Assembly: GCF_002723915.1 (NCBI RefSeq)
Contig: NZ_BEWL01000008.1
Coordinates: forward strand, 62,001-126,000
DNA length: 64,000 bases
Source: Gluconobacter albidus
GTDB taxonomy: Bacteria; Pseudomonadota; Alphaproteobacteria; Acetobacterales; Acetobacteraceae
Reading direction: 5' to 3'
The notes under the pieces were generated by a model. That model was not told the DNA's origin. It did no database searches and saw only the letters and a program-made list of their open reading frames with translations. Below, in pieces: positions 1 to 64,000 of this stretch. The stretch's first letter is position 1; each line of letters opens with the position of its first letter. The position numbers and the translations under genes are program-made.

Positions 1-97
1 CGTCCTTCAGAACGGCCACAGCCCCGCCGGGACCAGGAAAACGGGCAGGGAGGGCGGAGACGGCCGCTTCAACACGGGAAAAAAGTGAATCGCTCAT
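1..97 (-). CDS. Serine hydrolase, beta-lactamase/D-aminopeptidase family (N-terminal fragment, cut by window edge)
   Basis: Only the first 32 or so codons are inside the window. The start reads MSDSLFSRVEAAV and continues FPGPGGAVAVLKDG. A PGGAVAV-KDG pattern is typical of the opening strands of beta-lactamase-related (serine-type) hydrolases, including D-aminopeptidases and esterase-like penicillin-recognising proteins. The catalytic SxxK motif would lie beyond the edge and cannot be seen. No signal peptide is visible, so a cytoplasmic enzyme is more likely than a secreted beta-lactamase. It is divergent from recX with a short shared spacer. Confidence 0.5.
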   Translation of the reverse strand, partial: MSDSLFSRVEAAVSALPARFPGPGGAVAVLKD

Positions 98-162
98 GGA
101 GGGAATGATGGCTCCAGACCGACTTGCCGTAAATGCCTTTCACCCGGCATAATTGTTCCACC

Positions 163-777
163 ATGGAGGACAATTCCGCCCCACCCCCCGTTCCTGATGC
201 CGCATCCCTGCGTGAGGCCGCCTTGGCGCATCTCGCCCGCTTCGCCACGACCGAACAGGGTCTGCGTCAGGTACTGGACCGTCGTCTGCGCCGCTGGGGC
301 GTGCGTGCGTCGCACGCCGGTCTGCCCAACGAAGACATCGAATCCGCCATCGCCGCCCTGCGCCCCGCCATTGACGGGATCGTCGCGTCTATGACCGATC
401 TGGGCGCCGTGGACGACGCCGGTTATGCCCGTAACCGCGCCCTCAGCCTGACCCGGACCGGTCGCTCCCGCCGCGCCGTGGAGGCCCATCTCGCCAACAA
501 GGGCGTCGATCAGGATACGACCCGTGAAGCCCTCAACGAGTCGCTGGGTGAGCGTTCGGATAGCGGTGCGCAGGAGGCGGAACTTGCTGCTGCCCTCGTT
601 CTGGCCCGCAAACGCCGCCTCGGCCCGTTCCAGAGACCCGACCGGGAGGAAGAAGATCCTCTCAAGACTATGGGTGTTTTCGCCCGTAACGGTTTTTCCC
701 GTGATGTCGCGCAGAGCGTGCTCGACATGGACCCCGATGAGGCGGAAGACCGCATCATCGCCTTTCGAAGTCTGTGA
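163..777 (+). CDS. recX: Regulatory protein RecX
   Basis: About 204 residues matching the RecX family: an all-helical protein rich in Arg and Ala with an LAxxALAHLARF-type N-terminal helix, a DDAGYARNRA segment, and a C-terminal NGFSRDVAQSVL repeat. RecX binds RecA filaments and limits recombinase and coprotease activity in the cytoplasm. No good ribosome binding site precedes either candidate ATG. I chose the one at 163 because it leaves more room for a promoter; an in-frame ATG at 133 would add ten residues. The 3' end overlaps the next gene by four bases (GTGA), suggesting translational coupling. recA is not in the window. Confidence 0.85.
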   Translation: MEDNSAPPPVPDAASLREAALAHLARFATTEQGLRQVLDRRLRRWGVRASHAGLPNEDIESAIAALRPAIDGIVASMTDLGAVDDAGYARNRALSLTRTGRSRRAVEAHLANKGVDQDTTREALNESLGERSDSGAQEAELAAALVLARKRRLGPFQRPDREEEDPLKTMGVFARNGFSRDVAQSVLDMDPDEAEDRIIAFRSL

Positions 778-1265
778 CAGTGATGGCCCGCATTCTCCGC
801 TGCCTGCCGCTCGGCCTGCTTGCGCTCCTCGCGGCCTGTGGCAACCACTACGAATACAGCCGTGCCAGCTTCAACGGCCCGCTGCAATGCGCGCCCTATG
901 CCCGCGAACGCACCGGGCTGAAACTGAGCGGCAGTGCGGCCTCATGGTGGGGACAGTCCAGCGGACGCTATGCCCATACCCATATGCCTCGTCCCGGAGA
1001 AGTGCTGGTTTTCCGCGCCACATCCCGTGTTCCCAGCGGCCATGTGTCCATCGTACGCCGACAGGTTTCAGACCGCACGATCCTCGTCGATCATGCCAAC
1101 TGGGAGCCCGGCCGCATCGACCACGCCGTACCCGTGACGGATGTGTCCGCCCGCAATGACTGGACGCTGGTGCGGGTCTGGTGGGCGCCTGTTCATGGTC
1201 TGGGAAAGCGCGCTTATCCGACCTATGGCTTCATTTCATCGCATGACAGTGACGACGCTTCCTGA
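774..1265 (+). CDS. CHAP-domain lipoprotein (putative cysteine peptidase/amidase)
   Basis: A 163-residue protein starting at GTG that overlaps the recX stop; ATG at 783 is an alternative start. It has a lipoprotein signal with lipobox LAAC (acylated Cys at about residue 22). The rest fits a CHAP domain: nucleophile Cys about 39 in CAPYAR, His about 90 in SGHVSIV, and a DHANW motif. CHAP enzymes cut peptidoglycan stem peptides or related amides, so this is probably a periplasmic, membrane-anchored cell-wall enzyme. The substrate cannot be deduced. Linkage to recX appears positional rather than functional. Confidence 0.7.
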   Translation: MTVMARILRCLPLGLLALLAACGNHYEYSRASFNGPLQCAPYARERTGLKLSGSAASWWGQSSGRYAHTHMPRPGEVLVFRATSRVPSGHVSIVRRQVSDRTILVDHANWEPGRIDHAVPVTDVSARNDWTLVRVWWAPVHGLGKRAYPTYGFISSHDSDDAS

Positions 1266-1347
1266 GAGGAATGCTTGCACAATCGTTCAAGCCTTGCCAC
1301 ATGATGAGGCCTCGGGTGGATGCCCTCGCTTTTCGGAGTAACACACT

Positions 1348-1602
1348 ATGGGTAGCATGAGCCCCGTTCACTGGCTGATCCTGGCGGTCGTCCTGCTCGT
1401 CGTGTTTGGCGGCGGCGGCAAGATCAGCGGCCTGATGGGAGACTTTGCGAAGGGCATCAAGTCCTTCAAGAAGAACATGGCCGACGATGAATCCATGACC
1501 GCGACGGACGCTCCGCAGGCTCCGGGTCATATTTCGCCGCCCCACCAGAACCCCGGCTATAGCCAGACGACCAACAGCGAAACGCACCGCAATCAGGTCT
1601 GA
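1348..1602 (+). CDS. tatA: Sec-independent translocase subunit TatA
   Basis: An 84-residue protein with the TatA plan: a short periplasmic N-terminus, one transmembrane helix (about residues 6-20), the conserved [20 protein letters not shown] hinge and amphipathic helix, and a disordered acidic tail. The order of conserved Gly and Phe, and the short length, favour TatA over TatB. TatA multimerises to form the pore for folded proteins carrying twin-arginine signals. A GGAG ribosome binding site lies about nine bases upstream. tatB and tatC are not in the window. The stop overlaps the mtnB start (TGATG). Confidence 0.88.
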
Positions 1603-2228
1603 TGCAGAACCTCAAGGTTGATGAAAGCTGGGGCAATGCCAGCCGCCAGATCGTGCAGGCCGGCCAGCGGATGGACCAGCGCGGCTGGGTTCCGGCAACG
1701 GCGGGCAACCTGTCATGTCGCCTGCCGGATGGCCGGATCGCCATTACCCGCTCCGGCGGCCACAAAGGCTTTCTGACGGACAGCGACGTCATCGAGATCA
1801 CGCCGGACGGCGTGCCGGTCGATCCCGCCAATCGCGCGAGTGCGGAAACGCTGCTGCACACGCAGCTTTACGCCCATGACCCCGCGATCGGCGCCGTTCT
1901 GCATGGCCATTCCGTCGCCGCGACCATCCTCTCCATGGATGAACCGTCCGACGCGATCACGCTGGCGGGCTATGAAGTCCTCAAGGTCTTCGAAGGCCAG
2001 ACGACTCATGACACGAGCCTGGAACTGCCCCTGTTTCACAACGATCAGGACATCGCCCGGCTGGCCACGGTTGTTGCGCCAAAGCTCGTGGACATGCGCC
2101 TCGGCTATCTGATTCGCGGCCACGGCGTCTATGTCTGGGGCAAGGACATGTTCACGGCCCTGGCCCGCCTCGAAGGGCTTGAGTTCCTGCTGGCCTGCGA
2201 ACTCGCCCGTCTGCAGAAGAAGGCCTGA
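1602..2228 (+). CDS. mtnB: Methylthioribulose-1-phosphate dehydratase
   Basis: A 208-residue class II aldolase/adducin-fold protein. Visible motifs are GWVPATAGNLSCRL near the N-terminus, the Zn ligand segment LHGHSVAAT, and the IRGHGVYVWG stretch that supplies a further His. MtnB dehydrates 5-methylthioribulose-1-phosphate in the methionine salvage pathway. The next two genes, mtnD and mtnC, encode later steps of the same route, which makes MtnB the best reading over L-fuculose-phosphate aldolase paralogues. It starts inside the tatA stop codon and ends two bases before mtnD. Confidence 0.88.
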   Translation: MQNLKVDESWGNASRQIVQAGQRMDQRGWVPATAGNLSCRLPDGRIAITRSGGHKGFLTDSDVIEITPDGVPVDPANRASAETLLHTQLYAHDPAIGAVLHGHSVAATILSMDEPSDAITLAGYEVLKVFEGQTTHDTSLELPLFHNDQDIARLATVVAPKLVDMRLGYLIRGHGVYVWGKDMFTALARLEGLEFLLACELARLQKKA

Positions 2229-2230
2229 CC

Positions 2231-2776
2231 ATGAGCCGCCTGACCGTTTATCGCGATGATGCTCCCGACACGATCCTGCTGGACGTCACCACGCCGGGCG
2301 AGATTGCGGAGACCCTGCGTCCCCACAATATCCGCTTCGATCGCTGGTCGGCTCCCGTCACACCGGCGCCGGATGCCCCGGCGGAAGAGGTTCTGGAGGC
2401 CTACCGCCCCTATCTGGACACGCTGATGGGCGAGACGGGCGCAGGCAGCGCGGACGTGGTGCGGATCAACGCGTCCACGCCGAACCTCCCGGAACTCCGA
2501 AAAAAATTTCTGTCCGAACACACCCACAGCGAAGACGAAGTCCGCTTCTTCGTGCACGGGCAGGGCGCGTTCGTCCTGCATATCCGCGGGCGCGTCTATT
2601 CCGTTTTATGCACCCAAGGGGACCTGATCTCCGTTCCTGCAGGCATCCCGCACTGGTTCGACGCCGGGCCGAAGCCGGACGTGGTGGCCCTGCGCGTCTT
2701 CACCGACACGACCGGCTGGATCGCGCAATATACCGGCGATGACATCGCCAACCGCTTCCCCGCTGAAGTTCCCTGA
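2231..2776 (+). CDS. mtnD: Acireductone dioxygenase
   Basis: A 181-residue cupin. The metal-binding set of the ARD family is present: His97 and His99 in EHTHSEDE, Glu103, and His141 in GIPHWF. The enzyme oxidises 1,2-dihydroxy-3-keto-5-methylthiopentene to the 2-oxo acid precursor of methionine plus formate (Fe form), or off-pathway with CO release (Ni form). Length matches the family. It follows mtnB by two bases and precedes mtnC by nine, so the three are surely one transcript. Confidence 0.93.
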   Translation: MSRLTVYRDDAPDTILLDVTTPGEIAETLRPHNIRFDRWSAPVTPAPDAPAEEVLEAYRPYLDTLMGETGAGSADVVRINASTPNLPELRKKFLSEHTHSEDEVRFFVHGQGAFVLHIRGRVYSVLCTQGDLISVPAGIPHWFDAGPKPDVVALRVFTDTTGWIAQYTGDDIANRFPAEVP

Positions 2777-2785
2777 AAGTCCCCC

Positions 2786-3469
2786 ATGATCCGTCTCGTC
2801 CTGCTTGATATCGAGGGCACAACCCTGCCGATCTCTTTCGTGCGGGACGTCATGTTCCCCTATGCCGCGAAAGCCCTTCCGGCCCTGATGCAGGACCACA
2901 CGAACCCGACGGTCGTGGCGGCGCGGGCGGATATCGTCATGGATCATCCGGGACAGGACCCGCTGAAAGTCTGTCAGGACTGGATGAAGGCGGACGTGAA
3001 GGCAGCCCCCCTCAAGACGCTTCAGGGCCTGACCTGGCGTCAGGGTTTCGAGGACGGCACCCTTCAGGCCGACCTGTATCCGGATGTGCCACCCGCCCTG
3101 AAGGCCTGGTCGAAAGGCGGCCTGCGTCTGGCCGTCTACTCATCCGGCTCCATCCCGTCGCAGAAACTGCTCTACGGCCATACGGCACAAGGCGATCTGA
3201 CGCCCCTGTTCGAAGACTTCTTCGATCTTTCGACCGGCGGGAAAAAAGACGCGGCCTCCTATGAAAAGATCACCGCCGCCGTCGGCCTTCCCGCAGACGA
3301 AATCCTGTTCTTGTCCGATATCGGCGCAGAGCTGGATGCCGCCCAGAGCGCAGGGATGAGCGTCTGTCAGCTCGTCCGCGAGCGGGACGGCACCATTCCG
3401 CATCCGGGTGTCGCGCAGGCTCCCGACCTGAACGCCGTTTCCAGCCAGTTTGGCCTGCCCGTCGCATGA
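2786..3469 (+). CDS. mtnC: Enolase-phosphatase E1 (2,3-diketo-5-methylthiopentyl-1-phosphate)
   Basis: A 227-residue HAD-superfamily enzyme. Motif I is DIEGTT (Asp8, Glu10), the variant specific to MtnC; motif II is the YSSGS segment; the C-terminal LSDIGAELDAAQSAGM carries the motif III/IV acidic residues. It enolises and dephosphorylates diketo-methylthiopentyl-phosphate, giving the acireductone used by MtnD. The last codon overlaps the ribF start (ATGA). mtnA and mtnK or mtnP, needed to complete salvage from methylthioadenosine, are not in this window. Confidence 0.92.
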   Translation: MIRLVLLDIEGTTLPISFVRDVMFPYAAKALPALMQDHTNPTVVAARADIVMDHPGQDPLKVCQDWMKADVKAAPLKTLQGLTWRQGFEDGTLQADLYPDVPPALKAWSKGGLRLAVYSSGSIPSQKLLYGHTAQGDLTPLFEDFFDLSTGGKKDAASYEKITAAVGLPADEILFLSDIGAELDAAQSAGMSVCQLVRERDGTIPHPGVAQAPDLNAVSSQFGLPVA

Positions 3470-4389
3470 TCCTGCACACGGACTGGCGCAACATCCCTGC
3501 CTCCGCCCGCAATACGGTGGCAGCGCTTGGCAATTTCGACGGCGTACATCGCGGCCATGTGCATCTCCTCGAAACATTGCGGATGGCGCGGCCCGATCAT
3601 CCGCTCTCGGTTGTCACGTTCGACCCACACCCCCGAACACTGTTCCGCCCGCAGGACCCGCCGTTCCGCCTGATGCTGCCGGATGTCCGCGCCGCAGCCC
3701 TCGGCAGCCAGGGCGTTGAACACGTCTTCCAGATCCCGTTCGATGCGGAATTCTCCCGTCTGAGCGCCGACCGGTTCGTGAACGATGTTCTCGTGAAGGG
3801 TCTCGGTGTGGCGCATGTGGCCTGTGGTGCGGATTTCGCATTCGGCCACCGTCGTCACGGCAATATCGACCGTCTTGAGGCTCTTCTCGTGCCTCATGGA
3901 ATCGGTCTGACCATCGTGCCCCAGCTTGTCGATGACGGGGGCCCGATTTCCTCCAGCCGCATCCGTCGCCTGTTGCAGGAAGGCTATCCTGAGCGCGCAG
4001 CCGAGGAACTGGGCCGTCTCTGGAGCATCACCGGTCCTGTCATGCACGGAGACCAGCGCGGGCGTCTTCTCGGCTTCCCTACGGCCAATATTCCCCTGAC
4101 GCAGCATCTCGAACCCGCGCGCGGCGTCTATGCCGCCCGCGTTACACTGCCCGATGGTCGGGTGATCCCTGGTGTCGCCAATATCGGCCGTCGTCCCACG
4201 ATCAATGACGGCCGGGAAAGCCGCCTTGAAGTCCATCTCTTCGACTTCAACCAAGACCTGTACGGCCAGACCCTCAGCGTTGCGCTGATCGCGCTGCTGC
4301 GTGAGGAAAAGAAATTCTCCGGTCTGGACGAACTCAAGGCCCAGATTGCTGCCGATGCCGCCCAGGCCCGCTCCATTCTGGCTGACTGA
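3466..4389 (+). CDS. ribF: Bifunctional riboflavin kinase / FAD synthetase
   Basis: A 307-residue two-domain enzyme. The N-terminal adenylyltransferase half carries ALGNFDGVHRGH and the SSSRIRRLL segment. The C-terminal riboflavin kinase half starts near residue 185 with GRLLGFPTANI and ends with EVHLFDF and REEKKFSGLDEL. It converts riboflavin to FMN and then FAD. ribF often precedes ileS and lspA in Proteobacteria; here the two blocks are separated by about 4.5 kb. It is the last gene of the plus-strand run, followed by a clear terminator. Confidence 0.95.
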   Translation: MILHTDWRNIPASARNTVAALGNFDGVHRGHVHLLETLRMARPDHPLSVVTFDPHPRTLFRPQDPPFRLMLPDVRAAALGSQGVEHVFQIPFDAEFSRLSADRFVNDVLVKGLGVAHVACGADFAFGHRRHGNIDRLEALLVPHGIGLTIVPQLVDDGGPISSSRIRRLLQEGYPERAAEELGRLWSITGPVMHGDQRGRLLGFPTANIPLTQHLEPARGVYAARVTLPDGRVIPGVANIGRRPTINDGRESRLEVHLFDFNQDLYGQTLSVALIALLREEKKFSGLDELKAQIAADAAQARSILAD

Positions 4390-4425
4390 ACTTTTCCCAG
4401 TCTTCTGAATCCCGCCGGACCGTCA

Positions 4426-4456
4426 CCCTTCCCCGTTTTCGGGGGAGGGTTTTTTT
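4426..4456 (+). terminator. Rho-independent terminator after ribF
   Basis: A ten-pair G/C-rich hairpin with one G-U pair (CCCTTCCCCG against CGGGGGAGGG, short T loop) is followed by seven T residues. It lies 37 bases after the ribF stop and should end the recX-to-ribF transcription run. Confidence 0.88.
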
Positions 4457-4500
4457 GTGCAGTATGACATTGTGTGTCGTTTCTGCCACGTTTTTGAAGA

Positions 4501-4512
4501 GAGAATGAGAAT
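4501..4512 (+). promoter_or_regulatory. Secondary Fur-like hexamer pair
   Basis: Two tandem GAGAAT hexamers lie 25 bp upstream of the perfect Fur palindrome. Fur often binds overlapping GATAAT-like hexamers, so this could be an auxiliary contact site. It is only two hexamers long, so the call is tentative. Confidence 0.4.
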
Positions 4513-4536
4513 CCTTCGCATTTTTACGGAATCGGT

Positions 4537-4555
4537 ATTGAGAATAATTCTCAAT
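4537..4555 (+). promoter_or_regulatory. Fur box controlling the TonB-dependent receptor
   Basis: ATTGAGAATAATTCTCAAT is a perfect 9-1-9 inverted repeat. Its core TGAGAATAATTCTCA differs from the 7-1-7 Fur consensus TGATAATNATTATCA by two symmetric changes. It also fits the TGA-N9-TCA pattern described for the alphaproteobacterial iron regulator RirA. It lies about 48 bp before the receptor start, where bound repressor would block transcription in iron-replete cells. Confidence 0.8.
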
Positions 4556-4602
4556 AAATCTTTAAGGGCAGTATCAGTTTTCGTTTGCAGGATCATGATC
4601 CG

Positions 4603-6999
4603 ATGTCGTCCAGAACACCTCGCCCGCCTCTGGGCTCGCTCTCTCTGGCTGCCGGCCTGACGCTCGTCTGTACCGCAGCCCATGCCCAGCAGACTGATGT
4701 CCGGCACCATCACAAGGCCCGTCGTCAGGCCCCCCAAAAAAATAACGCCCTGCACCCGCAGGAAACGCGGCCTGTGGCCCCGAAGAGTGTGACGCCTGTT
4801 CCGAAAACGGCGGATAACAGCATCAGCGCCGCCCCTGAGGAAGAGGAGCACCTCCAGGTCGTCGGCTCCCCCATGAACATCCTGCACGAGACCATGGGTC
4901 TGAGCCGGATGCCGGAAGATGCGCTGCATACCCCGCAGACGATCAACATCGTCCCCCAGCTTCTGATGCAGCAGCAGAACGTCAAATCCCTCGACGAAGC
5001 CCTGCGCAACGTGCCGGGCATTACAGCGTCCGTCGGCGAGGGTGAGGGCGGCATGGCGGGCGACCAGTTCCTCATCCGCGGTTTTCAGGCCCAGAACGAC
5101 ATTTACGAGAACGGCCTGCGCGATTTCGGCGTCTATACCCGCGATAGCTTCGATTATGACCATGTCTCGGTCATCAAGGGACCGTCTTCCGAAGTCTTCG
5201 GCAATGGCACGACGGGCGGCGCCATCAACATCACCACCAAGGTCGCCCATCTCGGCGACAGCTATGGCGGCAGCTTCTCGGGAGGCTCCGCTGATTATTA
5301 TCGCGGCACGCTCGATTTCAACAAACAGATCGGGGATTCCACGGCCATCCGCATCACCGGCATGGGTAACGAGAACAACACGGTCGGCCGCGATAACGTC
5401 TATTCGCATCGCTGGGGTATCGCGCCGTCGATCGCATTCGGTCTGGGCAAGCGCACGACGTTTACGCTAGAATATTTCCACCAGACCGACAACCGCGTGC
5501 CGGATTATGGTGTGCCGGTCGTGACCAAGCCGGGCACGACCATTGCAAAGCCCCTGACGGAATACGGCCTGAACCGCAACAACTGGTACGGCACGAGCTA
5601 CGATCAGGATGCTTCGAACGTGGACATGCTGACAGGCCGCCTGAAATTCGACCTGAACAGGCATATCACTCTGTATGACGACCTGCGCGGCGGCATGTAC
5701 AGCAGGTACTTTTCCTCCTCACAGCCCGGCTGCGATACGACCTGCGTGGCCAATTATTTCAACAACCCCGAGGCGGCGACCGTCAACCGGCGCGGTCATC
5801 TGGGCGGCCCCGAGCCCTATCAGCAGGATGACTGGTCCGTACAGAACGTCTTCTCGGGCGTTGCGAAATTCTCCACGGGCAGCATCCGGCACCAGATCAT
5901 CGCCGGCGTCGATGTCGCGCATATCTATGACCGGCGCACCAATTACGCCTATAATTTTAATGGCCAGAATGGCACGCGAACCGATACCACAAGCCTGCTC
6001 CATCCCTCGGCCACACAGCCCGGACTGCTGCTCGGTACACTGGGCCAGTATAGCGGTACCCTCGTCAGCATCCCCGGCGTTGGCCGTGCGCTCTACAAAA
6101 CGGGTGATGCCACCGATGTGGGCGCGTTCTTCTCTGAACAGATCTGGCTTCTGCCGGAATTCTCGATCCGTGGCGGTTTTCGCTGGGACCACTGGGACAG
6201 TCACTATTCGGCCAATGGCGGCACGATCGGCGCAGGCGTGGCCTACGGGCAACAGCAGGACACATTCAATCCGACCGTCAGCCTGATGTACACGCCGACC
6301 AGCGATCTCATGGTCTATTTCAACTGGGCGCAGTCCACCACGCCGCTGGGCCTGTATGTGACGAACAGCTCCGAACCCCTGAAATCCTCCACGCAGGGCT
6401 TCAGCCCCGAGCGCAGCAGCCTGTACGAACTGGGAGCGAAGTATAACGCCTTCCACGGTCGCATGGGCTTTACGGCCTCCGTTTTCCGTCTGGAAAAGGG
6501 TAACGCCCTCATGACCGATCCTTCAACAGGCGATGTGTCGTCTTCCAGCGATCGCCAGCGCAATCAGGGCGTCGAACTCAGTGTGTCGGGTGAGATCCTG
6601 AAGAACTGGACCATGATCGGCACTTACGCCTATTACGACGCCACGACCGTCTCGTCCCTGACGGCCGCCGATGTCGGCAAGCGCATCCAGTATGCTCCGA
6701 AGAACTCGGCTACGATCTGGTCTACCTATACGATCGCGCCGAACCGCCCGTGGAACGTCACGTTCGGCGGAGGCCTGACCTGGCGTGACGGCGTTTATCT
6801 GAATGCCACCAATACAGGGTATGTGCCCGCGACCGTGGAGTGGGATGCCGTGATTTCCCATAATTTCGGCAAGCACTGGCGCGTGGCCATGAACGGCTAC
6901 AACCTCGACAACCGCCTGAATTACAGCAATCTGTTCAGCGATCGCGCTACTCCGGCTGTCGGACGGTCCTTCCTCTTCAACCTTTCGGCGAATTACTGA
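4603..6999 (+). CDS. TonB-dependent siderophore receptor
   Basis: About 798 residues. A signal peptide ends near AHAQQ; a Pro/Lys/Glu-rich linker follows, then a TonB-box-like LQVVG at about residues 83-88, then the plug (QTINIVP, NVPGITASVGEGEGG, FLIRGF, VSVIKGPSSEVFGNG, GGAINITTK) and a 22-strand-type barrel ending in an aromatic residue (SANY). Plug wording resembles catecholate or ferrichrome siderophore receptors such as Fiu. I placed the start at ATG 4603; an upstream in-frame TTG at 4585 is less likely. The perfect Fur box upstream makes iron repression likely. The ligand is unknown. The stop overlaps that of the convergent Sel1 gene. Confidence 0.9.
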   Translation: MSSRTPRPPLGSLSLAAGLTLVCTAAHAQQTDVRHHHKARRQAPQKNNALHPQETRPVAPKSVTPVPKTADNSISAAPEEEEHLQVVGSPMNILHETMGLSRMPEDALHTPQTINIVPQLLMQQQNVKSLDEALRNVPGITASVGEGEGGMAGDQFLIRGFQAQNDIYENGLRDFGVYTRDSFDYDHVSVIKGPSSEVFGNGTTGGAINITTKVAHLGDSYGGSFSGGSADYYRGTLDFNKQIGDSTAIRITGMGNENNTVGRDNVYSHRWGIAPSIAFGLGKRTTFTLEYFHQTDNRVPDYGVPVVTKPGTTIAKPLTEYGLNRNNWYGTSYDQDASNVDMLTGRLKFDLNRHITLYDDLRGGMYSRYFSSSQPGCDTTCVANYFNNPEAATVNRRGHLGGPEPYQQDDWSVQNVFSGVAKFSTGSIRHQIIAGVDVAHIYDRRTNYAYNFNGQNGTRTDTTSLLHPSATQPGLLLGTLGQYSGTLVSIPGVGRALYKTGDATDVGAFFSEQIWLLPEFSIRGGFRWDHWDSHYSANGGTIGAGVAYGQQQDTFNPTVSLMYTPTSDLMVYFNWAQSTTPLGLYVTNSSEPLKSSTQGFSPERSSLYELGAKYNAFHGRMGFTASVFRLEKGNALMTDPSTGDVSSSSDRQRNQGVELSVSGEILKNWTMIGTYAYYDATTVSSLTAADVGKRIQYAPKNSATIWSTYTIAPNRPWNVTFGGGLTWRDGVYLNATNTGYVPATVEWDAVISHNFGKHWRVAMNGYNLDNRLNYSNLFSDRATPAVGRSFLFNLSANY

Positions 7000-7772
7000 G
7001 CCGAAACAGCTTCGCCTGAAGGAGAAATTCCCATCTCTTTCAGGCGCGCGCGGACCCGCTCCAGCAGGTCCGCATCGCCTTTCGGCCCCAGCGCTGTAAG
7101 CTTCTGGTCCATCGCCAGCAGGATGTCGGACGTCGCATCCACAACCGCCTGACGCCACCAGCCCAGTGCCTCTTCAGTTTTTCCGGCATCCACGAGCGCC
7201 GTCGCATAATTGTGCTGCCCCCGGTAATCGCCGCCCTCGGCCGATTTCCGGTACCAGTCCAGCGCTGCCGCCCGGTCCTGCGACACGACCCAGCCTTCTT
7301 CCAGAAAGCGCGCATAGAGGTTCATGGATTTCGCATGACCGTGACCAGCGGCCGCGCGGAACAGATCCAGCGCCCGCGGCAGATCCGCGTCCATGCCAAT
7401 CCCGCGCATGGTCAGGATGCCCAGATTGTACCGGCCCCATTCGTCGCCCGCAGCGGCAGCGGCGGCATAACATTGCGCCGCCTGTTGCAGATCCTTCTCG
7501 CAGCCCCAGCCGAACTGGAAACACCGGCCGCGCATGTTGTGCCCCGGCCCGAACCCGGCACTGGCCGCGATCGTGAACCAGTCCAGCGCGCCCGCCGGAT
7601 CGCGCGGAACATGCACACTGTCCAGCAGCACCTGCCCCCACTGCACGATCTGAAGGTGCTGCCCCTTCAGCGCCCCCTGCCGGATCTCTTCGATCTGCGG
7701 CGGCAGGACAGGGGCCTCGGGACGACGGGGGCGGGCTTTGCGGCCCAGAAATTTCCGAACGATCCGCTTCAT
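6993..7772 (-). CDS. Sel1/TPR-repeat protein
   Basis: A 259-residue protein with about four Sel1-like repeats between residues 55 and 205 (A-x-x-W-F-x-x-A-A-x-x-G and A-A-x-x-YN-LG patterns). The N-terminus is strongly basic (KRIVRKFLGRKARPRR) with no clear signal peptide. Sel1 repeats mediate protein-protein contacts; no enzymatic motif is present. It starts within the stop of the upstream TraB/GumN gene (TGATG), so the two are co-translated. Its stop codon overlaps the end of the convergent TonB receptor. Its partner protein is unknown. Confidence 0.7.
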   Translation of the reverse strand: MKRIVRKFLGRKARPRRPEAPVLPPQIEEIRQGALKGQHLQIVQWGQVLLDSVHVPRDPAGALDWFTIAASAGFGPGHNMRGRCFQFGWGCEKDLQQAAQCYAAAAAAGDEWGRYNLGILTMRGIGMDADLPRALDLFRAAAGHGHAKSMNLYARFLEEGWVVSQDRAAALDWYRKSAEGGDYRGQHNYATALVDAGKTEEALGWWRQAVVDATSDILLAMDQKLTALGPKGDADLLERVRARLKEMGISPSGEAVSAQ

Positions 7773-8782
7773 CAGAGTGCTGGCACGATCTGCTCGACCG
7801 TGAAGCCGTCCTGATGCAGGAGGGCGGGCAGTCCTTTCGGCCCCGCCATATGAAGGGAGCCCACCGCCACGAACAGCGAGGTTCCGCTTTCATGGATCTT
7901 TGCAATTTTTGCAGCCATTCCGACATTCCGATCGTCCAGAAGGCGCGACATGAAGCGCCGTTCCTGCGCGGTGTTCAGGCAGTCACACCAGTCGTGGTAC
8001 GCATCCAGCCGTTTCACGTCACTCGAGGCCCACATCTCCGCAAGCCGCCGGTTTTCAGTCTGGGTTTTGCCAGACGATACGCCCCTGATGATGTCATCGA
8101 TGAACGCATCCTCGTCCACCGCATCCGGCCCAATCAAAAGGTCACGCTGCATCTGCACCGTCTCCAGCCCGATCAGAGGCTTCTTCAGGCTCCCGGCCAT
8201 GCCCTGCAGCACGGCATCGACGGCATAATCCGGATAATAGCCGTCCCCGCGTGAGGCCAGGGATTCGACGCCAGCGGCCTCCACGCCAACGGCTACATGC
8301 GCGAATGCTGCACTCGGCACGCATTGCTGATCCATGAGGGCATCCACCTTCGCCTTGCGTCCGGACTGCACGAGATGCCCCCAGCGCGCCGCATCTTCGG
8401 GTTGGCGCAGGATGGTCGCAGTATCGGGGGCGTTCAGATCAAGCTCCAGCGCGACCTTACTGCTGTGCAGGATCGCAGAGCGTGTCAGCGGACCGGGCAT
8501 CAGCCAGTCCTGCTTCGCGACATGCAGCGTCCCGTACAGCCACGACGAATGGCCGTCCTTCGTCACTTTCCACAAAAAACCCCGGTCCGGCGCTGTCTGG
8601 AACATCTGCGCCATCCGGGACTTGTCCGGCACGCTCGTCGCCGTTGGACAGCGCGGGGCTTGTGCCTGTGCCACAATCCCGGCTCCCGCGTAGAAACCGA
8701 AGACAAGCCCTGCAACAGACTGGAAAAGACGATGTGCCCGCACGGATCTGCCTTCTGAAAAAAGCGCCATATCCGGCATCAT
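7772..8782 (-). CDS. TraB/GumN family secreted protein
   Basis: About 336 residues. The start at 8782 has AGGAG six bases upstream; a longer in-frame reading would overlap ileS. An N-terminal hydrophobic signal ends near VAQAQA. The mature part opens with LWKVTKDGHSSWLYGTLHV, the hallmark of the TraB/GumN (PF01963) family, and ends with VAVGSLHMAGPKGLPALLHQDGF, a second family signature. The family is structurally related to erythromycin-esterase/TIKI metalloproteases, but bacterial members are mostly uncharacterised. It is coupled with the Sel1 gene downstream and divergent from ileS. Confidence 0.75.
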   Translation of the reverse strand: MMPDMALFSEGRSVRAHRLFQSVAGLVFGFYAGAGIVAQAQAPRCPTATSVPDKSRMAQMFQTAPDRGFLWKVTKDGHSSWLYGTLHVAKQDWLMPGPLTRSAILHSSKVALELDLNAPDTATILRQPEDAARWGHLVQSGRKAKVDALMDQQCVPSAAFAHVAVGVEAAGVESLASRGDGYYPDYAVDAVLQGMAGSLKKPLIGLETVQMQRDLLIGPDAVDEDAFIDDIIRGVSSGKTQTENRRLAEMWASSDVKRLDAYHDWCDCLNTAQERRFMSRLLDDRNVGMAAKIAKIHESGTSLFVAVGSLHMAGPKGLPALLHQDGFTVEQIVPAL

Positions 8783-8912
8783 CCGCCACTCCTGCCGTCC
8801 CCGCAACCCGCGTCCGGAAGCTGGCCTGAGACAGGCCCGCATTGCTGCTTCCCTTAACCCCGGACTTGACCGGATTGGCTCCCGATCTCCATATGGTCCC
8901 CCCTTAGTGTGA

Positions 8913-11794
<2,882 letters not shown>

Positions 11795-11795
<1 letters not shown>

Positions 11796-12319
11796 TGTCC
11801 CTGTGGCATGACGGTATGAGCCGCACGGGGCGCATGGTTCTGGGCTTCGTTCTGCTGCTTCTGGTCCTTGTTCTGGATCAGGCCAGCAAGGACTGGATCC
11901 TGTATGCCTATCACCTGCCGGATCGCGGCTCGGTCGAGATCCTGCCGTTCCTGAACTTCACGATGGTCTGGAACCATGCCGTAACTTTCGGCATGTTCGG
12001 CGGTCTGGGCAGCCGGGGGCCCTGGATCTTCTGCGCTGTCTCGCTGATCGCGGTGGGGCTTCTGGTCTGGACGCTGATGCGTACGAAGCGCACGCTGGTG
12101 GCGGCGTCGTGTGGCGCGATCGCCGGGGGCGCCATTGGCAATGTCATTGACCGTTTGCGCTATGGCGCGGTCGTGGATTTCCTGCATGCCCATGCTTTCG
12201 GCTGGTCATGGTATGTCTTCAACGTCGCGGATTCCGGGATCGTCTGCGGTGTGGCCGTCTGGCTGATCGACTCCCTTCTCGCCGAACGTCAGGCCGCCAG
12301 AGCTTCGAACACGAAGTGA
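11795..12319 (+). CDS. lspA: Lipoprotein signal peptidase II
   Basis: A 174-residue inner-membrane protein with four predicted helices. The aspartyl protease dyad is present: Asp128 in DRLRYGAVVDFL and Asp146 in FNVADSGI. It removes signal peptides from prolipoproteins after lipidation. The window encodes several candidate substrates (CHAP lipoprotein, DUF3035 protein, the 23.4 kb lipoprotein, FlgH). The start overlaps the ileS stop, the usual ileS-lspA coupling of Proteobacteria. Confidence 0.95.
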
Positions 12320-12396
12320 TACGCTGGCGGAACTTGTTCCCACGTCCCGGTCCGGCCTTGCTCCCGCGCCGTGTGAACTGTAGGAGTGTTCCAATC

Positions 12397-12969
12397 ATGA
12401 TCGCGTCCCAGGGGCCCTCCATGCGTCGTAACCGTCTTTTCGTTGCCCGTCTCAGTGTCCAGATGGGTGCCATGGCTTCCGTCGGCCTGCTGCTTTCGGG
12501 CTGCTCGGGCGCCGATGTCTCCCGCGCGATCGGTCTCGAACGGGCCATGCCCGACGAGTACACCGTCACAACCCGCGCGCCGCTCTCCATGCCGCCTTCC
12601 GAGCAGATGCAGCTCCCCGGCGCGGCGGATGCCCATCGCCCGGACGAAAGCCCGCGCATGCAGGCGCTCGAAACGCTCTCGCCGGACACGGCCCTGCATC
12701 CGGACTCCGGTAAAGGCAGCACGGGGCAGACCGCACTGGTCGGACAGGTGGACAAGTCCGCCAATGCGCCGAACAATGCCGAACTCGGCGCGGCAGACGC
12801 CGGTTTCGTGGACAACCTGATGTTCTGGAAAGGCGGCAATGCCGGGTCCGTCGTCGATGGTGACGGCGAAAATCGTCGTATCCGCGAGAACTCGGCTCTG
12901 GGCCGCAACCCCGCAACGGGCGCCACCCCGACGGTCCGCAAGAAGAAAGCCTTCCTCGGCGTTCTCTGA
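12397..12969 (+). CDS. DUF3035/BamF-like outer-membrane lipoprotein
   Basis: About 190 residues (182 if ATG 12421 is used; AGGAG lies 11 bases before 12397). A lipoprotein signal ends at lipobox LSGC. The mature part carries PDEYTVTTRAPLSMPP, the conserved core of DUF3035 proteins, some of which have been described as BamF, an accessory lipoprotein of the alphaproteobacterial BAM complex. The remainder is low-complexity. Position after lspA is usual for Rhodospirillales. BAM membership here is inferred from the family, not shown by the sequence. Confidence 0.7.
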   Translation: MIASQGPSMRRNRLFVARLSVQMGAMASVGLLLSGCSGADVSRAIGLERAMPDEYTVTTRAPLSMPPSEQMQLPGAADAHRPDESPRMQALETLSPDTALHPDSGKGSTGQTALVGQVDKSANAPNNAELGAADAGFVDNLMFWKGGNAGSVVDGDGENRRIRENSALGRNPATGATPTVRKKKAFLGVL

Positions 12970-12975
12970 GTATGC

Positions 12976-13012
12976 CCGTTCCTTCCGCTCCCTGACGGGG
13001 CAGAAGGAACGG
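12976..13012 (+). other. Intercistronic hairpin before mutL
   Basis: CCGTTCCTTC pairs perfectly with GAAGGAACGG across a 17-base loop. No T-tract follows, so it is not a canonical terminator. It could reduce read-through into mutL or protect the upstream mRNA 3' end. Confidence 0.4.
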
Positions 13013-13056
13013 CCCTGTCTGCCGTCCGGCTCCAGTCCGGACGATGAGGAGGCATC

Positions 13057-14943
13057 GTGACCGAGGCCCCGTCCTTTCCCCGCCCCCCAAGCCGCCCAAC
13101 AATCCGTCGCTTGTCCGGTCATGTGATCGACCTGATCGCAGCGGGCGAGGTCATCGAACGTCCGGCCGCCGCGCTGAAGGAACTGGTCGAAAACGCCATT
13201 GATTCCGGCGCAACCCGCATCGTGGTCGCGCTGCGTGCAGGCGGGACGGACCGGATCGACGTTACGGATAATGGCTGCGGCATGAGCCCGCTTGAGCTGG
13301 AACTGGCTGTCGAGAGGCACTGCACTTCCAAACTTCAGGACGACCATCTCGTCCAGATCCGGACGCTCGGGTTCCGGGGCGAGGCGCTGCCCTCCATCGG
13401 CGCCAGCGCGCGGCTTTCCATCACGTCCCGCACGCCCGATGCCGACACCGCCTGGTGCATCCGCGTTGATGGCGGCGTCATCACCCCGCCACAGCCCGCC
13501 TCCGGCCCGGTCGGCACGCGCATCGTTGTGACGGACCTGTTCTTTGCCACCCCGGCGCGCCGCAAGTTCCTCAAGAGCGCGCGTGTCGAGAGCGGGCATG
13601 CCGAGTCCGTCATGCGGCGGCTGGCCCTGTCCGCGCCCCATTGCGCCATGCGTGTCCTGCTGGACGACAAGGTCCTGTTCGATCTGCCCGAACAAAGCCC
13701 GATCAGTCGTGCGGCGTCCATCCTCGAGACCACACCCGATACGCTGATCCCGCTCGACGAACAGCGCGGTGCGGTGCGCCTGTCGGGTTTTGCCTGTGGT
13801 CCGGCCCGGACCCGGGCGACCGGATCGGGGCAGTTTATTCTGGTCAACAACCGCCCGGTGACGGACCCGATGCTCCGCACCGCCATTCGCGTGGCCTATC
13901 GTCCCGTCATCGAACGCGGGCGCTTCCCGGTCATGGCGCTTCATCTGAAAGTGCCGCTGGAACGGCTGGACGTGAACGTCCATCCCGCCAAGACGGAACT
14001 GCGCTTCGCCGATGAAGCCGAAATCCGCTCCCTCGTCATCGGCGGTCTGGGGCGGGCTCTGGGGCATGGCTCGAAGGGCGGCGGCGGCATCCATGCGAGT
14101 TTCGCCCCGCGGTCTTCCATCGTCTATCCGCCCCGGTCACCAGAAATCCGGCCTCCGGAACTGCGCGAGACGATGCCGGCGCTGCCGTTGCAGGCCAGCC
14201 TGCCCCCAGCCTCGACGTCAGGATCTGAGCGTGCACCCCAAACCCCGCAGGCCGCGCCCCGTCAGGGTTTCGCGGAAACGGACCCCGCTTTCGCTCCCGC
14301 CGCCCGCGCCCCGCAGCAGCCCGAGGCGCTCGATCCGGCGTTCCCGCTCGGCGCGTCCATCGCGCAGGTTTTCGACACCTACATTCTCGCGCTTGCGCCC
14401 GATGGTGACCTGATCCTCGTGGACCAGCATGCGGCCCATGAACGCCTGACCCATGAGCGTCTGCGCGAACAATACGCGAGCGGCGGCACCCTGCGTGCGC
14501 AGGCCCTCCTCCTGCCCGAAGTGGTAGATCTGCCCCGCCGCGAGGCCGAGGCCCTTATGGCACGGGCGGAGGATCTGGCCAGACTCGGGATCGACCTCGA
14601 ATCCTTCGGCCCCGGCAGTGTGCTGCTGCGGTCGGTTCCGGCCCTTCTGGGCGCGCAGGACATTCAGGGCCTCCTGAAGGACGTCGCTGACGAACTGGCC
14701 AGCGATCCGGATCTGGATGCCGCCAGTACGGGAAGTTTCGCACATCATCTGGATGCCATTCTCGCGCGCATGGCCTGTCATGGAAGTATCCGCGCAGGTC
14801 GTCGTCTCAAGCCTGAAGAAATGGATGCCCTGCTGCGGGAGATGGAACGTACGCCGCGCGCCAATACCTGCTCGCATGGACGGCCCACATGGCTCAGACT
14901 GACACGACGGGAACTTGAACGCCTCTTTGGGCGCGTAAAATAA
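13057..14943 (+). CDS. mutL: DNA mismatch repair protein MutL
   Basis: A 628-residue protein starting at GTG with GAGGAGG six bases upstream. The N-terminal GHKL ATPase is clear: IAAGEVIERP, ELVENAIDSGAT, DNGCGM, GFRGEALPSI. A Pro/Ala-rich linker (about 345-430) leads to the C-terminal dimerisation domain. That domain carries DQHAAHERLTHE near residue 455, the DQHAx2Ex4E metal-binding endonuclease motif of MutL from organisms without MutH. It therefore probably nicks DNA itself after MutS activation. MutS is not in the window. Confidence 0.96.
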   Translation: MTEAPSFPRPPSRPTIRRLSGHVIDLIAAGEVIERPAAALKELVENAIDSGATRIVVALRAGGTDRIDVTDNGCGMSPLELELAVERHCTSKLQDDHLVQIRTLGFRGEALPSIGASARLSITSRTPDADTAWCIRVDGGVITPPQPASGPVGTRIVVTDLFFATPARRKFLKSARVESGHAESVMRRLALSAPHCAMRVLLDDKVLFDLPEQSPISRAASILETTPDTLIPLDEQRGAVRLSGFACGPARTRATGSGQFILVNNRPVTDPMLRTAIRVAYRPVIERGRFPVMALHLKVPLERLDVNVHPAKTELRFADEAEIRSLVIGGLGRALGHGSKGGGGIHASFAPRSSIVYPPRSPEIRPPELRETMPALPLQASLPPASTSGSERAPQTPQAAPRQGFAETDPAFAPAARAPQQPEALDPAFPLGASIAQVFDTYILALAPDGDLILVDQHAAHERLTHERLREQYASGGTLRAQALLLPEVVDLPRREAEALMARAEDLARLGIDLESFGPGSVLLRSVPALLGAQDIQGLLKDVADELASDPDLDAASTGSFAHHLDAILARMACHGSIRAGRRLKPEEMDALLREMERTPRANTCSHGRPTWLRLTRRELERLFGRVK

Positions 14944-15024
14944 CACGCAGGGTTGAAGAGTGGTTTCTTGCAGCCCCATGTTAGGACCAGCGGCGATCAC
15001 TTTGCCGACAGGAAAGACAACAGA

Positions 15025-16767
15025 ATGTCAGCGTCACTACAAGGCAGTTCCGAGGCCAGCTCAGAAGTCAGCGATGCCTCGCTTATCCACTCTCTCCGCG
15101 CCATTCTCGGGGCGCGACATGTCCTGACGACACCTTCGGCGACCTATCGCTTCCGCAAGGGGTTCCGTTTCGGCATGGGAGACGTGGTGGCGGTGCTTCA
15201 GCCGGGCAGCCTTGTCGAATTGTGGCGTGCCGCGAAGCTCTGCGCTGAGTCCGGTCGGATCATCATCATGCAGGCCGCCAATACGGGCCTGACGGGCGGC
15301 TCCACCCCTGATGGCAACGACTATGACCGGGGCGTGGTCATCATCAGCACAAACCGTCTGGACGGCATCCACCTGATTGGCGAGGGGCGGCAGGTCGTGT
15401 GTCTGCCCGGTTCCACCCTGCATGATCTGGAAGACAAACTCGCTGCCATTGGCCGCGAACCGCATTCCGTGATCGGGTCGTCCTGTATCGGTGCGTCGGT
15501 TCTGGGCGGTGTCAGCAACAATTCCGGCGGTGCGCTGGTCCAGCGTGGTCCCGCCTTCACCGAAATGGCGCTGTTCGGCCAGATGGGTCCGGACGGCAAA
15601 CTGCATCTCGTCAATCATCTCGGCATCCGTCTGGACGGCAACCCGGAACAGATCCTCGCCGCCGTGCAGGCCGGACAGCTTCCCGAAGCCGCCATCGACT
15701 GGAACGCCGGACGCGGTCACGACGAAAATTACGCCACCCATGTCCGGGACGTGGATGCCAATACGCCCGCCCGGTTCAATGCCGATCCCAACCGCTGGTA
15801 TGAAGCTGCGGGATGCGCGGGCAAGCTGGTCGTGTTTGCGGTCCGCCTGGACACATTCGAGGCGAACAAAAACCCGGCCGTGTTCTATATCGGGACGAAC
15901 AGCACGTCCGATCTTGAAGACCTGCGCCGTCATGCCCTGACCCATTTTGACGAACTGCCGATCGCCGGTGAGTACCTGCACCGTGATGCGTTCGACATCG
16001 CCGAGAAATACGGTAAGGACACGTTTGCGGTCATCCGCTATTTCGGCACGAAATACCTGCCGAAATTCTTCTCGATGAAGTCCCGCTTCGACGTTTTCGC
16101 GCAGAAACTGCCGTTCCTGTCCGATCATTTCAGCGATCTGGCGATGCAGGTCCTCAGCCACTTCCTGCCGAAGCAGCTTCCCCGGCGCATGTGCGAGTAC
16201 CGTGACCGTTTCGAGCATCACCTGATGCTCAAGGTCTCGGCCCCCATGACCGCGCCCGTTCGGACCTATCTGGAACAGTGGGCCTCAGGCACGGGGGGCG
16301 CTTTCTTCGAATGTACGCCCGAAGAAGGCAAGCTTGCCTTCCTGCACCGCTTTGCCGCGGCCGGTGCTGCCGTGCGGTACCGCGCAATCCACACGAAAAC
16401 GGCCGAAGACATCGTGGCGCTCGATGTCGCCCTGCGCCGCAATGATCGTGAGTGGTTCGAGGTTCTGCCGAAGGAGATCGAGGACAAGATCATCGTCAAA
16501 CTCTATTACGGTCATTTCTTCTGCCACGTGATGCACCAGGATTACGTGATCAAAAAGGGCTACAACGCCATGCAGGTGGAGCACGACATGCTCCCCGGAC
16601 TGGACGCCCGCGGCGCGCGCTATCCGGCGGAACACAATGTCGGGCATCTCTACAAGGCGCCGGACGAGATGGTCGCCCATTACCGCAGCCTCGATCCGTG
16701 CAACTGCTTCAATCCGGGCATTGGCCTTGCGACAAAGACCCGGAACTGGGTTGCCGAGAGCGTCTGA
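15025..16767 (+). CDS. dld: Quinone-dependent D-lactate dehydrogenase
   Basis: About 580 residues; ATG 15025 is chosen because AGGAAAG lies about eight bases upstream, whereas the longer reading starts at TTG. The N-terminal FAD-binding PCMH half has QAANTGLTGGSTP and SCIGASVLGGVSNNSGGAL. The C-terminal half is the membrane-associated Lact-deh-memb domain (CEYRDRFEHHLMLK, HNVGHLYKAP, DPCNCFNPGIG). It oxidises D-lactate to pyruvate and passes electrons to ubiquinone at the inner membrane, in keeping with the oxidative metabolism of acetic acid bacteria. It is convergent with the TonB receptor gene that follows. Confidence 0.92.
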   Translation: MSASLQGSSEASSEVSDASLIHSLRAILGARHVLTTPSATYRFRKGFRFGMGDVVAVLQPGSLVELWRAAKLCAESGRIIIMQAANTGLTGGSTPDGNDYDRGVVIISTNRLDGIHLIGEGRQVVCLPGSTLHDLEDKLAAIGREPHSVIGSSCIGASVLGGVSNNSGGALVQRGPAFTEMALFGQMGPDGKLHLVNHLGIRLDGNPEQILAAVQAGQLPEAAIDWNAGRGHDENYATHVRDVDANTPARFNADPNRWYEAAGCAGKLVVFAVRLDTFEANKNPAVFYIGTNSTSDLEDLRRHALTHFDELPIAGEYLHRDAFDIAEKYGKDTFAVIRYFGTKYLPKFFSMKSRFDVFAQKLPFLSDHFSDLAMQVLSHFLPKQLPRRMCEYRDRFEHHLMLKVSAPMTAPVRTYLEQWASGTGGAFFECTPEEGKLAFLHRFAAAGAAVRYRAIHTKTAEDIVALDVALRRNDREWFEVLPKEIEDKIIVKLYYGHFFCHVMHQDYVIKKGYNAMQVEHDMLPGLDARGARYPAEHNVGHLYKAPDEMVAHYRSLDPCNCFNPGIGLATKTRNWVAESV

Positions 16768-16782
16768 CGCTCCCGACTCTCC

Positions 16783-18927
16783 TTAGAATGCGGCGGTCAG
16801 GTTCATGTTAAAAGACCGCCCCATTCCCGGCAACGGCCCCAGAACACCCGTAGCGTCGTAATCCCCCAGCGAGAGGCCGCCCAGCGGCAGGTAATATCGC
16901 TGGTTCAGCACGTTCGCGAGTTCGGCATTGAGCGTGAAATACCGCCAGCGATAGCTCCCCCCAAGCCCCAGCAGAGCATAGCCGGGCGTGCGGGGCTCGT
17001 TGCGTAGCCAGTCCACGGTGTCCTTGGATTTCACGAGCGTCACCTCGACGCGACCTGTCCAGTTCTCATAGGTCTCGTGCAGCCCGATCAGGCCATTCGC
17101 AGGCATCTGGTGATACAGGCCCGAATGCGTCACCAGATCCACACCGCGCACCCAGTTGATGTTCCCGACCAGCTCGCCCCGTCCATAAGCCGTCCTGTCC
17201 CACAGACGCACGGAGCCTAAGGCATTGATGCCATAGCTCTGGGCGTTGTGATTGACGAAACCCAGCATCGACAGGCCGTTCGAGAAGCTGCTCAACCGTC
17301 GGACGTTAATGTAATTGTGCGTATAGGTATAAAACGGCTGGATCTTCAGATCCCAGTGCTGGGTCGGGTTCGGATCATGCCAGTCCACTGTGACACTGGC
17401 CGTATTCGCGACCTCGGGCGACAGGTTCAGGTTCCCCACATAGCCGTTGCCATCGCCAAACCAGCCGATCATCCGCGTCGCCATGCTGCCCATGCCCCAG
17501 GCATAACGCTCATAGAGGTTTGGCGAGCGCGTCTTGCGGGCATAACCCCCTTCGATGGACAGGCTGTCCAGTGGCTTCCAGCGGCCCGTCGCGGTCACGT
17601 CGAAATTGACGTCCGTGCGCCCGCGTGACGCCTGGTTGAACCGCTCCGCCGCCATCGCATCGGCCATGGACATCATCCCGGTCCAGGAATAGGGCGCGAC
17701 CTTGCCCGTATTCATCATCACCAGATCGTTGCGAAATCCGAGCTGTGTGGAAAAGCGGGGTAGCCACTGCGCGTCCCATTCCGCGAAATGACCCAGCCGG
17801 TCCCGATGGCCGTTATTGATGTTGTGATAGGTGCTCGGCCCCATCATCATGCTGCCCTGAAGCGGCGGCCACCAGTCGTTCAGTCCGTTATGGTCGAAGG
17901 AGCTGCCCAGCTTGAGCGTGTGCTTCAGCCCGAGCGGAATGGTCGCCTTGATCGCATAGGTCGCCGTCCGCGCATCCGTATTCATCGGCATACCCGTGGT
18001 CGCGCTGTGACCGCCCTTGTCCGAAAGCATGTCCATGACATGCGTCACCCGCTGCCAGGAGCCGCGCACATCGAGCGTGCCCCAGTCGAAGTCGCCCTTG
18101 TACTTGCCGTTCACGAAGGTGGAGCGGTTATTGGTCATGTCCATGTACTGGTTGGGAAAGCCCTCATAGGGGATGTCCTGCTGACCGAAGGTCAGGGCCA
18201 GAAGATGGTTGGCCTTCTTCACGCCCAGCGTCACGGCATGGTTGAAGCTCAGATACTCGGTGGACCGCACCTGTTTCCCGCTCCCGCCTGCCTGATAGTC
18301 GCTGGCATGGGAATAGGACGCCGTATAGCGCAGGCTGAACATGTCATTGGCGACCGTCAAAGACCCCGAAGCCCCCGAGCCGCCGCCATTGCTGCGGTAA
18401 TCGCCACGAACATGCCCCGTCACAAGAATATCGCCCGTTTTGGCAAATAGCGGGTCCTTGCGCTCGATCTCCACGGTTCCTCCGATGCTGTCTCCGCCCA
18501 GACTCACGGGCGTGATCCCCGCAATCGCTACCGCACGCGAGACGCTGTCTGGATCGACGTAGGACATGGCGGGATTCATATGGTTCGGACAGGCGGCATC
18601 AATCCGCATCCCGTCCACGAGCGTCGCCACCCGGTCGTCGGCCATACCGTTCAGGACTGGCAGGGCGGAGACACCACCTGCGGAATAGGTGCTGTAACCG
18701 AGTGCATGGTCCAGAAGATGCGCCGTATCCGCGCTGGTCGTCTGGGGCTGGTGTACGCCGATGACACGCAACTGTTCGGCCTTGGCGGATTCGACGGAGT
18801 CCGGCGGAGAGAGGGCATCCTGTGCAGACGCCGCTGAAAAGGTGCTCAGGGTAAAAATGATGGCCGTCAGGCACGGGCGCGCATGACCTGCGTTTGCGCC
18901 CGTACGCATACTGAAAAGGGGGAACAT
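16783..18927 (-). CDS. TonB-dependent receptor, probable copper receptor (OprC/NosA type)
   Basis: About 714 residues from ATG 18927 (GAGG upstream). A signal peptide ends near AASAQ; an LRVIGV TonB box follows. The plug contains RVATLVDGMRIDAACPNHMNP, where the Cys-Pro-Asn-His-Met cluster resembles copper receptors of the OprC/NosA group. The barrel has several Met/His-rich loops (GHSATTGMPMN, WTGMMSMADAM, MMMGPSTYH) suited to soft-metal binding and ends in an aromatic residue (AAF). The upstream His-rich DUF2946-like gene supports a copper role. Copper specificity is inferred; zinc or another soft metal is the alternative. Confidence 0.72.
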   Translation of the reverse strand: MFPLFSMRTGANAGHARPCLTAIIFTLSTFSAASAQDALSPPDSVESAKAEQLRVIGVHQPQTTSADTAHLLDHALGYSTYSAGGVSALPVLNGMADDRVATLVDGMRIDAACPNHMNPAMSYVDPDSVSRAVAIAGITPVSLGGDSIGGTVEIERKDPLFAKTGDILVTGHVRGDYRSNGGGSGASGSLTVANDMFSLRYTASYSHASDYQAGGSGKQVRSTEYLSFNHAVTLGVKKANHLLALTFGQQDIPYEGFPNQYMDMTNNRSTFVNGKYKGDFDWGTLDVRGSWQRVTHVMDMLSDKGGHSATTGMPMNTDARTATYAIKATIPLGLKHTLKLGSSFDHNGLNDWWPPLQGSMMMGPSTYHNINNGHRDRLGHFAEWDAQWLPRFSTQLGFRNDLVMMNTGKVAPYSWTGMMSMADAMAAERFNQASRGRTDVNFDVTATGRWKPLDSLSIEGGYARKTRSPNLYERYAWGMGSMATRMIGWFGDGNGYVGNLNLSPEVANTASVTVDWHDPNPTQHWDLKIQPFYTYTHNYINVRRLSSFSNGLSMLGFVNHNAQSYGINALGSVRLWDRTAYGRGELVGNINWVRGVDLVTHSGLYHQMPANGLIGLHETYENWTGRVEVTLVKSKDTVDWLRNEPRTPGYALLGLGGSYRWRYFTLNAELANVLNQRYYLPLGGLSLGDYDATGVLGPLPGMGRSFNMNLTAAF

Positions 18928-19042
18928 GATCCACATCCTCGACTGATCTGAAATCCAGTCACAGCGGATCACGCCCCGCAGGCCTGTCCCGAAAAAGACA
19001 GACTGCAGGTCCCTTCGTCCTCCGCCATGACCACAATGGGAT

Positions 19043-19477
19043 TCAGAAGAGGCGAGGTGGCCCTCGGGATGGGGGAAGCAGCCGCCAGATCGCGGGAGGC
19101 GCACGCGGCGCACCGGGTGTCTGGCGGATCTGACGTCCTGGGGTCCCACAGGTTGGCAATACAGGCAGGCTGGCCAGAATGACCGCCAGAAGCTGTAACA
19201 GGGGACAAAGCGGGCAGGTGCCGTCATGCGAATGGTGATGATGCTGATGTCCAGCGGTCATGCCGGGCATCGGCCCGGACATGTGCTCCATCATCACCAT
19301 GGGGGAAGGTGCAATGTCGATGCCCGTCAGGCGCTCGATCGTCGCCCGGGGACTTTCTTCGGGATAGGAACATCCTTGAAGAACGAGCTGCCCCAGAAAC
19401 CCCAGAAGAACCACGGCGATGACTGCCAGCGCAGGCAAACCGGAGCGTCGGTTCGAAGGGGGAAAGAGGCGGGACAT
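19043..19477 (-). CDS. DUF2946-like His-rich membrane protein
   Basis: About 144 residues with two hydrophobic segments (about residues 13-33 and 95-112). Between them lies a metal-binding-like stretch: MVMMEHMSGPMPGM, then GHQHHHHSHDGTCPLCPLLQLL. Met-rich and His-rich runs plus a CxxC pair next to a transmembrane helix are typical of DUF2946 proteins, which often sit beside TonB-dependent copper receptors. The Arg/Pro-rich C-terminal tail shows nothing recognisable. The start at 19477 lacks a good ribosome binding site. Role inferred: periplasmic copper binding or sensing alongside the downstream receptor. Confidence 0.55.
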   Translation of the reverse strand: MSRLFPPSNRRSGLPALAVIAVVLLGFLGQLVLQGCSYPEESPRATIERLTGIDIAPSPMVMMEHMSGPMPGMTAGHQHHHHSHDGTCPLCPLLQLLAVILASLPVLPTCGTPGRQIRQTPGAPRAPPAIWRLLPPSRGPPRLF

Positions 19478-19582
19478 GACGCCCGCATCTGGCGCCCGCA
19501 TCCCCTACCGGTCAAGAGCGCGAAATACGTCCCGACCCTATATTTCTGTCTGTTTTCAGCCGATTATAGGGCCCGCATTGCG

Positions 19583-20473
19583 TCAGTGCAGGGATTTCTG
19601 CCGTCCGGTCAGCACATTCCCCGCCGAGGCAGCAGCAATGCACAGTACGCCCATCCAGCGCATTGCGGACAGGGCCTCATGCAGAAACACGAATCCTGAC
19701 AGAGCGCCCAGCATCGGCTCCATGCTCAGCAGGATCCCCAGATCGCGCGGGCTCAGGGTCCGCATCGCCATCATGTCCAGAATATACGGCACCGCCGAAG
19801 AGAGGACCGCCACGCTCAGCGCCGCCCCGCCCTGCCAGGGGTGGGTCAGGACCGTCGGGATCGTCGGGATCAGGCAGGGCAGAAGCAGGATGGCCGCCGT
19901 GCTCATGCCCAGTGTCGTGGCGACGGGTGCGGGGAACATTTTCCCCATCCGCGTGCCGGTCAGGATATAGACCACCCAGCCGCACCCGCTCAGAAGGGCC
20001 GCCGCCACGCCGAACAGGTTGAGCGACGCCAGACCTGCTGTCGGTCCTTCGGGGCGCAGCAGCAGGAACAGCCCCGCAACCACAAGCCCAGCCCAGCACA
20101 GATCCAGCCAGCGGCGGGAGCCGACCAGCGCCAGCGTCAGGGGGCCGGTGAACTCAAGAGCAACGACGACACCCAGAGGCAGCCGGACCAGCGCCACGTA
20201 AAAGCAGAAATTCATGATCGCAACGGCGGCCCCGTAAGGCAGCAGGAGCTTCAGCCGTTCGACCGTCAGCGTACCGCGTGTCGGGCGCCAGATGCACAGC
20301 AGGATCACAGCTGCCAGACAGACGCGCAGCCCCACCATGCCGGTCGGACCGAACAGCGGGAACAGTCCTTTCGCCAGCGTTGCGCCGATCTGAAAGGAGG
20401 AAATTCCCCCGATCAGACATCCGACGGCCTTGAGCTGGCTATGAGACTCCGTGGAGCTGGCCGGTGACGACAC
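19583..20473 (-). CDS. EamA/DMT family transporter (RhtA-like exporter)
   Basis: A 296-residue, ten-helix inner-membrane protein made of two EamA repeats. The wording (TGMVGLRVCLAAVILL, YVALVRLPLGVVVALEFTGPL, LDMMAMRTLSPRDLGILLSMEPMLGALSGFVFLHE) is closest to the RhtA threonine/homoserine exporter branch. Probable role is proton-driven amino acid or metabolite export. The start is GTG at 20473, two bases after the parE stop, so it is likely translated with parE as a co-transcribed passenger. Confidence 0.8.
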   Translation of the reverse strand: MSSPASSTESHSQLKAVGCLIGGISSFQIGATLAKGLFPLFGPTGMVGLRVCLAAVILLCIWRPTRGTLTVERLKLLLPYGAAVAIMNFCFYVALVRLPLGVVVALEFTGPLTLALVGSRRWLDLCWAGLVVAGLFLLLRPEGPTAGLASLNLFGVAAALLSGCGWVVYILTGTRMGKMFPAPVATTLGMSTAAILLLPCLIPTIPTVLTHPWQGGAALSVAVLSSAVPYILDMMAMRTLSPRDLGILLSMEPMLGALSGFVFLHEALSAMRWMGVLCIAAASAGNVLTGRQKSLH

Positions 20474-20475
20474 GC

Positions 20476-22491
20476 TCAGACGTCAAGCTCGTCAACGGAG
20501 CGGGCGTGTTCCTGAATGAAGCGGAACCGCAGCTCCGGCTTGCGGCCCATCAGGCTTTCCACACGCTCGCTGGTCGTCAGACGGTCCTCGGGCGGCGTGA
20601 TGACGCGCAGAAGCGTCCGCCGGGCCGGGTCCATGGTCGTTTCCTTGAGATCCTTCACCGGCATCTCGCCCAGACCCTTGAACCGGGAGACCTCGACCTT
20701 CGCATTGGCCTTGAAATCGGTCTTGATCCGCCGCAGCCGGTCCTGATCGTTCATGGCATAGACCGTCTTTGGTCCATGCGTGATGCGATAGAGCGGAGGC
20801 TGGGCCAGATGCAGATGCCCCTGACGGATCAGTTCGGGCATTTCGCGATAGAAGAACGTCATCAGAAGCGACGCGATATGCGCCCCGTCCACGTCGGCAT
20901 CCGTCATGATGATGACACGACCATAGCGCAGGCGGCTGATATCGAACGACGCCCCGATGCCGCAGCCCAGAGCTTCCGTCAGATCCCGAAGTTCCTGATT
21001 GGCCCGCAGCTTGTCGGTCGTGGCGGAGGCCACGTTGAGGATCTTGCCCCGCAGCGGCAGCACGGCCTGCGTCTCGCGGTCGCGCGCCTGACGGGCGGAC
21101 CCGCCAGCCGATTCGCCTTCCACGAGAAAGAGCTCCGTCTCCGCCGCATTTTCACGCGTGCAGTCCGTCAGCTTGCCCGGCAGACGCAGCTTGCGCGTGG
21201 CGCTCTTGCGGGCCGTATCCTTGACCTCGCGGCGGCGCAGGCGCTCTTCCGCACGCTCCACCATGAAGGCCAGCAGGCTGTCTGCCTGTTGCGGATTACC
21301 GCCGAGCCAGTGGTCCACGCGGTCGCGCAGCGCCCCCTCGACCAGCCGTGAGGCCTCCTGCGAGGTCAGTTTGTCCTTGGTCTGACCCTGGAACTGCGGG
21401 TCGCGCACGAAGACCGAGAGCTTGGCGGCTACGGATCCCAGCACGTCCTCGGCCGAAATCGCAGCAGCCCGCTTGACCTTCCGCTGATCGCCCCAGGCCC
21501 GCAGCCCCTTCACCAGAGCCGCGCGGAACCCGGCTTCATGCGTGCCGCCCTGAGGCGTGGGAATCGTGTTGCAGAACGAGGACAGCGTCGCCGTTCCGCT
21601 CTCGAGGAAAGCCACAGCCCATTCCACGCGCCCACCCGTGCGGCCGTCGGCGGCAACCGGAAGGTCCACGTCTCCTGCCCAGAGCGGTGTCAGCAGATCC
21701 GGATCCGGCCCGAGTTCCGCGGAAAGGGCATCTTCCAGTCCGTTGGGGAATTGGATGGTGGCCTCGACTGGTGTCTCGTCGCCCGCCTTGATGAGGGAGG
21801 GTTCGCATTTCCACTGGATCGTCACCCCCCGGAACAGGGCAGCCTTGGAGCAGCACATCCGGTAGAGCCGGGCCGGGGAGAAATGATGGTTGCCGAAGAT
21901 TTCCGGATCGGGCGTGAACCGCACCGTCGTGCCGCGCCGGTTAGGCGCGTTGCCGACTTCCGCCAGTGGGGCCAGCGAGACACCGCGCATGAAGTCCTGC
22001 CGGTACAGCGTCCTGTCCCGCGCGACCTCGACTTCCAGCTTCTCGGATAGCGCATTGACCACTGAACTGCCTACGCCATGCAGGCCGCCGGAGGTGTCAT
22101 AGGCCTTGCCCGAGAATTTTCCGCCCGCATGCAGCGTGGTGAAAATCACCTCAAGTGCGGATTTTTCTGGAAATTTCGGATGAGGGTCGGTCGGGATGCC
22201 ACGGCCGTTGTCGCGCACCATGAGCGTGCGCGGGCCTTCCAGCCGCACGTCGATGGTGGTGGCATGACCCGCCACCGCTTCGTCCATCGCATTGTCGAGA
22301 ATTTCGGAGGCGAGGTGATGATACGCGGTATCATCCGTCCCGCCGATATACATGCCCGGCCGGCGCCGGACAGGCTCAAGCCCCTCCAGCACCTCGATGT
22401 CGTGGGCACCATATTCCGTATCGACCGGCCCCTTGCGGGACGTTCCGGTCTTGGGTTTGCCTGTCTTGCCTGACTCGAACAGATCGCTCAT
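20476..22491 (-). CDS. parE: DNA topoisomerase IV subunit B
   Basis: A 671-residue type IIA topoisomerase ATPase subunit. It has the GHKL Bergerat fold (EILDNAMDEA, NGRGIP, GLHGVGSSVVNALS) and the TOPRIM domain (LVEGESAGGSARQARD, DADVDGAHI), ending near RFIQEHARSVDELDV. It lacks the long insertion of gammaproteobacterial GyrB, and its LEPVRRRPGMYIGGTDD and AVLPLRGKILNV wording fit ParE. With ParC it decatenates replicated chromosomes. parC is not in the window. Confidence 0.92.
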   Translation of the reverse strand: MSDLFESGKTGKPKTGTSRKGPVDTEYGAHDIEVLEGLEPVRRRPGMYIGGTDDTAYHHLASEILDNAMDEAVAGHATTIDVRLEGPRTLMVRDNGRGIPTDPHPKFPEKSALEVIFTTLHAGGKFSGKAYDTSGGLHGVGSSVVNALSEKLEVEVARDRTLYRQDFMRGVSLAPLAEVGNAPNRRGTTVRFTPDPEIFGNHHFSPARLYRMCCSKAALFRGVTIQWKCEPSLIKAGDETPVEATIQFPNGLEDALSAELGPDPDLLTPLWAGDVDLPVAADGRTGGRVEWAVAFLESGTATLSSFCNTIPTPQGGTHEAGFRAALVKGLRAWGDQRKVKRAAAISAEDVLGSVAAKLSVFVRDPQFQGQTKDKLTSQEASRLVEGALRDRVDHWLGGNPQQADSLLAFMVERAEERLRRREVKDTARKSATRKLRLPGKLTDCTRENAAETELFLVEGESAGGSARQARDRETQAVLPLRGKILNVASATTDKLRANQELRDLTEALGCGIGASFDISRLRYGRVIIMTDADVDGAHIASLLMTFFYREMPELIRQGHLHLAQPPLYRITHGPKTVYAMNDQDRLRRIKTDFKANAKVEVSRFKGLGEMPVKDLKETTMDPARRTLLRVITPPEDRLTTSERVESLMGRKPELRFRFIQEHARSVDELDV

Positions 22492-22571
22492 GTCTGCGTT
22501 GTCGCCGCCCCGCTACGGAACGTCAAGCAAACGCTTCGGGGCAGGGCGACCGTTGGCTTCAGAACAGGCTC

Positions 22572-23132
22572 TCAGGCGCGGTTCGTACGGCGTGTTGCGG
22601 TATTTTTCGTTACGCCCTTGCGGGAATGGCGATCCACTGTCGCCGGGGCTTCACAGCTCTCATAGGAGGCAGGCTGGGCCACATCCTTGGCTTCGGCGTA
22701 ATGGGCCAGGTCGGCAGAGCTTTCGAGAGCATTGATCTCGTCGAACATCGCCTCGCGCTGCTGACAGAACACCGTGCCGGATTTCAGTCCGCCGAGCGAC
22801 TGGATGTCGGCAAGCTGCGTGATGTAGTCGTCATGCTCGACCTGCGCGCGACGGCCATAGGTCGTGCGGAAATAGCTGTTCAGGCGCTCGTCCGCATTCA
22901 GCAGGGCAGGACGGAACTTGTTGACGAAGGCATTGTAGCGATCCTGCGCCTTGCACGACAGCGCCGTCACCATCAGTTCGGACTTCAGGCCGGCCACATC
23001 GAAAGCCTCATGGGCAGGCGAGTTGCCGCAGTCCGCAGCGCGGGCGGACAGGGGATGAACGGCAGCAAGCGTAGCGCAGGAAAGCCCGGCAGCAAGCAGG
23101 CCCTTGACGGAACGACGGAAGATCGACGGCAT
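22572..23132 (-). CDS. Unrecognised secreted protein
   Basis: About 186 residues from ATG 23132, with GGAG eight bases upstream. A signal peptide (basic MPSIFRRSVK, then a hydrophobic core) ends near ARAADC. The mature part is mostly helical with four or five Cys residues (ADCG, LSCKAQ, VFCQQ, ESCEA), consistent with periplasmic disulfides, and a basic tail (RKGVTKNTATRRTNR). I do not recognise a family. It is divergent from the 23.4 kb lipoprotein across a 312-bp spacer. Confidence 0.6.
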   Translation of the reverse strand: MPSIFRRSVKGLLAAGLSCATLAAVHPLSARAADCGNSPAHEAFDVAGLKSELMVTALSCKAQDRYNAFVNKFRPALLNADERLNSYFRTTYGRRAQVEHDDYITQLADIQSLGGLKSGTVFCQQREAMFDEINALESSADLAHYAEAKDVAQPASYESCEAPATVDRHSRKGVTKNTATRRTNRA

Positions 23133-23444
23133 TGACAGACTCCACAAGACCGGATCGACCGGCCACAACCACTGGAACAGACTACCTGCGGTCGACCCCC
23201 GGCGAAAGCTGATTCTGCGTCTGAGGAACGTGCGGCAAGCCCTTCATCCGAAACATGATTTCATGGCAGAAAAGGGGCGCCATGCCTCTTGGCGCCAATT
23301 TATCGGCCCTGTGGCACAAAATACCGTCAAAAAGGCCGGAGCATCAGGATGCAGCCTTTCGCGCCGTGCCGTCCTGCTCTACATGCGAACGTCTGTCTGC
23401 TGCGGAAACGCGGCCTGTCCTGTCACGATGCGTTGGAGTTGACC
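23133..23444 (+). other. 312-bp divergent intergenic region
   Basis: This spacer lies between the starts of two divergent envelope-protein genes and should hold both promoters. A small hairpin with GGCGCC arms lies at 23276-23296. An open reading frame can be drawn from 23289 into the lipoprotein gene, but its extension has no ribosome binding site and would bury the lipoprotein signal, so I regard the spacer as non-coding. I cannot assign -35 and -10 boxes with confidence. Confidence 0.5.
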
Positions 23445-23990
23445 GTGCGTCTGCGAGGTTCTGCCATTACCCTGGGTTCGGCACTTGCCGTGTCCCTGCT
23501 TCTCTCCGGCTGTGCCCAGCAGCCGATCGTTCAGCGTTCCGTGGCTCCGAATCCTTTCGGTTACCAGCGGGCATCCGCCGTCTGCCACGTCTCCGCCGTC
23601 AAGAAGGCTGCCGATGGCACGATGAGCGTGGACATGACGGTCCGCAGCGATGACGGACTGTGCTCCATCGCCATCCAGAAGCCGATGGGAGGCAATTATG
23701 CGTCCTTCGGCGTCAATCCCCCGCCGACACATGGCAAGGCTTTCCTCTACAATTATGACGGCAAGACCTATGTGGACTACACGCCCGCCACGGCTTATGC
23801 CGGAACGGATTCGTTCACGGCCGAGCTGATCCCCGGTGGCGGTCAAAAGCGCGAGCATCTGACGATCCACGCCACGGTCGATGCAACCGGTGTGGTTGTC
23901 GCAAAGCCGCCCGCAGTCGTTGCCCCTACACCGACCAAGGCACCAGCCAAGAAGGCTTCCGTTCGTCACACGACGCGCCGCAAGAAATAA
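23445..23990 (+). CDS. Lipoprotein with Ig-like domain, function unknown
   Basis: About 181 residues from GTG 23445 with GGAG seven bases upstream. The lipobox is LSGC (followed by AQQP). The central region ends in DYTPATAYAGTDSFTAEL, a wording common to bacterial Ig/cadherin-like repeats (TPxxGFxGTDSFTY pattern). The C-terminus is Pro/Lys-rich and very basic (PTKAPAKKASVRHTTRRKK), which could touch peptidoglycan or LPS phosphate. No catalytic motif is visible. Followed by a good terminator. Confidence 0.6.
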   Translation: MRLRGSAITLGSALAVSLLLSGCAQQPIVQRSVAPNPFGYQRASAVCHVSAVKKAADGTMSVDMTVRSDDGLCSIAIQKPMGGNYASFGVNPPPTHGKAFLYNYDGKTYVDYTPATAYAGTDSFTAELIPGGGQKREHLTIHATVDATGVVVAKPPAVVAPTPTKAPAKKASVRHTTRRKK

Positions 23991-24018
23991 GAGATCCATT
24001 TCTGGATGGACCGGAACA

Positions 24019-24047
24019 GGGCGGGGAGAATTCTCTCCGCCCTTTTT
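24019..24047 (+). terminator. Terminator of the 23.4 kb lipoprotein gene
   Basis: GGGCGGGGAGAA pairs with TTCTCTCCGCCC (one G-U) and is followed by five T residues, 28 bases after the stop codon. Confidence 0.85.
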
Positions 24048-24063
24048 CATGCCTGACAGACAC

Positions 24064-24099
24064 AAAAAAAACCGGCGGCTCCACAGGAAGCCGCCGGTT
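24064..24099 (-). terminator. Terminator of the OmpA-domain gene
   Basis: Read on the minus strand, a perfect stem ACCGGCGGCT/AGCCGCCGGT with a short loop is followed by a run of eight T residues, 30 bases after the ompA-like stop codon. Confidence 0.88.
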
Positions 24100-24128
24100 G
24101 ACTGGCAAGCAGGACCTGTTCGCAGGTC

Positions 24129-25295
24129 TTACTTGAAGTCGATTTCCACGCGCCGGTTCTGCGGCTCGCGCGTATTGGCGGCCGTGACCACCAGCGGATG
24201 ATTCTCGCCAAAACCCTGTGTCGTGATCATGCCCGCAGCCACGCCGTCTCGTACCAGCTCTTCCTTGACGGCGCTGGCACGACGCTGGGACAGCGCCATG
24301 TTGTAGGCTTCGCCCCGATGTCCCGGATGGGCCGCCGAACTGTCGGTATAGCCACTGACTTCGATATGGGTGACCTGAACGGACGTGGAATTGCGCGCGG
24401 CGGCTGCAACCACAGCCTTCGCCCGTGTGCTCAGCGTGGCCGAATCCCAGTCGAAGAACACCAGATAGGTGCGGGTGGGAGCCGGTCCCGGAATCGGCAT
24501 TGGGGCTTCAACAGGCTTCGGCGGCGGCGGAGCCGGATTGAACTCGTAACGCAGACCCAGCATCAGCGAATGGTTGAAGTCTGTTCTTGTGTCGCGGTTG
24601 CCGCTGGACACGCCGAATTCCTTCGTCTTGTCCCAGCCCCCATAAATCCCGGTCGCCGTGGCATGGTGCCCGTTCGGCCCCATCAGCGTGTAAAAGCGGT
24701 ATTCCGCTGTGGCCGACAGACCCACGACCCAGGGAACGGGGAAGGACAGGCCGAAAATGCCCTGATAGGCAAAGTTTCCGGCCGTGCCGCCCACATGCTG
24801 GTCGAAGGCGCCGTTCGGAGCATGAACATAGGTGTTCATCGCCTGCCAGCCATAGCCGATACCAGCGCCGAAATACGGGAAGACCCAGGATTTGCCGATA
24901 TCCATGTCGAACAGCGCATTGGCCATGACGCCATAGCCCTGCTGACGCCCGCCGACAGAAGACGGGAAGGTGCTGGAGCGGAACTGCTGCAGACGGTTGT
25001 TGCGGTAGTTGCCCTCGACCTCGACACGGAATCCGTTCCCGAGGCCGTATCCCAGACTGCCGATTCCGGTCACGCCGGCCTGATAGTGGTCACGTCCACT
25101 CGGAAAGACAGGTGACAGGCGGGCCGTCTGGTCCTGGTTGAAGCTCGCACCGCCCTCACCTGCAACATACAGCCCTTTGACGGGCTGTGCGGTTGCGGCT
25201 TCCATGACAAGCCCGGTGACAAGCATCGAAACGCCTGCAGTGAACCCGGCACGGGTCAGCCAGGTCCTGACAACGGATCGGTGCGTCATGTCCAT
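24129..25295 (-). CDS. OmpA family outer-membrane protein
   Basis: About 388 residues (ATG 25295, or 25289 two codons later; GGAG upstream). A signal peptide ends near ATAQP. Residues about 35-250 form an eight-strand OmpA-like beta-barrel (GLYVAGEGGASFNQD, VFPYFGAGIGYGW, LGLRYEF). A Pro-rich hinge (APPPPKPVEAPMPIPGPAP) leads to the C-terminal OmpA peptidoglycan-binding domain: FFDWDSATLS, HIEVSGYTDSS, SQRRASAVKEELV, GFGENHPLV, NRRVEI. It tethers the outer membrane to peptidoglycan. Monocistronic with its own terminator. Confidence 0.9.
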   Translation of the reverse strand: MDMTHRSVVRTWLTRAGFTAGVSMLVTGLVMEAATAQPVKGLYVAGEGGASFNQDQTARLSPVFPSGRDHYQAGVTGIGSLGYGLGNGFRVEVEGNYRNNRLQQFRSSTFPSSVGGRQQGYGVMANALFDMDIGKSWVFPYFGAGIGYGWQAMNTYVHAPNGAFDQHVGGTAGNFAYQGIFGLSFPVPWVVGLSATAEYRFYTLMGPNGHHATATGIYGGWDKTKEFGVSSGNRDTRTDFNHSLMLGLRYEFNPAPPPPKPVEAPMPIPGPAPTRTYLVFFDWDSATLSTRAKAVVAAAARNSTSVQVTHIEVSGYTDSSAAHPGHRGEAYNMALSQRRASAVKEELVRDGVAAGMITTQGFGENHPLVVTAANTREPQNRRVEIDFK

Positions 25296-25444
25296 TTTTC
25301 TCCAACCAGCCAAATCTGCCAACCTTACCGTGTGTGTTCTTGCCGAAAGCTCGGACGATGGCAACGCATCACACGGCACAATGCCGCATCATGCAGTTTT
25401 CTTTATGGCAGGTTCGCCATGTGCTGTGTCTTCACTCCCACAGT

Positions 25445-25786
25445 TTACGCCTCTTCGTCCAGATCGAGCCTGCGCGATCCGAGGGTCCGCTCGATGGGCT
25501 GGGAGACGTCGCGCATCTCAAGCTCGATGATCCACAGATCAGGATCATACTGTTTCTGCCGCTCCAGATAGGCGTCCACGCTGGCGGCATCAGTGGCATC
25601 CACGCGGGTCCAGCCCGATCCGTCCTCCCGCAGCACGCCGGTCCCGCCCGAACGGTCCGTCAGGACGATCAGGACCGCACCGGCATCCTCGTCTCCCTTT
25701 TTCAGAACCATGGCAGAGGTTCCATCCGAGGAAATACGGCGCAGGACAGCTCGTATCCAAAGCCCTGTTTTCAATCGTGCGCCCAT
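25445..25786 (-). CDS. DUF1491 family protein
   Basis: About 113 residues starting MGARLKTGLWIRAVLRR, then SAMVLKKGDEDAGAVLI, R..GWTRVDATDAASVDAYLERQKQYDPDLWIIELE. This matches the small alphaproteobacterial DUF1491 family, whose function is unknown. A longer frame to 25963 would run into the S41 protease gene, so I use ATG 25786. It follows that gene by 25 bases and is probably the last cistron of the gltX-to-protease run. Confidence 0.75.
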   Translation of the reverse strand: MGARLKTGLWIRAVLRRISSDGTSAMVLKKGDEDAGAVLIVLTDRSGGTGVLREDGSGWTRVDATDAASVDAYLERQKQYDPDLWIIELEMRDVSQPIERTLGSRRLDLDEEA

Positions 25787-25811
25787 GACCGTTTCCGTTC
25801 GTCCTGCAAGG

Positions 25812-27584
25812 TTAGTGGAGGGGCGCGCTGTTCTCGTCGGGAACAGACTCCAGAGCCGCCTTGTAAGCGGCAGGGGAAGACAGCAGCGCCTTTGCTGCGT
25901 CCATATCGGCGTCCGAGCCGATGGCGGCCGGACAGTGCTTGCGGATCTCGAGGATTTTCGCAACCGGAACCGGATAGCGGGCGCCCCGTGCCATCTGTAC
26001 GGCCTCGCCCTGAAGGCTGTTTCCCGCTTTCAGGGCGGAAAGCTGCGCCTGAAGCGCCTCCGCCCCAAGGGACGTGCAGATCTGCGGCATCACGCCCAGC
26101 CCCTGGATTGGCCAGCCCAGCGGAGCCTGGTTGCGACTCCACGTCACGAACAGTTCGCCGCCATTCGGCATCTGGCCGATCACCTGCACGAGCCCCTTGC
26201 CCAGCGTCTCGCTCCCGATCACGACGGCGCGCCGGTGATCCGCCAGTGCGGAAGCGAGAATCTCGGCCGCGCTGGCCGTCCGTCCGTCCACGAGGACGAC
26301 CACGGGGGTTCCGTTGGTCATGTCCCCGCCCTGAACGGCCCAGATATGGTTGGCCAGAGGATTCCGGCCCTGCGTGGTTACGGCGACGCCATGATCCAGC
26401 AGGAGGGCCGCAGTGGTCACGGCCTGTTGCAGGACGCCACCGCGATCGCCGCGCAGATCGAGAATGATGCCCGCAGCCTTGCCTTTCCCCGGCGCTGGAG
26501 TGGGAGCGTCCGGGGTCGGTTCGTCCACGACCTGGTCGATATACTGGCTGATTTCCTCGGCCGTCTGGGTCGAGAAGGACGAGACGCGCAGAACGGTGAA
26601 GGGGCCCTCGGTAGATGCAAACACGGTTTCCGGTGGAACCTGCACCCGTTGCAGCCTGTAGGCCGTGGGACGGTGTCCCTTCGCCGCGATCCCCAGCGTG
26701 ACGGAGCTGTGCTCGTCTCCCTCCAGCCAGTCCTGAACGGTTGCGGCATCCTGACCATGCGTGGAGCGTCCATTGACGGAGACCAGATGCTCGCCCGTAT
26801 CAACACCCGCTTCCCAGGCCGGACCGTTGGCGTTGACGGCCGTAATCACGATGGTTCGTCCGCTCTGTCCGAGGCTCAGCCCTACCGTCCCCGTGCTGCC
26901 CGTGCGCCGTGTCCGGTCCGACGTCGCGGGGGAGGGGCCAAGATAGCGGGAATAGGGGTCGAGATGATTGAACAGCTCGTCAAAGAACCCCTGCAACAGC
27001 GCATCTGACCCCGCGTCCCGCAATGTGGAGGAATGCTGCCAGGCCGCCTGCATCGCTGCGGTAACCAGATCCGCCCAGGCGGAGTGACTGCCCGCAGCAG
27101 GCAGGGCCCGGCTGAAGAGCACTGTCTGCCCCTGAAGAACGCTCAGTGTCGCAGGGAGGGGCGCATCGACGGGTTTGTCAGCTGCGGTGGCCGTTCCGGG
27201 GGCATGGACGACCGCAGGTGCCGCGGTCGTGGGCTGTGTGACCGTGACGGACAGGGTCGGGTCGATGGCGGTCAGACCATCCAGCCCCCAGACGCAGAAA
27301 TCCCGCGCGGAATGGGCTTCCAGCGTTCGCGGCTCCAGAAAACCGAGAGCTGCGATCAGAACGTCCCGCGTGATGGATGCCGAAAAAACGGGAGGTACTG
27401 GCGCAGCAGGAGGCACGGCCGTTGACGTGGCGGGAGCAGGGGTGGCTTCGACAGGACGGGCGGCATCCGGTCCGGCCCCGGTCGGTGCCTGAGCTTCCGC
27501 CCGACGGCTGTGGAGGGCAAGGACGAAGATGCAGAACGCCAGACACAGCGCCACACGACATGCCGCCTTGCGGCTGCGCGGCAT
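25812..27584 (-). CDS. S41 family C-terminal processing peptidase
   Basis: About 590 residues from ATG 27584. A hydrophobic signal segment ends near RRAEAQ, and a Pro/Ala-rich linker follows. A PDZ domain lies at about 245-340 (GTVGLSLGQSGRTIVITAV, GPAWEAGVDTGEHLVSVNG). The S41 core contains AAGIILDLRGDRGG, then Ser438 in DGRTASAAE and Lys463 in LGKGLVQ. The 25-residue spacing of the Ser-Lys dyad equals that of E. coli Prc. It is a periplasmic protease trimming or degrading proteins by their C-termini. Compared with classic CtpA it has a long N-terminal extension with an unusual DFCVWGLDGL motif. Confidence 0.85.
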   Translation of the reverse strand: MPRSRKAACRVALCLAFCIFVLALHSRRAEAQAPTGAGPDAARPVEATPAPATSTAVPPAAPVPPVFSASITRDVLIAALGFLEPRTLEAHSARDFCVWGLDGLTAIDPTLSVTVTQPTTAAPAVVHAPGTATAADKPVDAPLPATLSVLQGQTVLFSRALPAAGSHSAWADLVTAAMQAAWQHSSTLRDAGSDALLQGFFDELFNHLDPYSRYLGPSPATSDRTRRTGSTGTVGLSLGQSGRTIVITAVNANGPAWEAGVDTGEHLVSVNGRSTHGQDAATVQDWLEGDEHSSVTLGIAAKGHRPTAYRLQRVQVPPETVFASTEGPFTVLRVSSFSTQTAEEISQYIDQVVDEPTPDAPTPAPGKGKAAGIILDLRGDRGGVLQQAVTTAALLLDHGVAVTTQGRNPLANHIWAVQGGDMTNGTPVVVLVDGRTASAAEILASALADHRRAVVIGSETLGKGLVQVIGQMPNGGELFVTWSRNQAPLGWPIQGLGVMPQICTSLGAEALQAQLSALKAGNSLQGEAVQMARGARYPVPVAKILEIRKHCPAAIGSDADMDAAKALLSSPAAYKAALESVPDENSAPLH

Positions 27585-27702
27585 GAAAAAGGTCACAGGG
27601 CGGGCGGCATGACGCAAGACGGGGTCCTTGGAGACGGGACGGCAAAAGAAGGCTGCTCCCGTAACGCGACCACGCCACAAACTTCAGCCACGGTAAAGAC
27701 TT

Positions 27703-27758
27703 GCCAGATCAAATCTGGGGTCGGCAGTGCCATCTGGCAACACTGCCGACCCGATCTG
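27703..27758 (-). terminator. Large hairpin after topA (possible terminator)
   Basis: GGGTCGGCAGTG and CACTGCCGACCC form a perfect 12-bp stem around an 11-base loop; outer CAGATC/GATCTG segments can extend it. It begins about four bases beyond the topA stop. No T-tract follows on the minus strand, so it may be a partial terminator or an mRNA 3'-end stabiliser between topA and the protease gene. Confidence 0.55.
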
Positions 27759-27761
27759 TTT

Positions 27762-30458
27762 TCAGTCTTCCGACGACGTGTCGGAAACAGTCTTACGCTT
27801 CCGCGGCGTTGTGGTTTTCGTCTTTGTGGCAGATTTGGCCGGGATACGCTTCGTTACCGTCTTCGGAGCGGCCTCGCCTTCTTCCGAAGACGCAACGGCT
27901 TTCTTGGCCTTTGCCGTTTTCGGAGCCGCTTTTTTCGCGGAAGTTTTTTTTGCGCCGCCTTTCAGGGGTTTGCCCTTTTCCGCCAGAAGCGCCACCGCTT
28001 CATCGAGCGTGACCTCCTCCATGTCCTGCCCCTTCGGCAGGTTGGCGATCAGCTGACCATGCTGGGCGTAGGGGCCGAACCGCCCCTTGCGGATCATGAC
28101 CGCTTCTCCGTCCTTGGGGTGTGGTCCCAGATTGCGGATGGAGGCGAGCTTTTTTGCCAGCGAATCCACGGCCCGGTTCAGCCCGACGGTCAGGACGTCG
28201 TCGTCCTTGTCGAGCGTGCCGTAGATGGCCCCCATCTTCACATAGGGCCCGAACCGACCAAGGCCAGCCTCGATCTTCTCGCCCGTTTCGGGGTGAAGGC
28301 CGACCAGACGCGGCAGGGAGAGCAGGCCCAGCGCCTGTTCTATGGTCATGGTGTTGCCATCGAGGCCCTTGGGAATGGTCGTCCGCTTGGGCTTGGCCTT
28401 CTTGTCCTCGGGATTGGGTTCGCCGCGCTGGATGTAGAGCCCGTACGGCCCGCGACGGATCGAGATATCCTCGCCGGTGTCCGGGTCCTGTCCCAGAACT
28501 TTCGGGCCGTCATTCAGACCTTCGGTATCGCCTTCCTCGGCCACCAGACGGCGGGTGAACTGGCAGGTCGGATAATTCGAACAGCCGATGAACGCGCCGA
28601 ACTTGCCAAGCCGCAGGCCCAGCCTCCCGGTTCCGCAGGACGTGCAGACGCGTGGATCGCCGCCATCGGGGCGGGGCGGGAAGAAATGCGGCCCGAGGTC
28701 CTCGTCCAGAGCGTCGATGACGTCCGAGATTTTCAGGTCCTTGGTCTGCGCCACGGCAGCGGAGAAATCATGCCAGAACGCTGCCATGACGTCGTGCCAG
28801 TCGGCACGGCCGCCCGAAATGTCGTCAAGCTGTTCTTCAAGTGAGGCCGTGAAGCCCGAATCCACATAGCGCTCGAAGAAGGACGTCAGGAACGCCGTGA
28901 CCAGCCGTCCACGGTCTTCGGGAATAAAGCGCCGTGCATCCAGCCGCACGTAATTGCGGTCCCGCAGCACGCCCAGAATGGAGGCATAGGTCGAGGGACG
29001 GCCAATGCCGATCTCTTCCATTTTCTTGACGAGCGAGGCTTCCGAATAACGCGGAGGCGGCTGGGTGAAATGCTGTTCGGCATCCACGGCGCCGGTCGTC
29101 AGGCGATCGCCTTCCTTCATCGGTGGCAGGAGCTTACCGTCTTCGTCCTCGACCTTGGTGTCGTCCCGGCCTTCGATATAGAGCTTGAGAAAGCCGTCGA
29201 ATGCGATGGTCGAGCCCGTGGCGCGCAGAAGCGTCTGACCGCTGGCATCAGCCAGCGTCACTGCGACCTGATCCAGTTCCGCCGACTGCATCTGCGAGGC
29301 GACGGAGCGCTTCCAGATCAGGTCGTACAGCTTTTTCTGTTCGGGTGTCAGCGCATGAGCGACGTCCTGGGGCGTCAGGAAAACATCCGTCGGGCGGATG
29401 GCCTCATGGGCCTCCTGCGCATTCTTGGCCTTGGTGGAATAGGCCCGCGGGGAATCCGGCACATAGTCGTCCCCGAACGCCTTGCCGATATGCCCGCGGA
29501 TGGATCCGATGGCTTCCTTTGCCATCGTCACACCGTCGGTTCGCATATAGGTGATCAGACCGGTGGTTTCGCCGCGCAGATCCACACCTTCGTAAAGCTG
29601 CTGCGCCGTGCGCATCGTCGTTTGTGCGCTCATGCCGAGCTTGCGGGAGGCCTCCTGCTGAAGGGTCGACGTCGTGAATGGCGGCGGTGGATTGCGCTTG
29701 GTGCGCTTGCGCTCGACAGAGCGGACCGTGAACTGGCCGCCCAGAACCGTATCGCGCGCTCCGAATGCCAGCTGTTCGTTGTTCAGGTCGAACTGGTCGA
29801 GTTTTTCACCCTTCAGATGCGTCAGACGGGCCTGAAAAGCGGCCTTGCCGGGCGTCGTGAAGCCGCCGGTGACGGTCCAGTATTCCTTGGGGCGGAAAAC
29901 CTCGATTTCGGCTTCGCGCTCACAGATCAGACGCAGCGCCACTGACTGCACACGCCCGGCACTCCGGCTGCCCGGCAGCTTGCGCCACAGGACGGGAGAC
30001 AGCGTGAAGCCCACCAGATAATCCAGCGCGCGGCGGGCCAGATAGGCGTCGATCAGCGGGCGGTCCAGCTCACGCGGGGCCGCCATCGCCGCCGTGACGG
30101 CCGATTTGGTGATTTCGTTGAAGGTGACGCGATGGACGTCCACGTTCTTCAGAAGCTTCTTTTCTTCCAGAACGCTGCGGACATGCCACGAAATCGCTTC
30201 GCCTTCGCGATCCGGGTCAGTGGCGAGATAGAGGTTTTTCGCCCCCTTCAGCGCCTTCGTGATGGCGGAGATCTGCTTTGCGCCGCGTTCATCCGTCTGC
30301 CAGCTCATGGCAAAGTTCTCGTCCGGGCGCACGCTTCCGTCCTTGGGCGGCAGATCCCGCACATGTCCGAATGAAGCGAGCACGGTATATCCGCTTCCCA
30401 GATACTTGTTGATCGTCTTGGCCTTTGCCGGGCTCTCGACCACCACAACGTCCGTCAT
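27762..30458 (-). CDS. topA: DNA topoisomerase I
   Basis: About 898 residues from ATG 30458 (GGAG seven bases upstream). The TOPRIM domain opens with VVVESPAKAKTINKYLG and has DPDREGEAI; the catalytic Tyr is in GLITYMRTDGV. The C-terminus has one four-Cys zinc finger (CTSCG...CSNYPTC), then several GxFGPY-type repeats, and a Lys/Ala-rich tail of about 70 residues, a usual alphaproteobacterial ending. It relaxes negative supercoils. It lies 25 bases after dprA, an order common in Alphaproteobacteria (plsY, dprA, topA). Confidence 0.96.
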   Translation of the reverse strand: MTDVVVVESPAKAKTINKYLGSGYTVLASFGHVRDLPPKDGSVRPDENFAMSWQTDERGAKQISAITKALKGAKNLYLATDPDREGEAISWHVRSVLEEKKLLKNVDVHRVTFNEITKSAVTAAMAAPRELDRPLIDAYLARRALDYLVGFTLSPVLWRKLPGSRSAGRVQSVALRLICEREAEIEVFRPKEYWTVTGGFTTPGKAAFQARLTHLKGEKLDQFDLNNEQLAFGARDTVLGGQFTVRSVERKRTKRNPPPPFTTSTLQQEASRKLGMSAQTTMRTAQQLYEGVDLRGETTGLITYMRTDGVTMAKEAIGSIRGHIGKAFGDDYVPDSPRAYSTKAKNAQEAHEAIRPTDVFLTPQDVAHALTPEQKKLYDLIWKRSVASQMQSAELDQVAVTLADASGQTLLRATGSTIAFDGFLKLYIEGRDDTKVEDEDGKLLPPMKEGDRLTTGAVDAEQHFTQPPPRYSEASLVKKMEEIGIGRPSTYASILGVLRDRNYVRLDARRFIPEDRGRLVTAFLTSFFERYVDSGFTASLEEQLDDISGGRADWHDVMAAFWHDFSAAVAQTKDLKISDVIDALDEDLGPHFFPPRPDGGDPRVCTSCGTGRLGLRLGKFGAFIGCSNYPTCQFTRRLVAEEGDTEGLNDGPKVLGQDPDTGEDISIRRGPYGLYIQRGEPNPEDKKAKPKRTTIPKGLDGNTMTIEQALGLLSLPRLVGLHPETGEKIEAGLGRFGPYVKMGAIYGTLDKDDDVLTVGLNRAVDSLAKKLASIRNLGPHPKDGEAVMIRKGRFGPYAQHGQLIANLPKGQDMEEVTLDEAVALLAEKGKPLKGGAKKTSAKKAAPKTAKAKKAVASSEEGEAAPKTVTKRIPAKSATKTKTTTPRKRKTVSDTSSED

Positions 30459-30483
30459 CGCCACTCCGGTATTCCGCGTCACT

Positions 30484-31668
30484 TCAGTTCGGCAGCAACG
30501 CCACGCGTCCGCCGGGCACAAACTCCACAACCCCGCCGAGCTCCAGCTCGGCCAGCGTCGCAAGCACTGCCGACACGGAGAACTGGCAGCGGCGCACCAC
30601 ATCGTCAACTGCTACAGGCGTCACGGAGAGAAGAGGCCGCACGCTCTGCTGCACCAGATCGGGGTCAATCCAGCCGGCATCGGGGATGTCACCCCATGCG
30701 GACGATGGTTCGGAAAACCCGGTCAAAGGCGGGGTGTGGCCTGCTGAACGCTGCCAGGGCACGGGGTCGCGTGCGGGAAGTTCCAGCGGCGAGGCCTGAA
30801 GAATATCGTCAATATTTTCTGTCAGGGTCGCCTGGCCCGTTTTCAGAAGATGATTGCCGCCCCGTGACCGCGGATCGAGCGGCGAGCCCGGCACGACCAG
30901 AAGTTCGCGGTTATAGGACTGGGCCAGATCAGCCGTGATCAGCGTGCCGGAGTCCAGCGCGGCCTCAATGATGAGGCAGCCCAGCGAAATCCCGGCAATC
31001 AGGCGGTTTCGTCGTGGGAAATGGCGGGCCAGCGGCACGGTTCCCAGCAGGGCTTCCGTCACCAGACAGCCCTTTTCGGCAATCTGTTGCTGAAGGGATG
31101 CATTCTCGGGCGGATAGACATGATCCAGCCCTCCGGCGATCGCGGCCACCGTCAGGCCCGGATAGAGGGCGGCGGCATGCGCGGCCGAGTCGATGCCCCG
31201 CGCCAGCCCTGAAACCACGCAGATTCCGGCATGGGCCATTTCGGCCGCAAGGCTTTCGGCAATCCGGATTCCCGCAGCCGAAGCATTGCGTGCTCCCACA
31301 ATCCCCACGGACCGCATCGACAGTTTGTCGACATTCCCGAGCGTGAACAGGACAGGGGGCGCATCCGGCACCCGCGACAGCAGGAGCGGATAGTCCGCAT
31401 CCCCCCGCAGCAGCATTTTCCCACCCAGTTTTTCAAGGCGCTCCAGTTCGTCTGCCATGCGGGAGACGGACGGAATGGCAGGATCATCCTGACGTCCCGC
31501 CTTGCGCATCCGTCCCGGCAGGGCCGCCAGAGCAGCTCCCGCGCTGCCATACTGCGTCATCAGTCGCGCAAAGTTGACCGGACCGACGCCCGGCGTCTGC
31601 GACAGGCGTAGCGTGTCGATTCGGTCTGTTGCGGATATGACGGGAGAGGGGGCTGCGGAAGCTGTCAT
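30484..31668 (-). CDS. dprA: DNA processing protein DprA
   Basis: A 394-residue protein. The N-terminal helix-hairpin-helix region is LRLSQTPGVGPVNFARL. The Rossmann-like core has VGIVGARNAS, SGLARGIDSAAH, PPENASLQQQIAEKG, PRRNRLIAGIS and TADLAQSYNRELLVVPG. The C-terminal winged helix is VDDVVRRCQFSVSAVLATLAELELGG. DprA loads RecA onto incoming single-stranded DNA in natural transformation. comEC occurs 6 kb away in this window. It lies between plsY and topA in the same orientation. Confidence 0.92.
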   Translation of the reverse strand: MTASAAPSPVISATDRIDTLRLSQTPGVGPVNFARLMTQYGSAGAALAALPGRMRKAGRQDDPAIPSVSRMADELERLEKLGGKMLLRGDADYPLLLSRVPDAPPVLFTLGNVDKLSMRSVGIVGARNASAAGIRIAESLAAEMAHAGICVVSGLARGIDSAAHAAALYPGLTVAAIAGGLDHVYPPENASLQQQIAEKGCLVTEALLGTVPLARHFPRRNRLIAGISLGCLIIEAALDSGTLITADLAQSYNRELLVVPGSPLDPRSRGGNHLLKTGQATLTENIDDILQASPLELPARDPVPWQRSAGHTPPLTGFSEPSSAWGDIPDAGWIDPDLVQQSVRPLLSVTPVAVDDVVRRCQFSVSAVLATLAELELGGVVEFVPGGRVALLPN

Positions 31669-31714
31669 AAGGTCTTTCTCCTTAAGGCAGATTCCTTAAC
31701 AGGCACTTAAAATC

Positions 31715-32347
31715 TTAGGAACGGGGCGCTTGGTCCACGCTCACGCGCGGCTCTTGGCCCGTTAGAAGGCGCGCAATATTGCTCCAGTGCCGGGCCCAGA
31801 TCAGCAGCGAGACGAGTAGCGTCGCCACAGGAATGGGGGAGTGCAGCGTGCGTCCGGACAGCAGCACCATCAGCACCGGCGCGAGCAGAAACGCCGCCAG
31901 AGCGCCGGCTGAGGAAATCCGGCTCAGGCGTGCGACCAGCAGCCAGACCACACAGCAGCCCAGCCCGACCGGCCAGGACAGGACCCAGATCGTTCCGAGC
32001 CCTGTCGCGACGCCTTTGCCGCCCCTGAAGCCGAGCCAGACCGGAAAACAGTGCCCGAGAACGACGGCGACGGTTCCCACAGCCATGGTCATCTCGCCCG
32101 CACCGGGGAAGAAAAACCGTGCGATCAGGACCGCTGCAGCTCCCTTGAGCGCATCCAGCAGCAGCGTGGCCGCCGCCAGACCGCGTCGTCCCGTGCGCAG
32201 AACGTTGGTTGCGCCGATATTGCCCGAACCGATCTTGCGGATGTCCCCGCCGCCAGAAAGCGCCGTCAGCAGAAGCCCGAACGGGATGCTTCCGATGACG
32301 TAGGACACGAGAAACAGCAGAATGAGCTGTGCCTGAAAACCGCTCAA
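31715..32347 (-). CDS. plsY: Glycerol-3-phosphate acyltransferase PlsY
   Basis: A 210-residue protein with about five transmembrane helices. PlsY signatures are present: SYVIGSIPFGLLLT, KIGSGNIGATNVLRTG, VLGHCFPVWLGFRGGKGVATGLG. It transfers acyl groups from acyl-phosphate to glycerol-3-phosphate, the first step of phospholipid synthesis. The start overlaps the end of the dihydroorotase-like gene by four bases. The partner plsX is not in the window. Confidence 0.93.
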   Translation of the reverse strand: MSGFQAQLILLFLVSYVIGSIPFGLLLTALSGGGDIRKIGSGNIGATNVLRTGRRGLAAATLLLDALKGAAAVLIARFFFPGAGEMTMAVGTVAVVLGHCFPVWLGFRGGKGVATGLGTIWVLSWPVGLGCCVVWLLVARLSRISSAGALAAFLLAPVLMVLLSGRTLHSPIPVATLLVSLLIWARHWSNIARLLTGQEPRVSVDQAPRS

Positions 32348-33630
32348 GACCGTGCCTCCGCCAGTCCGTCAGCGGTGAAGACTTCCATGCCCCGCTTGAA
32401 CGTCCGCAGGACACGGCCTTTCAGATTCCGGCCGTCAAACGGTGTGTTCTGGGCGCGTCCCGGCAGCTCTCCGGCGACCACTGTCCATGATCCTTCCGGA
32501 TCGAACAGGCACAGATCGGCATCGCTCCCGATGGCCAGCGTTCCGGCATCAAGGCCCAGCAGGGCAGCCGGAGCGGACGTCACCAGCCGCAACGCATCTA
32601 CAAGCGGCAGTCCCGCGCCCAGTGTCACACCCAGCAGCGTGACCAGTCCGGTGCCCCCGGCGCGGGCCTGTGCAAAAGGAAGCCGCTTGTCATCCGCATC
32701 CGCCGGAGCATGGTCTGAGGCTACGGCGTCAATCGTTCCGTCCGCCAGCGCGGCACAGACGGCCTGCCGGTCGGCGTCGTTGCGCAGGGGGGGCGAGAGT
32801 TTCGCGTAGGTGCGGAAGTCGCCGATATCGTCTTCGGTCATGGCAAAATAGGGCGGCGCCGTATCGCAGGTCACGCGTACGCCCCGGCTCTTGGCCGTAC
32901 GGATCAGGTCCAGCCCCTCTGCCGTCGAGACATGCGCGAAATGCAGCCGCGCGCCTGTCATGGCCGCCAGACGCAGATCGCGGGCGATCATGATGGCCTC
33001 GGCTTCGGCCGGAACCTGCGGCAGACCCATTCGCACCGCGCGGGCTCCGGCCGTGGCACACGCGCCTTTGGCCAGAGACGGATCTTCCGGATGCTGCACC
33101 ACGATGGCGTCCAGAAAACGCGAATAGGACAGCAGGTTGCGCATCTGCTTGGCGTCTGAAATCGCGCGGGTTCCGTCCGTGAACGCCACGGCTCCGGCGT
33201 TACGCAACAGCCCGAGTTCGGCCATTTCGCCGCCCTCGCAGCCGCGCGTCAGCGCGCCGTAAGGATGGATCGAGACCATACCCGTCTCTTCGCCCCGGAC
33301 CCGCAGCAGATGCACGAGGGCCGGATTGTCGATCGGTGGCGAGGTGTTGGGCAGGACCGCCATGGTGGTAATGCCACCCGCGACGGCAGCCCGCGCCCCG
33401 GAAGACACGCTCTCACGGTACTCCGACCCCGGCTCCCCGAGTGCGACGCGCATGTCCACCAGCCCGGGACACAGCACGGCTCCTGCGCCATCAATGATCC
33501 ACGCGCCTTCGGGAACCGACCCGTCTTCGCAGGCGACGATCTTCCCCTGGCGCACCACAAGTCGCCCGGTCTCATCGCGGCCCGAAGCCGGGTCGATCAG
33601 TCGGACATTTTCAAAAACGATATCGCTCAT
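32344..33630 (-). CDS. pyrX: Dihydroorotase-like protein, probably inactive (PyrX/PyrC' type)
   Basis: A 428-residue type I dihydroorotase homologue next to pyrB. The family metal-binding HxH after PGLID is replaced: the sequence reads [14 protein letters not shown], so positions 61 and 63 are Arg and Ala instead of His, and Arg65 is Gly. Other ligands are kept: Asp152, His180 in QHPED, His233 in HVSTAEG and Asp306 in SDHAP. This pattern matches pseudo-dihydroorotases that assemble with aspartate carbamoyltransferase as a structural partner in Pseudomonas. A separate active pyrC would then be needed elsewhere. It overlaps pyrB and plsY by four bases each. Annotation pipelines would probably call it plain dihydroorotase. 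Confidence 0.85.
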
Positions 33631-34568
33631 ACCGGCATCCGTGCCCGGGACAGACGGTCCAGAACCGCCATCCGCACAGCCACGCCCATCTCAACCTGTT
33701 CGGAAATCACGCTCTGATCCGAATCCGCCACGTCCGAGGCGATTTCGACGCCACGGTTCATTGGGCCCGGATGCATGACGAGCGCGCCAGGATTGGCCAG
33801 CGCCAGACGGCGGCGGTCCAGTCCGAAGAAATGGAAATATTCCCGCGCACTTGGCACCAGACCCGCCCCCATGCGCTCCTTCTGAAGCCGCAGGGACATG
33901 ACGACATCCGCGCCATCCAGCGCCTTGTCCATGTCCGAATACAGCGCGACATTGCCGAGCTCAGCCATAGCCCCTGGAAGCAGCGTCGGTGGTCCGACCA
34001 ACCGCACCCGGTTTCCGAATGCCGTCAGCAGATGGATGTTGGAGCGTGCCACCCGGCTGTGCCCGACATCCCCGCAGATGGCGACCGTAAGGCCCTCAAG
34101 GCGACCGAAATGCCGGCGGATGGTCAGCGCATCCAGCAGCGCCTGTGTCGGATGTTCATGCGTGCCGTCGCCCGCATTGACGACGCTGGCTTCGACTTTC
34201 TGCGACAGCAGGGCCGGCGCGCCGGACTGCGCGTGGCGGATGACCAGCAGGTCACAACGCATGGCGTTCAGCGTCGCCGCCGTATCTAGCAGCGTCTCGC
34301 CCTTGTTCACCGAACTTGTGGCGACGGACATGTTGATGACGTCCGCGCCAAGCCGCTTGCCCGCGAGTTCGAAACTCGTGCGGGTGCGGGTGCTGTCTTC
34401 GTAGAACAGGTTGATGACTGTCCGCCCCCGCAGCGCATCACGCGGCGCGGAGCGCGAGCGGCTCAGCAGCGCATAGCTCTCCGCCAGATCGAGGAACGGC
34501 ACGAGCTGTTCGGCCGACAGCCCCTCGATTCCCAGGAGATGCCGGGGGACGGAGGGCCGCTCAGCCAT
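33627..34568 (-). CDS. pyrB: Aspartate carbamoyltransferase catalytic subunit
   Basis: A 313-residue enzyme. Carbamoyl-phosphate and aspartate site motifs are clear: [74 protein letters not shown]. It makes carbamoylaspartate in pyrimidine synthesis. No pyrI regulatory gene is adjacent; the downstream dihydroorotase-like gene probably supplies the partner subunit. It overlaps the gltX end by eight bases. Confidence 0.96.
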
Positions 34569-35979
34569 CGGTGGACGCGGAGGCGAGAACGGCTGCGATG
34601 CGGGCCAGAACCTCGTCCTGTCCCAGCGCCGCGAGCGTCAGGTCAATACCCGGAGACGTCGTGGAGCCGGTCATGGCCGCGCGCAGCGGCTGGGCCACGG
34701 AGCCGAGCTTGATCTCATGTTTTTCAGCATAGGCGCGCAGCGTTGCATCGACGGTTTCGGGCGTGAAGTCCGAAAGTGCGGCCAAATCCCTGCCTACGCC
34801 CTGCAGAACCGTGCGTCCGTCCTCGCCCAGCAGCTTCTCGGCCTTGGGGGTGAAGGTCAGGGGCAGGGTGAAGCCTGCGAAAGCGGCATTGTCCGCCAGT
34901 TCCACGAGCGTTTTTGCGCGCTCCTTGAGGCCCGGCATCATTGCAAGAATGCGTGCGCGGGTGCGCTCATCGGTGACAACGCCGTCGCGGCCCTGAAGGC
35001 GCTGCATGACGTCATCCGTCAGGCGCACATCATCGGCGACGCGCATCCAGATCCCGTTCAGATGCGCCAGCTTGACGTAATCCATCCGGGACGGGGAGCG
35101 GCCCACGCCATCCAGATCGAACAGCTTGATCTGCTCTTCGCGGGACAGGACTTCGGCATCGCCATGACCCCAGCCCAGACGCAGCAGGTAGTTGCACAGG
35201 GCTTCCGGCAGATAGCCTTCCTCGCGGAAATCCACGACGGACTGTGCGCCATGGCGCTTGGACAGCTTGGCGCCGTCAGGACCGTGGATCAGCGGCAGAT
35301 GTGCGAAATGCGGCAGGTTCCAACCCATGGCGCGATAGATCATGGCCTGACGGAACGTGTTCGTCAGATGATCGTCACCGCGCATGACATGGGTGATGTC
35401 CATATCGTGATCGTCGACGACCACGGCATGCAGATAGGTCGGCGTACCGTCCGAGCGCAGCAGGATCAGGTCGTCCATTTCGGAATTTGCAACCCGGACT
35501 TCGCCCTGCACCAGATCCTTGATGATCGTCTCGCCGTCACGCGGGGCCTTCAGACGCACGACATAGGGTGCACCGGCGGGCGCTTCGGACGGATCGCGGT
35601 CCCGCCATGTGCCGTCGTAACGGGGCGGGCGCTTCTCGGCCATGGCCTTCTCACGCATGGCGGTCAGTTCTTCGGGGGTGCAGAAGCACTTGTAGGCCTG
35701 ACCCTTTTCCAGAAGCTCAAGCGCCACTTCCGTATGGCGGTCCTGCCGGGCGGACTGGAAAACCGGTTCCGCATCCGCCTCGATTCCCATCCAGGCCAGA
35801 CCGTCAAAGATCACGTCCACGGCTTTTTGAGTGGAGCGTTCCTTGTCGGTGTCCTCGATCCTCAGGAGGAATTCGCCGCCGTGATGACGGGCAAAGAGGA
35901 AATTGAACAGGGCGGCGCGGGCGTTGCCGACATGCAGCAGACCCGTCGGGGAGGGGGCAAATCGCGTACGGATGGTCAT
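34561..35979 (-). CDS. gltX: Glutamyl-tRNA synthetase
   Basis: A 472-residue class I synthetase. The HIGH-type motif is [17 protein letters not shown], the catalytic core has [11 protein letters not shown], the KMSKS equivalent is [11 protein letters not shown], and the all-helical anticodon domain fills the C-terminal third. Many alphaproteobacteria use GluRS both for Glu and, with GatCAB, for Gln, and some carry two copies; which applies here cannot be judged. It is the first gene of the minus-strand run leading to pyrB and topA. Confidence 0.95.
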
Positions 35980-36157
35980 GCCGCCGTCATATCATGCTCT
36001 GACCTGCGCTTCCATCCGCCTGCGCCAGCGGGACTGCGACGCTCCGTCACGCACCATCGCTTTACAAAAAGCTAAGGTTCTTCAAGCGCGTGTGATTTCC
36101 AGCCGCCTCCCGAAGCGGCCTATTGTGACGTTCAATAGTCCGGGTGGTGCCTTTCCA

Positions 36158-36745
36158 ATGAACAGACGAGATTTCAATGCCCTGCTGGCAGGGCTGGGTC
36201 TGACCTTCGGAGAGGGGAAGATCCATCACGCCAGTGCCACGACCTCCCGTGTGGATGTCTTTACGCTGCGCGCCAATGACTGGGTTCCGAACAATCCGGA
36301 GTTGCCTGTCATCGTCTATCGCAATGCGCTCGAAGCCGGGCCGGATCGCGAGGCGGTGTATGAAAACCTGTTCAGCCGGAACGGCTGGCCGCCGCAGTGG
36401 CGCAACGGTGTCTATCCGTTTCATCACTATCACAGCCTTGGTCATGAAGTTCTGGGCTTTTCCAACGGTTCCGCGCGCCTGATGCTGGGAGGGCCGAATG
36501 CCCGGACGGTCGAGGTGCGCGGTGGCGACATCGCCGTGCTTCCGGCCGGAACGGGGCACTGCAATCTCGGATCGGACACGGAGTTCACCGTCATCGGCGC
36601 CTATCCGCCCAACCAGTCTTTCGACATCCTCCGCGCCGCCCCCACGGCGGAGCAGAGTGCCCGTATTCACGGCCTGCCCTTCCCGAAAACCGATCCGGTT
36701 CAGGGCGCAGCAGGTGTTCTCGCACGGGAGTGGCACCCATCATGA
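36158..36745 (+). CDS. Cupin protein (YjlB-like) with twin-arginine-type signal
   Basis: A 195-residue protein. The N-terminus NRRDFNALLAGLGL has an RR-x-F followed by a hydrophobic stretch, as in Tat signal peptides. The body is a single cupin domain resembling B. subtilis YjlB: PFHHYHSLGHEVLGF supplies several metal-ligand His, and GGDIAVLPAGTGHCNLGS and VIGAYPPNQ follow. The substrate is unknown. A longer frame reaching 35903 overlaps the gltX start and lacks support. The last bases overlap the next gene (ATGA), tying the two products together. Confidence 0.75.
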   Translation: MNRRDFNALLAGLGLTFGEGKIHHASATTSRVDVFTLRANDWVPNNPELPVIVYRNALEAGPDREAVYENLFSRNGWPPQWRNGVYPFHHYHSLGHEVLGFSNGSARLMLGGPNARTVEVRGGDIAVLPAGTGHCNLGSDTEFTVIGAYPPNQSFDILRAAPTAEQSARIHGLPFPKTDPVQGAAGVLAREWHPS

Positions 36746-37467
36746 CGGGTTTTCCTCTCAGGCGCCGTCCTTTCCTTGCAGCGCTCGCGGGGCTGGCCAC
36801 GGTCAGCAGCGCCAGTGCGGTTGAGGCGACGAGCCAGAAAATGCGGATCGGCATTATCGGCACAGGTCATGTTGGCACAACGCTGGCTGAACTCTGGGTC
36901 CATGCGGGTTATCCCGTCATGGTGTCGTCGCGTTCCCTGAGCGAGGCGCAGTCTCTGGCCACGTCGCTGGGGCCGCTCGCCACGGCCGGAACCCCGGCGC
37001 AGGCGGCGGCTTATGGCGATGTGGTGGTTCTTGCCGTCCCCTATGGCGCCATTCCGCAGCTTGGCCCGCAGCTCAGCCGGACGCTGCTGGACAAGGTTCT
37101 GCTCGATCCGTCCAATCCCTATCCCTGGCGGGATGGGGCGATTGCGGACACGGCGCAGCGGGACGGGGCAGGGGTGACGACACAGCGTTATTTCCCTTCG
37201 GCGCATGTGGTGCGGGCGTTCAACTCCATCGACATGACCACGCTGCGTTCGGAGGCGCATCGTGCTTCGCCGCTTCTGGCGGTTCCTGTGGCAGGGGATG
37301 ATGCGCAGGCTGTGTCGCAGGTGACGACGCTGGTGAAGGCGGCCGGATTCGATCCTGTCGTGACCGGCAATCTTGCAACCGCAAGGCTGTTTCAGCCTGG
37401 AAATACGGGGTTTGAACTGGAGCGGGATGCTACCGGTCTGAAACAGGCGCTGCACCTTCCGCAGTAG
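36742..37467 (+). CDS. NADP-binding F420-reductase-like protein with Tat-type signal
   Basis: A 241-residue protein. The N-terminus PLRRRPFLAALAGLATVSSASA looks like a twin-arginine signal. The mature part begins with a Rossmann fold, MRIGIIGTGHVGTTLAELW (GxGxxG), then VMVSSRS, VVLAVPYGAI, HVVRAFNSIDM and AGFDPVVTGNL, matching the NADP-dependent F420 reductase/ProC-like superfamily. Export of a folded, NADP-loaded enzyme would require Tat. It may not use F420 at all; many family members reduce other substrates. It is translationally coupled to the cupin gene. Confidence 0.75.
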   Translation: MTGFPLRRRPFLAALAGLATVSSASAVEATSQKMRIGIIGTGHVGTTLAELWVHAGYPVMVSSRSLSEAQSLATSLGPLATAGTPAQAAAYGDVVVLAVPYGAIPQLGPQLSRTLLDKVLLDPSNPYPWRDGAIADTAQRDGAGVTTQRYFPSAHVVRAFNSIDMTTLRSEAHRASPLLAVPVAGDDAQAVSQVTTLVKAAGFDPVVTGNLATARLFQPGNTGFELERDATGLKQALHLPQ

Positions 37468-37539
37468 ATTGGGCCGCAGGAGGCGCTGACCTTAATCGGG
37501 GAGGCGCGTCCCGCGGAAAAATCCGTTACGGTTCTGTTT

Positions 37540-39738
37540 GTGAAGACAGAACCCCTTTCCGTCCCGGACCTCGACCCGCGCGAACTTCTGGTGCGCGAGG
37601 AACGCCTGGATTCCTTGCGGCCGCCGCCTGCCGTGATCCGGTCTGTTCTGGATCAGGGGCGGCAGATGATCTGCTGGCTCCCGGTCGCTGTCGGGCTTGG
37701 GGCCGTGATTTACCTTGCCCTGCCGTTCGAGCCTTCCATTCTGTCCGTCATGCTTGTCACCCTCCTGTTTGGCCTGTCGGGAACCGGGTGTCTGTGGTGG
37801 GGCTGGCAGCGGCTTTTTCCGCGCCTTCTGGGATTTGCGCTTCTGGCCGTCGTGACCGGTTTTGGCGATCTGGCGTTACAGGCCCGAATGCAGCCGCCCA
37901 TGCCGGTTCTGCCGACCCATGCCACCGTTCTGACCGGTCGCGTGCAGTCTCTGGAAATTCTGCCGCCCCGCAATGATGACGAGGATGACGGCCATCGTGT
38001 TACTCTGGCCGATGCCGTGTTTGAGACGCCTGTGGATGCCGGAATGGCACCGCTGCGCCGCACGTTGCATATCCGTCTGCGCGACGATGACGACCTGTTG
38101 CCGGAGCCGGGAAGCACGATCAGCCTGCGTACGATGCTGCGACCGCCACCCCCGCCGTCATGGCCGGGCGGCCGGGATCTTCAGCGGGAGGCATGGTTTT
38201 CGGGACTGGCGGGAAGCGGGTACGCGCTGGGCCCGGCCAGTCTTACAGGCGCTGCGTCCAGACCTTCGCGGATTGAAACCCTGCGAGAAACCGTCGCCTT
38301 TCGCACGGCGGCCGTGCTGTCCGATCAGACCGCTGCCATTGCCGCCACGCTTCTGGCGGGTGAAGCGGGCGGCATCGACCAGCAGACGCGGGAGGCATTT
38401 TCCGCATCCGGGCTGGCGCATCTTCTTGCCGTTGCGGGGCTGCATCTGGGGCTGGTGATGGCCGCCGTCATTGTGACGTTGCGCTGCGGTCTGGCGTCTA
38501 TCGAATATATTGCCCTGCGCTGGCCCTGCCGGCAGATCGCAGCCGTTTCCGGACTACTGGCCGGAGCGGGGTATGTGCTGCTGACGGGCGCGCATCTGCC
38601 CAGCCTGCGGGCGCTGGGGATGGCGAGCCTCGTGACGCTGGCCATCGTGACCGGGCGGCGCGTCCTGTCCATGCGGTCTCTGTCCATCGTGGCGCTGCTG
38701 ATCCTGCTGGTCTCGCCGGTTTCGGTTGTTGATGTGTCGTTCCAGATGTCGTTCGCCGCCGTGATGGGGCTGATTGCGGGGTATGGCGTACTGCGCGAGC
38801 CGCTCATGCGGCTGCGCGGGGAGGGGGACTGGTACAGGGTTGTGGCGTCCTACGGCGCGGCCCTGACGCTGACGAGCCTTCTCGCCGGGCTGGCGACCCT
38901 GCCGGTCAGCATGGCGCATTTTGGCGCGCTTCAGCCATGGTTCGTGCTGGCCAATCTTGTGGCCGTGCCGCTGGCGGCTGTCTGGATCATGCCGGTCGGG
39001 CTTCTGGCGCTTGTCGCCATGCCGTTTCATGCCGAAGCGCCGTTTCTGAAACTCATGGGTGTGGGCATCCGCATCGTGCAGGTGCTGGCGGAGAGCGTGG
39101 CGGCGTTTCCGATGGCGCATCAGCCTGTTCCGGCCATGCCGGGCTGGGGGCTGCTGCTCGTGATGCTCGGGCTGTGTTTTCTGTGCCTGTGGAAAGGCCG
39201 GGTCTGTCTGGCCGGTTTGCTGCCTGTGGCGATCGGGGTGGCGTCGATCTGGCTGGCGCCGAAGCCCGATATTTTCATCTCGGCGGATGCGGGGCTGATG
39301 GCAGTGCGCCGTCCGGACGTCCTGCTGGTCGGTCCGCATTCCGGTCTGGAACGCCGCACGCTGGAAGACTGGCAGCAGGCTCTGGCGCTTCCGGTGGCGC
39401 CTCTGCCGCCGGACTGTCTGGCTGGTTTATGCCGGATCAGTCTTGGCGCGCAAACTGTCCTGCTGCGTCCCCGGGACTCATCGGATGGCGCCATTCTCCC
39501 GGACGCGCGGCAATGCGACGGGGTGAGCCTGTTCATCAGCGCGTCTCCCGCCCGCAAAGGCTGCGCGGATGTGCCGTCCATCGACCGGTTTTCGGTCTGG
39601 CGCGACGGGGCTTATGCCGTGTTCGCCGGGCGTGCCTTTACGATTGTTTCGGACCGGAGCTGGCGGGGGAGCCGGCTCTGGGTTCCACCCGTGGGCTGGC
39701 ACGGCATGCCGAATCTGCCTCTGGCTCAGTCCGAGTAA
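37540..39738 (+). CDS. comEC: ComEC/Rec2 family DNA-uptake channel
   Basis: A 732-residue polytopic membrane protein starting at GTG. The N-terminal DUF4131 region precedes the competence domain, which has the family hallmark FSASGLAHLLAVAGLHLGLV and LPSLRALGMASLV, FQMSFAAVMGL and ATLPVSMAHFG. The C-terminal part lacks a convincing metallo-beta-lactamase HxHxDH motif, as is common in alphaproteobacterial forms. ComEC carries single-stranded DNA across the inner membrane. Together with dprA this suggests transformation potential, but comEA and pilus genes are not in view. It is convergent with nth. Confidence 0.9.
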   Translation: MKTEPLSVPDLDPRELLVREERLDSLRPPPAVIRSVLDQGRQMICWLPVAVGLGAVIYLALPFEPSILSVMLVTLLFGLSGTGCLWWGWQRLFPRLLGFALLAVVTGFGDLALQARMQPPMPVLPTHATVLTGRVQSLEILPPRNDDEDDGHRVTLADAVFETPVDAGMAPLRRTLHIRLRDDDDLLPEPGSTISLRTMLRPPPPPSWPGGRDLQREAWFSGLAGSGYALGPASLTGAASRPSRIETLRETVAFRTAAVLSDQTAAIAATLLAGEAGGIDQQTREAFSASGLAHLLAVAGLHLGLVMAAVIVTLRCGLASIEYIALRWPCRQIAAVSGLLAGAGYVLLTGAHLPSLRALGMASLVTLAIVTGRRVLSMRSLSIVALLILLVSPVSVVDVSFQMSFAAVMGLIAGYGVLREPLMRLRGEGDWYRVVASYGAALTLTSLLAGLATLPVSMAHFGALQPWFVLANLVAVPLAAVWIMPVGLLALVAMPFHAEAPFLKLMGVGIRIVQVLAESVAAFPMAHQPVPAMPGWGLLLVMLGLCFLCLWKGRVCLAGLLPVAIGVASIWLAPKPDIFISADAGLMAVRRPDVLLVGPHSGLERRTLEDWQQALALPVAPLPPDCLAGLCRISLGAQTVLLRPRDSSDGAILPDARQCDGVSLFISASPARKGCADVPSIDRFSVWRDGAYAVFAGRAFTIVSDRSWRGSRLWVPPVGWHGMPNLPLAQSE

Positions 39739-39749
39739 GGTCTGAATTT

Positions 39750-40448
39750 TCAGGCTTTGGCTGTTTTCCGTGCGGGCGGGGCCGCCATGCATTTGTCCGG
39801 ATACAGGCACCATGTCGTGGCCGGGCAGCGCCAGCATTCGGGCGCGCGGGCCTTGCAGACATAACGCCCGTGCAGAATCAGCCAGTGATGCGCCGGGCGG
39901 AGCATGTCTTTCGGGATGCGGGCGACCAGCCCGTCCTCGACCTGTCGCACGGTCTTGCCGGGGGCCAGGCCGGTACGGTTGCCGATGCGGAAGATGTGGG
40001 TATCGACTGCCATCGTATCCGCGCCGAATGCGACATTCATCACGACATTCGCCGTCTTGCGCCCGACACCGGCCAGCGCTTCGAGCGAGGCCCGGTCGGA
40101 TGGGACCTGTCCGCCGTGACGCTCCAGCAACTGATGGCAGAGCAGGTCCACGTTATGCGCTTTCGCTCGCCACAGGCCGATGGTGCGGATGTGCCGCGCA
40201 ATGCCCTCTTCGCCGATGGCCGCCATGGAGGCCGGGTCGGGGGCTTCCTCGAACAGGCCTTTCGTCGCCTTGTTGACGGATTTGTCCGTCGCCTGTGCCG
40301 ACAGCACGACGCTTACCAGAAGTTCGAACGGATTGCGGAACACCAGTTCGCTTTCCGCATCGGGATTGGCTTCGGCAAGCGCTGTGATGAAGGCTTTTGC
40401 GGCCGCCTTGCTCATGGCCCGCTTCGCGGTTGCGGGGGCATCGGTCAT
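39750..40448 (-). CDS. nth: Endonuclease III
   Basis: About 232 residues from ATG 40448 (GGAG eight bases upstream). The helix-hairpin-helix with catalytic Lys is LAGVGRKTANVV, the catalytic Asp is in VDTHIFRIGNR, and the C-terminal iron-sulfur loop is C-x6-C-x2-C-x5-C. It is a bifunctional glycosylase/AP lyase that removes oxidised pyrimidines. A longer frame to 41051 overlaps the divergent ABC gene and is not supported. Confidence 0.95.
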   Translation of the reverse strand: MTDAPATAKRAMSKAAAKAFITALAEANPDAESELVFRNPFELLVSVVLSAQATDKSVNKATKGLFEEAPDPASMAAIGEEGIARHIRTIGLWRAKAHNVDLLCHQLLERHGGQVPSDRASLEALAGVGRKTANVVMNVAFGADTMAVDTHIFRIGNRTGLAPGKTVRQVEDGLVARIPKDMLRPAHHWLILHGRYVCKARAPECWRCPATTWCLYPDKCMAAPPARKTAKA

Positions 40449-40613
40449 GACGGGCACTCCAGTAGGGTGTGTTGCCGGGGGTGTGTTGCGTCTGGTCCGG
40501 ACACACAGCAAGATACGGCAAAGTTCTGAAAATTCCATGCCATCACACCCCATGTCATTACACCGTGGCCTGTTCTGCATGACCTTGCAGACCGGCAGAC
40601 GGCGGAGCACCCT

Positions 40614-42464
40614 GTGTCTGATACCGTTTCCGATACCTCTTTTCCCATGAGCCGCCAGCAGCAGGAGGGCCGCAAGCAGGAGGTGTCCTTCACGGACGTC
40701 CTGTCTTTCGTCTGCAGCCGCTGGTGTGACCATCCTCTCCTGCTGGCGAAGACTCTTGGTGGCGTTGCCCTCGCCACGCTGGCCGATGTCTGCACGCCCA
40801 TTCTCGCGGGCCGTCTGGTGGAGGATATTTCCCGTCATGCCGCCGGTCCCGCTGTAGAGAAAACCTCGGAACTGCTGCATCTGCGCGACGATGCGGGGCT
40901 GATGGTCGCGGGGCTGATCGTCCTCGGGCTGGTTGGGCTGTTCGGACGGCGCTCCTCTTTCATCGGGATTTCGTATCTCACGCTCGCCATCATGCACCGC
41001 GTCGCCAATCAGGCGTTCGATCGGGTGCAGCGCTTCTCGACGGACTGGCATGCCAACAACTTCGCCGGCTCGACTGTCCGCAAGCTGACGCGCGGCATGT
41101 GGGCGATTGATACGCTGGACGACACGCTCCTGCTTCTGATCGCGCCGGAAGTGCTGGTTCTGGGCGGGACGACGGCGGTGCTTATGGTCCGCTCACCACT
41201 GATGGGGTCGGTTCTGGCGGTTTCGGTGGTGCTGTTCGCCACGCTCTCCATCCTGCTGACCCTGCGCTATGTCGCGCCCACCGCCCGTGCGTCTAATGAA
41301 TGGGACACGAAAATGGGTGCGGCCATGGCGGATGCCGTCACCTGCAATCCGGTCGTCAAGGCATTCGGTGCGGAAAACCGCGAGGATGCCCGGCTCGACA
41401 GCATCATCCGTGGCTGGCGTCAGCGCACTCTGAAAACCTGGGTACGCGGCACCAACAGCGCCAATCTTCAGGCGCTGGCCTCGCTCGCCATGCGAATGCT
41501 GCTGATCGGGCTGGCCGTCTGGCTGTGGTGGGACGGCAAGGCCGGTCCGGGTGACGTGGCCTATGTGCTGACGATGATGTTCCTCGTGCAGGGGTATCTG
41601 CGCGATCTGGGACAGCAGGTCAGTCAGGTGCAGCGTTCGGTCAATGAGATGGAGGAACTCGTGGCGATTTTCCGTCGCGATCCCGCCATTCAGGACGCAA
41701 ACGATGCGCAGACGGCCCGTTTCACAACAGGGGCCATTCACTTCGAGCATGTAGACTTCCAGTATCCGGGGCAGGTCAAACCGCTTTACAACGACCTGAG
41801 CATCGACATCGCGCCGGGGTCCCGCGTGGCGCTTGTCGGGCCGAGCGGCTCGGGCAAGACGACCCTGACCAAGCTGCTCCAGCGCCTTTATGACGTGAAC
41901 GGCGGGCGGATCGTGGTGGACGGGCAGGATATTGCCCATGTCACGCAGGAGTCCCTGCGCGCGCATATCGCCATCGTTCCGCAGGAACCGGTGCTGTTTC
42001 ATCGCACGCTTGCAGAAAACATCGCTTATGCGCGCCCCGATGCGAGCCGTGCCGAGATCGAAAACGCCGCCCGTCTGGCCAATGCGGCGCCGTTCATCGA
42101 GCGGTTGCCCGAGAGGTACGAAACCATGGTTGGAGAGCGTGGCGTGAAGCTCTCGGGCGGCGAGCGCCAGCGTGTTGCCATCGCCCGCGCCTTTCTGGCC
42201 GATGCGCCCATCCTGATTTTCGACGAAGCGACGTCCAGCCTCGATTCCGAGTCCGAATCCCTTGTGCAGGACGCGATGCGTCGCCTGATGCAGAACCGGA
42301 CCGTCATTGTCGTGGCGCATCGTCTCTCGACCGTCATGGAACTGGATCGCATCCTCGTGTTCAGTCAGGGCGCACTGAAAGAAGACGGAACGCACGCCGA
42401 ACTGATTACGCGCGAGGGCGGGATCTACCGCCGCCTGTTCGAGCTTCAGTCGCTGGAGGGCTGA
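40614..42464 (+). CDS. ABC exporter, fused membrane and ATPase domains (MsbA-like)
   Basis: A 616-residue half-transporter (GTG start at 40614; ATG 40647 is an alternative). Six transmembrane helices lie in residues about 30-320. The nucleotide-binding domain has Walker A GPSGSGKTT, Q-loop IVPQEPVLFH, signature LSGGERQRVAIARA, Walker B ILIFDEATSSLD and H-loop VAHRLST. It probably works as a homodimer exporting a lipid or amphiphile. No adjacent gene indicates the substrate. Divergent from nth. Confidence 0.88.
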   Translation: MSDTVSDTSFPMSRQQQEGRKQEVSFTDVLSFVCSRWCDHPLLLAKTLGGVALATLADVCTPILAGRLVEDISRHAAGPAVEKTSELLHLRDDAGLMVAGLIVLGLVGLFGRRSSFIGISYLTLAIMHRVANQAFDRVQRFSTDWHANNFAGSTVRKLTRGMWAIDTLDDTLLLLIAPEVLVLGGTTAVLMVRSPLMGSVLAVSVVLFATLSILLTLRYVAPTARASNEWDTKMGAAMADAVTCNPVVKAFGAENREDARLDSIIRGWRQRTLKTWVRGTNSANLQALASLAMRMLLIGLAVWLWWDGKAGPGDVAYVLTMMFLVQGYLRDLGQQVSQVQRSVNEMEELVAIFRRDPAIQDANDAQTARFTTGAIHFEHVDFQYPGQVKPLYNDLSIDIAPGSRVALVGPSGSGKTTLTKLLQRLYDVNGGRIVVDGQDIAHVTQESLRAHIAIVPQEPVLFHRTLAENIAYARPDASRAEIENAARLANAAPFIERLPERYETMVGERGVKLSGGERQRVAIARAFLADAPILIFDEATSSLDSESESLVQDAMRRLMQNRTVIVVAHRLSTVMELDRILVFSQGALKEDGTHAELITREGGIYRRLFELQSLEG

Positions 42465-42597
42465 GGCCGGAAGGAAAGGGTCTGCTTTTCGGCATCTTTC
42501 CCGGTCTGAAGGCGTTTCGTCCTTCATGGACCTTTCCGCCCGGACCACAGGATGCCCGCTAAAGAAGCTCGGCGGGAGCTATACAGGAGACCGCCGC

Positions 42598-43977
42598 ATG
42601 ACCATCCGTTCCGCCTTCACTGCCCTGCTGCTCGCAACGCCTGCCGTTTTCAGTATCGGACATGCGCTGGCCGAACCGGTCGCGTTCGACCACGCGCGGC
42701 TGATTGACGGAACCGGGGCCTCGGCGCAGCCGGATGCCACGGTGGTCATCGACAATGGTGTGATTCTTTCGGTCGGCATCCCGGCTCCCGCCGATGCGCG
42801 GCATGTGGACCTGACGGGCAAGACGCTGATGCCCGCTCTCATCAGCGATCACAGTCATGTCGGCCTCGTGAAGGGCACGGGGGCCAGCCGCGATAACTAT
42901 ACCCGCGCCAATATTCTCGCCGCGATGAAGCAGTATTCCGATTATGGCGTCCTGACCGTCACGGCGCTGGGTCTGAACCGTTCTCCGCTGTTCGATACGC
43001 TGCGTCAGGAACAGCATGAGGGCCGCAATCCGGGGGCGGATCTCTATGGCGTGGATCAGGGGATTGGTGCGCCGGATGGTGTGCCACCGGCCGCCATGGT
43101 CAAGGGCGTTGGTCCCGATCAGGTCTTCCGTCCGACCACGCCGGAAGAGGCGCGCAAGGACGTGGACCAGATGATTGCGGAACACACGGATCTGGTAAAG
43201 CTCTGGGTGGACGACTTCCGCAATGACGTCCCGGACGGCAAGACCTATCCCATGCTGCCGCCCGCCATCTATGAGGCCGTCATCGACGAGGCGCACCAGC
43301 ACGACACGCGGGTTGCGGTCCATATCCACGATCTTGCCGTCGCCAAGGCCATCGTGGCGGCAAAAGCCGATATTCTCGCGCATGGCGTGCGGGACCAGCC
43401 GGTGGATCATGATCTGATCGCGGCGATGCTCCGTCAGGGCACATGGTATATTGCGACGCTGGATCTGGACGAGGCGAATTATCTCTATGCCGAGCAGCCG
43501 GAGCTGCTCTCCAATCCGTTCGTTCTGGCGGGCATGGACCCGGCCCTGCGCCGCCAGTTCACGGATCCGAAATGGCGCGCGGAGACACTGGCCAAGCCTC
43601 TGACCAAGGCCTCGCATTACGCGCTGTCGGTGAATCAGAAAAACCTCGCCGTTCTGTATCGGGCGGGGGTGAAGGTTGGTTTCGGTACGGATTCCGGGGC
43701 CGCACCGACCCGTATTCCCGGCTTTGCCGAGCATCGTGAGCTGTATCTGACGGTGCAGGCCGGGCTGTCCCCCGTGCAGGCCATCAGTCTGGCTACGGGT
43801 AATGCCGCGGCCCTGCTGCATCTGTCGGACCGGGGTGTGATTGCGCCCGGCCGCCGGGCGGATCTGCTGATCGTGGATGGCAATGCGGATGAAAACATCG
43901 CCGCCGTGGATCAGATTGATCAGGTCTGGCAGCGGGGCGCGCTTGTCAGCCACGGCCCCGTGCGTTCGAAGGACTGA
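42598..43977 (+). CDS. Secreted amidohydrolase family protein
   Basis: About 459 residues from ATG 42598, with AGGAG eight bases upstream. A signal peptide ends near GHALAEP, so the enzyme is periplasmic. The metal-dependent hydrolase set is present: PALISDHSHVG (HxH), VAVHIHD, ILAHGV and GFGTDSGA (catalytic Asp), with a C-terminal composite sheet PGRRADLLIVDGN. The wording is of the imidazolonepropionase-like group that includes secreted prolidase-like and other amidases. The substrate is unknown. Its stop codon directly abuts the convergent antiporter stop. Confidence 0.8.
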   Translation: MTIRSAFTALLLATPAVFSIGHALAEPVAFDHARLIDGTGASAQPDATVVIDNGVILSVGIPAPADARHVDLTGKTLMPALISDHSHVGLVKGTGASRDNYTRANILAAMKQYSDYGVLTVTALGLNRSPLFDTLRQEQHEGRNPGADLYGVDQGIGAPDGVPPAAMVKGVGPDQVFRPTTPEEARKDVDQMIAEHTDLVKLWVDDFRNDVPDGKTYPMLPPAIYEAVIDEAHQHDTRVAVHIHDLAVAKAIVAAKADILAHGVRDQPVDHDLIAAMLRQGTWYIATLDLDEANYLYAEQPELLSNPFVLAGMDPALRRQFTDPKWRAETLAKPLTKASHYALSVNQKNLAVLYRAGVKVGFGTDSGAAPTRIPGFAEHRELYLTVQAGLSPVQAISLATGNAAALLHLSDRGVIAPGRRADLLIVDGNADENIAAVDQIDQVWQRGALVSHGPVRSKD

Positions 43978-45201
43978 TTATACTACAGTCTCGGGGCGCG
44001 AACGTCCCGAGACGAGCCGGAACATCGGCCCGGTCAACGTCGTGGAAATCACGGCCAGAACCATCAGCGAGGCGAAGGCAAATTCCGAAATCATGCCATG
44101 CGCATGCAGGATGGTTGCCGCCACGATTTCCATCAGCCCCTTGCACTGCAACAGGGAGCCGATGCCCAGCGCCTGACGGTGTGTCAGGCCCGGAGCCGGC
44201 GGGAAAATCCAGACGGCAAGGATTTTCGTGACGATCGCAATGACGACCAGCAGCAGGGATGCCAGAACGGACGGCCAGGTCAGCGCATCGCCGTCGATCC
44301 GCAATCCGCTATGGCCAAAGAACATCGGGGCCAGCCAGATCAGCGAGAACGTCCCCACAGCTTCGACCGGCAGGCGACGGACCCAGCGCGGTGGCATGAG
44401 CGCACCTGCGAAATAGGCACCGATCAGCTCGTGCAGCCCCAGTTCGTGGCTCGCCCAGGACCCGGCGGCCAGATAGGCCGGAACAGCGGCCCAGATCACC
44501 CAGATCGGCGGGTTCTTCAGGTTTCGCGTGGCCCAGCTGCTCAGGAGCGCCATGCCGACCAGAAGCAGGACGGCCAGTCCTTCAAATCCGGTCCAGCCAT
44601 GCAGCGCATCCGATCCGCGTGCCGCGAACTGGAGGATGGCCAGCCCGATCCAGAGGGCCGCATCGTCCACGACCGCAAGTTTGAGGGCAAGCTGTCCGAC
44701 GGGGCGGTACACAGGCTCCAGTTCGCGTACGATCCCGATCAGGACCGGCAGCGCACTGACGGAAATGCACAGCCCGATCGACATGGCGCCGATCCAGCCA
44801 TCCCCGTGCGGGGCCTGCCAGCCATGCAAAGGCAGGAAGAACAGCTTGACCAGAATGGTGCCGATGACGAACGGAACGCCCAGCGCCACGAGTGCTCCGC
44901 CCAGCAGGCGACCCAGCGTCGGGGAGGGGAGGTTTTCGGCTTCGGGAGAATGAGTGGGGTTCTGCCACATTTCCAGCCCGGCAGTGAACGCCAGAACCAG
45001 AACGGCCAGCCAGCCGATATAATCGCCGTAAAGCGAGGGAATACCGACTTTTGACGCTGGAAAATGCAGGACCGCCAGAAGAATGCCGACCAGAATGGGC
45101 AGGATGGCAATCGGAATGGAGCGTCTGAGCAGCTGCCACAGTCCCCACGGAACGAGGACAAATATAAATGCATCCGCCAACAGTGCTGTCACATTCCCCA
45201 T
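43978..45201 (-). CDS. CPA2-family cation:proton antiporter
   Basis: A 407-residue protein with about 12 transmembrane segments and the Na+/H+ exchanger domain. Recognisable parts are FTAGLEMWQN, ISVSALPVLIGI, LKLAVVDDAALWIGLAI (paired Asp in the ion site) and LIGAYFAGALMPP. No C-terminal TrkA-N domain is present, so it is not a full KefB/C type. It probably exchanges Na+ or K+ for H+, useful in an acid-producing organism. The promoter lies in the AT-rich spacer upstream. Confidence 0.82.
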   Translation of the reverse strand: MGNVTALLADAFIFVLVPWGLWQLLRRSIPIAILPILVGILLAVLHFPASKVGIPSLYGDYIGWLAVLVLAFTAGLEMWQNPTHSPEAENLPSPTLGRLLGGALVALGVPFVIGTILVKLFFLPLHGWQAPHGDGWIGAMSIGLCISVSALPVLIGIVRELEPVYRPVGQLALKLAVVDDAALWIGLAILQFAARGSDALHGWTGFEGLAVLLLVGMALLSSWATRNLKNPPIWVIWAAVPAYLAAGSWASHELGLHELIGAYFAGALMPPRWVRRLPVEAVGTFSLIWLAPMFFGHSGLRIDGDALTWPSVLASLLLVVIAIVTKILAVWIFPPAPGLTHRQALGIGSLLQCKGLMEIVAATILHAHGMISEFAFASLMVLAVISTTLTGPMFRLVSGRSRPETVV

Positions 45202-45330
45202 GACGATCCCTTTTTTGTTTCAGGTCCGTTCAGGGTAACATGGATCAAAAAAATTGGGGTAATTTTTTATTTCCATGTAATGAATAATTCTATGTTTCTT
45301 TTTTCAAAGAACTCTCTTTGAGGAGAATGA
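45202..45330. other. AT-rich spacer upstream of the antiporter gene
   Basis: Base composition drops sharply: long A/T runs between about 45245 and 45310 contrast with the G/C-rich surroundings. It should hold the antiporter promoter on the minus strand. An 85-codon frame beginning at 45064 is a shadow of the antiporter gene continued into this spacer and is not credible. Confidence 0.5.
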
Positions 45331-45367
45331 AAACCCGGAATTTTATTTTGAAAAAACCGGGTTTTTT
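45331..45367 (-). terminator. Terminator downstream of rdgB
   Basis: AAACCCGG and CCGGGTTT form an eight-pair stem around a long A/T loop immediately after the rdgB stop. On the minus strand four T residues follow; on the plus strand six follow, so it could work in both directions. Confidence 0.6.
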
Positions 45368-45373
45368 CAGTCA

Positions 45374-45973
45374 TCAGGCGATGAAATTCTTCAGGAATTG
45401 CTCCAGCGCCCGGCCGCGATGACTGAGGGCATTTTTCTCCGCCTCCGTCATTTCCGCAAAGGTCCGGTTTCCGCCTTCCGGTACGAACATCGGATCATAA
45501 CCGTGTCCATGGTCGCCCCGTGGAGGCCAGACGACCGTACCGTGACATTCACCCTGCACGGTCCGCGTTTCGCCATCCGGCCAGGCCAGACACAGGGCCG
45601 CGACGAAAAAGGCCCGGTGATCGGCACTGTCGCCCATCTCCCGATGTACGCGGTCCATTGCGATCTGCATGTCTTTGGTCGGGCCGCCCCAGCGCGCGGA
45701 ATAGACGCCCGGGCGATTGTCCAGCGCCGCGACGCAGAAGCCGGAATCATCGGCCAGCGCGGGCAGTCCGGAAGCCCTGGCGGCGGCCAGGGCCTTGATG
45801 GCGGCGTTGCCGGTGAAGGTCTCTTCCGTCTCTTCGGGTTCCGGGAGGTTCAGTTCGGCTGCCGAGATGACGGTGATCCCGCTCTCGGCCAGCAGGGTGG
45901 AAAATTCGCGCAGCTTGCCGGCATTATGGCTGGCCAGAACGATTTTCGAACCGCGGGACAATGTCCGCATCAT
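45374..45973 (-). CDS. rdgB: XTP/dITP pyrophosphatase
   Basis: A 199-residue Ham1/RdgB protein: [53 protein letters not shown], and the basic C-terminus [10 protein letters not shown]. It removes deaminated purine nucleotides from the pool. The start overlaps rph by four bases; the rph-rdgB pair is conserved in many alphaproteobacteria. Confidence 0.95.
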
Positions 45974-46692
45974 GCAGTCTCCAGTACGTGATTCTGGGCG
46001 TCGAACAGTCGGGCCGTGCCGAGCTTTGCCAGTCGGAGGAGTTCGAAAAATTCGCTCTCCTGAAACGGCTTGTCCTCGGCGGTCCCCTGAATTTCGATGA
46101 TGCCACCATCCGCCGTTAGAACGAAATTCGTATCGGCCTGCGCGCTGCTGTCTTCAATATAGTCCAGATCCAGCACGGCTCCTGCTTCCGTCAGTCCGCA
46201 CGAAACCGCTGCGACCTGAGCCGTGAGGGCCTGCGAGCGCTTGATTTTCTTCAGCGCGATCGCCAGCGCCACCCAGGCGCCCGTGATGGAGGCGCAGCGC
46301 GTGCCGCCATCCGCGTTCAGGACGTCGCAGTCGAGCGTGATGGTCCGCTCTCCCAGTTTTTTCAGATCCACACAGGCCCGGAGCGAGCGTGCGATCAGCC
46401 GCTGGATTTCCTGCGTGCGGCCGGATGGCTTGCCTTTGGCCGCTTCGCGCTGGCCACGATTATGCGTCGCCCGGGGGAGCATTCCGTATTCGGCCGTGAT
46501 CCAGCCCTGCCCCCTGTTGCGCAGGAACGCCGGAACACGCTCCTCGACCGTGGCCGTGCACAGGACTTCCGTGCCGCCCACACGGATGAGTGCGGAGCCT
46601 TCGGCATGGCGGGCAAAGCCTGTTTCGATTGAAACAATGCGGTTTTCGTCCGGCGCACGCCCTGATGGACGCTTGCGTGCGGTGTCAGTCAT
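45970..46692 (-). CDS. rph: Ribonuclease PH
   Basis: A 240-residue phosphorolytic 3' exoribonuclease: [16 protein letters not shown] at the start, [52 protein letters not shown], and [20 protein letters not shown]. It trims tRNA 3' ends using phosphate. It is divergent from hrcA and co-transcribed with rdgB. Confidence 0.96.
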
Positions 46693-46775
46693 GTCAAAAA
46701 AGATCCCGTGGAAGAATATGTCCCGCCTCTAGCGCGTTTGACGCAGACCCATCCAGCCCCGACAGTGGGTTTACC

Positions 46776-47846
46776 ATGATGCGACCACAGCCTCCCCTGT
46801 TCCGCCCTTCCATCCCGATGCCGCACGGTCTGGGAGATCGTGAAGCCGCGATTTTGCGTGAAATCGTTGAGGAATATGTCGAAACGGGTGAGCCTATCGG
46901 CAGCCAGACGCTGGCCCAGCGCCTGCAACCGGCGTTGTCTTCGGCCACGATCCGCAATGTCATGGCGGATCTGGCGCGGGCCGGGCTGCTGTTCAGCCCG
47001 CATGTTTCAGCCGGGCGTCTGCCGACCGAAAAGGGCGTGCGCCTGTTTGTGGATGGCCTGCTCCAGTTCGGCACCCTGACGGAAGAAGACCGCGCCAGCA
47101 TCGACAGCCGACTCGATATTCACGGGCGGTCCTATCAGGATATCCTGTCTGAAGCGTCGTCCCTGCTGTCGGGCCTGTCTTCCGCTGCCGGACTGGTGCT
47201 CGCGCCGAAATCGGATGCCGCGCTCAAGCATATCGAGTTCGTGGCGCTTGGTCCGGGGCGGGTTCTGGTCATTCTGGTGGGTTCGGACGGACAGGTGGAG
47301 AACCGCATCATCGAGACCCCCCCCGGCGTGCCGCCTTCCGCTCTCGTCGAGGCCGGGAACTACCTGAACGCCCGTCTTGGTGACCTGACGCTCGGCACGC
47401 TGCGCGAGCGGGTCCGGAGCGAAATGGATGCCAGCCGCCATGAACTCGATGCCCTGACGGCCAGTGTGATCGAAAGCGGTCTTGCGACATGGGACGCCGA
47501 CGGGGGGACGCTGTTCGTGAAAGGGCAGGGGAAGCTGCTGGCCGACATCACGGAAATCGAGCGCCTGACGACGATCCGCATGCTGTTCGACCATCTGGAG
47601 ACGCAGGAGACCATGCTTCAGCTGCTGCAACTGGCGGATGCGTCCGAAGGGGTGCGGATCTATATCGGGCGTGAAAGCGGGATGTTCGGGATGTCGGGCG
47701 TGTCCATGATCGTGGCGCCTGCCCGCAACGAAGCCCAGAAAATCGTGGGGGCGATTGGCGTGATCGGCCCGACCCGTCTGAATTACGGGCGGATCGTGCC
47801 TGTTGTGGACTACACCGCGCGGATGGTTGGTCGTCTGCTTGGCTGA
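46776..47846 (+). CDS. hrcA: Heat-inducible transcription repressor HrcA
   Basis: About 356 residues from ATG 46776 (46779 also possible). The N-terminal winged helix reads REIVEEYVETGEPIGSQTLAQ and LSSATIRNVMADLARAGLL; the GAF-like middle and the C-terminal ESGMFGMSGVSMIVAP, GAIGVIGPTRLNYGR, VPVVDYTARMV are family signatures. HrcA represses groES-groEL and sometimes dnaK operons through CIRCE elements. I saw no TTAGCACTC-N9-GAGTGCTAA copy in this window, and grpE is not the next gene. Confidence 0.95.
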   Translation: MMRPQPPLFRPSIPMPHGLGDREAAILREIVEEYVETGEPIGSQTLAQRLQPALSSATIRNVMADLARAGLLFSPHVSAGRLPTEKGVRLFVDGLLQFGTLTEEDRASIDSRLDIHGRSYQDILSEASSLLSGLSSAAGLVLAPKSDAALKHIEFVALGPGRVLVILVGSDGQVENRIIETPPGVPPSALVEAGNYLNARLGDLTLGTLRERVRSEMDASRHELDALTASVIESGLATWDADGGTLFVKGQGKLLADITEIERLTTIRMLFDHLETQETMLQLLQLADASEGVRIYIGRESGMFGMSGVSMIVAPARNEAQKIVGAIGVIGPTRLNYGRIVPVVDYTARMVGRLLG

Positions 47847-47953
47847 GGGCTGCTGAACGTTTCGGAATAATGGTTCCGGGGTTACGCCTCTTTCATGAAA
47901 TGACCTTTTTAGACGGGGCGACTAAAGGGGCGGAATAATGCTATGCAGGGGGC

Positions 47954-50629
47954 ATGACGCGACGCTCTTTCCGCTCCCGTAGCCCCCAGGGTTTTGGCCA
48001 TAGTTCTGGTAACCCTCAAGGTCCGGGCGCCACGCCACCACGCCCTCCCCGTTTCCGCCGCTACCGGCAGTCCCTGGCGATCATCGCCGGTGTGGGGCTT
48101 GTGGGTATGGCCGGGGCGGGCGTTCTGGGCTGGACGACCTATGCCAAGCTGGTGGCGGATCTGCCCAGCGTGGACAGCCTGCGCGCTTATCAGCCGCCGA
48201 CCGTCAGCCGCATCTATGCTGCCGATGACCGTCTGATGGCCGAGCTGGCGAACGAGCGTCGGATCTTCGTGCCGATCAACGCGATCCCCGAGCGCGTGAA
48301 GAATGCCTTCATCGCCACGGAAGACCATAATTTCTATACGCATGGCGGCGTGGATTTCATGGCGATCGGCCGTGCGGGCCTGACGGACATTTTTGCGCGT
48401 CATGGCCGCCGTCCGCTGGGTGCTTCGACCATCACCCAGCAGGTGGCGAAGGTCATGCTGCTCAACAGCAACGTCGTAAGCCTCGACCGCAAGATCAAGG
48501 AAGCCCTGCTCGCCATGAAAATGGAGCAGGTGCTGTCCAAGGACAAGATCCTCGAAATCTATCTGAACGGCATTTATCTCGGGAACGGTGCCTATGGTGT
48601 CGCCGCGGCTGCGCAGAGCTATTTCAACAAGCCGCTCGACCAGCTCGACGATGCCGAAGCCGCCTCTCTGGCAGCACTTCCCAAATCGCCCACGAACTAC
48701 AATCCGTTCCTGCATCCGCAGGCCGCGATGGGCCGTCGCAACCTTGTGCTGGACCTGATGGTTGAAGCAGGCGTTCTGACCCGTGAGCAGGCCGATCAGG
48801 AAAAGCAGGAGCCGCTGGTCCCGCAGCAGAAGCAGCGTTTTGGTCCTCTGCCGGATTCCGAATGGTTCGGCGAGGAAGTCCGCCGTCAGCTCATCGCCCA
48901 GTATGGTCAGGACCGTGCGGCGCAGGGCGGTCTGGAGGTCCATACCAGTCTCGACCAGAACCTTCAGACCACCGAGACGCGCCTGCTGCATGAAGGGCTG
49001 ATGAATTACGACCGCGCCCATAGTGGCTGGCGGGGGCCGTTGCGCAACCTGTCGGACATTCAGGATGACGGCTGGGAGAGCGCGCTCGATCATGTCACGC
49101 CGCCCGGCGGGATGCTGCGCGAGTGGCGTCTGGCGGTTGTGCTTCCGGGTGGCACACATGTCGGCTGGATCGAGGAAGGCAGCCCCCGCAAAGGCGCGCT
49201 TCTTGCGACCGACATCAGCTGGGCGCGCCGGGCGCATCCGCTGCGTGCCGGGGATGTCATCATGATCGAACCGCAGGAAGGCGGTTCGGCGGCCCTGCGC
49301 CAGATCCCGCAGGTCGAAGGTGCGGCGGTGACGCTGGATGTGCATACGGGCCGCGTTCTGGCGATGGTCGGCGGCTGGTCGTTCCATGAAAGCCAGTTCA
49401 ACCGCGCCACGCAGGCGCTGCGTCAGCCGGGGTCGTCGTTCAAGCCGTTTGTCTATCTGGCCGCGATGGAACAGGGGATTTCCCCGTCCGAACGTTTCGA
49501 CGATTCGCCGGTCTCCTACGGCGACTGGCATCCGCAGAACTACGAGCACGACAACTGGGGCCCCACGACGCTGCATGACGCGCTGCGCGAGAGCCGTAAT
49601 CTCGTCACGATCCGTGTCGCCGCCCATCTCGGCATGAAAGCTGTCGCCGATACGGCCATCCGCGCCGGGCTCGTGGCGGAGATGCCGCATGTCCTGCCCG
49701 CGGCGCTGGGTGCCGTCGAGACCACCGTCATGCGCGAGGCCGCAGCCTATGCCACGATCGCCAATGGCGGCCATATCGTCGTCCCGACGCTTGTGGATGA
49801 TATTCAGGACCGCGCCGGGAGCCTGTTGTGGCAGGCCGGCGGCTTGAAGCTCGGCACCGCAATGCAGGCGCCGCCCAGCGAACAGCCTGTTCCTGCGGAC
49901 GGTACCCCGGCGGCCGGGACGACACCACCCGCCGCGCCTACTTCCGCTCCGCCTACTGTCGCCCTGGCCACGCCAGTACCCGGCAGCGTATCCGTGCCCT
50001 CCCTGACCGATACGCGCCCGACGCTTGCCAGCGAGCAGAGCACGTTCCAGATCGTGAAAATGATGCAGGACGTGATCGCCCGGGGTACCGGCCGTATGGC
50101 GGGCGTTGGCATCGACCGTCCCGTCGCGGGCAAGACCGGCACCAGTCAGGACTTCCATGATGCCTGGTTTGCCGGGTTTTCCCCCGATATCGTCACGGTG
50201 GTCTGGGTTGGTTTCGACACGCCCCAAACGCTGGGTCGCAATTCTGATGGTGGCCGTATTGCCGGGCCGATCTGGAACAAGATCATGAAGGTCGCTCTGG
50301 CCAGTCGTCCGAAGCTCGACTTCCGTGTGCCGGACGGTATTACGCTGGCCAGCTACGACACGGGACGCATTTCGGCCGTCGATGGCTTCAAGACCGATCA
50401 GGTTCCGGGGGCGTCTGTTGAGCTGCATGGCTTCGGCGCTGGAACCGAGGCTCTGACCGCCGCCGATACGGGTGCGGACAGCGTGATTTCGGATTCCGAA
50501 AGCGGCATGGCCCAGATGCCGGACCAGCCCGGAAACGGTACACCTGGAACCGGGTCGTCCGCAGCGCCAGGACAGGCCCAGAAACCTGCTCCATCCGATG
50601 GTGACATTGGCGTGGGCGGCCTATACTAA
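47954..50629 (+). CDS. mrcA: Penicillin-binding protein 1A, bifunctional transglycosylase/transpeptidase
   Basis: An 891-residue class A PBP. A basic cytoplasmic N-terminus and one membrane anchor (about 41-60) precede the GT51 domain with Glu123 in TEDHNFYTHGG, LGASTITQQVAK and KIKEALLAMKMEQ. The transpeptidase has Ser494 in GSSFKPF (SxxK), ESRN (SxN) and KTGTS at about 727. An Ala/Pro/Thr-rich insertion (about 640-680) lies before the KTG motif, and a low-complexity tail follows the domain. It builds and crosslinks peptidoglycan in the periplasm. A GGGGG ribosome binding site sits just before the ATG. Confidence 0.94.
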   Translation: MTRRSFRSRSPQGFGHSSGNPQGPGATPPRPPRFRRYRQSLAIIAGVGLVGMAGAGVLGWTTYAKLVADLPSVDSLRAYQPPTVSRIYAADDRLMAELANERRIFVPINAIPERVKNAFIATEDHNFYTHGGVDFMAIGRAGLTDIFARHGRRPLGASTITQQVAKVMLLNSNVVSLDRKIKEALLAMKMEQVLSKDKILEIYLNGIYLGNGAYGVAAAAQSYFNKPLDQLDDAEAASLAALPKSPTNYNPFLHPQAAMGRRNLVLDLMVEAGVLTREQADQEKQEPLVPQQKQRFGPLPDSEWFGEEVRRQLIAQYGQDRAAQGGLEVHTSLDQNLQTTETRLLHEGLMNYDRAHSGWRGPLRNLSDIQDDGWESALDHVTPPGGMLREWRLAVVLPGGTHVGWIEEGSPRKGALLATDISWARRAHPLRAGDVIMIEPQEGGSAALRQIPQVEGAAVTLDVHTGRVLAMVGGWSFHESQFNRATQALRQPGSSFKPFVYLAAMEQGISPSERFDDSPVSYGDWHPQNYEHDNWGPTTLHDALRESRNLVTIRVAAHLGMKAVADTAIRAGLVAEMPHVLPAALGAVETTVMREAAAYATIANGGHIVVPTLVDDIQDRAGSLLWQAGGLKLGTAMQAPPSEQPVPADGTPAAGTTPPAAPTSAPPTVALATPVPGSVSVPSLTDTRPTLASEQSTFQIVKMMQDVIARGTGRMAGVGIDRPVAGKTGTSQDFHDAWFAGFSPDIVTVVWVGFDTPQTLGRNSDGGRIAGPIWNKIMKVALASRPKLDFRVPDGITLASYDTGRISAVDGFKTDQVPGASVELHGFGAGTEALTAADTGADSVISDSESGMAQMPDQPGNGTPGTGSSAAPGQAQKPAPSDGDIGVGGLY

Positions 50630-50668
50630 GGCCACCAGAACAGACCCCCCTTATGAGTGGAGGACACT

Positions 50669-51800
50669 ATGTCGGCCGAAACCGAGGCCCTTTCCGTCCA
50701 GATCAAGCAGTCAGTGGCACTGCTGAGGAGGCATCTTTGACTGGGATGTCGCAACAACACGCCTCGCGGAACTGAACCACCGCGTTGAAGACCCCGACCT
50801 TTGGAACGATGCGGAAGCTGCCCAGAAGCTGATGCGCGAGCGCACGACGCTCGCCAACCAGATCGAAGGCGTCCAGCAGATCGAAGCCGAGGTCGAAGGC
50901 ACGCTCGAACTGGTCGAACTGGCAGAAATGGAAGGGGATGACAGTCTCGTTCAGGATGCCGTGCAGACCCTGCGGACCATCGCCGAGGACGTCCGCAAGC
51001 GCGAAATCGAAAGTCTGCTCTCGGGCGAGGCGGACAGCAATGACTGTTACGTCGAGGTAAATGCGGGCGCCGGTGGTACGGAAGCCCAGGACTGGGCCGA
51101 GATGCTCCTGCGCATGTATACGCGCTGGGCCGAGCAGCATGGCTACAAGGTCACGTTCATCGAAGGCAGTGAAGGCGAGCAGGCCGGCATCAAGTCCGCC
51201 ACCATTCAGGTGAGTGGTGCGAACGCCTATGGCTGGCTCAAGACCGAGGCCGGCGTGCACCGTCTGGTCCGGATCTCACCATTCGATGCGGCGGCCCGCC
51301 GCCAGACCTCGTTCGCGTCTGTGTGGGTCTATCCGGTCGTGGATGATTCGATCGAGATCGACATCAACGATTCGGACCTGCGTGTCGATACGTTCCGGGC
51401 CTCGGGCGCGGGTGGACAGCACGTCAACAAGACGGATTCGGCCATCCGGATCACCCATATCCCGACCGGGATCGTGGTGGCCTGTCAGACCGACCGTTCG
51501 CAGCACCGCAACCGCGCCAAGGCGATGGAAATGCTGCGGGCCCGGATGTACGAGGCGGAGTTGCAGAAACGCGAAGCCGCCGCCGCCCAGACGGAAGCCT
51601 CCAAGACCGATATCGGCTGGGGACACCAGATCCGGTCCTATGTTCTGGCGCCCTATCAGCTCGTCAAGGACCTGCGGACGGGTGTGGAGAAGGGAAATCC
51701 GGGCGCGGTGCTCGATGGTGCCTTGGACGACTTCATGTCGGCCTCGCTGGCGCAGAGCGTCGGAGCGACCCGCTCGGAAGCCAGCGCTTCGGCCCAGTAA
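50669..51800 (+). CDS. prfB: Peptide chain release factor 2 (programmed +1 frameshift)
   Basis: The product is 376 residues made from two frames: codons 1-23 from ATG 50669 (GGAGG five bases upstream), ending CTT at 50735-50737, then a +1 shift past T50738 to GAC 50739 and on to 51800. The in-frame TGA is at 50738-50740. The joined protein has the normal RF2 plan: [13 protein letters not shown] near the N-terminus, the UGA/UAA-recognising SPF tripeptide at 203-205 and GGQ at 248-250. Low RF2 slows termination at the TGA and favours the shift, giving autoregulation. Reading only the second frame from 50832 would lose about 54 N-terminal residues. Confidence 0.96.
50726..50741 (+). promoter_or_regulatory. 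RF2 programmed frameshift element
   Basis: AGGAGG (50726-50731), a three-base spacer, then CTTTGAC (50735-50741). Both the internal Shine-Dalgarno and its spacing to the CTT slippage codon are the same as in the well-studied E. coli prfB site. Confidence 0.95.
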
Positions 51801-51839
51801 GCCCTGTTTAGGCCCTGCCGCCCTTGAGACGGATTCGCC

Positions 51840-51877
51840 AAGGCGCCGGAACAGTCCACTGTTCCGGCGCCTTTTTT
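51840..51877 (+). terminator. Terminator after prfB
   Basis: A perfect 16-bp inverted repeat (AAGGCGCCGGAACAGT with its complement) with a two-base spacer runs directly into a T-rich tail. It closes the mrcA-prfB segment. Confidence 0.92.
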
Positions 51878-52190
51878 CTTGAATCTGTCATAACGCAGTG
51901 GATTGAAGTTGCGTTTCAGTGGTTTCAGAAGATATTTTTATTTGTTTCGATACAGCTTTAGCCGCAGAATATGTCGGCAATATGAAAAAATCGTTTCGAT
52001 AAAGGCAATCACCGGCTTGACAGCATGGGGGTTAGACTGCCCAATCAGCATATCGGGTATGTTCCCACGGCATATGACGCATTTCATGTGGCCGCATCGG
52101 GAAAGCCTGATGGCAACACAGAAATCGGGGCACCGCACCCGGCAGATGTGGACCAATGCCGGTGTCAGTGAGGGGTAAGAAGGTTTCGAC
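51878..52190 (+). other. 313-bp spacer upstream of the tonB operon
   Basis: The first half is relatively A/T-rich and contains a direct repeat GTTTCGATA at 51944-51952 and 51993-52001. A TTGACA hexamer lies at 52017-52022 but no convincing -10 partner is seen at the right distance. I did not find a Fur-like palindrome comparable to the one at 4537. Short frames on either strand lack support. It presumably holds the operon promoter. Confidence 0.5.
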
Positions 52191-52859
52191 ATGAAGAGCT
52201 ACGCCGCACAGCAGCGCAAGCCGACAGACTACATTGTCGCGATCGTCGTGGCCGTGCTGGCTATGGGCGCTGTGATCTATGCGCTCATGAGTGGTGCTGT
52301 GAGCAAGCTGGTCCAGGAAAAGCCGCCTATCAAGACGGAAGTAATCAAGGAACAGCCCAAGCCACCGCCGCCACCGCCGCCACCGCCGCCGCCGCAGATG
52401 GAGCAGCCGCCGCCGCCGTTTATTCCGCCGCCGAAGATCTCCGTGCCGCCGCCGCCCAAGGCGATCCAGCGCGTGACCCACGCCAAGCCGCCGCATCCGG
52501 TGCCGCCCAGCCCGACCCCGTCGCCAGAGCCCGTTCCGGCTCCGCCGCAGGGCCCGCCAGCTGACGCAGTGCCAGATCATCAGGCAGGCGCGCGGCCGAT
52601 CAACGGTGCACAGGCTGTCTATCCGGACGAGGCCATGGAAGAAAACCGCGAAGGTCACGTGACCGCATCGTGTGACATTCTTCCGACAGGCAAGACGGCG
52701 AACTGCACCATCACCAGTTCAAGCGGTGGTCATGAGTTCGTGGAAAGTGCGCTCGACTTCCTTCGTCGGGCCCGTTACCAGCCCGCCGTTGTCAATGGCG
52801 TTCCGGTAATTGAACATCACCACGTCCTGCACATCGACTTCACGATGGGCGACGACTGA
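52191..52859 (+). CDS. tonB: TonB energy transducer
   Basis: A 222-residue protein; AGAAGG lies eight bases before the ATG. One N-terminal transmembrane helix (about 14-33) anchors it in the inner membrane. A Pro-rich spacer (about 50-125), including eleven consecutive prolines, spans the periplasm. The C-terminal TonB domain has YPDEAMEENREGHVTASCDI, ESALDFLRRARYQPA and HHHVLHIDF, with a Cys pair. It transmits proton-motive energy to outer-membrane receptors, two of which are in this window. The SxxH-type helix motif of E. coli TonB is not obvious. Confidence 0.9.
   Translation: MKSYAAQQRKPTDYIVAIVVAVLAMGAVIYALMSGAVSKLVQEKPPIKTEVIKEQPKPPPPPPPPPPPQMEQPPPPFIPPPKISVPPPPKAIQRVTHAKPPHPVPPSPTPSPEPVPAPPQGPPADAVPDHQAGARPINGAQAVYPDEAMEENREGHVTASCDILPTGKTANCTITSSSGGHEFVESALDFLRRARYQPAVVNGVPVIEHHHVLHIDFTMGDD
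52362..52394 (+). repeat. CCA-CCG-CCG codon repeat in tonB
   Basis: Three copies of the nonanucleotide CCACCGCCG plus two CCG codons encode eleven prolines in a row. In-frame length change by slippage would alter the periplasmic reach of TonB without breaking the frame. Confidence 0.75.
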
Positions 52860-52885
52860 TCTTTCGACTGCCATCAAACAGAATT

Positions 52886-52917
52886 GCCCTGTCAGGATCT
52901 TCAGAACCTGACAGGGC
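52886..52917 (+). other. Intercistronic hairpin tonB/exbB
   Basis: GCCCTGTCAGG and CCTGACAGGGC form a perfect 11-bp stem with a ten-base loop. No T-tract follows, so it looks like an mRNA stabiliser or weak attenuator rather than a full terminator. Confidence 0.6.
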
Positions 52918-52999
52918 TCAGAAAAGGGCCGGTCTCCATATGGCCGACACCCCACTAAAAGCTCCGGAAACGGGCATCGATAACGAGGATATGGAGTTC

Positions 53000-54106
53000 A
53001 TGACCAGACTGTTCCGCCTTCCTGCCCTTGCCGTTCCGACGAAGGCGCGTGCCGTCCGGGCCAGCGCACTGGCTCTGACGCTGGCCCTGGCTTCCGGTGC
53101 AGTTGCACCGGCCGTCGCTTTCGCCCAGCCGGCTCCTGCCGACCAGAGCGCTCCCGCAGCGGCTCCGGTTGACCCCTCCGCCAATCCGGCAACCCCGACG
53201 ACGTCCGCCGATCCGGCCGGCGCCCCGGCTGCCGCCGCTCCGAACGATGCGGGCGCTCCTGCTGCTCCCGCCACCGCTCCGACCGACAGCGCCGCTCCGG
53301 CAACGGCTCCGGCCGACCAGTCCCCCGCAGCGGCTGCAACGCCGGGCGAGGGCGCAACCGCGACGCCCGAAGCTCCTGCTCCGCAGGGCAACCCGTATGG
53401 CCTCGGCGCTCTGTGGGCCAATGGTGACGCGATTGCCCGTGGCGTTCTGATCATCATGGTGATCATGTCCGCTGGCACCTGGATCATCATGGTCATGAAA
53501 TTCCTGGAGCAGGGCCGTCTGTTCGCCGCCTCCAAGGAAGCTGCCCGCGAGTTCTGGACCAAGCCGTCCGTTCAGCAGGGTGCTGCATCCCTGAAGGCGT
53601 CTTCTCCGTTCCGCTATATCGCTGAGACGGGCATCGTCGCCGCCGAGCATCACGAAGGCTCCATGCGTGACTCGATCGACCTGCCGTCCTGGACCGAAAT
53701 GTCCATCTCGCGCTCGGTCGACACCATCAACACCCGCATGCAGGGTGGTCTCGCCTTCCTCGGTACGGTGGGTTCCACGTCGCCGTTCGTCGGTCTGTTC
53801 GGTACGGTCTGGGGTATCTATCACGCTCTGACGGCCATCGGCATCTCTGGTCAGGCGTCCATCGACAAGGTTGCAGGCCCGGTTGGTGAATCCCTCATCA
53901 TGACGGCCATCGGTCTTGCCACCGCTGTTCCGGCCGTGCTGGGTTACAACCTGCTCGTTCGCCGCAACAAGGGTGCCATGGATCGCGTCCGCAACTTCGC
54001 GGCCGACATCCAGTCCGTCCTGATCGGCGGCTTCCGTCACGGCGTCAGCCCGGAACAGGGCAGCATGGCTGTTCCGACCACCATCACCACCAGCGAGCGG
54101 ATCTGA
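53000..54106 (+). CDS. exbB: ExbB-like proton channel (MotA/TolQ/ExbB family) with long N-terminal extension
   Basis: About 368 residues from ATG 53000 (GAGG 11 bases upstream; ATG 52991 and 52940 are in-frame alternatives). A cleavable signal ends near VAFAQ. It is followed by an unusual 90-residue Ala/Pro/Thr-rich stretch, then the ExbB core: NGDAIARGVLIIMVIMSAGTW, the cytoplasmic loop, GLAFLGTVGSTSPFVGLFGTVWGI and ESLIMTAIGLATAVPAVLGYN. With ExbD it forms the proton-driven motor for TonB. Gene order and the core motifs support ExbB rather than MotA or TolQ. Confidence 0.88.
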   Translation: MTRLFRLPALAVPTKARAVRASALALTLALASGAVAPAVAFAQPAPADQSAPAAAPVDPSANPATPTTSADPAGAPAAAAPNDAGAPAAPATAPTDSAAPATAPADQSPAAAATPGEGATATPEAPAPQGNPYGLGALWANGDAIARGVLIIMVIMSAGTWIIMVMKFLEQGRLFAASKEAAREFWTKPSVQQGAASLKASSPFRYIAETGIVAAEHHEGSMRDSIDLPSWTEMSISRSVDTINTRMQGGLAFLGTVGSTSPFVGLFGTVWGIYHALTAIGISGQASIDKVAGPVGESLIMTAIGLATAVPAVLGYNLLVRRNKGAMDRVRNFAADIQSVLIGGFRHGVSPEQGSMAVPTTITTSERI

Positions 54107-54110
54107 TCCT

Positions 54111-54536
54111 ATGGGAATGAACGTCGGAGGAGGCGGCGGTGACGACGAGGTGGTGTCGGCAATCAACACCACCCCCCTCGTCGACGTCATGCTGGTGCTG
54201 CTGATCATCTTTCTGATCACCATCCCGGTCGCCACACACTCGGTGAAGGTCAAGCTGCCGGTCGATGCGAATACGCCTACCCAGACTAGGAAGGGCAACA
54301 TCGTTCTGGCAGTAAATTCAAACGGCCAGGTGTTCTGGGACACGACGCCGGTTGCGAACCACACTGACCTGCTGAACCGTCTCGTTGAGGTGGCAAAGCA
54401 GAAGCCCCAGCCGCAGATCCAGATCCGCGGTGATCAGGCTGCCAAGTATCTGGCAGTCGGCCAGGTGGTCGCGACCTGCCAGGAAGCTGGCATCGCCCAC
54501 GTGGACTTCATTACCGAGCAGCCTCACTCGAACTGA
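54111..54536 (+). CDS. exbD1: ExbD biopolymer transport protein (first copy)
   Basis: A 141-residue protein with one transmembrane helix carrying the proton-binding Asp in INTTPLVDVMLVLLIIFLI, followed by a periplasmic domain (GNIVLAVNSNGQVFWD, IQIRGDQAAKYLAVGQVVATCQEAGI). It partners ExbB in the TonB motor. It begins four bases after the exbB stop. A second, different exbD follows 72 bases later. Confidence 0.92.
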   Translation: MGMNVGGGGGDDEVVSAINTTPLVDVMLVLLIIFLITIPVATHSVKVKLPVDANTPTQTRKGNIVLAVNSNGQVFWDTTPVANHTDLLNRLVEVAKQKPQPQIQIRGDQAAKYLAVGQVVATCQEAGIAHVDFITEQPHSN

Positions 54537-54542
54537 GGTCGT

Positions 54543-54572
54543 GTCGGGCCGTTCCGGACAGGACGGCCCGAC
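54543..54572 (+). other. Intercistronic hairpin exbD1/exbD2
   Basis: GTCGGGCCGT and ACGGCCCGAC form a perfect 10-bp stem with a ten-base loop, again without a following T-tract. It is the second such element in this operon. Confidence 0.6.
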
Positions 54573-54608
54573 AAAGCTTTCACGTCACCTTTTTGGAGAA
54601 CCGCCGTC

Positions 54609-55043
54609 ATGGGCATGAGCGTCGGATCTGACAGCACGCACGAAGACGAAGGCATTGTCGATATCAACACCACGCCGTTGATCGACGTGATGCTGGTGCT
54701 GCTGATCATGCTGATCATCACCATTCCGCTTCAGACACACTCGGTGGCGATCGATCTGCCTCAGGGCAATCCTCCCCCATCGACCGAACAACCCAAACTC
54801 GTGACCGTCAGCATCGGCTACGACAACAGCATTTCCTGGAACAACGAGCCGATTACGTCAGAGGCTTCTCTCCAGGCTCATTTTCAGGCCGCAGCAGCAC
54901 TGCCGGACCAGCCTGAAATGCATATCCACCCGGATCGTCTTGCGGACTACAAGACCGTGGCGCATGTTATGGCGGATGCACAGCGTCTCGGCATGACCAA
55001 GCTGGGAATTGTCGGTCTGGATCAGTTCATGGAAGGACAGTAA
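54609..55043 (+). CDS. exbD2: ExbD biopolymer transport protein (second copy)
   Basis: A 144-residue ExbD with DINTTPLIDVMLVLLIMLIIT (proton-site Asp) and a periplasmic part containing LVTVSIGYDNSISWNNEP and MHIHPDRLADYKTVAHVMADAQRLGM. It shares the N-terminal design of exbD1 but diverges in the periplasmic domain, so the two are not recent duplicates. Paired exbD genes in a tonB-exbB operon are known from Xanthomonas and may give the motor receptor-specific variants. AGAA-type ribosome binding site upstream. Confidence 0.92.
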   Translation: MGMSVGSDSTHEDEGIVDINTTPLIDVMLVLLIMLIITIPLQTHSVAIDLPQGNPPPSTEQPKLVTVSIGYDNSISWNNEPITSEASLQAHFQAAAALPDQPEMHIHPDRLADYKTVAHVMADAQRLGMTKLGIVGLDQFMEGQ

Positions 55044-55046
55044 TTC

Positions 55047-56288
55047 GTGTCTTTGTCCCTTTACCGCCGTCTGAGCGCCCGTAATCTTCTGCTGGCCGGT
55101 GTCTTTGGTATTGCCGCACTTGCCGGCTCCGCCCACGCTGATGATGTCCTCGGTCAGGCCGTTGGCAAGGATCTGCAGCAGGCCCAGAGTGCTCTGGCAT
55201 CCAAGAACTATGCCAAGGCCATGGAAGCCGTCGACGCCGCGGACGCGGTCAAGGGCAAGACCGATTACGAAGCCTACACCACGGCCCAGATGCGCGCCGC
55301 GATCGCTGCACAGTCCGGGAACACGGACGCCGCGATCAAGGCCTATGACGTTCTGATCAATAGCTCGCGTACGCCGAAGGCTGCGAAGGGTCAGATGCTG
55401 ATGGCACAGGCCACCATGGCCTACAGCGCCAAGCAGTACGCCCGCGCCATTCCGGCGACCGAGCGTTATCTGAAGGAATACGGCGCCGACCCGCGCATGC
55501 AGACCATGCTGATCCAGTGCTACTATCTGCAGCAGGACTGGAAAGGCACGGCCAAGGCCGCGCAGGAACAGGTTGATGCCACGATCAAGGCTGGCAAGGT
55601 GCCGGCCGAAAACCAGCTTCAGATGCTGGCGACGGCCTACACGAACCTGAAGGATGCGGATGCCAAGACGCATGCTTATGTTCTGCTGGCCAAGTATTAT
55701 TCGAAGCCTGATTACTGGTCGATGCTGATCCATGATCTGGTCGCGAATCCGAACCTTTCGCCGCCGCTCATCTTTTATGTCGAGCGTCTGCGTCTGGTGA
55801 CCGGTGTGCTGAAGGATCCGTCTGATTATCAGGACATGGCGGAGCGTGCGGTGCAGATGGGTCTGCCCCAGCTTGCGCTGAACCTGCTGAATCAGGGCTA
55901 TGCGAATCACTCGCTCGGCAACGGTCCGACTGCAGCCGCTGATGCGAAATTCCACGCGTTCGTTGCGCAGCAGGCTGCGACGAGCCGGAGCCAGCTTGCT
56001 GCTGCTGCTACGCAGGCCGCCTCTGCGCCGAATGCAGGACCGGCTCTGACCGCTGGCTACAATCAGGTTCTGAACGGACAGGTTGATGAGGGTCTGGCCC
56101 TGATGAAGACCGGTCTGGCAAAGAATCCGCGCTATCCCGATCTGGCTCAGGTCGAATACGGAATGGCGCAGATGGACGGCGGCCAGAAGGCCGAAGCCAT
56201 CAAGACCTTTGAGTCCGTTTCCGGAAACGGACCGGCCCGTGATGTGGCTGAACTCTGGTCGCTGCTGCTGTCGCGGCCTGCCAAGTAA
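55047..56288 (+). CDS. Periplasmic TPR-repeat protein of the TonB operon
   Basis: A 413-residue protein starting at GTG three bases after exbD2. A signal peptide ends near AHADD. The rest is alpha-helical with TPR-like repeats (AQSALASKNYAKAMEAVDAAD, MAYSAKQYARAIPATERYLKEYG, LNGQVDEGLALMKTGLAKNPRYPDLAQVEYG). TPR proteins accompany some TonB systems, for example TtpC in Vibrio, where they assist energy transfer. Location suggests such an accessory role here; sequence alone does not prove it. A terminator follows directly. Confidence 0.75.
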   Translation: MSLSLYRRLSARNLLLAGVFGIAALAGSAHADDVLGQAVGKDLQQAQSALASKNYAKAMEAVDAADAVKGKTDYEAYTTAQMRAAIAAQSGNTDAAIKAYDVLINSSRTPKAAKGQMLMAQATMAYSAKQYARAIPATERYLKEYGADPRMQTMLIQCYYLQQDWKGTAKAAQEQVDATIKAGKVPAENQLQMLATAYTNLKDADAKTHAYVLLAKYYSKPDYWSMLIHDLVANPNLSPPLIFYVERLRLVTGVLKDPSDYQDMAERAVQMGLPQLALNLLNQGYANHSLGNGPTAAADAKFHAFVAQQAATSRSQLAAAATQAASAPNAGPALTAGYNQVLNGQVDEGLALMKTGLAKNPRYPDLAQVEYGMAQMDGGQKAEAIKTFESVSGNGPARDVAELWSLLLSRPAK

Positions 56289-56308
56289 GGCGTTCTTTTC
56301 GACCACAG

Positions 56309-56340
56309 AAAAAGCCGGGGTTCTTCCCCGGCTTTTTTTT
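56309..56340 (+). terminator. Bidirectional terminator between the TonB operon and flgH
   Basis: AAAGCCGGGG and CCCCGGCTTT pair perfectly around a five-base loop, flanked by A residues on the left and eight T residues on the right. It can serve the plus-strand TPR gene and the minus-strand flgH. Confidence 0.92.
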
Positions 56341-56342
56341 GT

Positions 56343-57089
56343 TCAGAACGGCAGGACCGTGTCCATGAACTGCTGTCCGTAGCGGGGTGTCTGAAGCTGC
56401 GTGAGGGTTCCGCGTCCACCGTAGGAGATCCGTGCTTCGGCCATCCGGTCATGCGTGACGGTATTGTCGGCGGTGATGTCCTGCGGACGGACAATGCCGC
56501 TCACGCCCAGTTCCCGAAGTTCGCTGTTGACCCGGACTTCCTGTTTTCCCATCACGACAAAATTGCCGTTGGGCAGGACCTGGGTGATGGTCCCGGCCAG
56601 ACGCAGGGTAACAGTTTCGTTGCGGGTGATCTTGCCAGTTGCACTGGAATCGCTGCTGCTGGCCGTATTCAGGCTGTCCGCACCGGTGATCGAACTGATG
56701 ATCTTGCCCTTGATGCCGAACAGGTTGGGAATGCCGAACTTTTCGTCAGCGGCCCTGTCGGCCGTTGTTCCGTTGTTGAAGGCCGCATTGTCGGTAATGT
56801 CCACGATGATCGTGACCAGATCCCCGACCTGGGAGGCGCGCTGATCCTTGAAGAAGGCCTTGCTGCCGGATCGCCACAGGCTGGCTGCCTCGTCGGGAGG
56901 AGGCTGAAGAGCGGGCATCGGCATGCTGACCGGCCGATACGAGGCAGCCAGCGTCGGATTGGTGATGGATGTCATGCGGGGGGGGCGCCCGATTTCGGAC
57001 ATCTGGGCGAGCGAATTGCAGGCTGACAGGACCGGTAAAAGGCCAAGAAGCCCCAGAGTGCGCACAGAATGTCGAAGAGGATGCCGCAT
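56343..57089 (-). CDS. flgH: Flagellar L-ring protein FlgH
   Basis: About 248 residues from ATG 57089. A lipoprotein signal ends at LSAC. Family signatures are SLWRSGSKAFFKDQRASQVGDLVTIIVDI, KFGIPNLFG and the C-terminal ITQVLPNGNFVVMGKQEVRVNSELRELGVSGIVRPQDI, ISYGGRGTLTQ. FlgH forms the outer-membrane bushing around the flagellar rod, with FlgI in the peptidoglycan. No other flagellar gene is beside it in this window. A longer frame exists upstream but lacks support. Confidence 0.93.
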   Translation of the reverse strand: MRHPLRHSVRTLGLLGLLPVLSACNSLAQMSEIGRPPRMTSITNPTLAASYRPVSMPMPALQPPPDEAASLWRSGSKAFFKDQRASQVGDLVTIIVDITDNAAFNNGTTADRAADEKFGIPNLFGIKGKIISSITGADSLNTASSSDSSATGKITRNETVTLRLAGTITQVLPNGNFVVMGKQEVRVNSELRELGVSGIVRPQDITADNTVTHDRMAEARISYGGRGTLTQLQTPRYGQQFMDTVLPF

Positions 57090-57380
57090 GGGAAAGTTGA
57101 GATCCGTCAGTTCCGTATGATCCCCAGCAAACACGATAACGGTAAAAAACCTGTTAAGACGCCCGGCTTGCCGTACCTTGAAAAGGCTTGATGGACGCTG
57201 ATCGTCCGCCAGACGGGTTCTGCTTCCGATGCGGCCTTGCCCTGTTCGCGGATGTGGCCGAAAAGAGTCCGGTCTGGGATGACATTCGGCCAGTCTGGGC
57301 CATTCTGCCGGGAGAATACCCCATGCCGACTGTTGCTGTCTTTTTTGTTGCGGGTCGTTCGTTCGCTCATGGCTCCTGAC

Positions 57381-58295
57381 ATGGGGTTGCGGATTCTGCT
57401 GACGGGTGGGCAGGGATTTGTCGGGCAACATCTCAAAGCCCGGCTTCAGGACCGTCTGCCTGGGCATGTGCTGCTGGAAGATCCGATGGATATCCGGGAC
57501 CGGGCTGCGGTCGAACGTTTTGTCCGCAGCGAAAAACCCGATGCCTGTCTGCATCTGGCGGCCGTCTCTTCGGTTGCGCGCGCCGAGGCTGGAACGGATG
57601 ACGCCTGGACCGTCAATCTGGACGGGACGCTCGTTCTGGCCGAGACCTTCGAGACTTATGCCCCGCAGGCCAGTTTTGTGTTCGTCTCAACCGCCGAGAT
57701 CTACGGCGCGAGTTTTTCGTCAGGACAGCCGCTCGATGAAACGGCCGTTATCGCGCCGGTCAATGCCTATGCCTCCAGCAAGGCTGCGGCGGATCTGGCG
57801 ATTGGTAATCTGAGTCAGGAAGGGTTGCATGGTGTGCGCCTGCGCTCTTTCACGCAGGCTGGGACGGCGCAGGATAAAGAGGCAATTCTCCCGTTTCTTG
57901 CGGCACAGGTTGCGCGGATCGAGGCTGGACAGCAGGCTCCGGTCATTACCGTTGGCCAACCGGATGCCGGGTTTGACATCACCGATGTGCGCGATGCCTG
58001 CGATGCCTATATCAGTGCGCTCGTTCCGCCTCGTTCGCTGCCAAATGGCACCGTTCTGAATATCTGCTCCGGCGTGACGCGGACCGTCCGGTCGATGGCG
58101 GAGGATCTTCTGGACGTTGCGGGTGTTTCGGCCACGCTCAGGGTGGATCCGGCCCTTGCGTCACCGTCCGGTCTTGAGTCCATGCAGGGCAATCCGGCAG
58201 CGGCGCATGAGGCACTGGGCTGGTCCACCCGGATTCCGTGGAGCGAGACGCTAGTCACGGTTCTCAACGACTGGCGTTATCGCATTACGGCCTGA
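57381..58295 (+). CDS. NAD-dependent sugar epimerase/dehydratase (GDP-4-keto-6-deoxymannose reductase-like)
   Basis: About 304 residues from ATG 57381 (ATG 57369 also possible). It is an extended short-chain dehydrogenase: nucleotide motif ILLTGGQGFVGQHL, HLAAVSSVARAE, catalytic FVSTAEIYG and YASSKAAADL (Tyr-x3-Lys), FDITDVRDACDAYI. The short length and wording resemble Rmd reductases making GDP-D-rhamnose, or related nucleotide-sugar enzymes. Its product would feed surface polysaccharide or glycosylation. No sugar-pathway neighbour confirms the substrate. Confidence 0.72.
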   Translation: MGLRILLTGGQGFVGQHLKARLQDRLPGHVLLEDPMDIRDRAAVERFVRSEKPDACLHLAAVSSVARAEAGTDDAWTVNLDGTLVLAETFETYAPQASFVFVSTAEIYGASFSSGQPLDETAVIAPVNAYASSKAAADLAIGNLSQEGLHGVRLRSFTQAGTAQDKEAILPFLAAQVARIEAGQQAPVITVGQPDAGFDITDVRDACDAYISALVPPRSLPNGTVLNICSGVTRTVRSMAEDLLDVAGVSATLRVDPALASPSGLESMQGNPAAAHEALGWSTRIPWSETLVTVLNDWRYRITA

Positions 58296-58307
58296 AACCC
58301 TGCGGCG

Positions 58308-58320
58308 TAATTGGCAATTA
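58308..58320 (+). promoter_or_regulatory. Candidate LysR-type (T-N11-A) operator
   Basis: TAATTGGCAATTA is a perfect 6-1-6 inverted repeat with the T-N11-A form of LysR-family sites. It is 29 bp before the AtzG/HpxX-like gene, in a 53-bp spacer. A LysR regulator is encoded at 62723-63607 in the same cluster. The link is inferred. Confidence 0.45.
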
Positions 58321-58348
58321 TCATTTTCTTCGCAAAACCGGAGTTCGT

Positions 58349-58531
58349 ATGATGACAGATCCCCATGACACTGAAATCGCGGTGCTCGCCACTGCGAACG
58401 GGCTGGTCATTCCGGTCGAGTTCCATGCAGGCGTGCGCAGCAATCTGGATCTTCTGCGCAGTTATGGTGCGCTGATCGAAGGGCTGGAACTGCCTGATCG
58501 CCTCGAGCCCGCATTCCGGTACGAGCCATGA
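58349..58531 (+). CDS. DUF4089/AtzG-like amidase accessory subunit (HpxX-like)
   Basis: A 60-residue protein; GGAG lies five bases before the ATG. It reads VIPVEFHAGVRSNLDLLRSYGALIEGLELPDRLEPAF, the compact helical pattern of DUF4089 proteins. AtzG, a GatC-like member, forms a heterotetramer with the amidase AtzE; HpxX is the corresponding small gene in the Klebsiella hpx cluster. The gene overlaps the next, an AtzE-type amidase, by four bases (ATGA), as expected for an obligate subunit pair. Easily missed because of its size. Confidence 0.78.
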   Translation: MMTDPHDTEIAVLATANGLVIPVEFHAGVRSNLDLLRSYGALIEGLELPDRLEPAFRYEP

Positions 58532-59862
58532 GCGGCCTTCAGCAGCGCACCGTCGCGCTCGCCGCCAGCGTCCGCAAGGGCGAGATTTCCGCCCGCGAAC
58601 TTGCGGTGAAGGTTCTGGCCGATATTGAAAGCCGGGACGGGGCCTTTGGCTGTGTCACGCGCCTTCTGATGCAGCGTGCGCTGGAAGCGGCCGAGCGGGT
58701 GGACCGTCTTGTGCTTCAGGGGCAGGACCCCGGACCGCTCGCGGGTGTGCCTTTCGGCATCAAGGATCTGTTCGATGTCCGTGGAGAGATCACGACGGCG
58801 GGGTCCAGGGTCCTCGCAAATGATCCGCCCGCCACGCAGGATGCGGTTCTGGTCGCGCATATGATCGCGGCCGGGGCCATCCCCGTTGCCCTGACGAACA
58901 TGGACGAATTCGCCTACGGGTTCGCCACGATCAATGCGCATTACGGCAATACCCGCAATCCCCATGCGCCCGACCGCCTGGCGGGAGGTTCCTCGGGTGG
59001 TTCGGCGGCGGGTGTGGCGGCGCGGCTGTTTTCCATCGGGCTGGGGTCCGATACGAATGGCTCAATCCGCGTTCCGTCCTCGCTTTGCGGTATCTGGGGC
59101 CTTCGGGCGACGCAGGGGCTCCTGTCGACCGAAGGCAGTTACCCGTTCGTGCCGAGTCTCGATACGGTCGGCCCCTTTGCGGACAGTGCAGGCGGGCTGA
59201 AAGCCTGTTTTGAGGCCCTCAGCGCAAAGGCGCTTCCGGCTGTGGAAGCGGACAGCCTGCGGATTGCCCGGCTTGGCGGCTGGTTCGGTGAAAACATGTC
59301 TCCTCCGATGCAGACGGCCATCGACAGGCTCTCGATGGCGCTGGGGGCGACGGATGTGGTCGAACTGCCGGAGGTGGCGCGGGCCCGGGCAGCAGCTTTT
59401 GTCATCAGTGCGTCCGAAGGGGCAGGGCAGCATCTCGGGCGGCTGCGGACGCGGGCCGCGGAATACGATCCCGCCGTGCGCGACCGCCTTCTGGCCGGTG
59501 CGCTTCTGCCCTCCACGCTCGTTTTTCAGGCCCATCGCCTGCGGCACTGGTTCCGGGACCGGATGCATGAGGCGTTTGCAAAGACCGACATCCTGCTGGC
59601 TCCGGCGCTTGTCGGGGAAGCGCCGCGCTTCGATCAGCCCGAAATCGAGATCGGTGGCAGGATGGTCTCCGCCCGCGCCAATCTGGGACTGTATACGCAG
59701 CCGCTGACGCTGGCTGGTTTCCCGGTTCTGACGGTTCCGATGGCGGTTCCGGGCCTGCCGCTCGGCGCGCAGCTCATCGCGCGTCCGGGGCGCGAGGACC
59801 AGCTTTTTGCGTTGGCGGAAAAGCTGGAAACGGACGGGCTGGCCGAAGCCCGTCTGGTCTGA
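58528..59862 (+). CDS. AtzE-family amidase (HpxY-like)
   Basis: A 444-residue amidase-signature enzyme with the Ser-cisSer-Lys triad: Lys79 in PFGIKDLF, the cis-Ser in GGSSGGS (155-156), and the nucleophile Ser179 in DTNGSIRVP. The AtzE group includes 1-carboxybiuret hydrolase; HpxY is the homologue in the Klebsiella purine-nitrogen cluster, with no settled function. No GatA-type partner GatB is nearby. It probably deamidates a small urea- or oxamate-like compound in the cytoplasm. It is convergent with the symporter gene at one-base distance. Confidence 0.8.
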   Translation: MSGLQQRTVALAASVRKGEISARELAVKVLADIESRDGAFGCVTRLLMQRALEAAERVDRLVLQGQDPGPLAGVPFGIKDLFDVRGEITTAGSRVLANDPPATQDAVLVAHMIAAGAIPVALTNMDEFAYGFATINAHYGNTRNPHAPDRLAGGSSGGSAAGVAARLFSIGLGSDTNGSIRVPSSLCGIWGLRATQGLLSTEGSYPFVPSLDTVGPFADSAGGLKACFEALSAKALPAVEADSLRIARLGGWFGENMSPPMQTAIDRLSMALGATDVVELPEVARARAAAFVISASEGAGQHLGRLRTRAAEYDPAVRDRLLAGALLPSTLVFQAHRLRHWFRDRMHEAFAKTDILLAPALVGEAPRFDQPEIEIGGRMVSARANLGLYTQPLTLAGFPVLTVPMAVPGLPLGAQLIARPGREDQLFALAEKLETDGLAEARLV

Positions 59863-59863
59863 C

Positions 59864-61126
59864 TCAGGGCTGTTTCAGCGCCTCGGCCATGGCGGCATGG
59901 TCGAGGCGTTTTTCCCACGCGGCGATCAGGACCGGCGCCACGCAGTTACCGGCGAAATTGCCTACAGCCCGGGCGATCCCCACAAACCAGTCCACGGCCA
60001 GCAGCATGACCAGACTGCCGGGTGGAATGGAGGGAACGCTGGCCAGCGTCGCCGCCAGAACAACGATCGCAAAGCCCGGAATTCCGTGGGCGCCCTTGGA
60101 CGTGATCAGTGCCGTCACCAGCAGGGTTGCGATCTGCCAGACCGTCAGATGCGTCCCGGTGGCATTGGCCAGAAAAATGACGGACAGGCCCAGATAGATC
60201 GACAGCGCATCCAGATTGAGCGAATACCCCGCAGGCACCACAATTCCGACGACCTGACGTTCGACGCCCAGCTTTTCGAGCTTGGTCATGAGGCTGGGCA
60301 GAACCGAATCGGACGCTGTGGTCGTGGCGACAATCAGCAGTTCTTCACGGAAATATCGTGCAAATCGCAGCGGGTTTACACCTGCGATCCGAAGGGCTCC
60401 CCCGAGCGCGCAGACGACAAATGCGCTGACCAGCAGGAAATACAGGATCGTAAATCCGGCCAGATGGCCGATTGTTCCGAGGCCATATCGTGCCGTGGTC
60501 GTCACCATTGCTCCGAAGACGCCCAGCGGAGCCACGCGGATGATAAGGCCCATCATGCGTGAAAACAGGTCGGACACGCTTTCGATCAGCCGGACCAGCG
60601 GCAGGCCCCGGTCTCCCATGCCGCTCAGGCAGCATCCGACAAAAATCGCGAAAACAAGGATCTGAAGCACATTGCCCTGCGCAAAGGCTTCGGCCGGGGT
60701 GTGCGGGACGAGCGAGAGCAGGAAGCCGCTGAAGCCTTCCGCGCGCAGGTTCTGGGCATGGCCGCCATAGGACGCGATCATCCGGGCGTCGCTCGCGGTG
60801 GGAACGAAGCCCACGCCCTGTCCGATTCCCAGCCCCATCGCCACCACGACCGCCACGACAAGCGCCACGGTGGTCATGAGTTCGAAATAGAGCATCGCGC
60901 ATCCGCCAAGACGCCCTACCGTCTTCAGGGAGCCCGCGCCCAGAATGCCGAGCGTGACGATACAGAACAGCAGCGGTCCGACCGCCATGATGATGAGGCG
61001 CATGAACAGTGCTGTCATCCAGCCCACGTCATCCACAAGGAAAGGGCAGAACAGCCCGGCGCCAAGGCCCAGAACCGTCGCCAGCACGACCTGTGCGAAC
61101 AGGCTTTCCGCAAAATACTTTACCAT
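59864..61126 (-). CDS. Dicarboxylate/amino acid:cation symporter (DAACS family)
   Basis: A 420-residue transporter with eight helices and two re-entrant loops: TASDSVLPSLMTKLEKLG (HP1 serine-rich loop), VVPAGYSLNLDALSIYLG (TM7 signature) and SKGAHGIPGFAIVVLAATL (HP2). DctA and GltP import dicarboxylates or acidic amino acids with Na+ or H+. It overlaps the end of the HpxW-like gene by seven bases, so in this cluster it is the likely importer of an anionic nitrogen compound such as oxamate, oxalurate or allantoate. That substrate is an inference. Confidence 0.82.
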   Translation of the reverse strand: MVKYFAESLFAQVVLATVLGLGAGLFCPFLVDDVGWMTALFMRLIIMAVGPLLFCIVTLGILGAGSLKTVGRLGGCAMLYFELMTTVALVVAVVVAMGLGIGQGVGFVPTASDARMIASYGGHAQNLRAEGFSGFLLSLVPHTPAEAFAQGNVLQILVFAIFVGCCLSGMGDRGLPLVRLIESVSDLFSRMMGLIIRVAPLGVFGAMVTTTARYGLGTIGHLAGFTILYFLLVSAFVVCALGGALRIAGVNPLRFARYFREELLIVATTTASDSVLPSLMTKLEKLGVERQVVGIVVPAGYSLNLDALSIYLGLSVIFLANATGTHLTVWQIATLLVTALITSKGAHGIPGFAIVVLAATLASVPSIPPGSLVMLLAVDWFVGIARAVGNFAGNCVAPVLIAAWEKRLDHAAMAEALKQP

Positions 61127-62712
61127 GCTGCAACAGCTCCGTCGCTCCGGGGGTCGGTCGCACCTTCGAGCCGTCCGTTCTCATGACGGACGAGCGCACC
61201 GGCGTGACCCATGATGATGGACTGGTCTTCAAGCGCCTCGACGACGTGCCCGGCCGTTTCAAGCTGCGACATCACATCCGGGCTGAAGCCGGGCTCCACC
61301 TTGAGCGACAGGCTCTCTTCCCCCCATGTTCGTCCGAGCAGCCAGCGGGGTCGGCGGATGGCCTCCTGAAGCGGAACGCCGTGGCGGACGTGACGGCTGA
61401 AGACCGCCGCCTGTGTCTGGGGCTGCCCTTCGCCGCCCATGGTGCCGTAAACCATCGTGCGTCCGTCGCGGAGCCGGGCCGCGGCCGGATTGAGCGTATG
61501 AAACGGCTTGGCGCCGGGTCGCAGGATGTTCCAGCCCGAATGGGCCAGACGGAAAGACGAGCCGCGATTCTGCCAGAACAATCCGCTCTGCGGCAGCATT
61601 ACGCCGGAGCCGAACTCGAAATACAGGCTCTGGATCATGCTGACGGCCACGCCATTGCGGTCGATCGCGCCCATCCAGGTCGTGTCGCCCCACTGCGTCT
61701 GTTCCGTCCAGGGCATGGCATGAGTCATGGAAATCCGGGCGGTCATCGCCTCCAGCCGTGCCGGATCGGCGAGCAGGCTCCGGGCCAGCGCCTCGGAATG
61801 TTCGCTGCCATCCGTGTGTCTGTTGCGATAGAGAAACGACTGTTTGGTCGCCTCGACCAGCCCGTGGATGTGCGAAAAGCTCTCCGGCCCGTTGTCGCGG
61901 CTCAGATGATCCGAGAGCGCAAGGATTAGAAGCGATGCCACGCCCTGTGTGGGAGGCGCGGTGTTGTAGAGAGTGCCATCGCTCGTCTGGGCCTGAAGCG
62001 GTTCCTTGACCTCCGCCCGATGGGCCAGAAGATCCAGCGACCGGACCGGGCTGCCCGCCGCCGCCAGATCCGCCGCCAGACTGCGGGCGAGCGGGCCGTT
62101 ATAGAAGCTCCGCAAGCCGTCCCGGTTCAGCATCCGCAGCGTTTGCGCCAGTTCCGGGGATTTGCGGATGCTTCCTGCCGTCCAGGGTTTGCCTTCAGGG
62201 AAGCAGATCCGCGCCAGTGTCGGGTCCGACATCAGTTCGTGCTGTTTCTGCGCGAGCAGGGCGCCTTCGCTTTCGGAAACCACGCGGCCATGTTCGGCGT
62301 AATGGATGGCGTCGCGGAGCAGACGGTCCAGCGGCAGGGGGTCGCGCAGTTCGGCGCTCAGTTCCAGCGCGGTTTCCCAGCCCGAAACCGTGCCCGCGAC
62401 CGTATTGGCTGCAAGGCCGCCGCGCCAGGGAATGACGGTGTGCCCGGCTTCGGTATAGATCGCGTGTTCGGCACCCATCGCCAGCGCTCCGCAGGCGTCA
62501 ATCGCCACGGTGCGGCCGTCCGGATGGCAGATCAGCCAGAACGCATCGCCGCCCAGCCCCGTCATGTGCGGATACACCACGGCCAGCGTGGATGCCGTGG
62601 CGACCACGGCCTCGATGGCCGTGCCGCCTTCGCGCAGGACATCCAGCCCCGCCTGACTGGCCAGATGGTGGGGCGACGTCACCATTCCGCCAAGAGCGTT
62701 GGGTGTGAGCAT
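61120..62712 (-). CDS. Gamma-glutamyltransferase-family amidohydrolase (HpxW/oxamate amidohydrolase-like)
   Basis: About 530 residues from ATG 62712 (AGGA upstream). It is an Ntn-hydrolase of the GGT family: GGMVTSPHHLASQAGLDVLREGG, VVYPHMTGLGGD, and the processing site GDTTWMGAIDRNG, whose first Thr (Thr344) would become the N-terminal nucleophile. The T-x-W wording at this site instead of TTH resembles Klebsiella HpxW, shown to hydrolyse oxamate to oxalate and ammonia, rather than true glutathione hydrolases. No signal peptide is visible, so it is cytoplasmic, which also argues against classic periplasmic GGT. It lies ten bases after lysR and overlaps the symporter gene. Confidence 0.78.
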   Translation of the reverse strand: MLTPNALGGMVTSPHHLASQAGLDVLREGGTAIEAVVATASTLAVVYPHMTGLGGDAFWLICHPDGRTVAIDACGALAMGAEHAIYTEAGHTVIPWRGGLAANTVAGTVSGWETALELSAELRDPLPLDRLLRDAIHYAEHGRVVSESEGALLAQKQHELMSDPTLARICFPEGKPWTAGSIRKSPELAQTLRMLNRDGLRSFYNGPLARSLAADLAAAGSPVRSLDLLAHRAEVKEPLQAQTSDGTLYNTAPPTQGVASLLILALSDHLSRDNGPESFSHIHGLVEATKQSFLYRNRHTDGSEHSEALARSLLADPARLEAMTARISMTHAMPWTEQTQWGDTTWMGAIDRNGVAVSMIQSLYFEFGSGVMLPQSGLFWQNRGSSFRLAHSGWNILRPGAKPFHTLNPAAARLRDGRTMVYGTMGGEGQPQTQAAVFSRHVRHGVPLQEAIRRPRWLLGRTWGEESLSLKVEPGFSPDVMSQLETAGHVVEALEDQSIIMGHAGALVRHENGRLEGATDPRSDGAVAAW

Positions 62713-62722
62713 GGTTTCGTCC

Positions 62723-63607
62723 TTAAACTGGGAGGAGTTCGGGCTGAAGGCGCGGGACATGCGCGCACAGCGTCCGGATCAGCAGGTCTTCGGGGCCCTG
62801 CGCGGTCTGATGGCGGGTGGAGGCGATGAATTCCACCTGAGGCATGTCCGGCAGAAGGCCCGGGGCGCAATGCGGCAGATGTTCCACGTTTCGCAGAAAC
62901 GCAGGCTGCGGGGTGACGCCATATCCCGCCCGGACAGCGGCCAGAAGCGCCCCGAGGCTGCCGCTGGTAAAGGCCAGATGCCACGCCCTTCCGCTCTTGT
63001 TGAGCGTCTCGATCGCCAGTCTGCGCGTGACGCTGCCATCTGGAAATGTGACGAGCGGAATGGACTGTTCGGCCGGAAATTCGGTACCGGCGGGGGCATA
63101 CCAGCGCATGTCTTCGGTCCAGAGTTTCTGGCCGCGTGTTTCGGTCGTGCGCCGCATTCCGCACCAGACATCCAGCTCCCCCTGTTCCAGAAGATGCGCC
63201 AGATGAGCCGACAGCCCCACGGTCAGCGTGATCTGGAGGGAGGGGTGGGAGGCGCGGAATGTGCCGAGAATTTCGGGAAAGCGCGTCAGGAGCAGGTCTT
63301 CCGTCACACCCAGCCGGATCGTCCCGCGCGGCGCTTCCTGCCGGAAGCGGGACAGGATGCTGTCCTCGCACTGCAGAAGCTGCCGGGCCAGACCGATCAG
63401 CGCCATGCCGTCTTCGGTCAGACGCACGCTTTTGGTGCTGCGGGCCAGCAGGCGCGTGCCAAGCTGCTCCTCCAGCCGGCTGACATGCTGGCTGATGGTG
63501 GACTGGCTCACCCTCTGGCTCTGCGCGGCTGACGTGAAATGCAGCGTCTCCGCGACGGCGAGAAAGGATTGCAGATGGAACGGATCGAGATGCATCTGAT
63601 CTTTCAT
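62723..63607 (-). CDS. LysR-family transcriptional regulator
   Basis: About 294 residues from ATG 63607. The N-terminal winged helix-turn-helix (FLAVAETLHFTSAAQSQRVSQSTISQHVSRLEEQLG) is followed by a substrate-binding domain (PRGTIRLGVTEDLLL, LPDMPQVEFIAS). I prefer this start because an upstream ATG (63625) lies inside an inverted repeat that may be its operator. It is divergent from the allantoate-amidohydrolase-type gene and leads the minus-strand run with the HpxW-like enzyme and the symporter. It probably activates the cluster in response to a pathway metabolite. Confidence 0.88.
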   Translation of the reverse strand: MKDQMHLDPFHLQSFLAVAETLHFTSAAQSQRVSQSTISQHVSRLEEQLGTRLLARSTKSVRLTEDGMALIGLARQLLQCEDSILSRFRQEAPRGTIRLGVTEDLLLTRFPEILGTFRASHPSLQITLTVGLSAHLAHLLEQGELDVWCGMRRTTETRGQKLWTEDMRWYAPAGTEFPAEQSIPLVTFPDGSVTRRLAIETLNKSGRAWHLAFTSGSLGALLAAVRAGYGVTPQPAFLRNVEHLPHCAPGLLPDMPQVEFIASTRHQTAQGPEDLLIRTLCAHVPRLQPELLPV

Positions 63608-63608
63608 G

Positions 63609-63634
63609 CCAATATGTGGGACCATATTTATTGG
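63609..63634 (+). promoter_or_regulatory. Inverted repeat in the divergent lysR promoter region
   Basis: CCAATATG and CATATTTATTGG form an imperfect palindrome (two-base insertion in the right arm) just upstream of the LysR start. LysR regulators usually bind such sites between themselves and a divergent target. Candidate only. Confidence 0.45.
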
Positions 63635-63709
63635 TAGGTCAACTTGATCTGATTCCGTTATGAGCGCAAAGTTCCCCTGCTTGACCCATCACCCCGGACA
63701 GGAGCCCCC

Positions 63710-64000
63710 ATGACAGCCCACGGAGCCCGCGCCGTAGAGCGGTGCCGTATTCTCGCGGATGGTCCTTTCAGCGAGACGCCGGGCAGTCTGTTCCGATTCT
63801 GGCTCGGCCCTGCCTATCAGCGCACCCTCACACAGGTCGCAGAATGGATGGAAGAGGCCGGTCTGGGTACCCGTCTGGATGCTGCCGGCAGCCTTGTCGG
63901 ACGCTACGAGGGGCTCGTGCCCGACGCTCCGGCCCTGATGATCGGCTCGCATCTCGATACCGTACGCAATGGCGGCGCGTTTGATGGCAATCTGGGCGTC
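63710..64000 (+). CDS. M20-family amidohydrolase, allantoate amidohydrolase/N-carbamoyl-amino-acid hydrolase type (cut by window edge)
   Basis: The first 97 codons are present; AGGAG lies five bases before the ATG. The N-terminus (FSETPGSLFRFWLGPAYQ, VAEWMEEAGLGTRLDAAGSLVGRYEG) and the metal-binding ALMIGSHLDTVRNGGAFDGNLGV (His81, Asp92) are diagnostic of the AllC/HyuC/beta-ureidopropionase branch. Next to HpxW-, HpxX- and HpxY-like genes, allantoate amidohydrolase (HpxK-like) is the best guess. The C-terminal residues that decide between allantoate and N-carbamoyl amino acids are outside the window. Confidence 0.75.
   Translation, partial: MTAHGARAVERCRILADGPFSETPGSLFRFWLGPAYQRTLTQVAEWMEEAGLGTRLDAAGSLVGRYEGLVPDAPALMIGSHLDTVRNGGAFDGNLGV

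Follow-up and report, generated by a model that had tools for sequence, protein, structure and literature searches.

A probable allantoate-to-oxalate gene cluster within a split Hpx-type purine-nitrogen route of Gluconobacter albidus

Genes and features of the cluster

The window, a stretch of 64,000 nucleotides from contig C8 of Gluconobacter albidus, ends in a cluster of six genes, which gene calls combined with Pfam and NCBIfam profiles confirmed at positions 58349..64000. All six genes listed by the first-pass annotation (AtzG-like, AtzE, DAACS, GGT-family, LysR and M20) were present where it had placed them. The features, each with the basis for its naming, are as follows.

58349..58531 (likely extent), plus strand: hpxX/atzG-like amidase partner of 60 aa (Pfam AtzG-like)
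58528..59862, plus strand: hpxY/AtzE-family amidase, proposed oxalurate amidohydrolase subunit (NCBIfam, neighbourhood clade)
59864..61126, minus strand: DAACS (DctA-like) symporter (Pfam SDF)
61120..62712 (ORF opens at 62760), minus strand: hpxW-type oxamate amidohydrolase, GGT family (PDB match, residues)
62723..63625, minus strand: LysR-type regulator, divergent from hpxK (Pfam HTH_1 and LysR_substrate)
63637..63651, no strand assigned: candidate LysR site, the 15-mer GGTCAACTTGATCTG, between lysR and hpxK
63710..64000, continuing to C8:126945, plus strand: hpxK, allantoate amidohydrolase, M20 family (NCBIfam NF006775)

The atzG-like ORF is nested in a longer frame of 97 codons, and for hpxW the ATG at 62712 is favoured by the starts in relatives. 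Only the first 97 of the 411 hpxK codons lie in the window, so the cluster extends past position 64000; there, where the first-pass annotation had advised looking, a ureidoglycine-glyoxylate aminotransferase (HpxJ) gene directly follows the allantoate amidohydrolase gene. Stop and start codons overlap as ATGA at both atzG/atzE and hpxK/hpxJ, and the hpxW and symporter frames share 7 bases. Because of such overlaps, and because G. cerevisiae (L004) keeps the identical gene order with proteins 95 to 98% identical to those of the window, a chance arrangement is excluded.

The position of the LysR gene is syntenic in Gluconobacter, and the 15-mer beside it is invariant in all 21 Gluconobacter loci, many of which are closely related to one another. 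It encloses the palindrome TCAACTTGA (63639-63647), a pattern that occurs once in the window, where about one occurrence is expected (64000/4^8). The regulator is predicted to control the cluster. The symporter scores 320 bits against Pfam SDF and falls under both NCBIfam cut-offs for DctA (460 vs 570 and 415 vs 513 bits); its pocket motifs are like those of the symporter in a Zymomonas ureide cluster and unlike those of E. coli DctA. The gene is lineage-variable: 14 of the 21 Gluconobacter loci have it, against none of those in Asaia, Sphingomonas or Pseudoxanthomonas. We regard the protein as a candidate importer, whose cargo may be a ureide anion.

Family assignment of the enzymes

All three of the HpxJ-, HpxK- and HpxW-type proteins of the Klebsiella-type Hpx route were found by sequence. 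For the GGT-like protein, where the first-pass annotation had weighed HpxW against glutathione hydrolases, the best PDB match is HpxW (5hft) and no glutathione hydrolase. In the alignment all six gamma-glutamyl-binding residues, which we take to be R114, N411, Q430, D433, S462 and S463 of the E. coli enzyme, are replaced while the catalytic Thr is retained, and the score against TIGR00066 (306 bits) is below the cut-off of 358. Full-length HpxK reaches 589 bits against the allantoate amidohydrolase equivalog NF006775 (cut-off 479). The first-pass annotation had taken a best match to N-carbamoyl-amino-acid hydrolases as evidence against its reading, and on its face the PDB ranking points that way, with the N-carbamoyl-L-amino-acid hydrolase 3n5f (298 bits) ahead of E. 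coli AllC (188 bits); Klebsiella HpxK, however, ranks the two likewise (265 vs 192 bits), which together with the NF006775 score favours the allantoate assignment. HpxJ matches best the Klebsiella ureidoglycine-glyoxylate aminotransferase 3nnk (488 bits), followed by PucG (407 bits) and the next aminotransferase (265 bits). By analogy with these named relatives, the three proteins would catalyze the HpxJ, HpxK and HpxW reactions.

AtzE passes the cut-offs of both NF006631 (594 bits vs 461) and TIGR02715 (532 bits), and it is about equally identical to the triazine AtzE of pADP-1 (43%) and to Klebsiella HpxY (44%). In the AtzE tree the window protein is not sister to Klebsiella HpxY, with which pADP-1 AtzE groups instead (95/93); it belongs to a clade of 35 rows, every one of which adjoins HpxW or HpxJ. 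The AtzG-like protein lies near the Pfam AtzG-like cut-off (25.7 bits vs 24), has no match among the NCBIfam models and shares 9% identity with Klebsiella HpxX, and its homologues sit immediately 5' of AtzE in related loci. Its structure model consists of two helices; in the fold search no hit came down to E 0.001, and although six of the seven weak hits were GatC or transamidosome chains, the search adds little support. It is probably a non-catalytic amidase partner.

The remainder of the route in this genome and in relatives

The first-pass annotation had HpxZ/AtzH absent. This holds for the window locus only, since one copy lies on contig C13 of the same genome, scoring 160 bits against NF033625 (cut-off 135) and carrying nine of nine AtzH pocket residues (residue list from PMC6219798). 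As these residues are the same as in triazine AtzH, the pocket cannot separate the substrates. One HpxZ is found in 25 of 26 Gluconobacter genomes, with atzG-atzE as neighbours in 11 genomes and an ABC-2 permease gene in 14. A third contig, C3, carries genes for a xanthine/urate permease, a flavin monooxygenase, HIU hydrolase, OHCU decarboxylase and PuuE allantoinase (542 bits vs 425 for PuuE). Uricases of PF01014 and PF06181 were not found in this genome; the flavin monooxygenase is a candidate for the urate hydroxylase. No match to oxalyl-CoA decarboxylase over the cut-off was obtained in any of 26 genomes. A GhrA-like gene beyond hpxJ (C8:128562-129491) was rejected as a pathway part, being near hpxJ in only 13 of 21 Gluconobacter loci; a 14th (L016) has a 36-residue piece of it further off, and the sole hit outside Gluconobacter (L070) is 29% identical.

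Co-occurrence was counted in 150 Acetobacteraceae genomes from those candidate genes of each genome that the search scored, with p-values that ignore shared ancestry. HpxJ (26 genomes) and HpxW (20) occur together in 19 genomes (expected 3.5), HpxJ and OHCU decarboxylase (52) in 24 (expected 9.0), and AtzE (77) and OHCU decarboxylase in 46 (expected 26.7). The co-occurrence in related genomes on which the first-pass annotation had staked its reading is thus borne out, with HpxJ in 19 of 20 HpxW genomes and AtzE no further than 12 kb from HpxW in 18 of the 20. Associations with HpxZ were not significant in this set, either for HpxW (14 of 20 genomes, p 0.33) or for HpxJ (19 of 26, p 0.13). Because AtzE is over its cut-off in 77 of the 150 genomes and HpxJ is found in only 26, AtzE alone is no marker of the Hpx route.

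A large part or the whole of the route is found as one gene run in Asaia, Tanticharoenia, Sphingomonas and Pseudoxanthomonas. Tanticharoenia (L034), an Acetobacter MAG (L035) and Sphingomonas share AtzE, HpxW, HpxK, HpxJ, PuuE, OHCU decarboxylase, HIU hydrolase and the flavin monooxygenase with Gluconobacter, where, in contrast, the route genes are split over C8 (the window and beyond), C13 (HpxZ) and C3 (urate to allantoate). The Klebsiella hpxJK/hpxWXYZ/hpxU cluster (L099) is alike in HpxJ, HpxK, HpxY and HpxZ (56%, 44%, 44% and 48% identical), in HpxW by the 5hft match and residues, and in a small HpxX before HpxY. It differs in having an RpiR regulator (HpxU) and an ABC importer where Gluconobacter has LysR and DAACS; moreover, the Gluconobacter HpxZ is on another contig and its AtzE is on another tree branch. 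On the Zymomonas mobilis plasmid pZM33 (L097), genes for LysR, a porin, DctA, HpxK, HpxJ, HpxZ, HpxX and HpxY stand side by side; the resemblance covers LysR, the symporter (49% identical and alike in its pocket motifs), HpxK (50%), HpxJ (59%), AtzE (53%) and HpxZ (50%), whereas the plasmid location, the linked HpxZ (8 of 9 pocket residues), the added porin and the lack of a listed HpxW in the stretch examined set it apart. We class the Gluconobacter cluster as a variant of the Klebsiella-type Hpx system, with regulator and importer treated as variable accessory parts. The pathway is of a known kind, and what differs is the split arrangement, the regulator and the transporter.

Proposed route and alternative readings

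The core reading of the first-pass annotation, namely that an acetic acid bacterium carries an Hpx-like cluster for ureide/oxamate nitrogen, finds support. The sequence itself establishes the family identities and the linkage of the genes. Probably, the region represents the steps from allantoate to oxalate, one half of an Hpx-type route for purine nitrogen that is split over three genome places. The C3 enzymes would take urate to allantoate and HpxK would convert allantoate to ureidoglycine, which HpxJ would transaminate with glyoxylate to oxalurate and glycine. By elimination, HpxX, HpxY and HpxZ would convert oxalurate to oxamate, probably by chemistry analogous to that of AtzEG and AtzH. 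HpxX-HpxY would deaminate the terminal carbamoyl group of oxalurate to give N-carboxyoxamate, and AtzEG carries out the same kind of deamination on 1-carboxybiuret. HpxZ from C13 would then take off the N-carboxylate and so yield oxamate, in the way proposed for AtzH on 1,3-dicarboxyurea, and HpxW would split oxamate into oxalate and ammonium. The divergent LysR would control the cluster, and the symporter may bring in a ureide anion.

Alternatively, the cluster might mainly scavenge external allantoate or another ureide anion through the DAACS symporter, instead of completing a urate breakdown begun in the same cell. In favour of this, pZM33 pairs DAACS with hpxKJZXY, neither urate genes nor HpxW being among those listed for the 17 kb examined, Saccharibacter (L023) has PuuE-HpxJ-HpxK-HpxW-AtzG-AtzE without OHCU decarboxylase or HIU hydrolase on a 12.9 kb contig, one genome (G101) has HpxW, HpxJ and AtzE with no OHCU match, and the DAACS and hpxW frames overlap. 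However, the patchy distribution of the symporter gene described above and the presence of OHCU decarboxylase in 25 of 26 Gluconobacter genomes make scavenging a rather unlikely main role; it can hold together with the urate route.

The AtzE family name and score and the 43% identity to pADP-1 AtzE might suggest that AtzG/AtzE serves triazine or biuret breakdown as a carboxybiuret-type amidase and stands beside the ureide genes by chance. Yet tblastn against the window and three further stretches (L003, L086 and L093) found no AtzD match (none better than E 3.0); with the first 206 residues of AtzF as query, AtzE itself was the only match at better than E 1. The Pseudomonas ADP atzDGEHF cyanuric acid operon (L100) does resemble Gluconobacter in its AtzG-like partner, AtzE and an AtzH-like protein that agrees in all nine pocket residues; it differs in that Gluconobacter lacks AtzD and AtzF in the stretches searched, has ureide neighbours and leaves the AtzH-like gene unlinked. 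With the 35 of 35 ureide-linked clade rows besides, we set this highly unlikely reading aside. Least credible of all is hydantoin or N-carbamoyl-amino-acid use by the M20 enzyme and amidase beside an ordinary gamma-glutamyl (glutathione) hydrolase, to which the 3n5f match and the TIGR00066 match, though below cut-off, might point but which is set aside given the same top PDB match of Klebsiella HpxK, the NF006775 score over the allantoate cut-off, the HpxW-like loss of the GGT substrate residues and the adjoining HpxJ gene.

Returning to the Hpx-type route, it is tempting to read HpxX-HpxY-HpxZ as a two-step oxalurate decarbamoylase, the triazine AtzG-AtzE-AtzH set as a re-used purine-ureide module and the linked DAACS subfamily as ureide-anion symporters, a joint reading that we put forward tentatively, as somewhat more doubtful than not. 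The re-use is suggested because pADP-1 AtzE groups with Klebsiella HpxY and because the AtzE lineage of the window is ureide-linked throughout.

A limited literature search found no paper joining allantoate with Acetobacteraceae and uric acid, and none on most topics around HpxX and oxalurate. An excerpt of PMC8358223 gives uric acid as the primary nitrogen waste of Drosophila. The genes described here would equip acetic acid bacteria living with fruit and insects with a near-complete route by which uric acid or allantoin yields ammonium. They also make numerous natural HpxXYZ sets available in a genus that can be worked with, useful for the least settled step, oxalurate to oxamate, and bearing on the question whether purine breakdown was the origin of the well-known triazine AtzEGH enzymes.

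Genes of the cluster and the identity of their products

The window (C8:62001-126000) comes from a Gluconobacter genome of 3.29 Mb in 49 contigs, and its AtzE protein shares 98% identity with the G. cerevisiae and G. cadivus counterparts. All six genes named by the first-pass annotation (an AtzG-like ORF, AtzE, a DAACS symporter, a GGT-family enzyme of HpxW type, a LysR regulator, and an M20 enzyme of HpxK type) were found where it had placed them. Following contig C8 past 64000, as it had advised, showed that the M20 gene runs on and is followed by genes for an HpxJ-type aminotransferase and a GhrA-like dehydrogenase (stretch L003):

M20 gene: 3' end reaches C8:126945 in the sequence of L003
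Aminotransferase gene: C8:126942-128174, with an ATGA overlap with the M20 gene end
GhrA-like dehydrogenase gene: 3' of the aminotransferase gene, with a gap between

Upstream of the cluster (window 52191-55043) lie TonB-, ExbB-, and two ExbD-like genes, recognized from ORF translations only.

In PDB comparisons, the aminotransferase scored 488 bits against the ureidoglycine-glyoxylate aminotransferase of Klebsiella (3nnk), 407 bits against PucG of B. subtilis (3isl), and 265 bits against the next aminotransferase. The M20 protein scored 589 bits on the allantoate amidohydrolase family NF006775 (cut-off, 479), which is also passed by the cluster M20 proteins of Klebsiella (523), Zymomonas (590), Sphingomonas (L042; 575), and Tanticharoenia (L034; 536) and failed by an M20 protein that lies close to the Asaia cluster L025 but is more distantly related (328). 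The annotation had regarded a best match to N-carbamoyl-amino-acid hydrolases as evidence against its reading; an N-carbamoyl-L-amino-acid hydrolase is indeed the best PDB match (298 bits, versus 188 for E. coli AllC), but Klebsiella HpxK, our control, ranks the two in the same order (265 versus 192 bits). The parallel concern that the GGT-family protein might best match a glutathione hydrolase fell away, as HpxW (5hft) leads with 267 and 265 bits for its two chains, against 156 for E. coli GGT. In the alignment, all six residues with which E. coli GGT holds the gamma-glutamyl group are replaced, four of them by changes also seen in HpxW; the catalytic threonine is retained.

HpxZ and gene order in relatives

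The first-pass annotation had considered HpxZ/AtzH absent. The genome instead holds one AtzH-like gene on another contig (C13:12242-12610), whose product exceeds the HpxZ equivalog cut-off (160 versus 135 bits) and carries all nine AtzH substrate-pocket residues listed in passages of PMC6219798 (Klebsiella HpxZ, nine; Zymomonas, eight). Exactly one HpxZ copy is present in 25 of 26 Gluconobacter genomes, and the sole genome without it (G162) also misses OHCU decarboxylase. Since hpxZ stands immediately 5' of atzG-atzE in 11 of these 25 genomes and adjoins the same ABC-2 permease gene in 14, the window's genome included, hpxZ and atzGE are parted in some of the genus, with hpxZ retained. For the triazine plasmid pADP-1, the record gives atzH (L100, 48807-49196) the label "oxalurate catabolism protein HpxZ", so the name alone does not mean oxalurate use.

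A single run of AtzE-HpxW-HpxK-HpxJ-PuuE-OHCU-HIU hydrolase plus a flavin enzyme occurs in Tanticharoenia (L034), in an Acetobacter MAG (L035), and in Sphingomonas, where the run also includes AtzH. In Asaia and Acidomonas the order is flavin enzyme-AtzG-AtzE-HpxW-PuuE-OHCU-HIU hydrolase, and the stretch compared contains no HpxJ. Across 150 Acetobacteraceae genomes, where a limited number of candidates was scored per genome, we found HpxW in at least 20 (E up to 1e-100), HpxJ in at least 26 (E up to 1e-60), OHCU in at least 52, AtzE over its cut-off in at least 77, and AtzH in at least 88 (87 over cut-off). The proposed co-occurrence in related genomes was confirmed: the 20 HpxW genomes share at least 19 with HpxJ, at least 19 with AtzE, and at least 18 with OHCU, and in at least 18 of them AtzE is no more than 12 kb away from HpxW. 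By statistics that ignore kinship among the 150 genomes, association with AtzH was not significant for either HpxW (at least 14 of 20) or HpxJ (at least 19 of 26). In the G. aidae locus L016 (16436-21332), genes resembling parts of an IS66 transposase separate hpxJ from a fragment of ghrA, and no DAACS gene was found in the locus.

A putative route from urate to oxalate, with possible transport and regulation

Contig C3 carries genes for a xanthine/urate permease, HIU hydrolase, OHCU decarboxylase, PuuE allantoinase (542 bits; cut-off, 425), a guanine-deaminase-like amidohydrolase, and a flavin monooxygenase:

Flavin monooxygenase gene of the urate locus: L093 (C3 stretch) 11250-12818, no NCBIfam match near a cut-off

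Its product is 41-45% identical to a protein in Pseudoxanthomonas and Sphingomonas urate runs. Passages of PMC4562309 describe HpyO, a Xanthomonas urate oxidase that depends on FAD and NAD(P)H, and the C3 enzyme is a candidate urate hydroxylase of HpyO type. Searching the genome for uricases PF01014 and PF06181 found none; according to passages of PMC8358223, every genome of that study's prevalent Gluconobacter species has a uricase gene.

HpxJ would make oxalurate and HpxW would consume oxamate, so that a step from oxalurate to oxamate would be needed, which would fall to HpxX, HpxY, and HpxZ, the remaining genes without an assigned step. According to passages of PMC6219798, AtzEG deaminates 1-carboxybiuret, and AtzH is then thought to remove the N-carboxylate. 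Oxalurate resembles 1-carboxybiuret; by analogy, HpxXYZ would convert oxalurate in two AtzEG- and AtzH-like steps, via N-carboxyoxamate to oxamate. The term carboxyoxamate was not found in the literature searched. In passages of PMC12625717, HpxY goes by two names, oxalurate amidohydrolase in the main text and, in a legend, oxamate carbamoyltransferase, so the assignment counts as unsettled and not as novel. The resulting oxalate may leave the cell or, in this strain, undergo decarboxylation: the bicupin oxalate decarboxylase encoded on C13 scores 514 bits (cut-off, 254), and 6 of 26 Gluconobacter genomes have one above the cut-off.

Import by the DAACS symporter, also proposed at first, was not borne out. 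The gene occurs in 14 of the 21 Gluconobacter loci (L003-L021, L036, and L051), and none of the other lineages in the main gene-order comparison has it at its loci; Zymomonas pZM33 likewise has a DAACS gene, with HpxK-HpxJ-HpxZ-HpxX-HpxY. Three Komagataeibacter plasmids matched, and both of those examined pair DAACS with an Ldh-family dehydrogenase; the one dehydrogenase scored has ureidoglycolate dehydrogenase as best match, below cut-off (208 versus 356). Komagataeibacter plasmid loci L130 and L131 contain LysR, a TonB receptor, DAACS (approximately 64% to the window's), and an AllD-family dehydrogenase, possibly a ureidoglycolate uptake set. The pocket motifs of the window's DAACS are common to the Zymomonas and Komagataeibacter proteins, unlike E. 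coli DctA. Since a Paracoccus protein labelled DctA is also close to these and has no ureide gene within 4 kb on either side, the shared motif is no proof of ureide cargo.

Between lysR and hpxK, GGTCAACTTGATCTG is identical in all 21 Gluconobacter loci. The palindrome within it, TCAACTTGA, occurs once in the window and was not found in stretches L086 (C13) or L093 (C3); Saccharibacter L023 has TCAAGTTGA between hpxK and hpxW. Because approximately one such palindrome is expected by chance in 64 kb, the case for a regulatory site rests on place and conservation.

AtzE phylogeny and relation to known clusters

In a midpoint-rooted tree of 52 AtzE rows, with ureide labels assigned from the gene neighborhoods of the compared loci, the window's AtzE falls in a 35-row clade (support, 100/99) whose every row adjoins HpxW or HpxJ. 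Klebsiella HpxY and triazine AtzE group together (95/93) inside a separate 12-row group (99/92), which also includes two ureide-linked rows (L038 and L060) and eight unlabelled ones, four of them (L079-L082) with approximately 3.4 kb of sequence each. Unlabelled rows L043, L044, and L056 have no ureide gene in their neighborhood except AtzH in L056, and in the unlabelled Acidithiobacillus row xanthine-dehydrogenase-family, HpxZ, and GGT genes adjoin AtzE. As the tree is rooted at its midpoint and Klebsiella HpxY sits on a branch flagged as long (0.83; triazine AtzE, 0.63), the tree suggests but does not show an order of ureide versus triazine use. The A. caldus plasmid p1 (L098, 285-11985) brings together in one run xanthine dehydrogenase-family genes, ureidoglycolate lyase, a ring-opening amidohydrolase, and XdhC, continuing with DUF4089 (AtzG-like), AtzE, HpxZ, and a GGT, an odd mix that recalls both purine and cyanuric-acid genes. 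The K. pneumoniae record CP125156.1 (L099; 5.37 Mb) is filed as a plasmid, although it is evidently a chromosome; hpxW, which its gene table omits, appears to have a broken frame.

Overall, the first-pass reading is partly supported, as the absence of HpxZ and the import were not borne out. PMC6219798 already describes ggt-atzG-atzE-atzH clusters of Enterobacteriaceae that also contain a transaminase and an allantoate amidohydrolase, and passages of PMC3560190 describe the confusion of hpxW with ggt in alpha- and gammaproteobacteria, so the Gluconobacter cluster varies an already known type. What is added here is the cluster's reach and rearrangement in acetic acid bacteria, together with an HpxZ that is retained yet separated, the association with DAACS, and the placement of AtzE in the tree.
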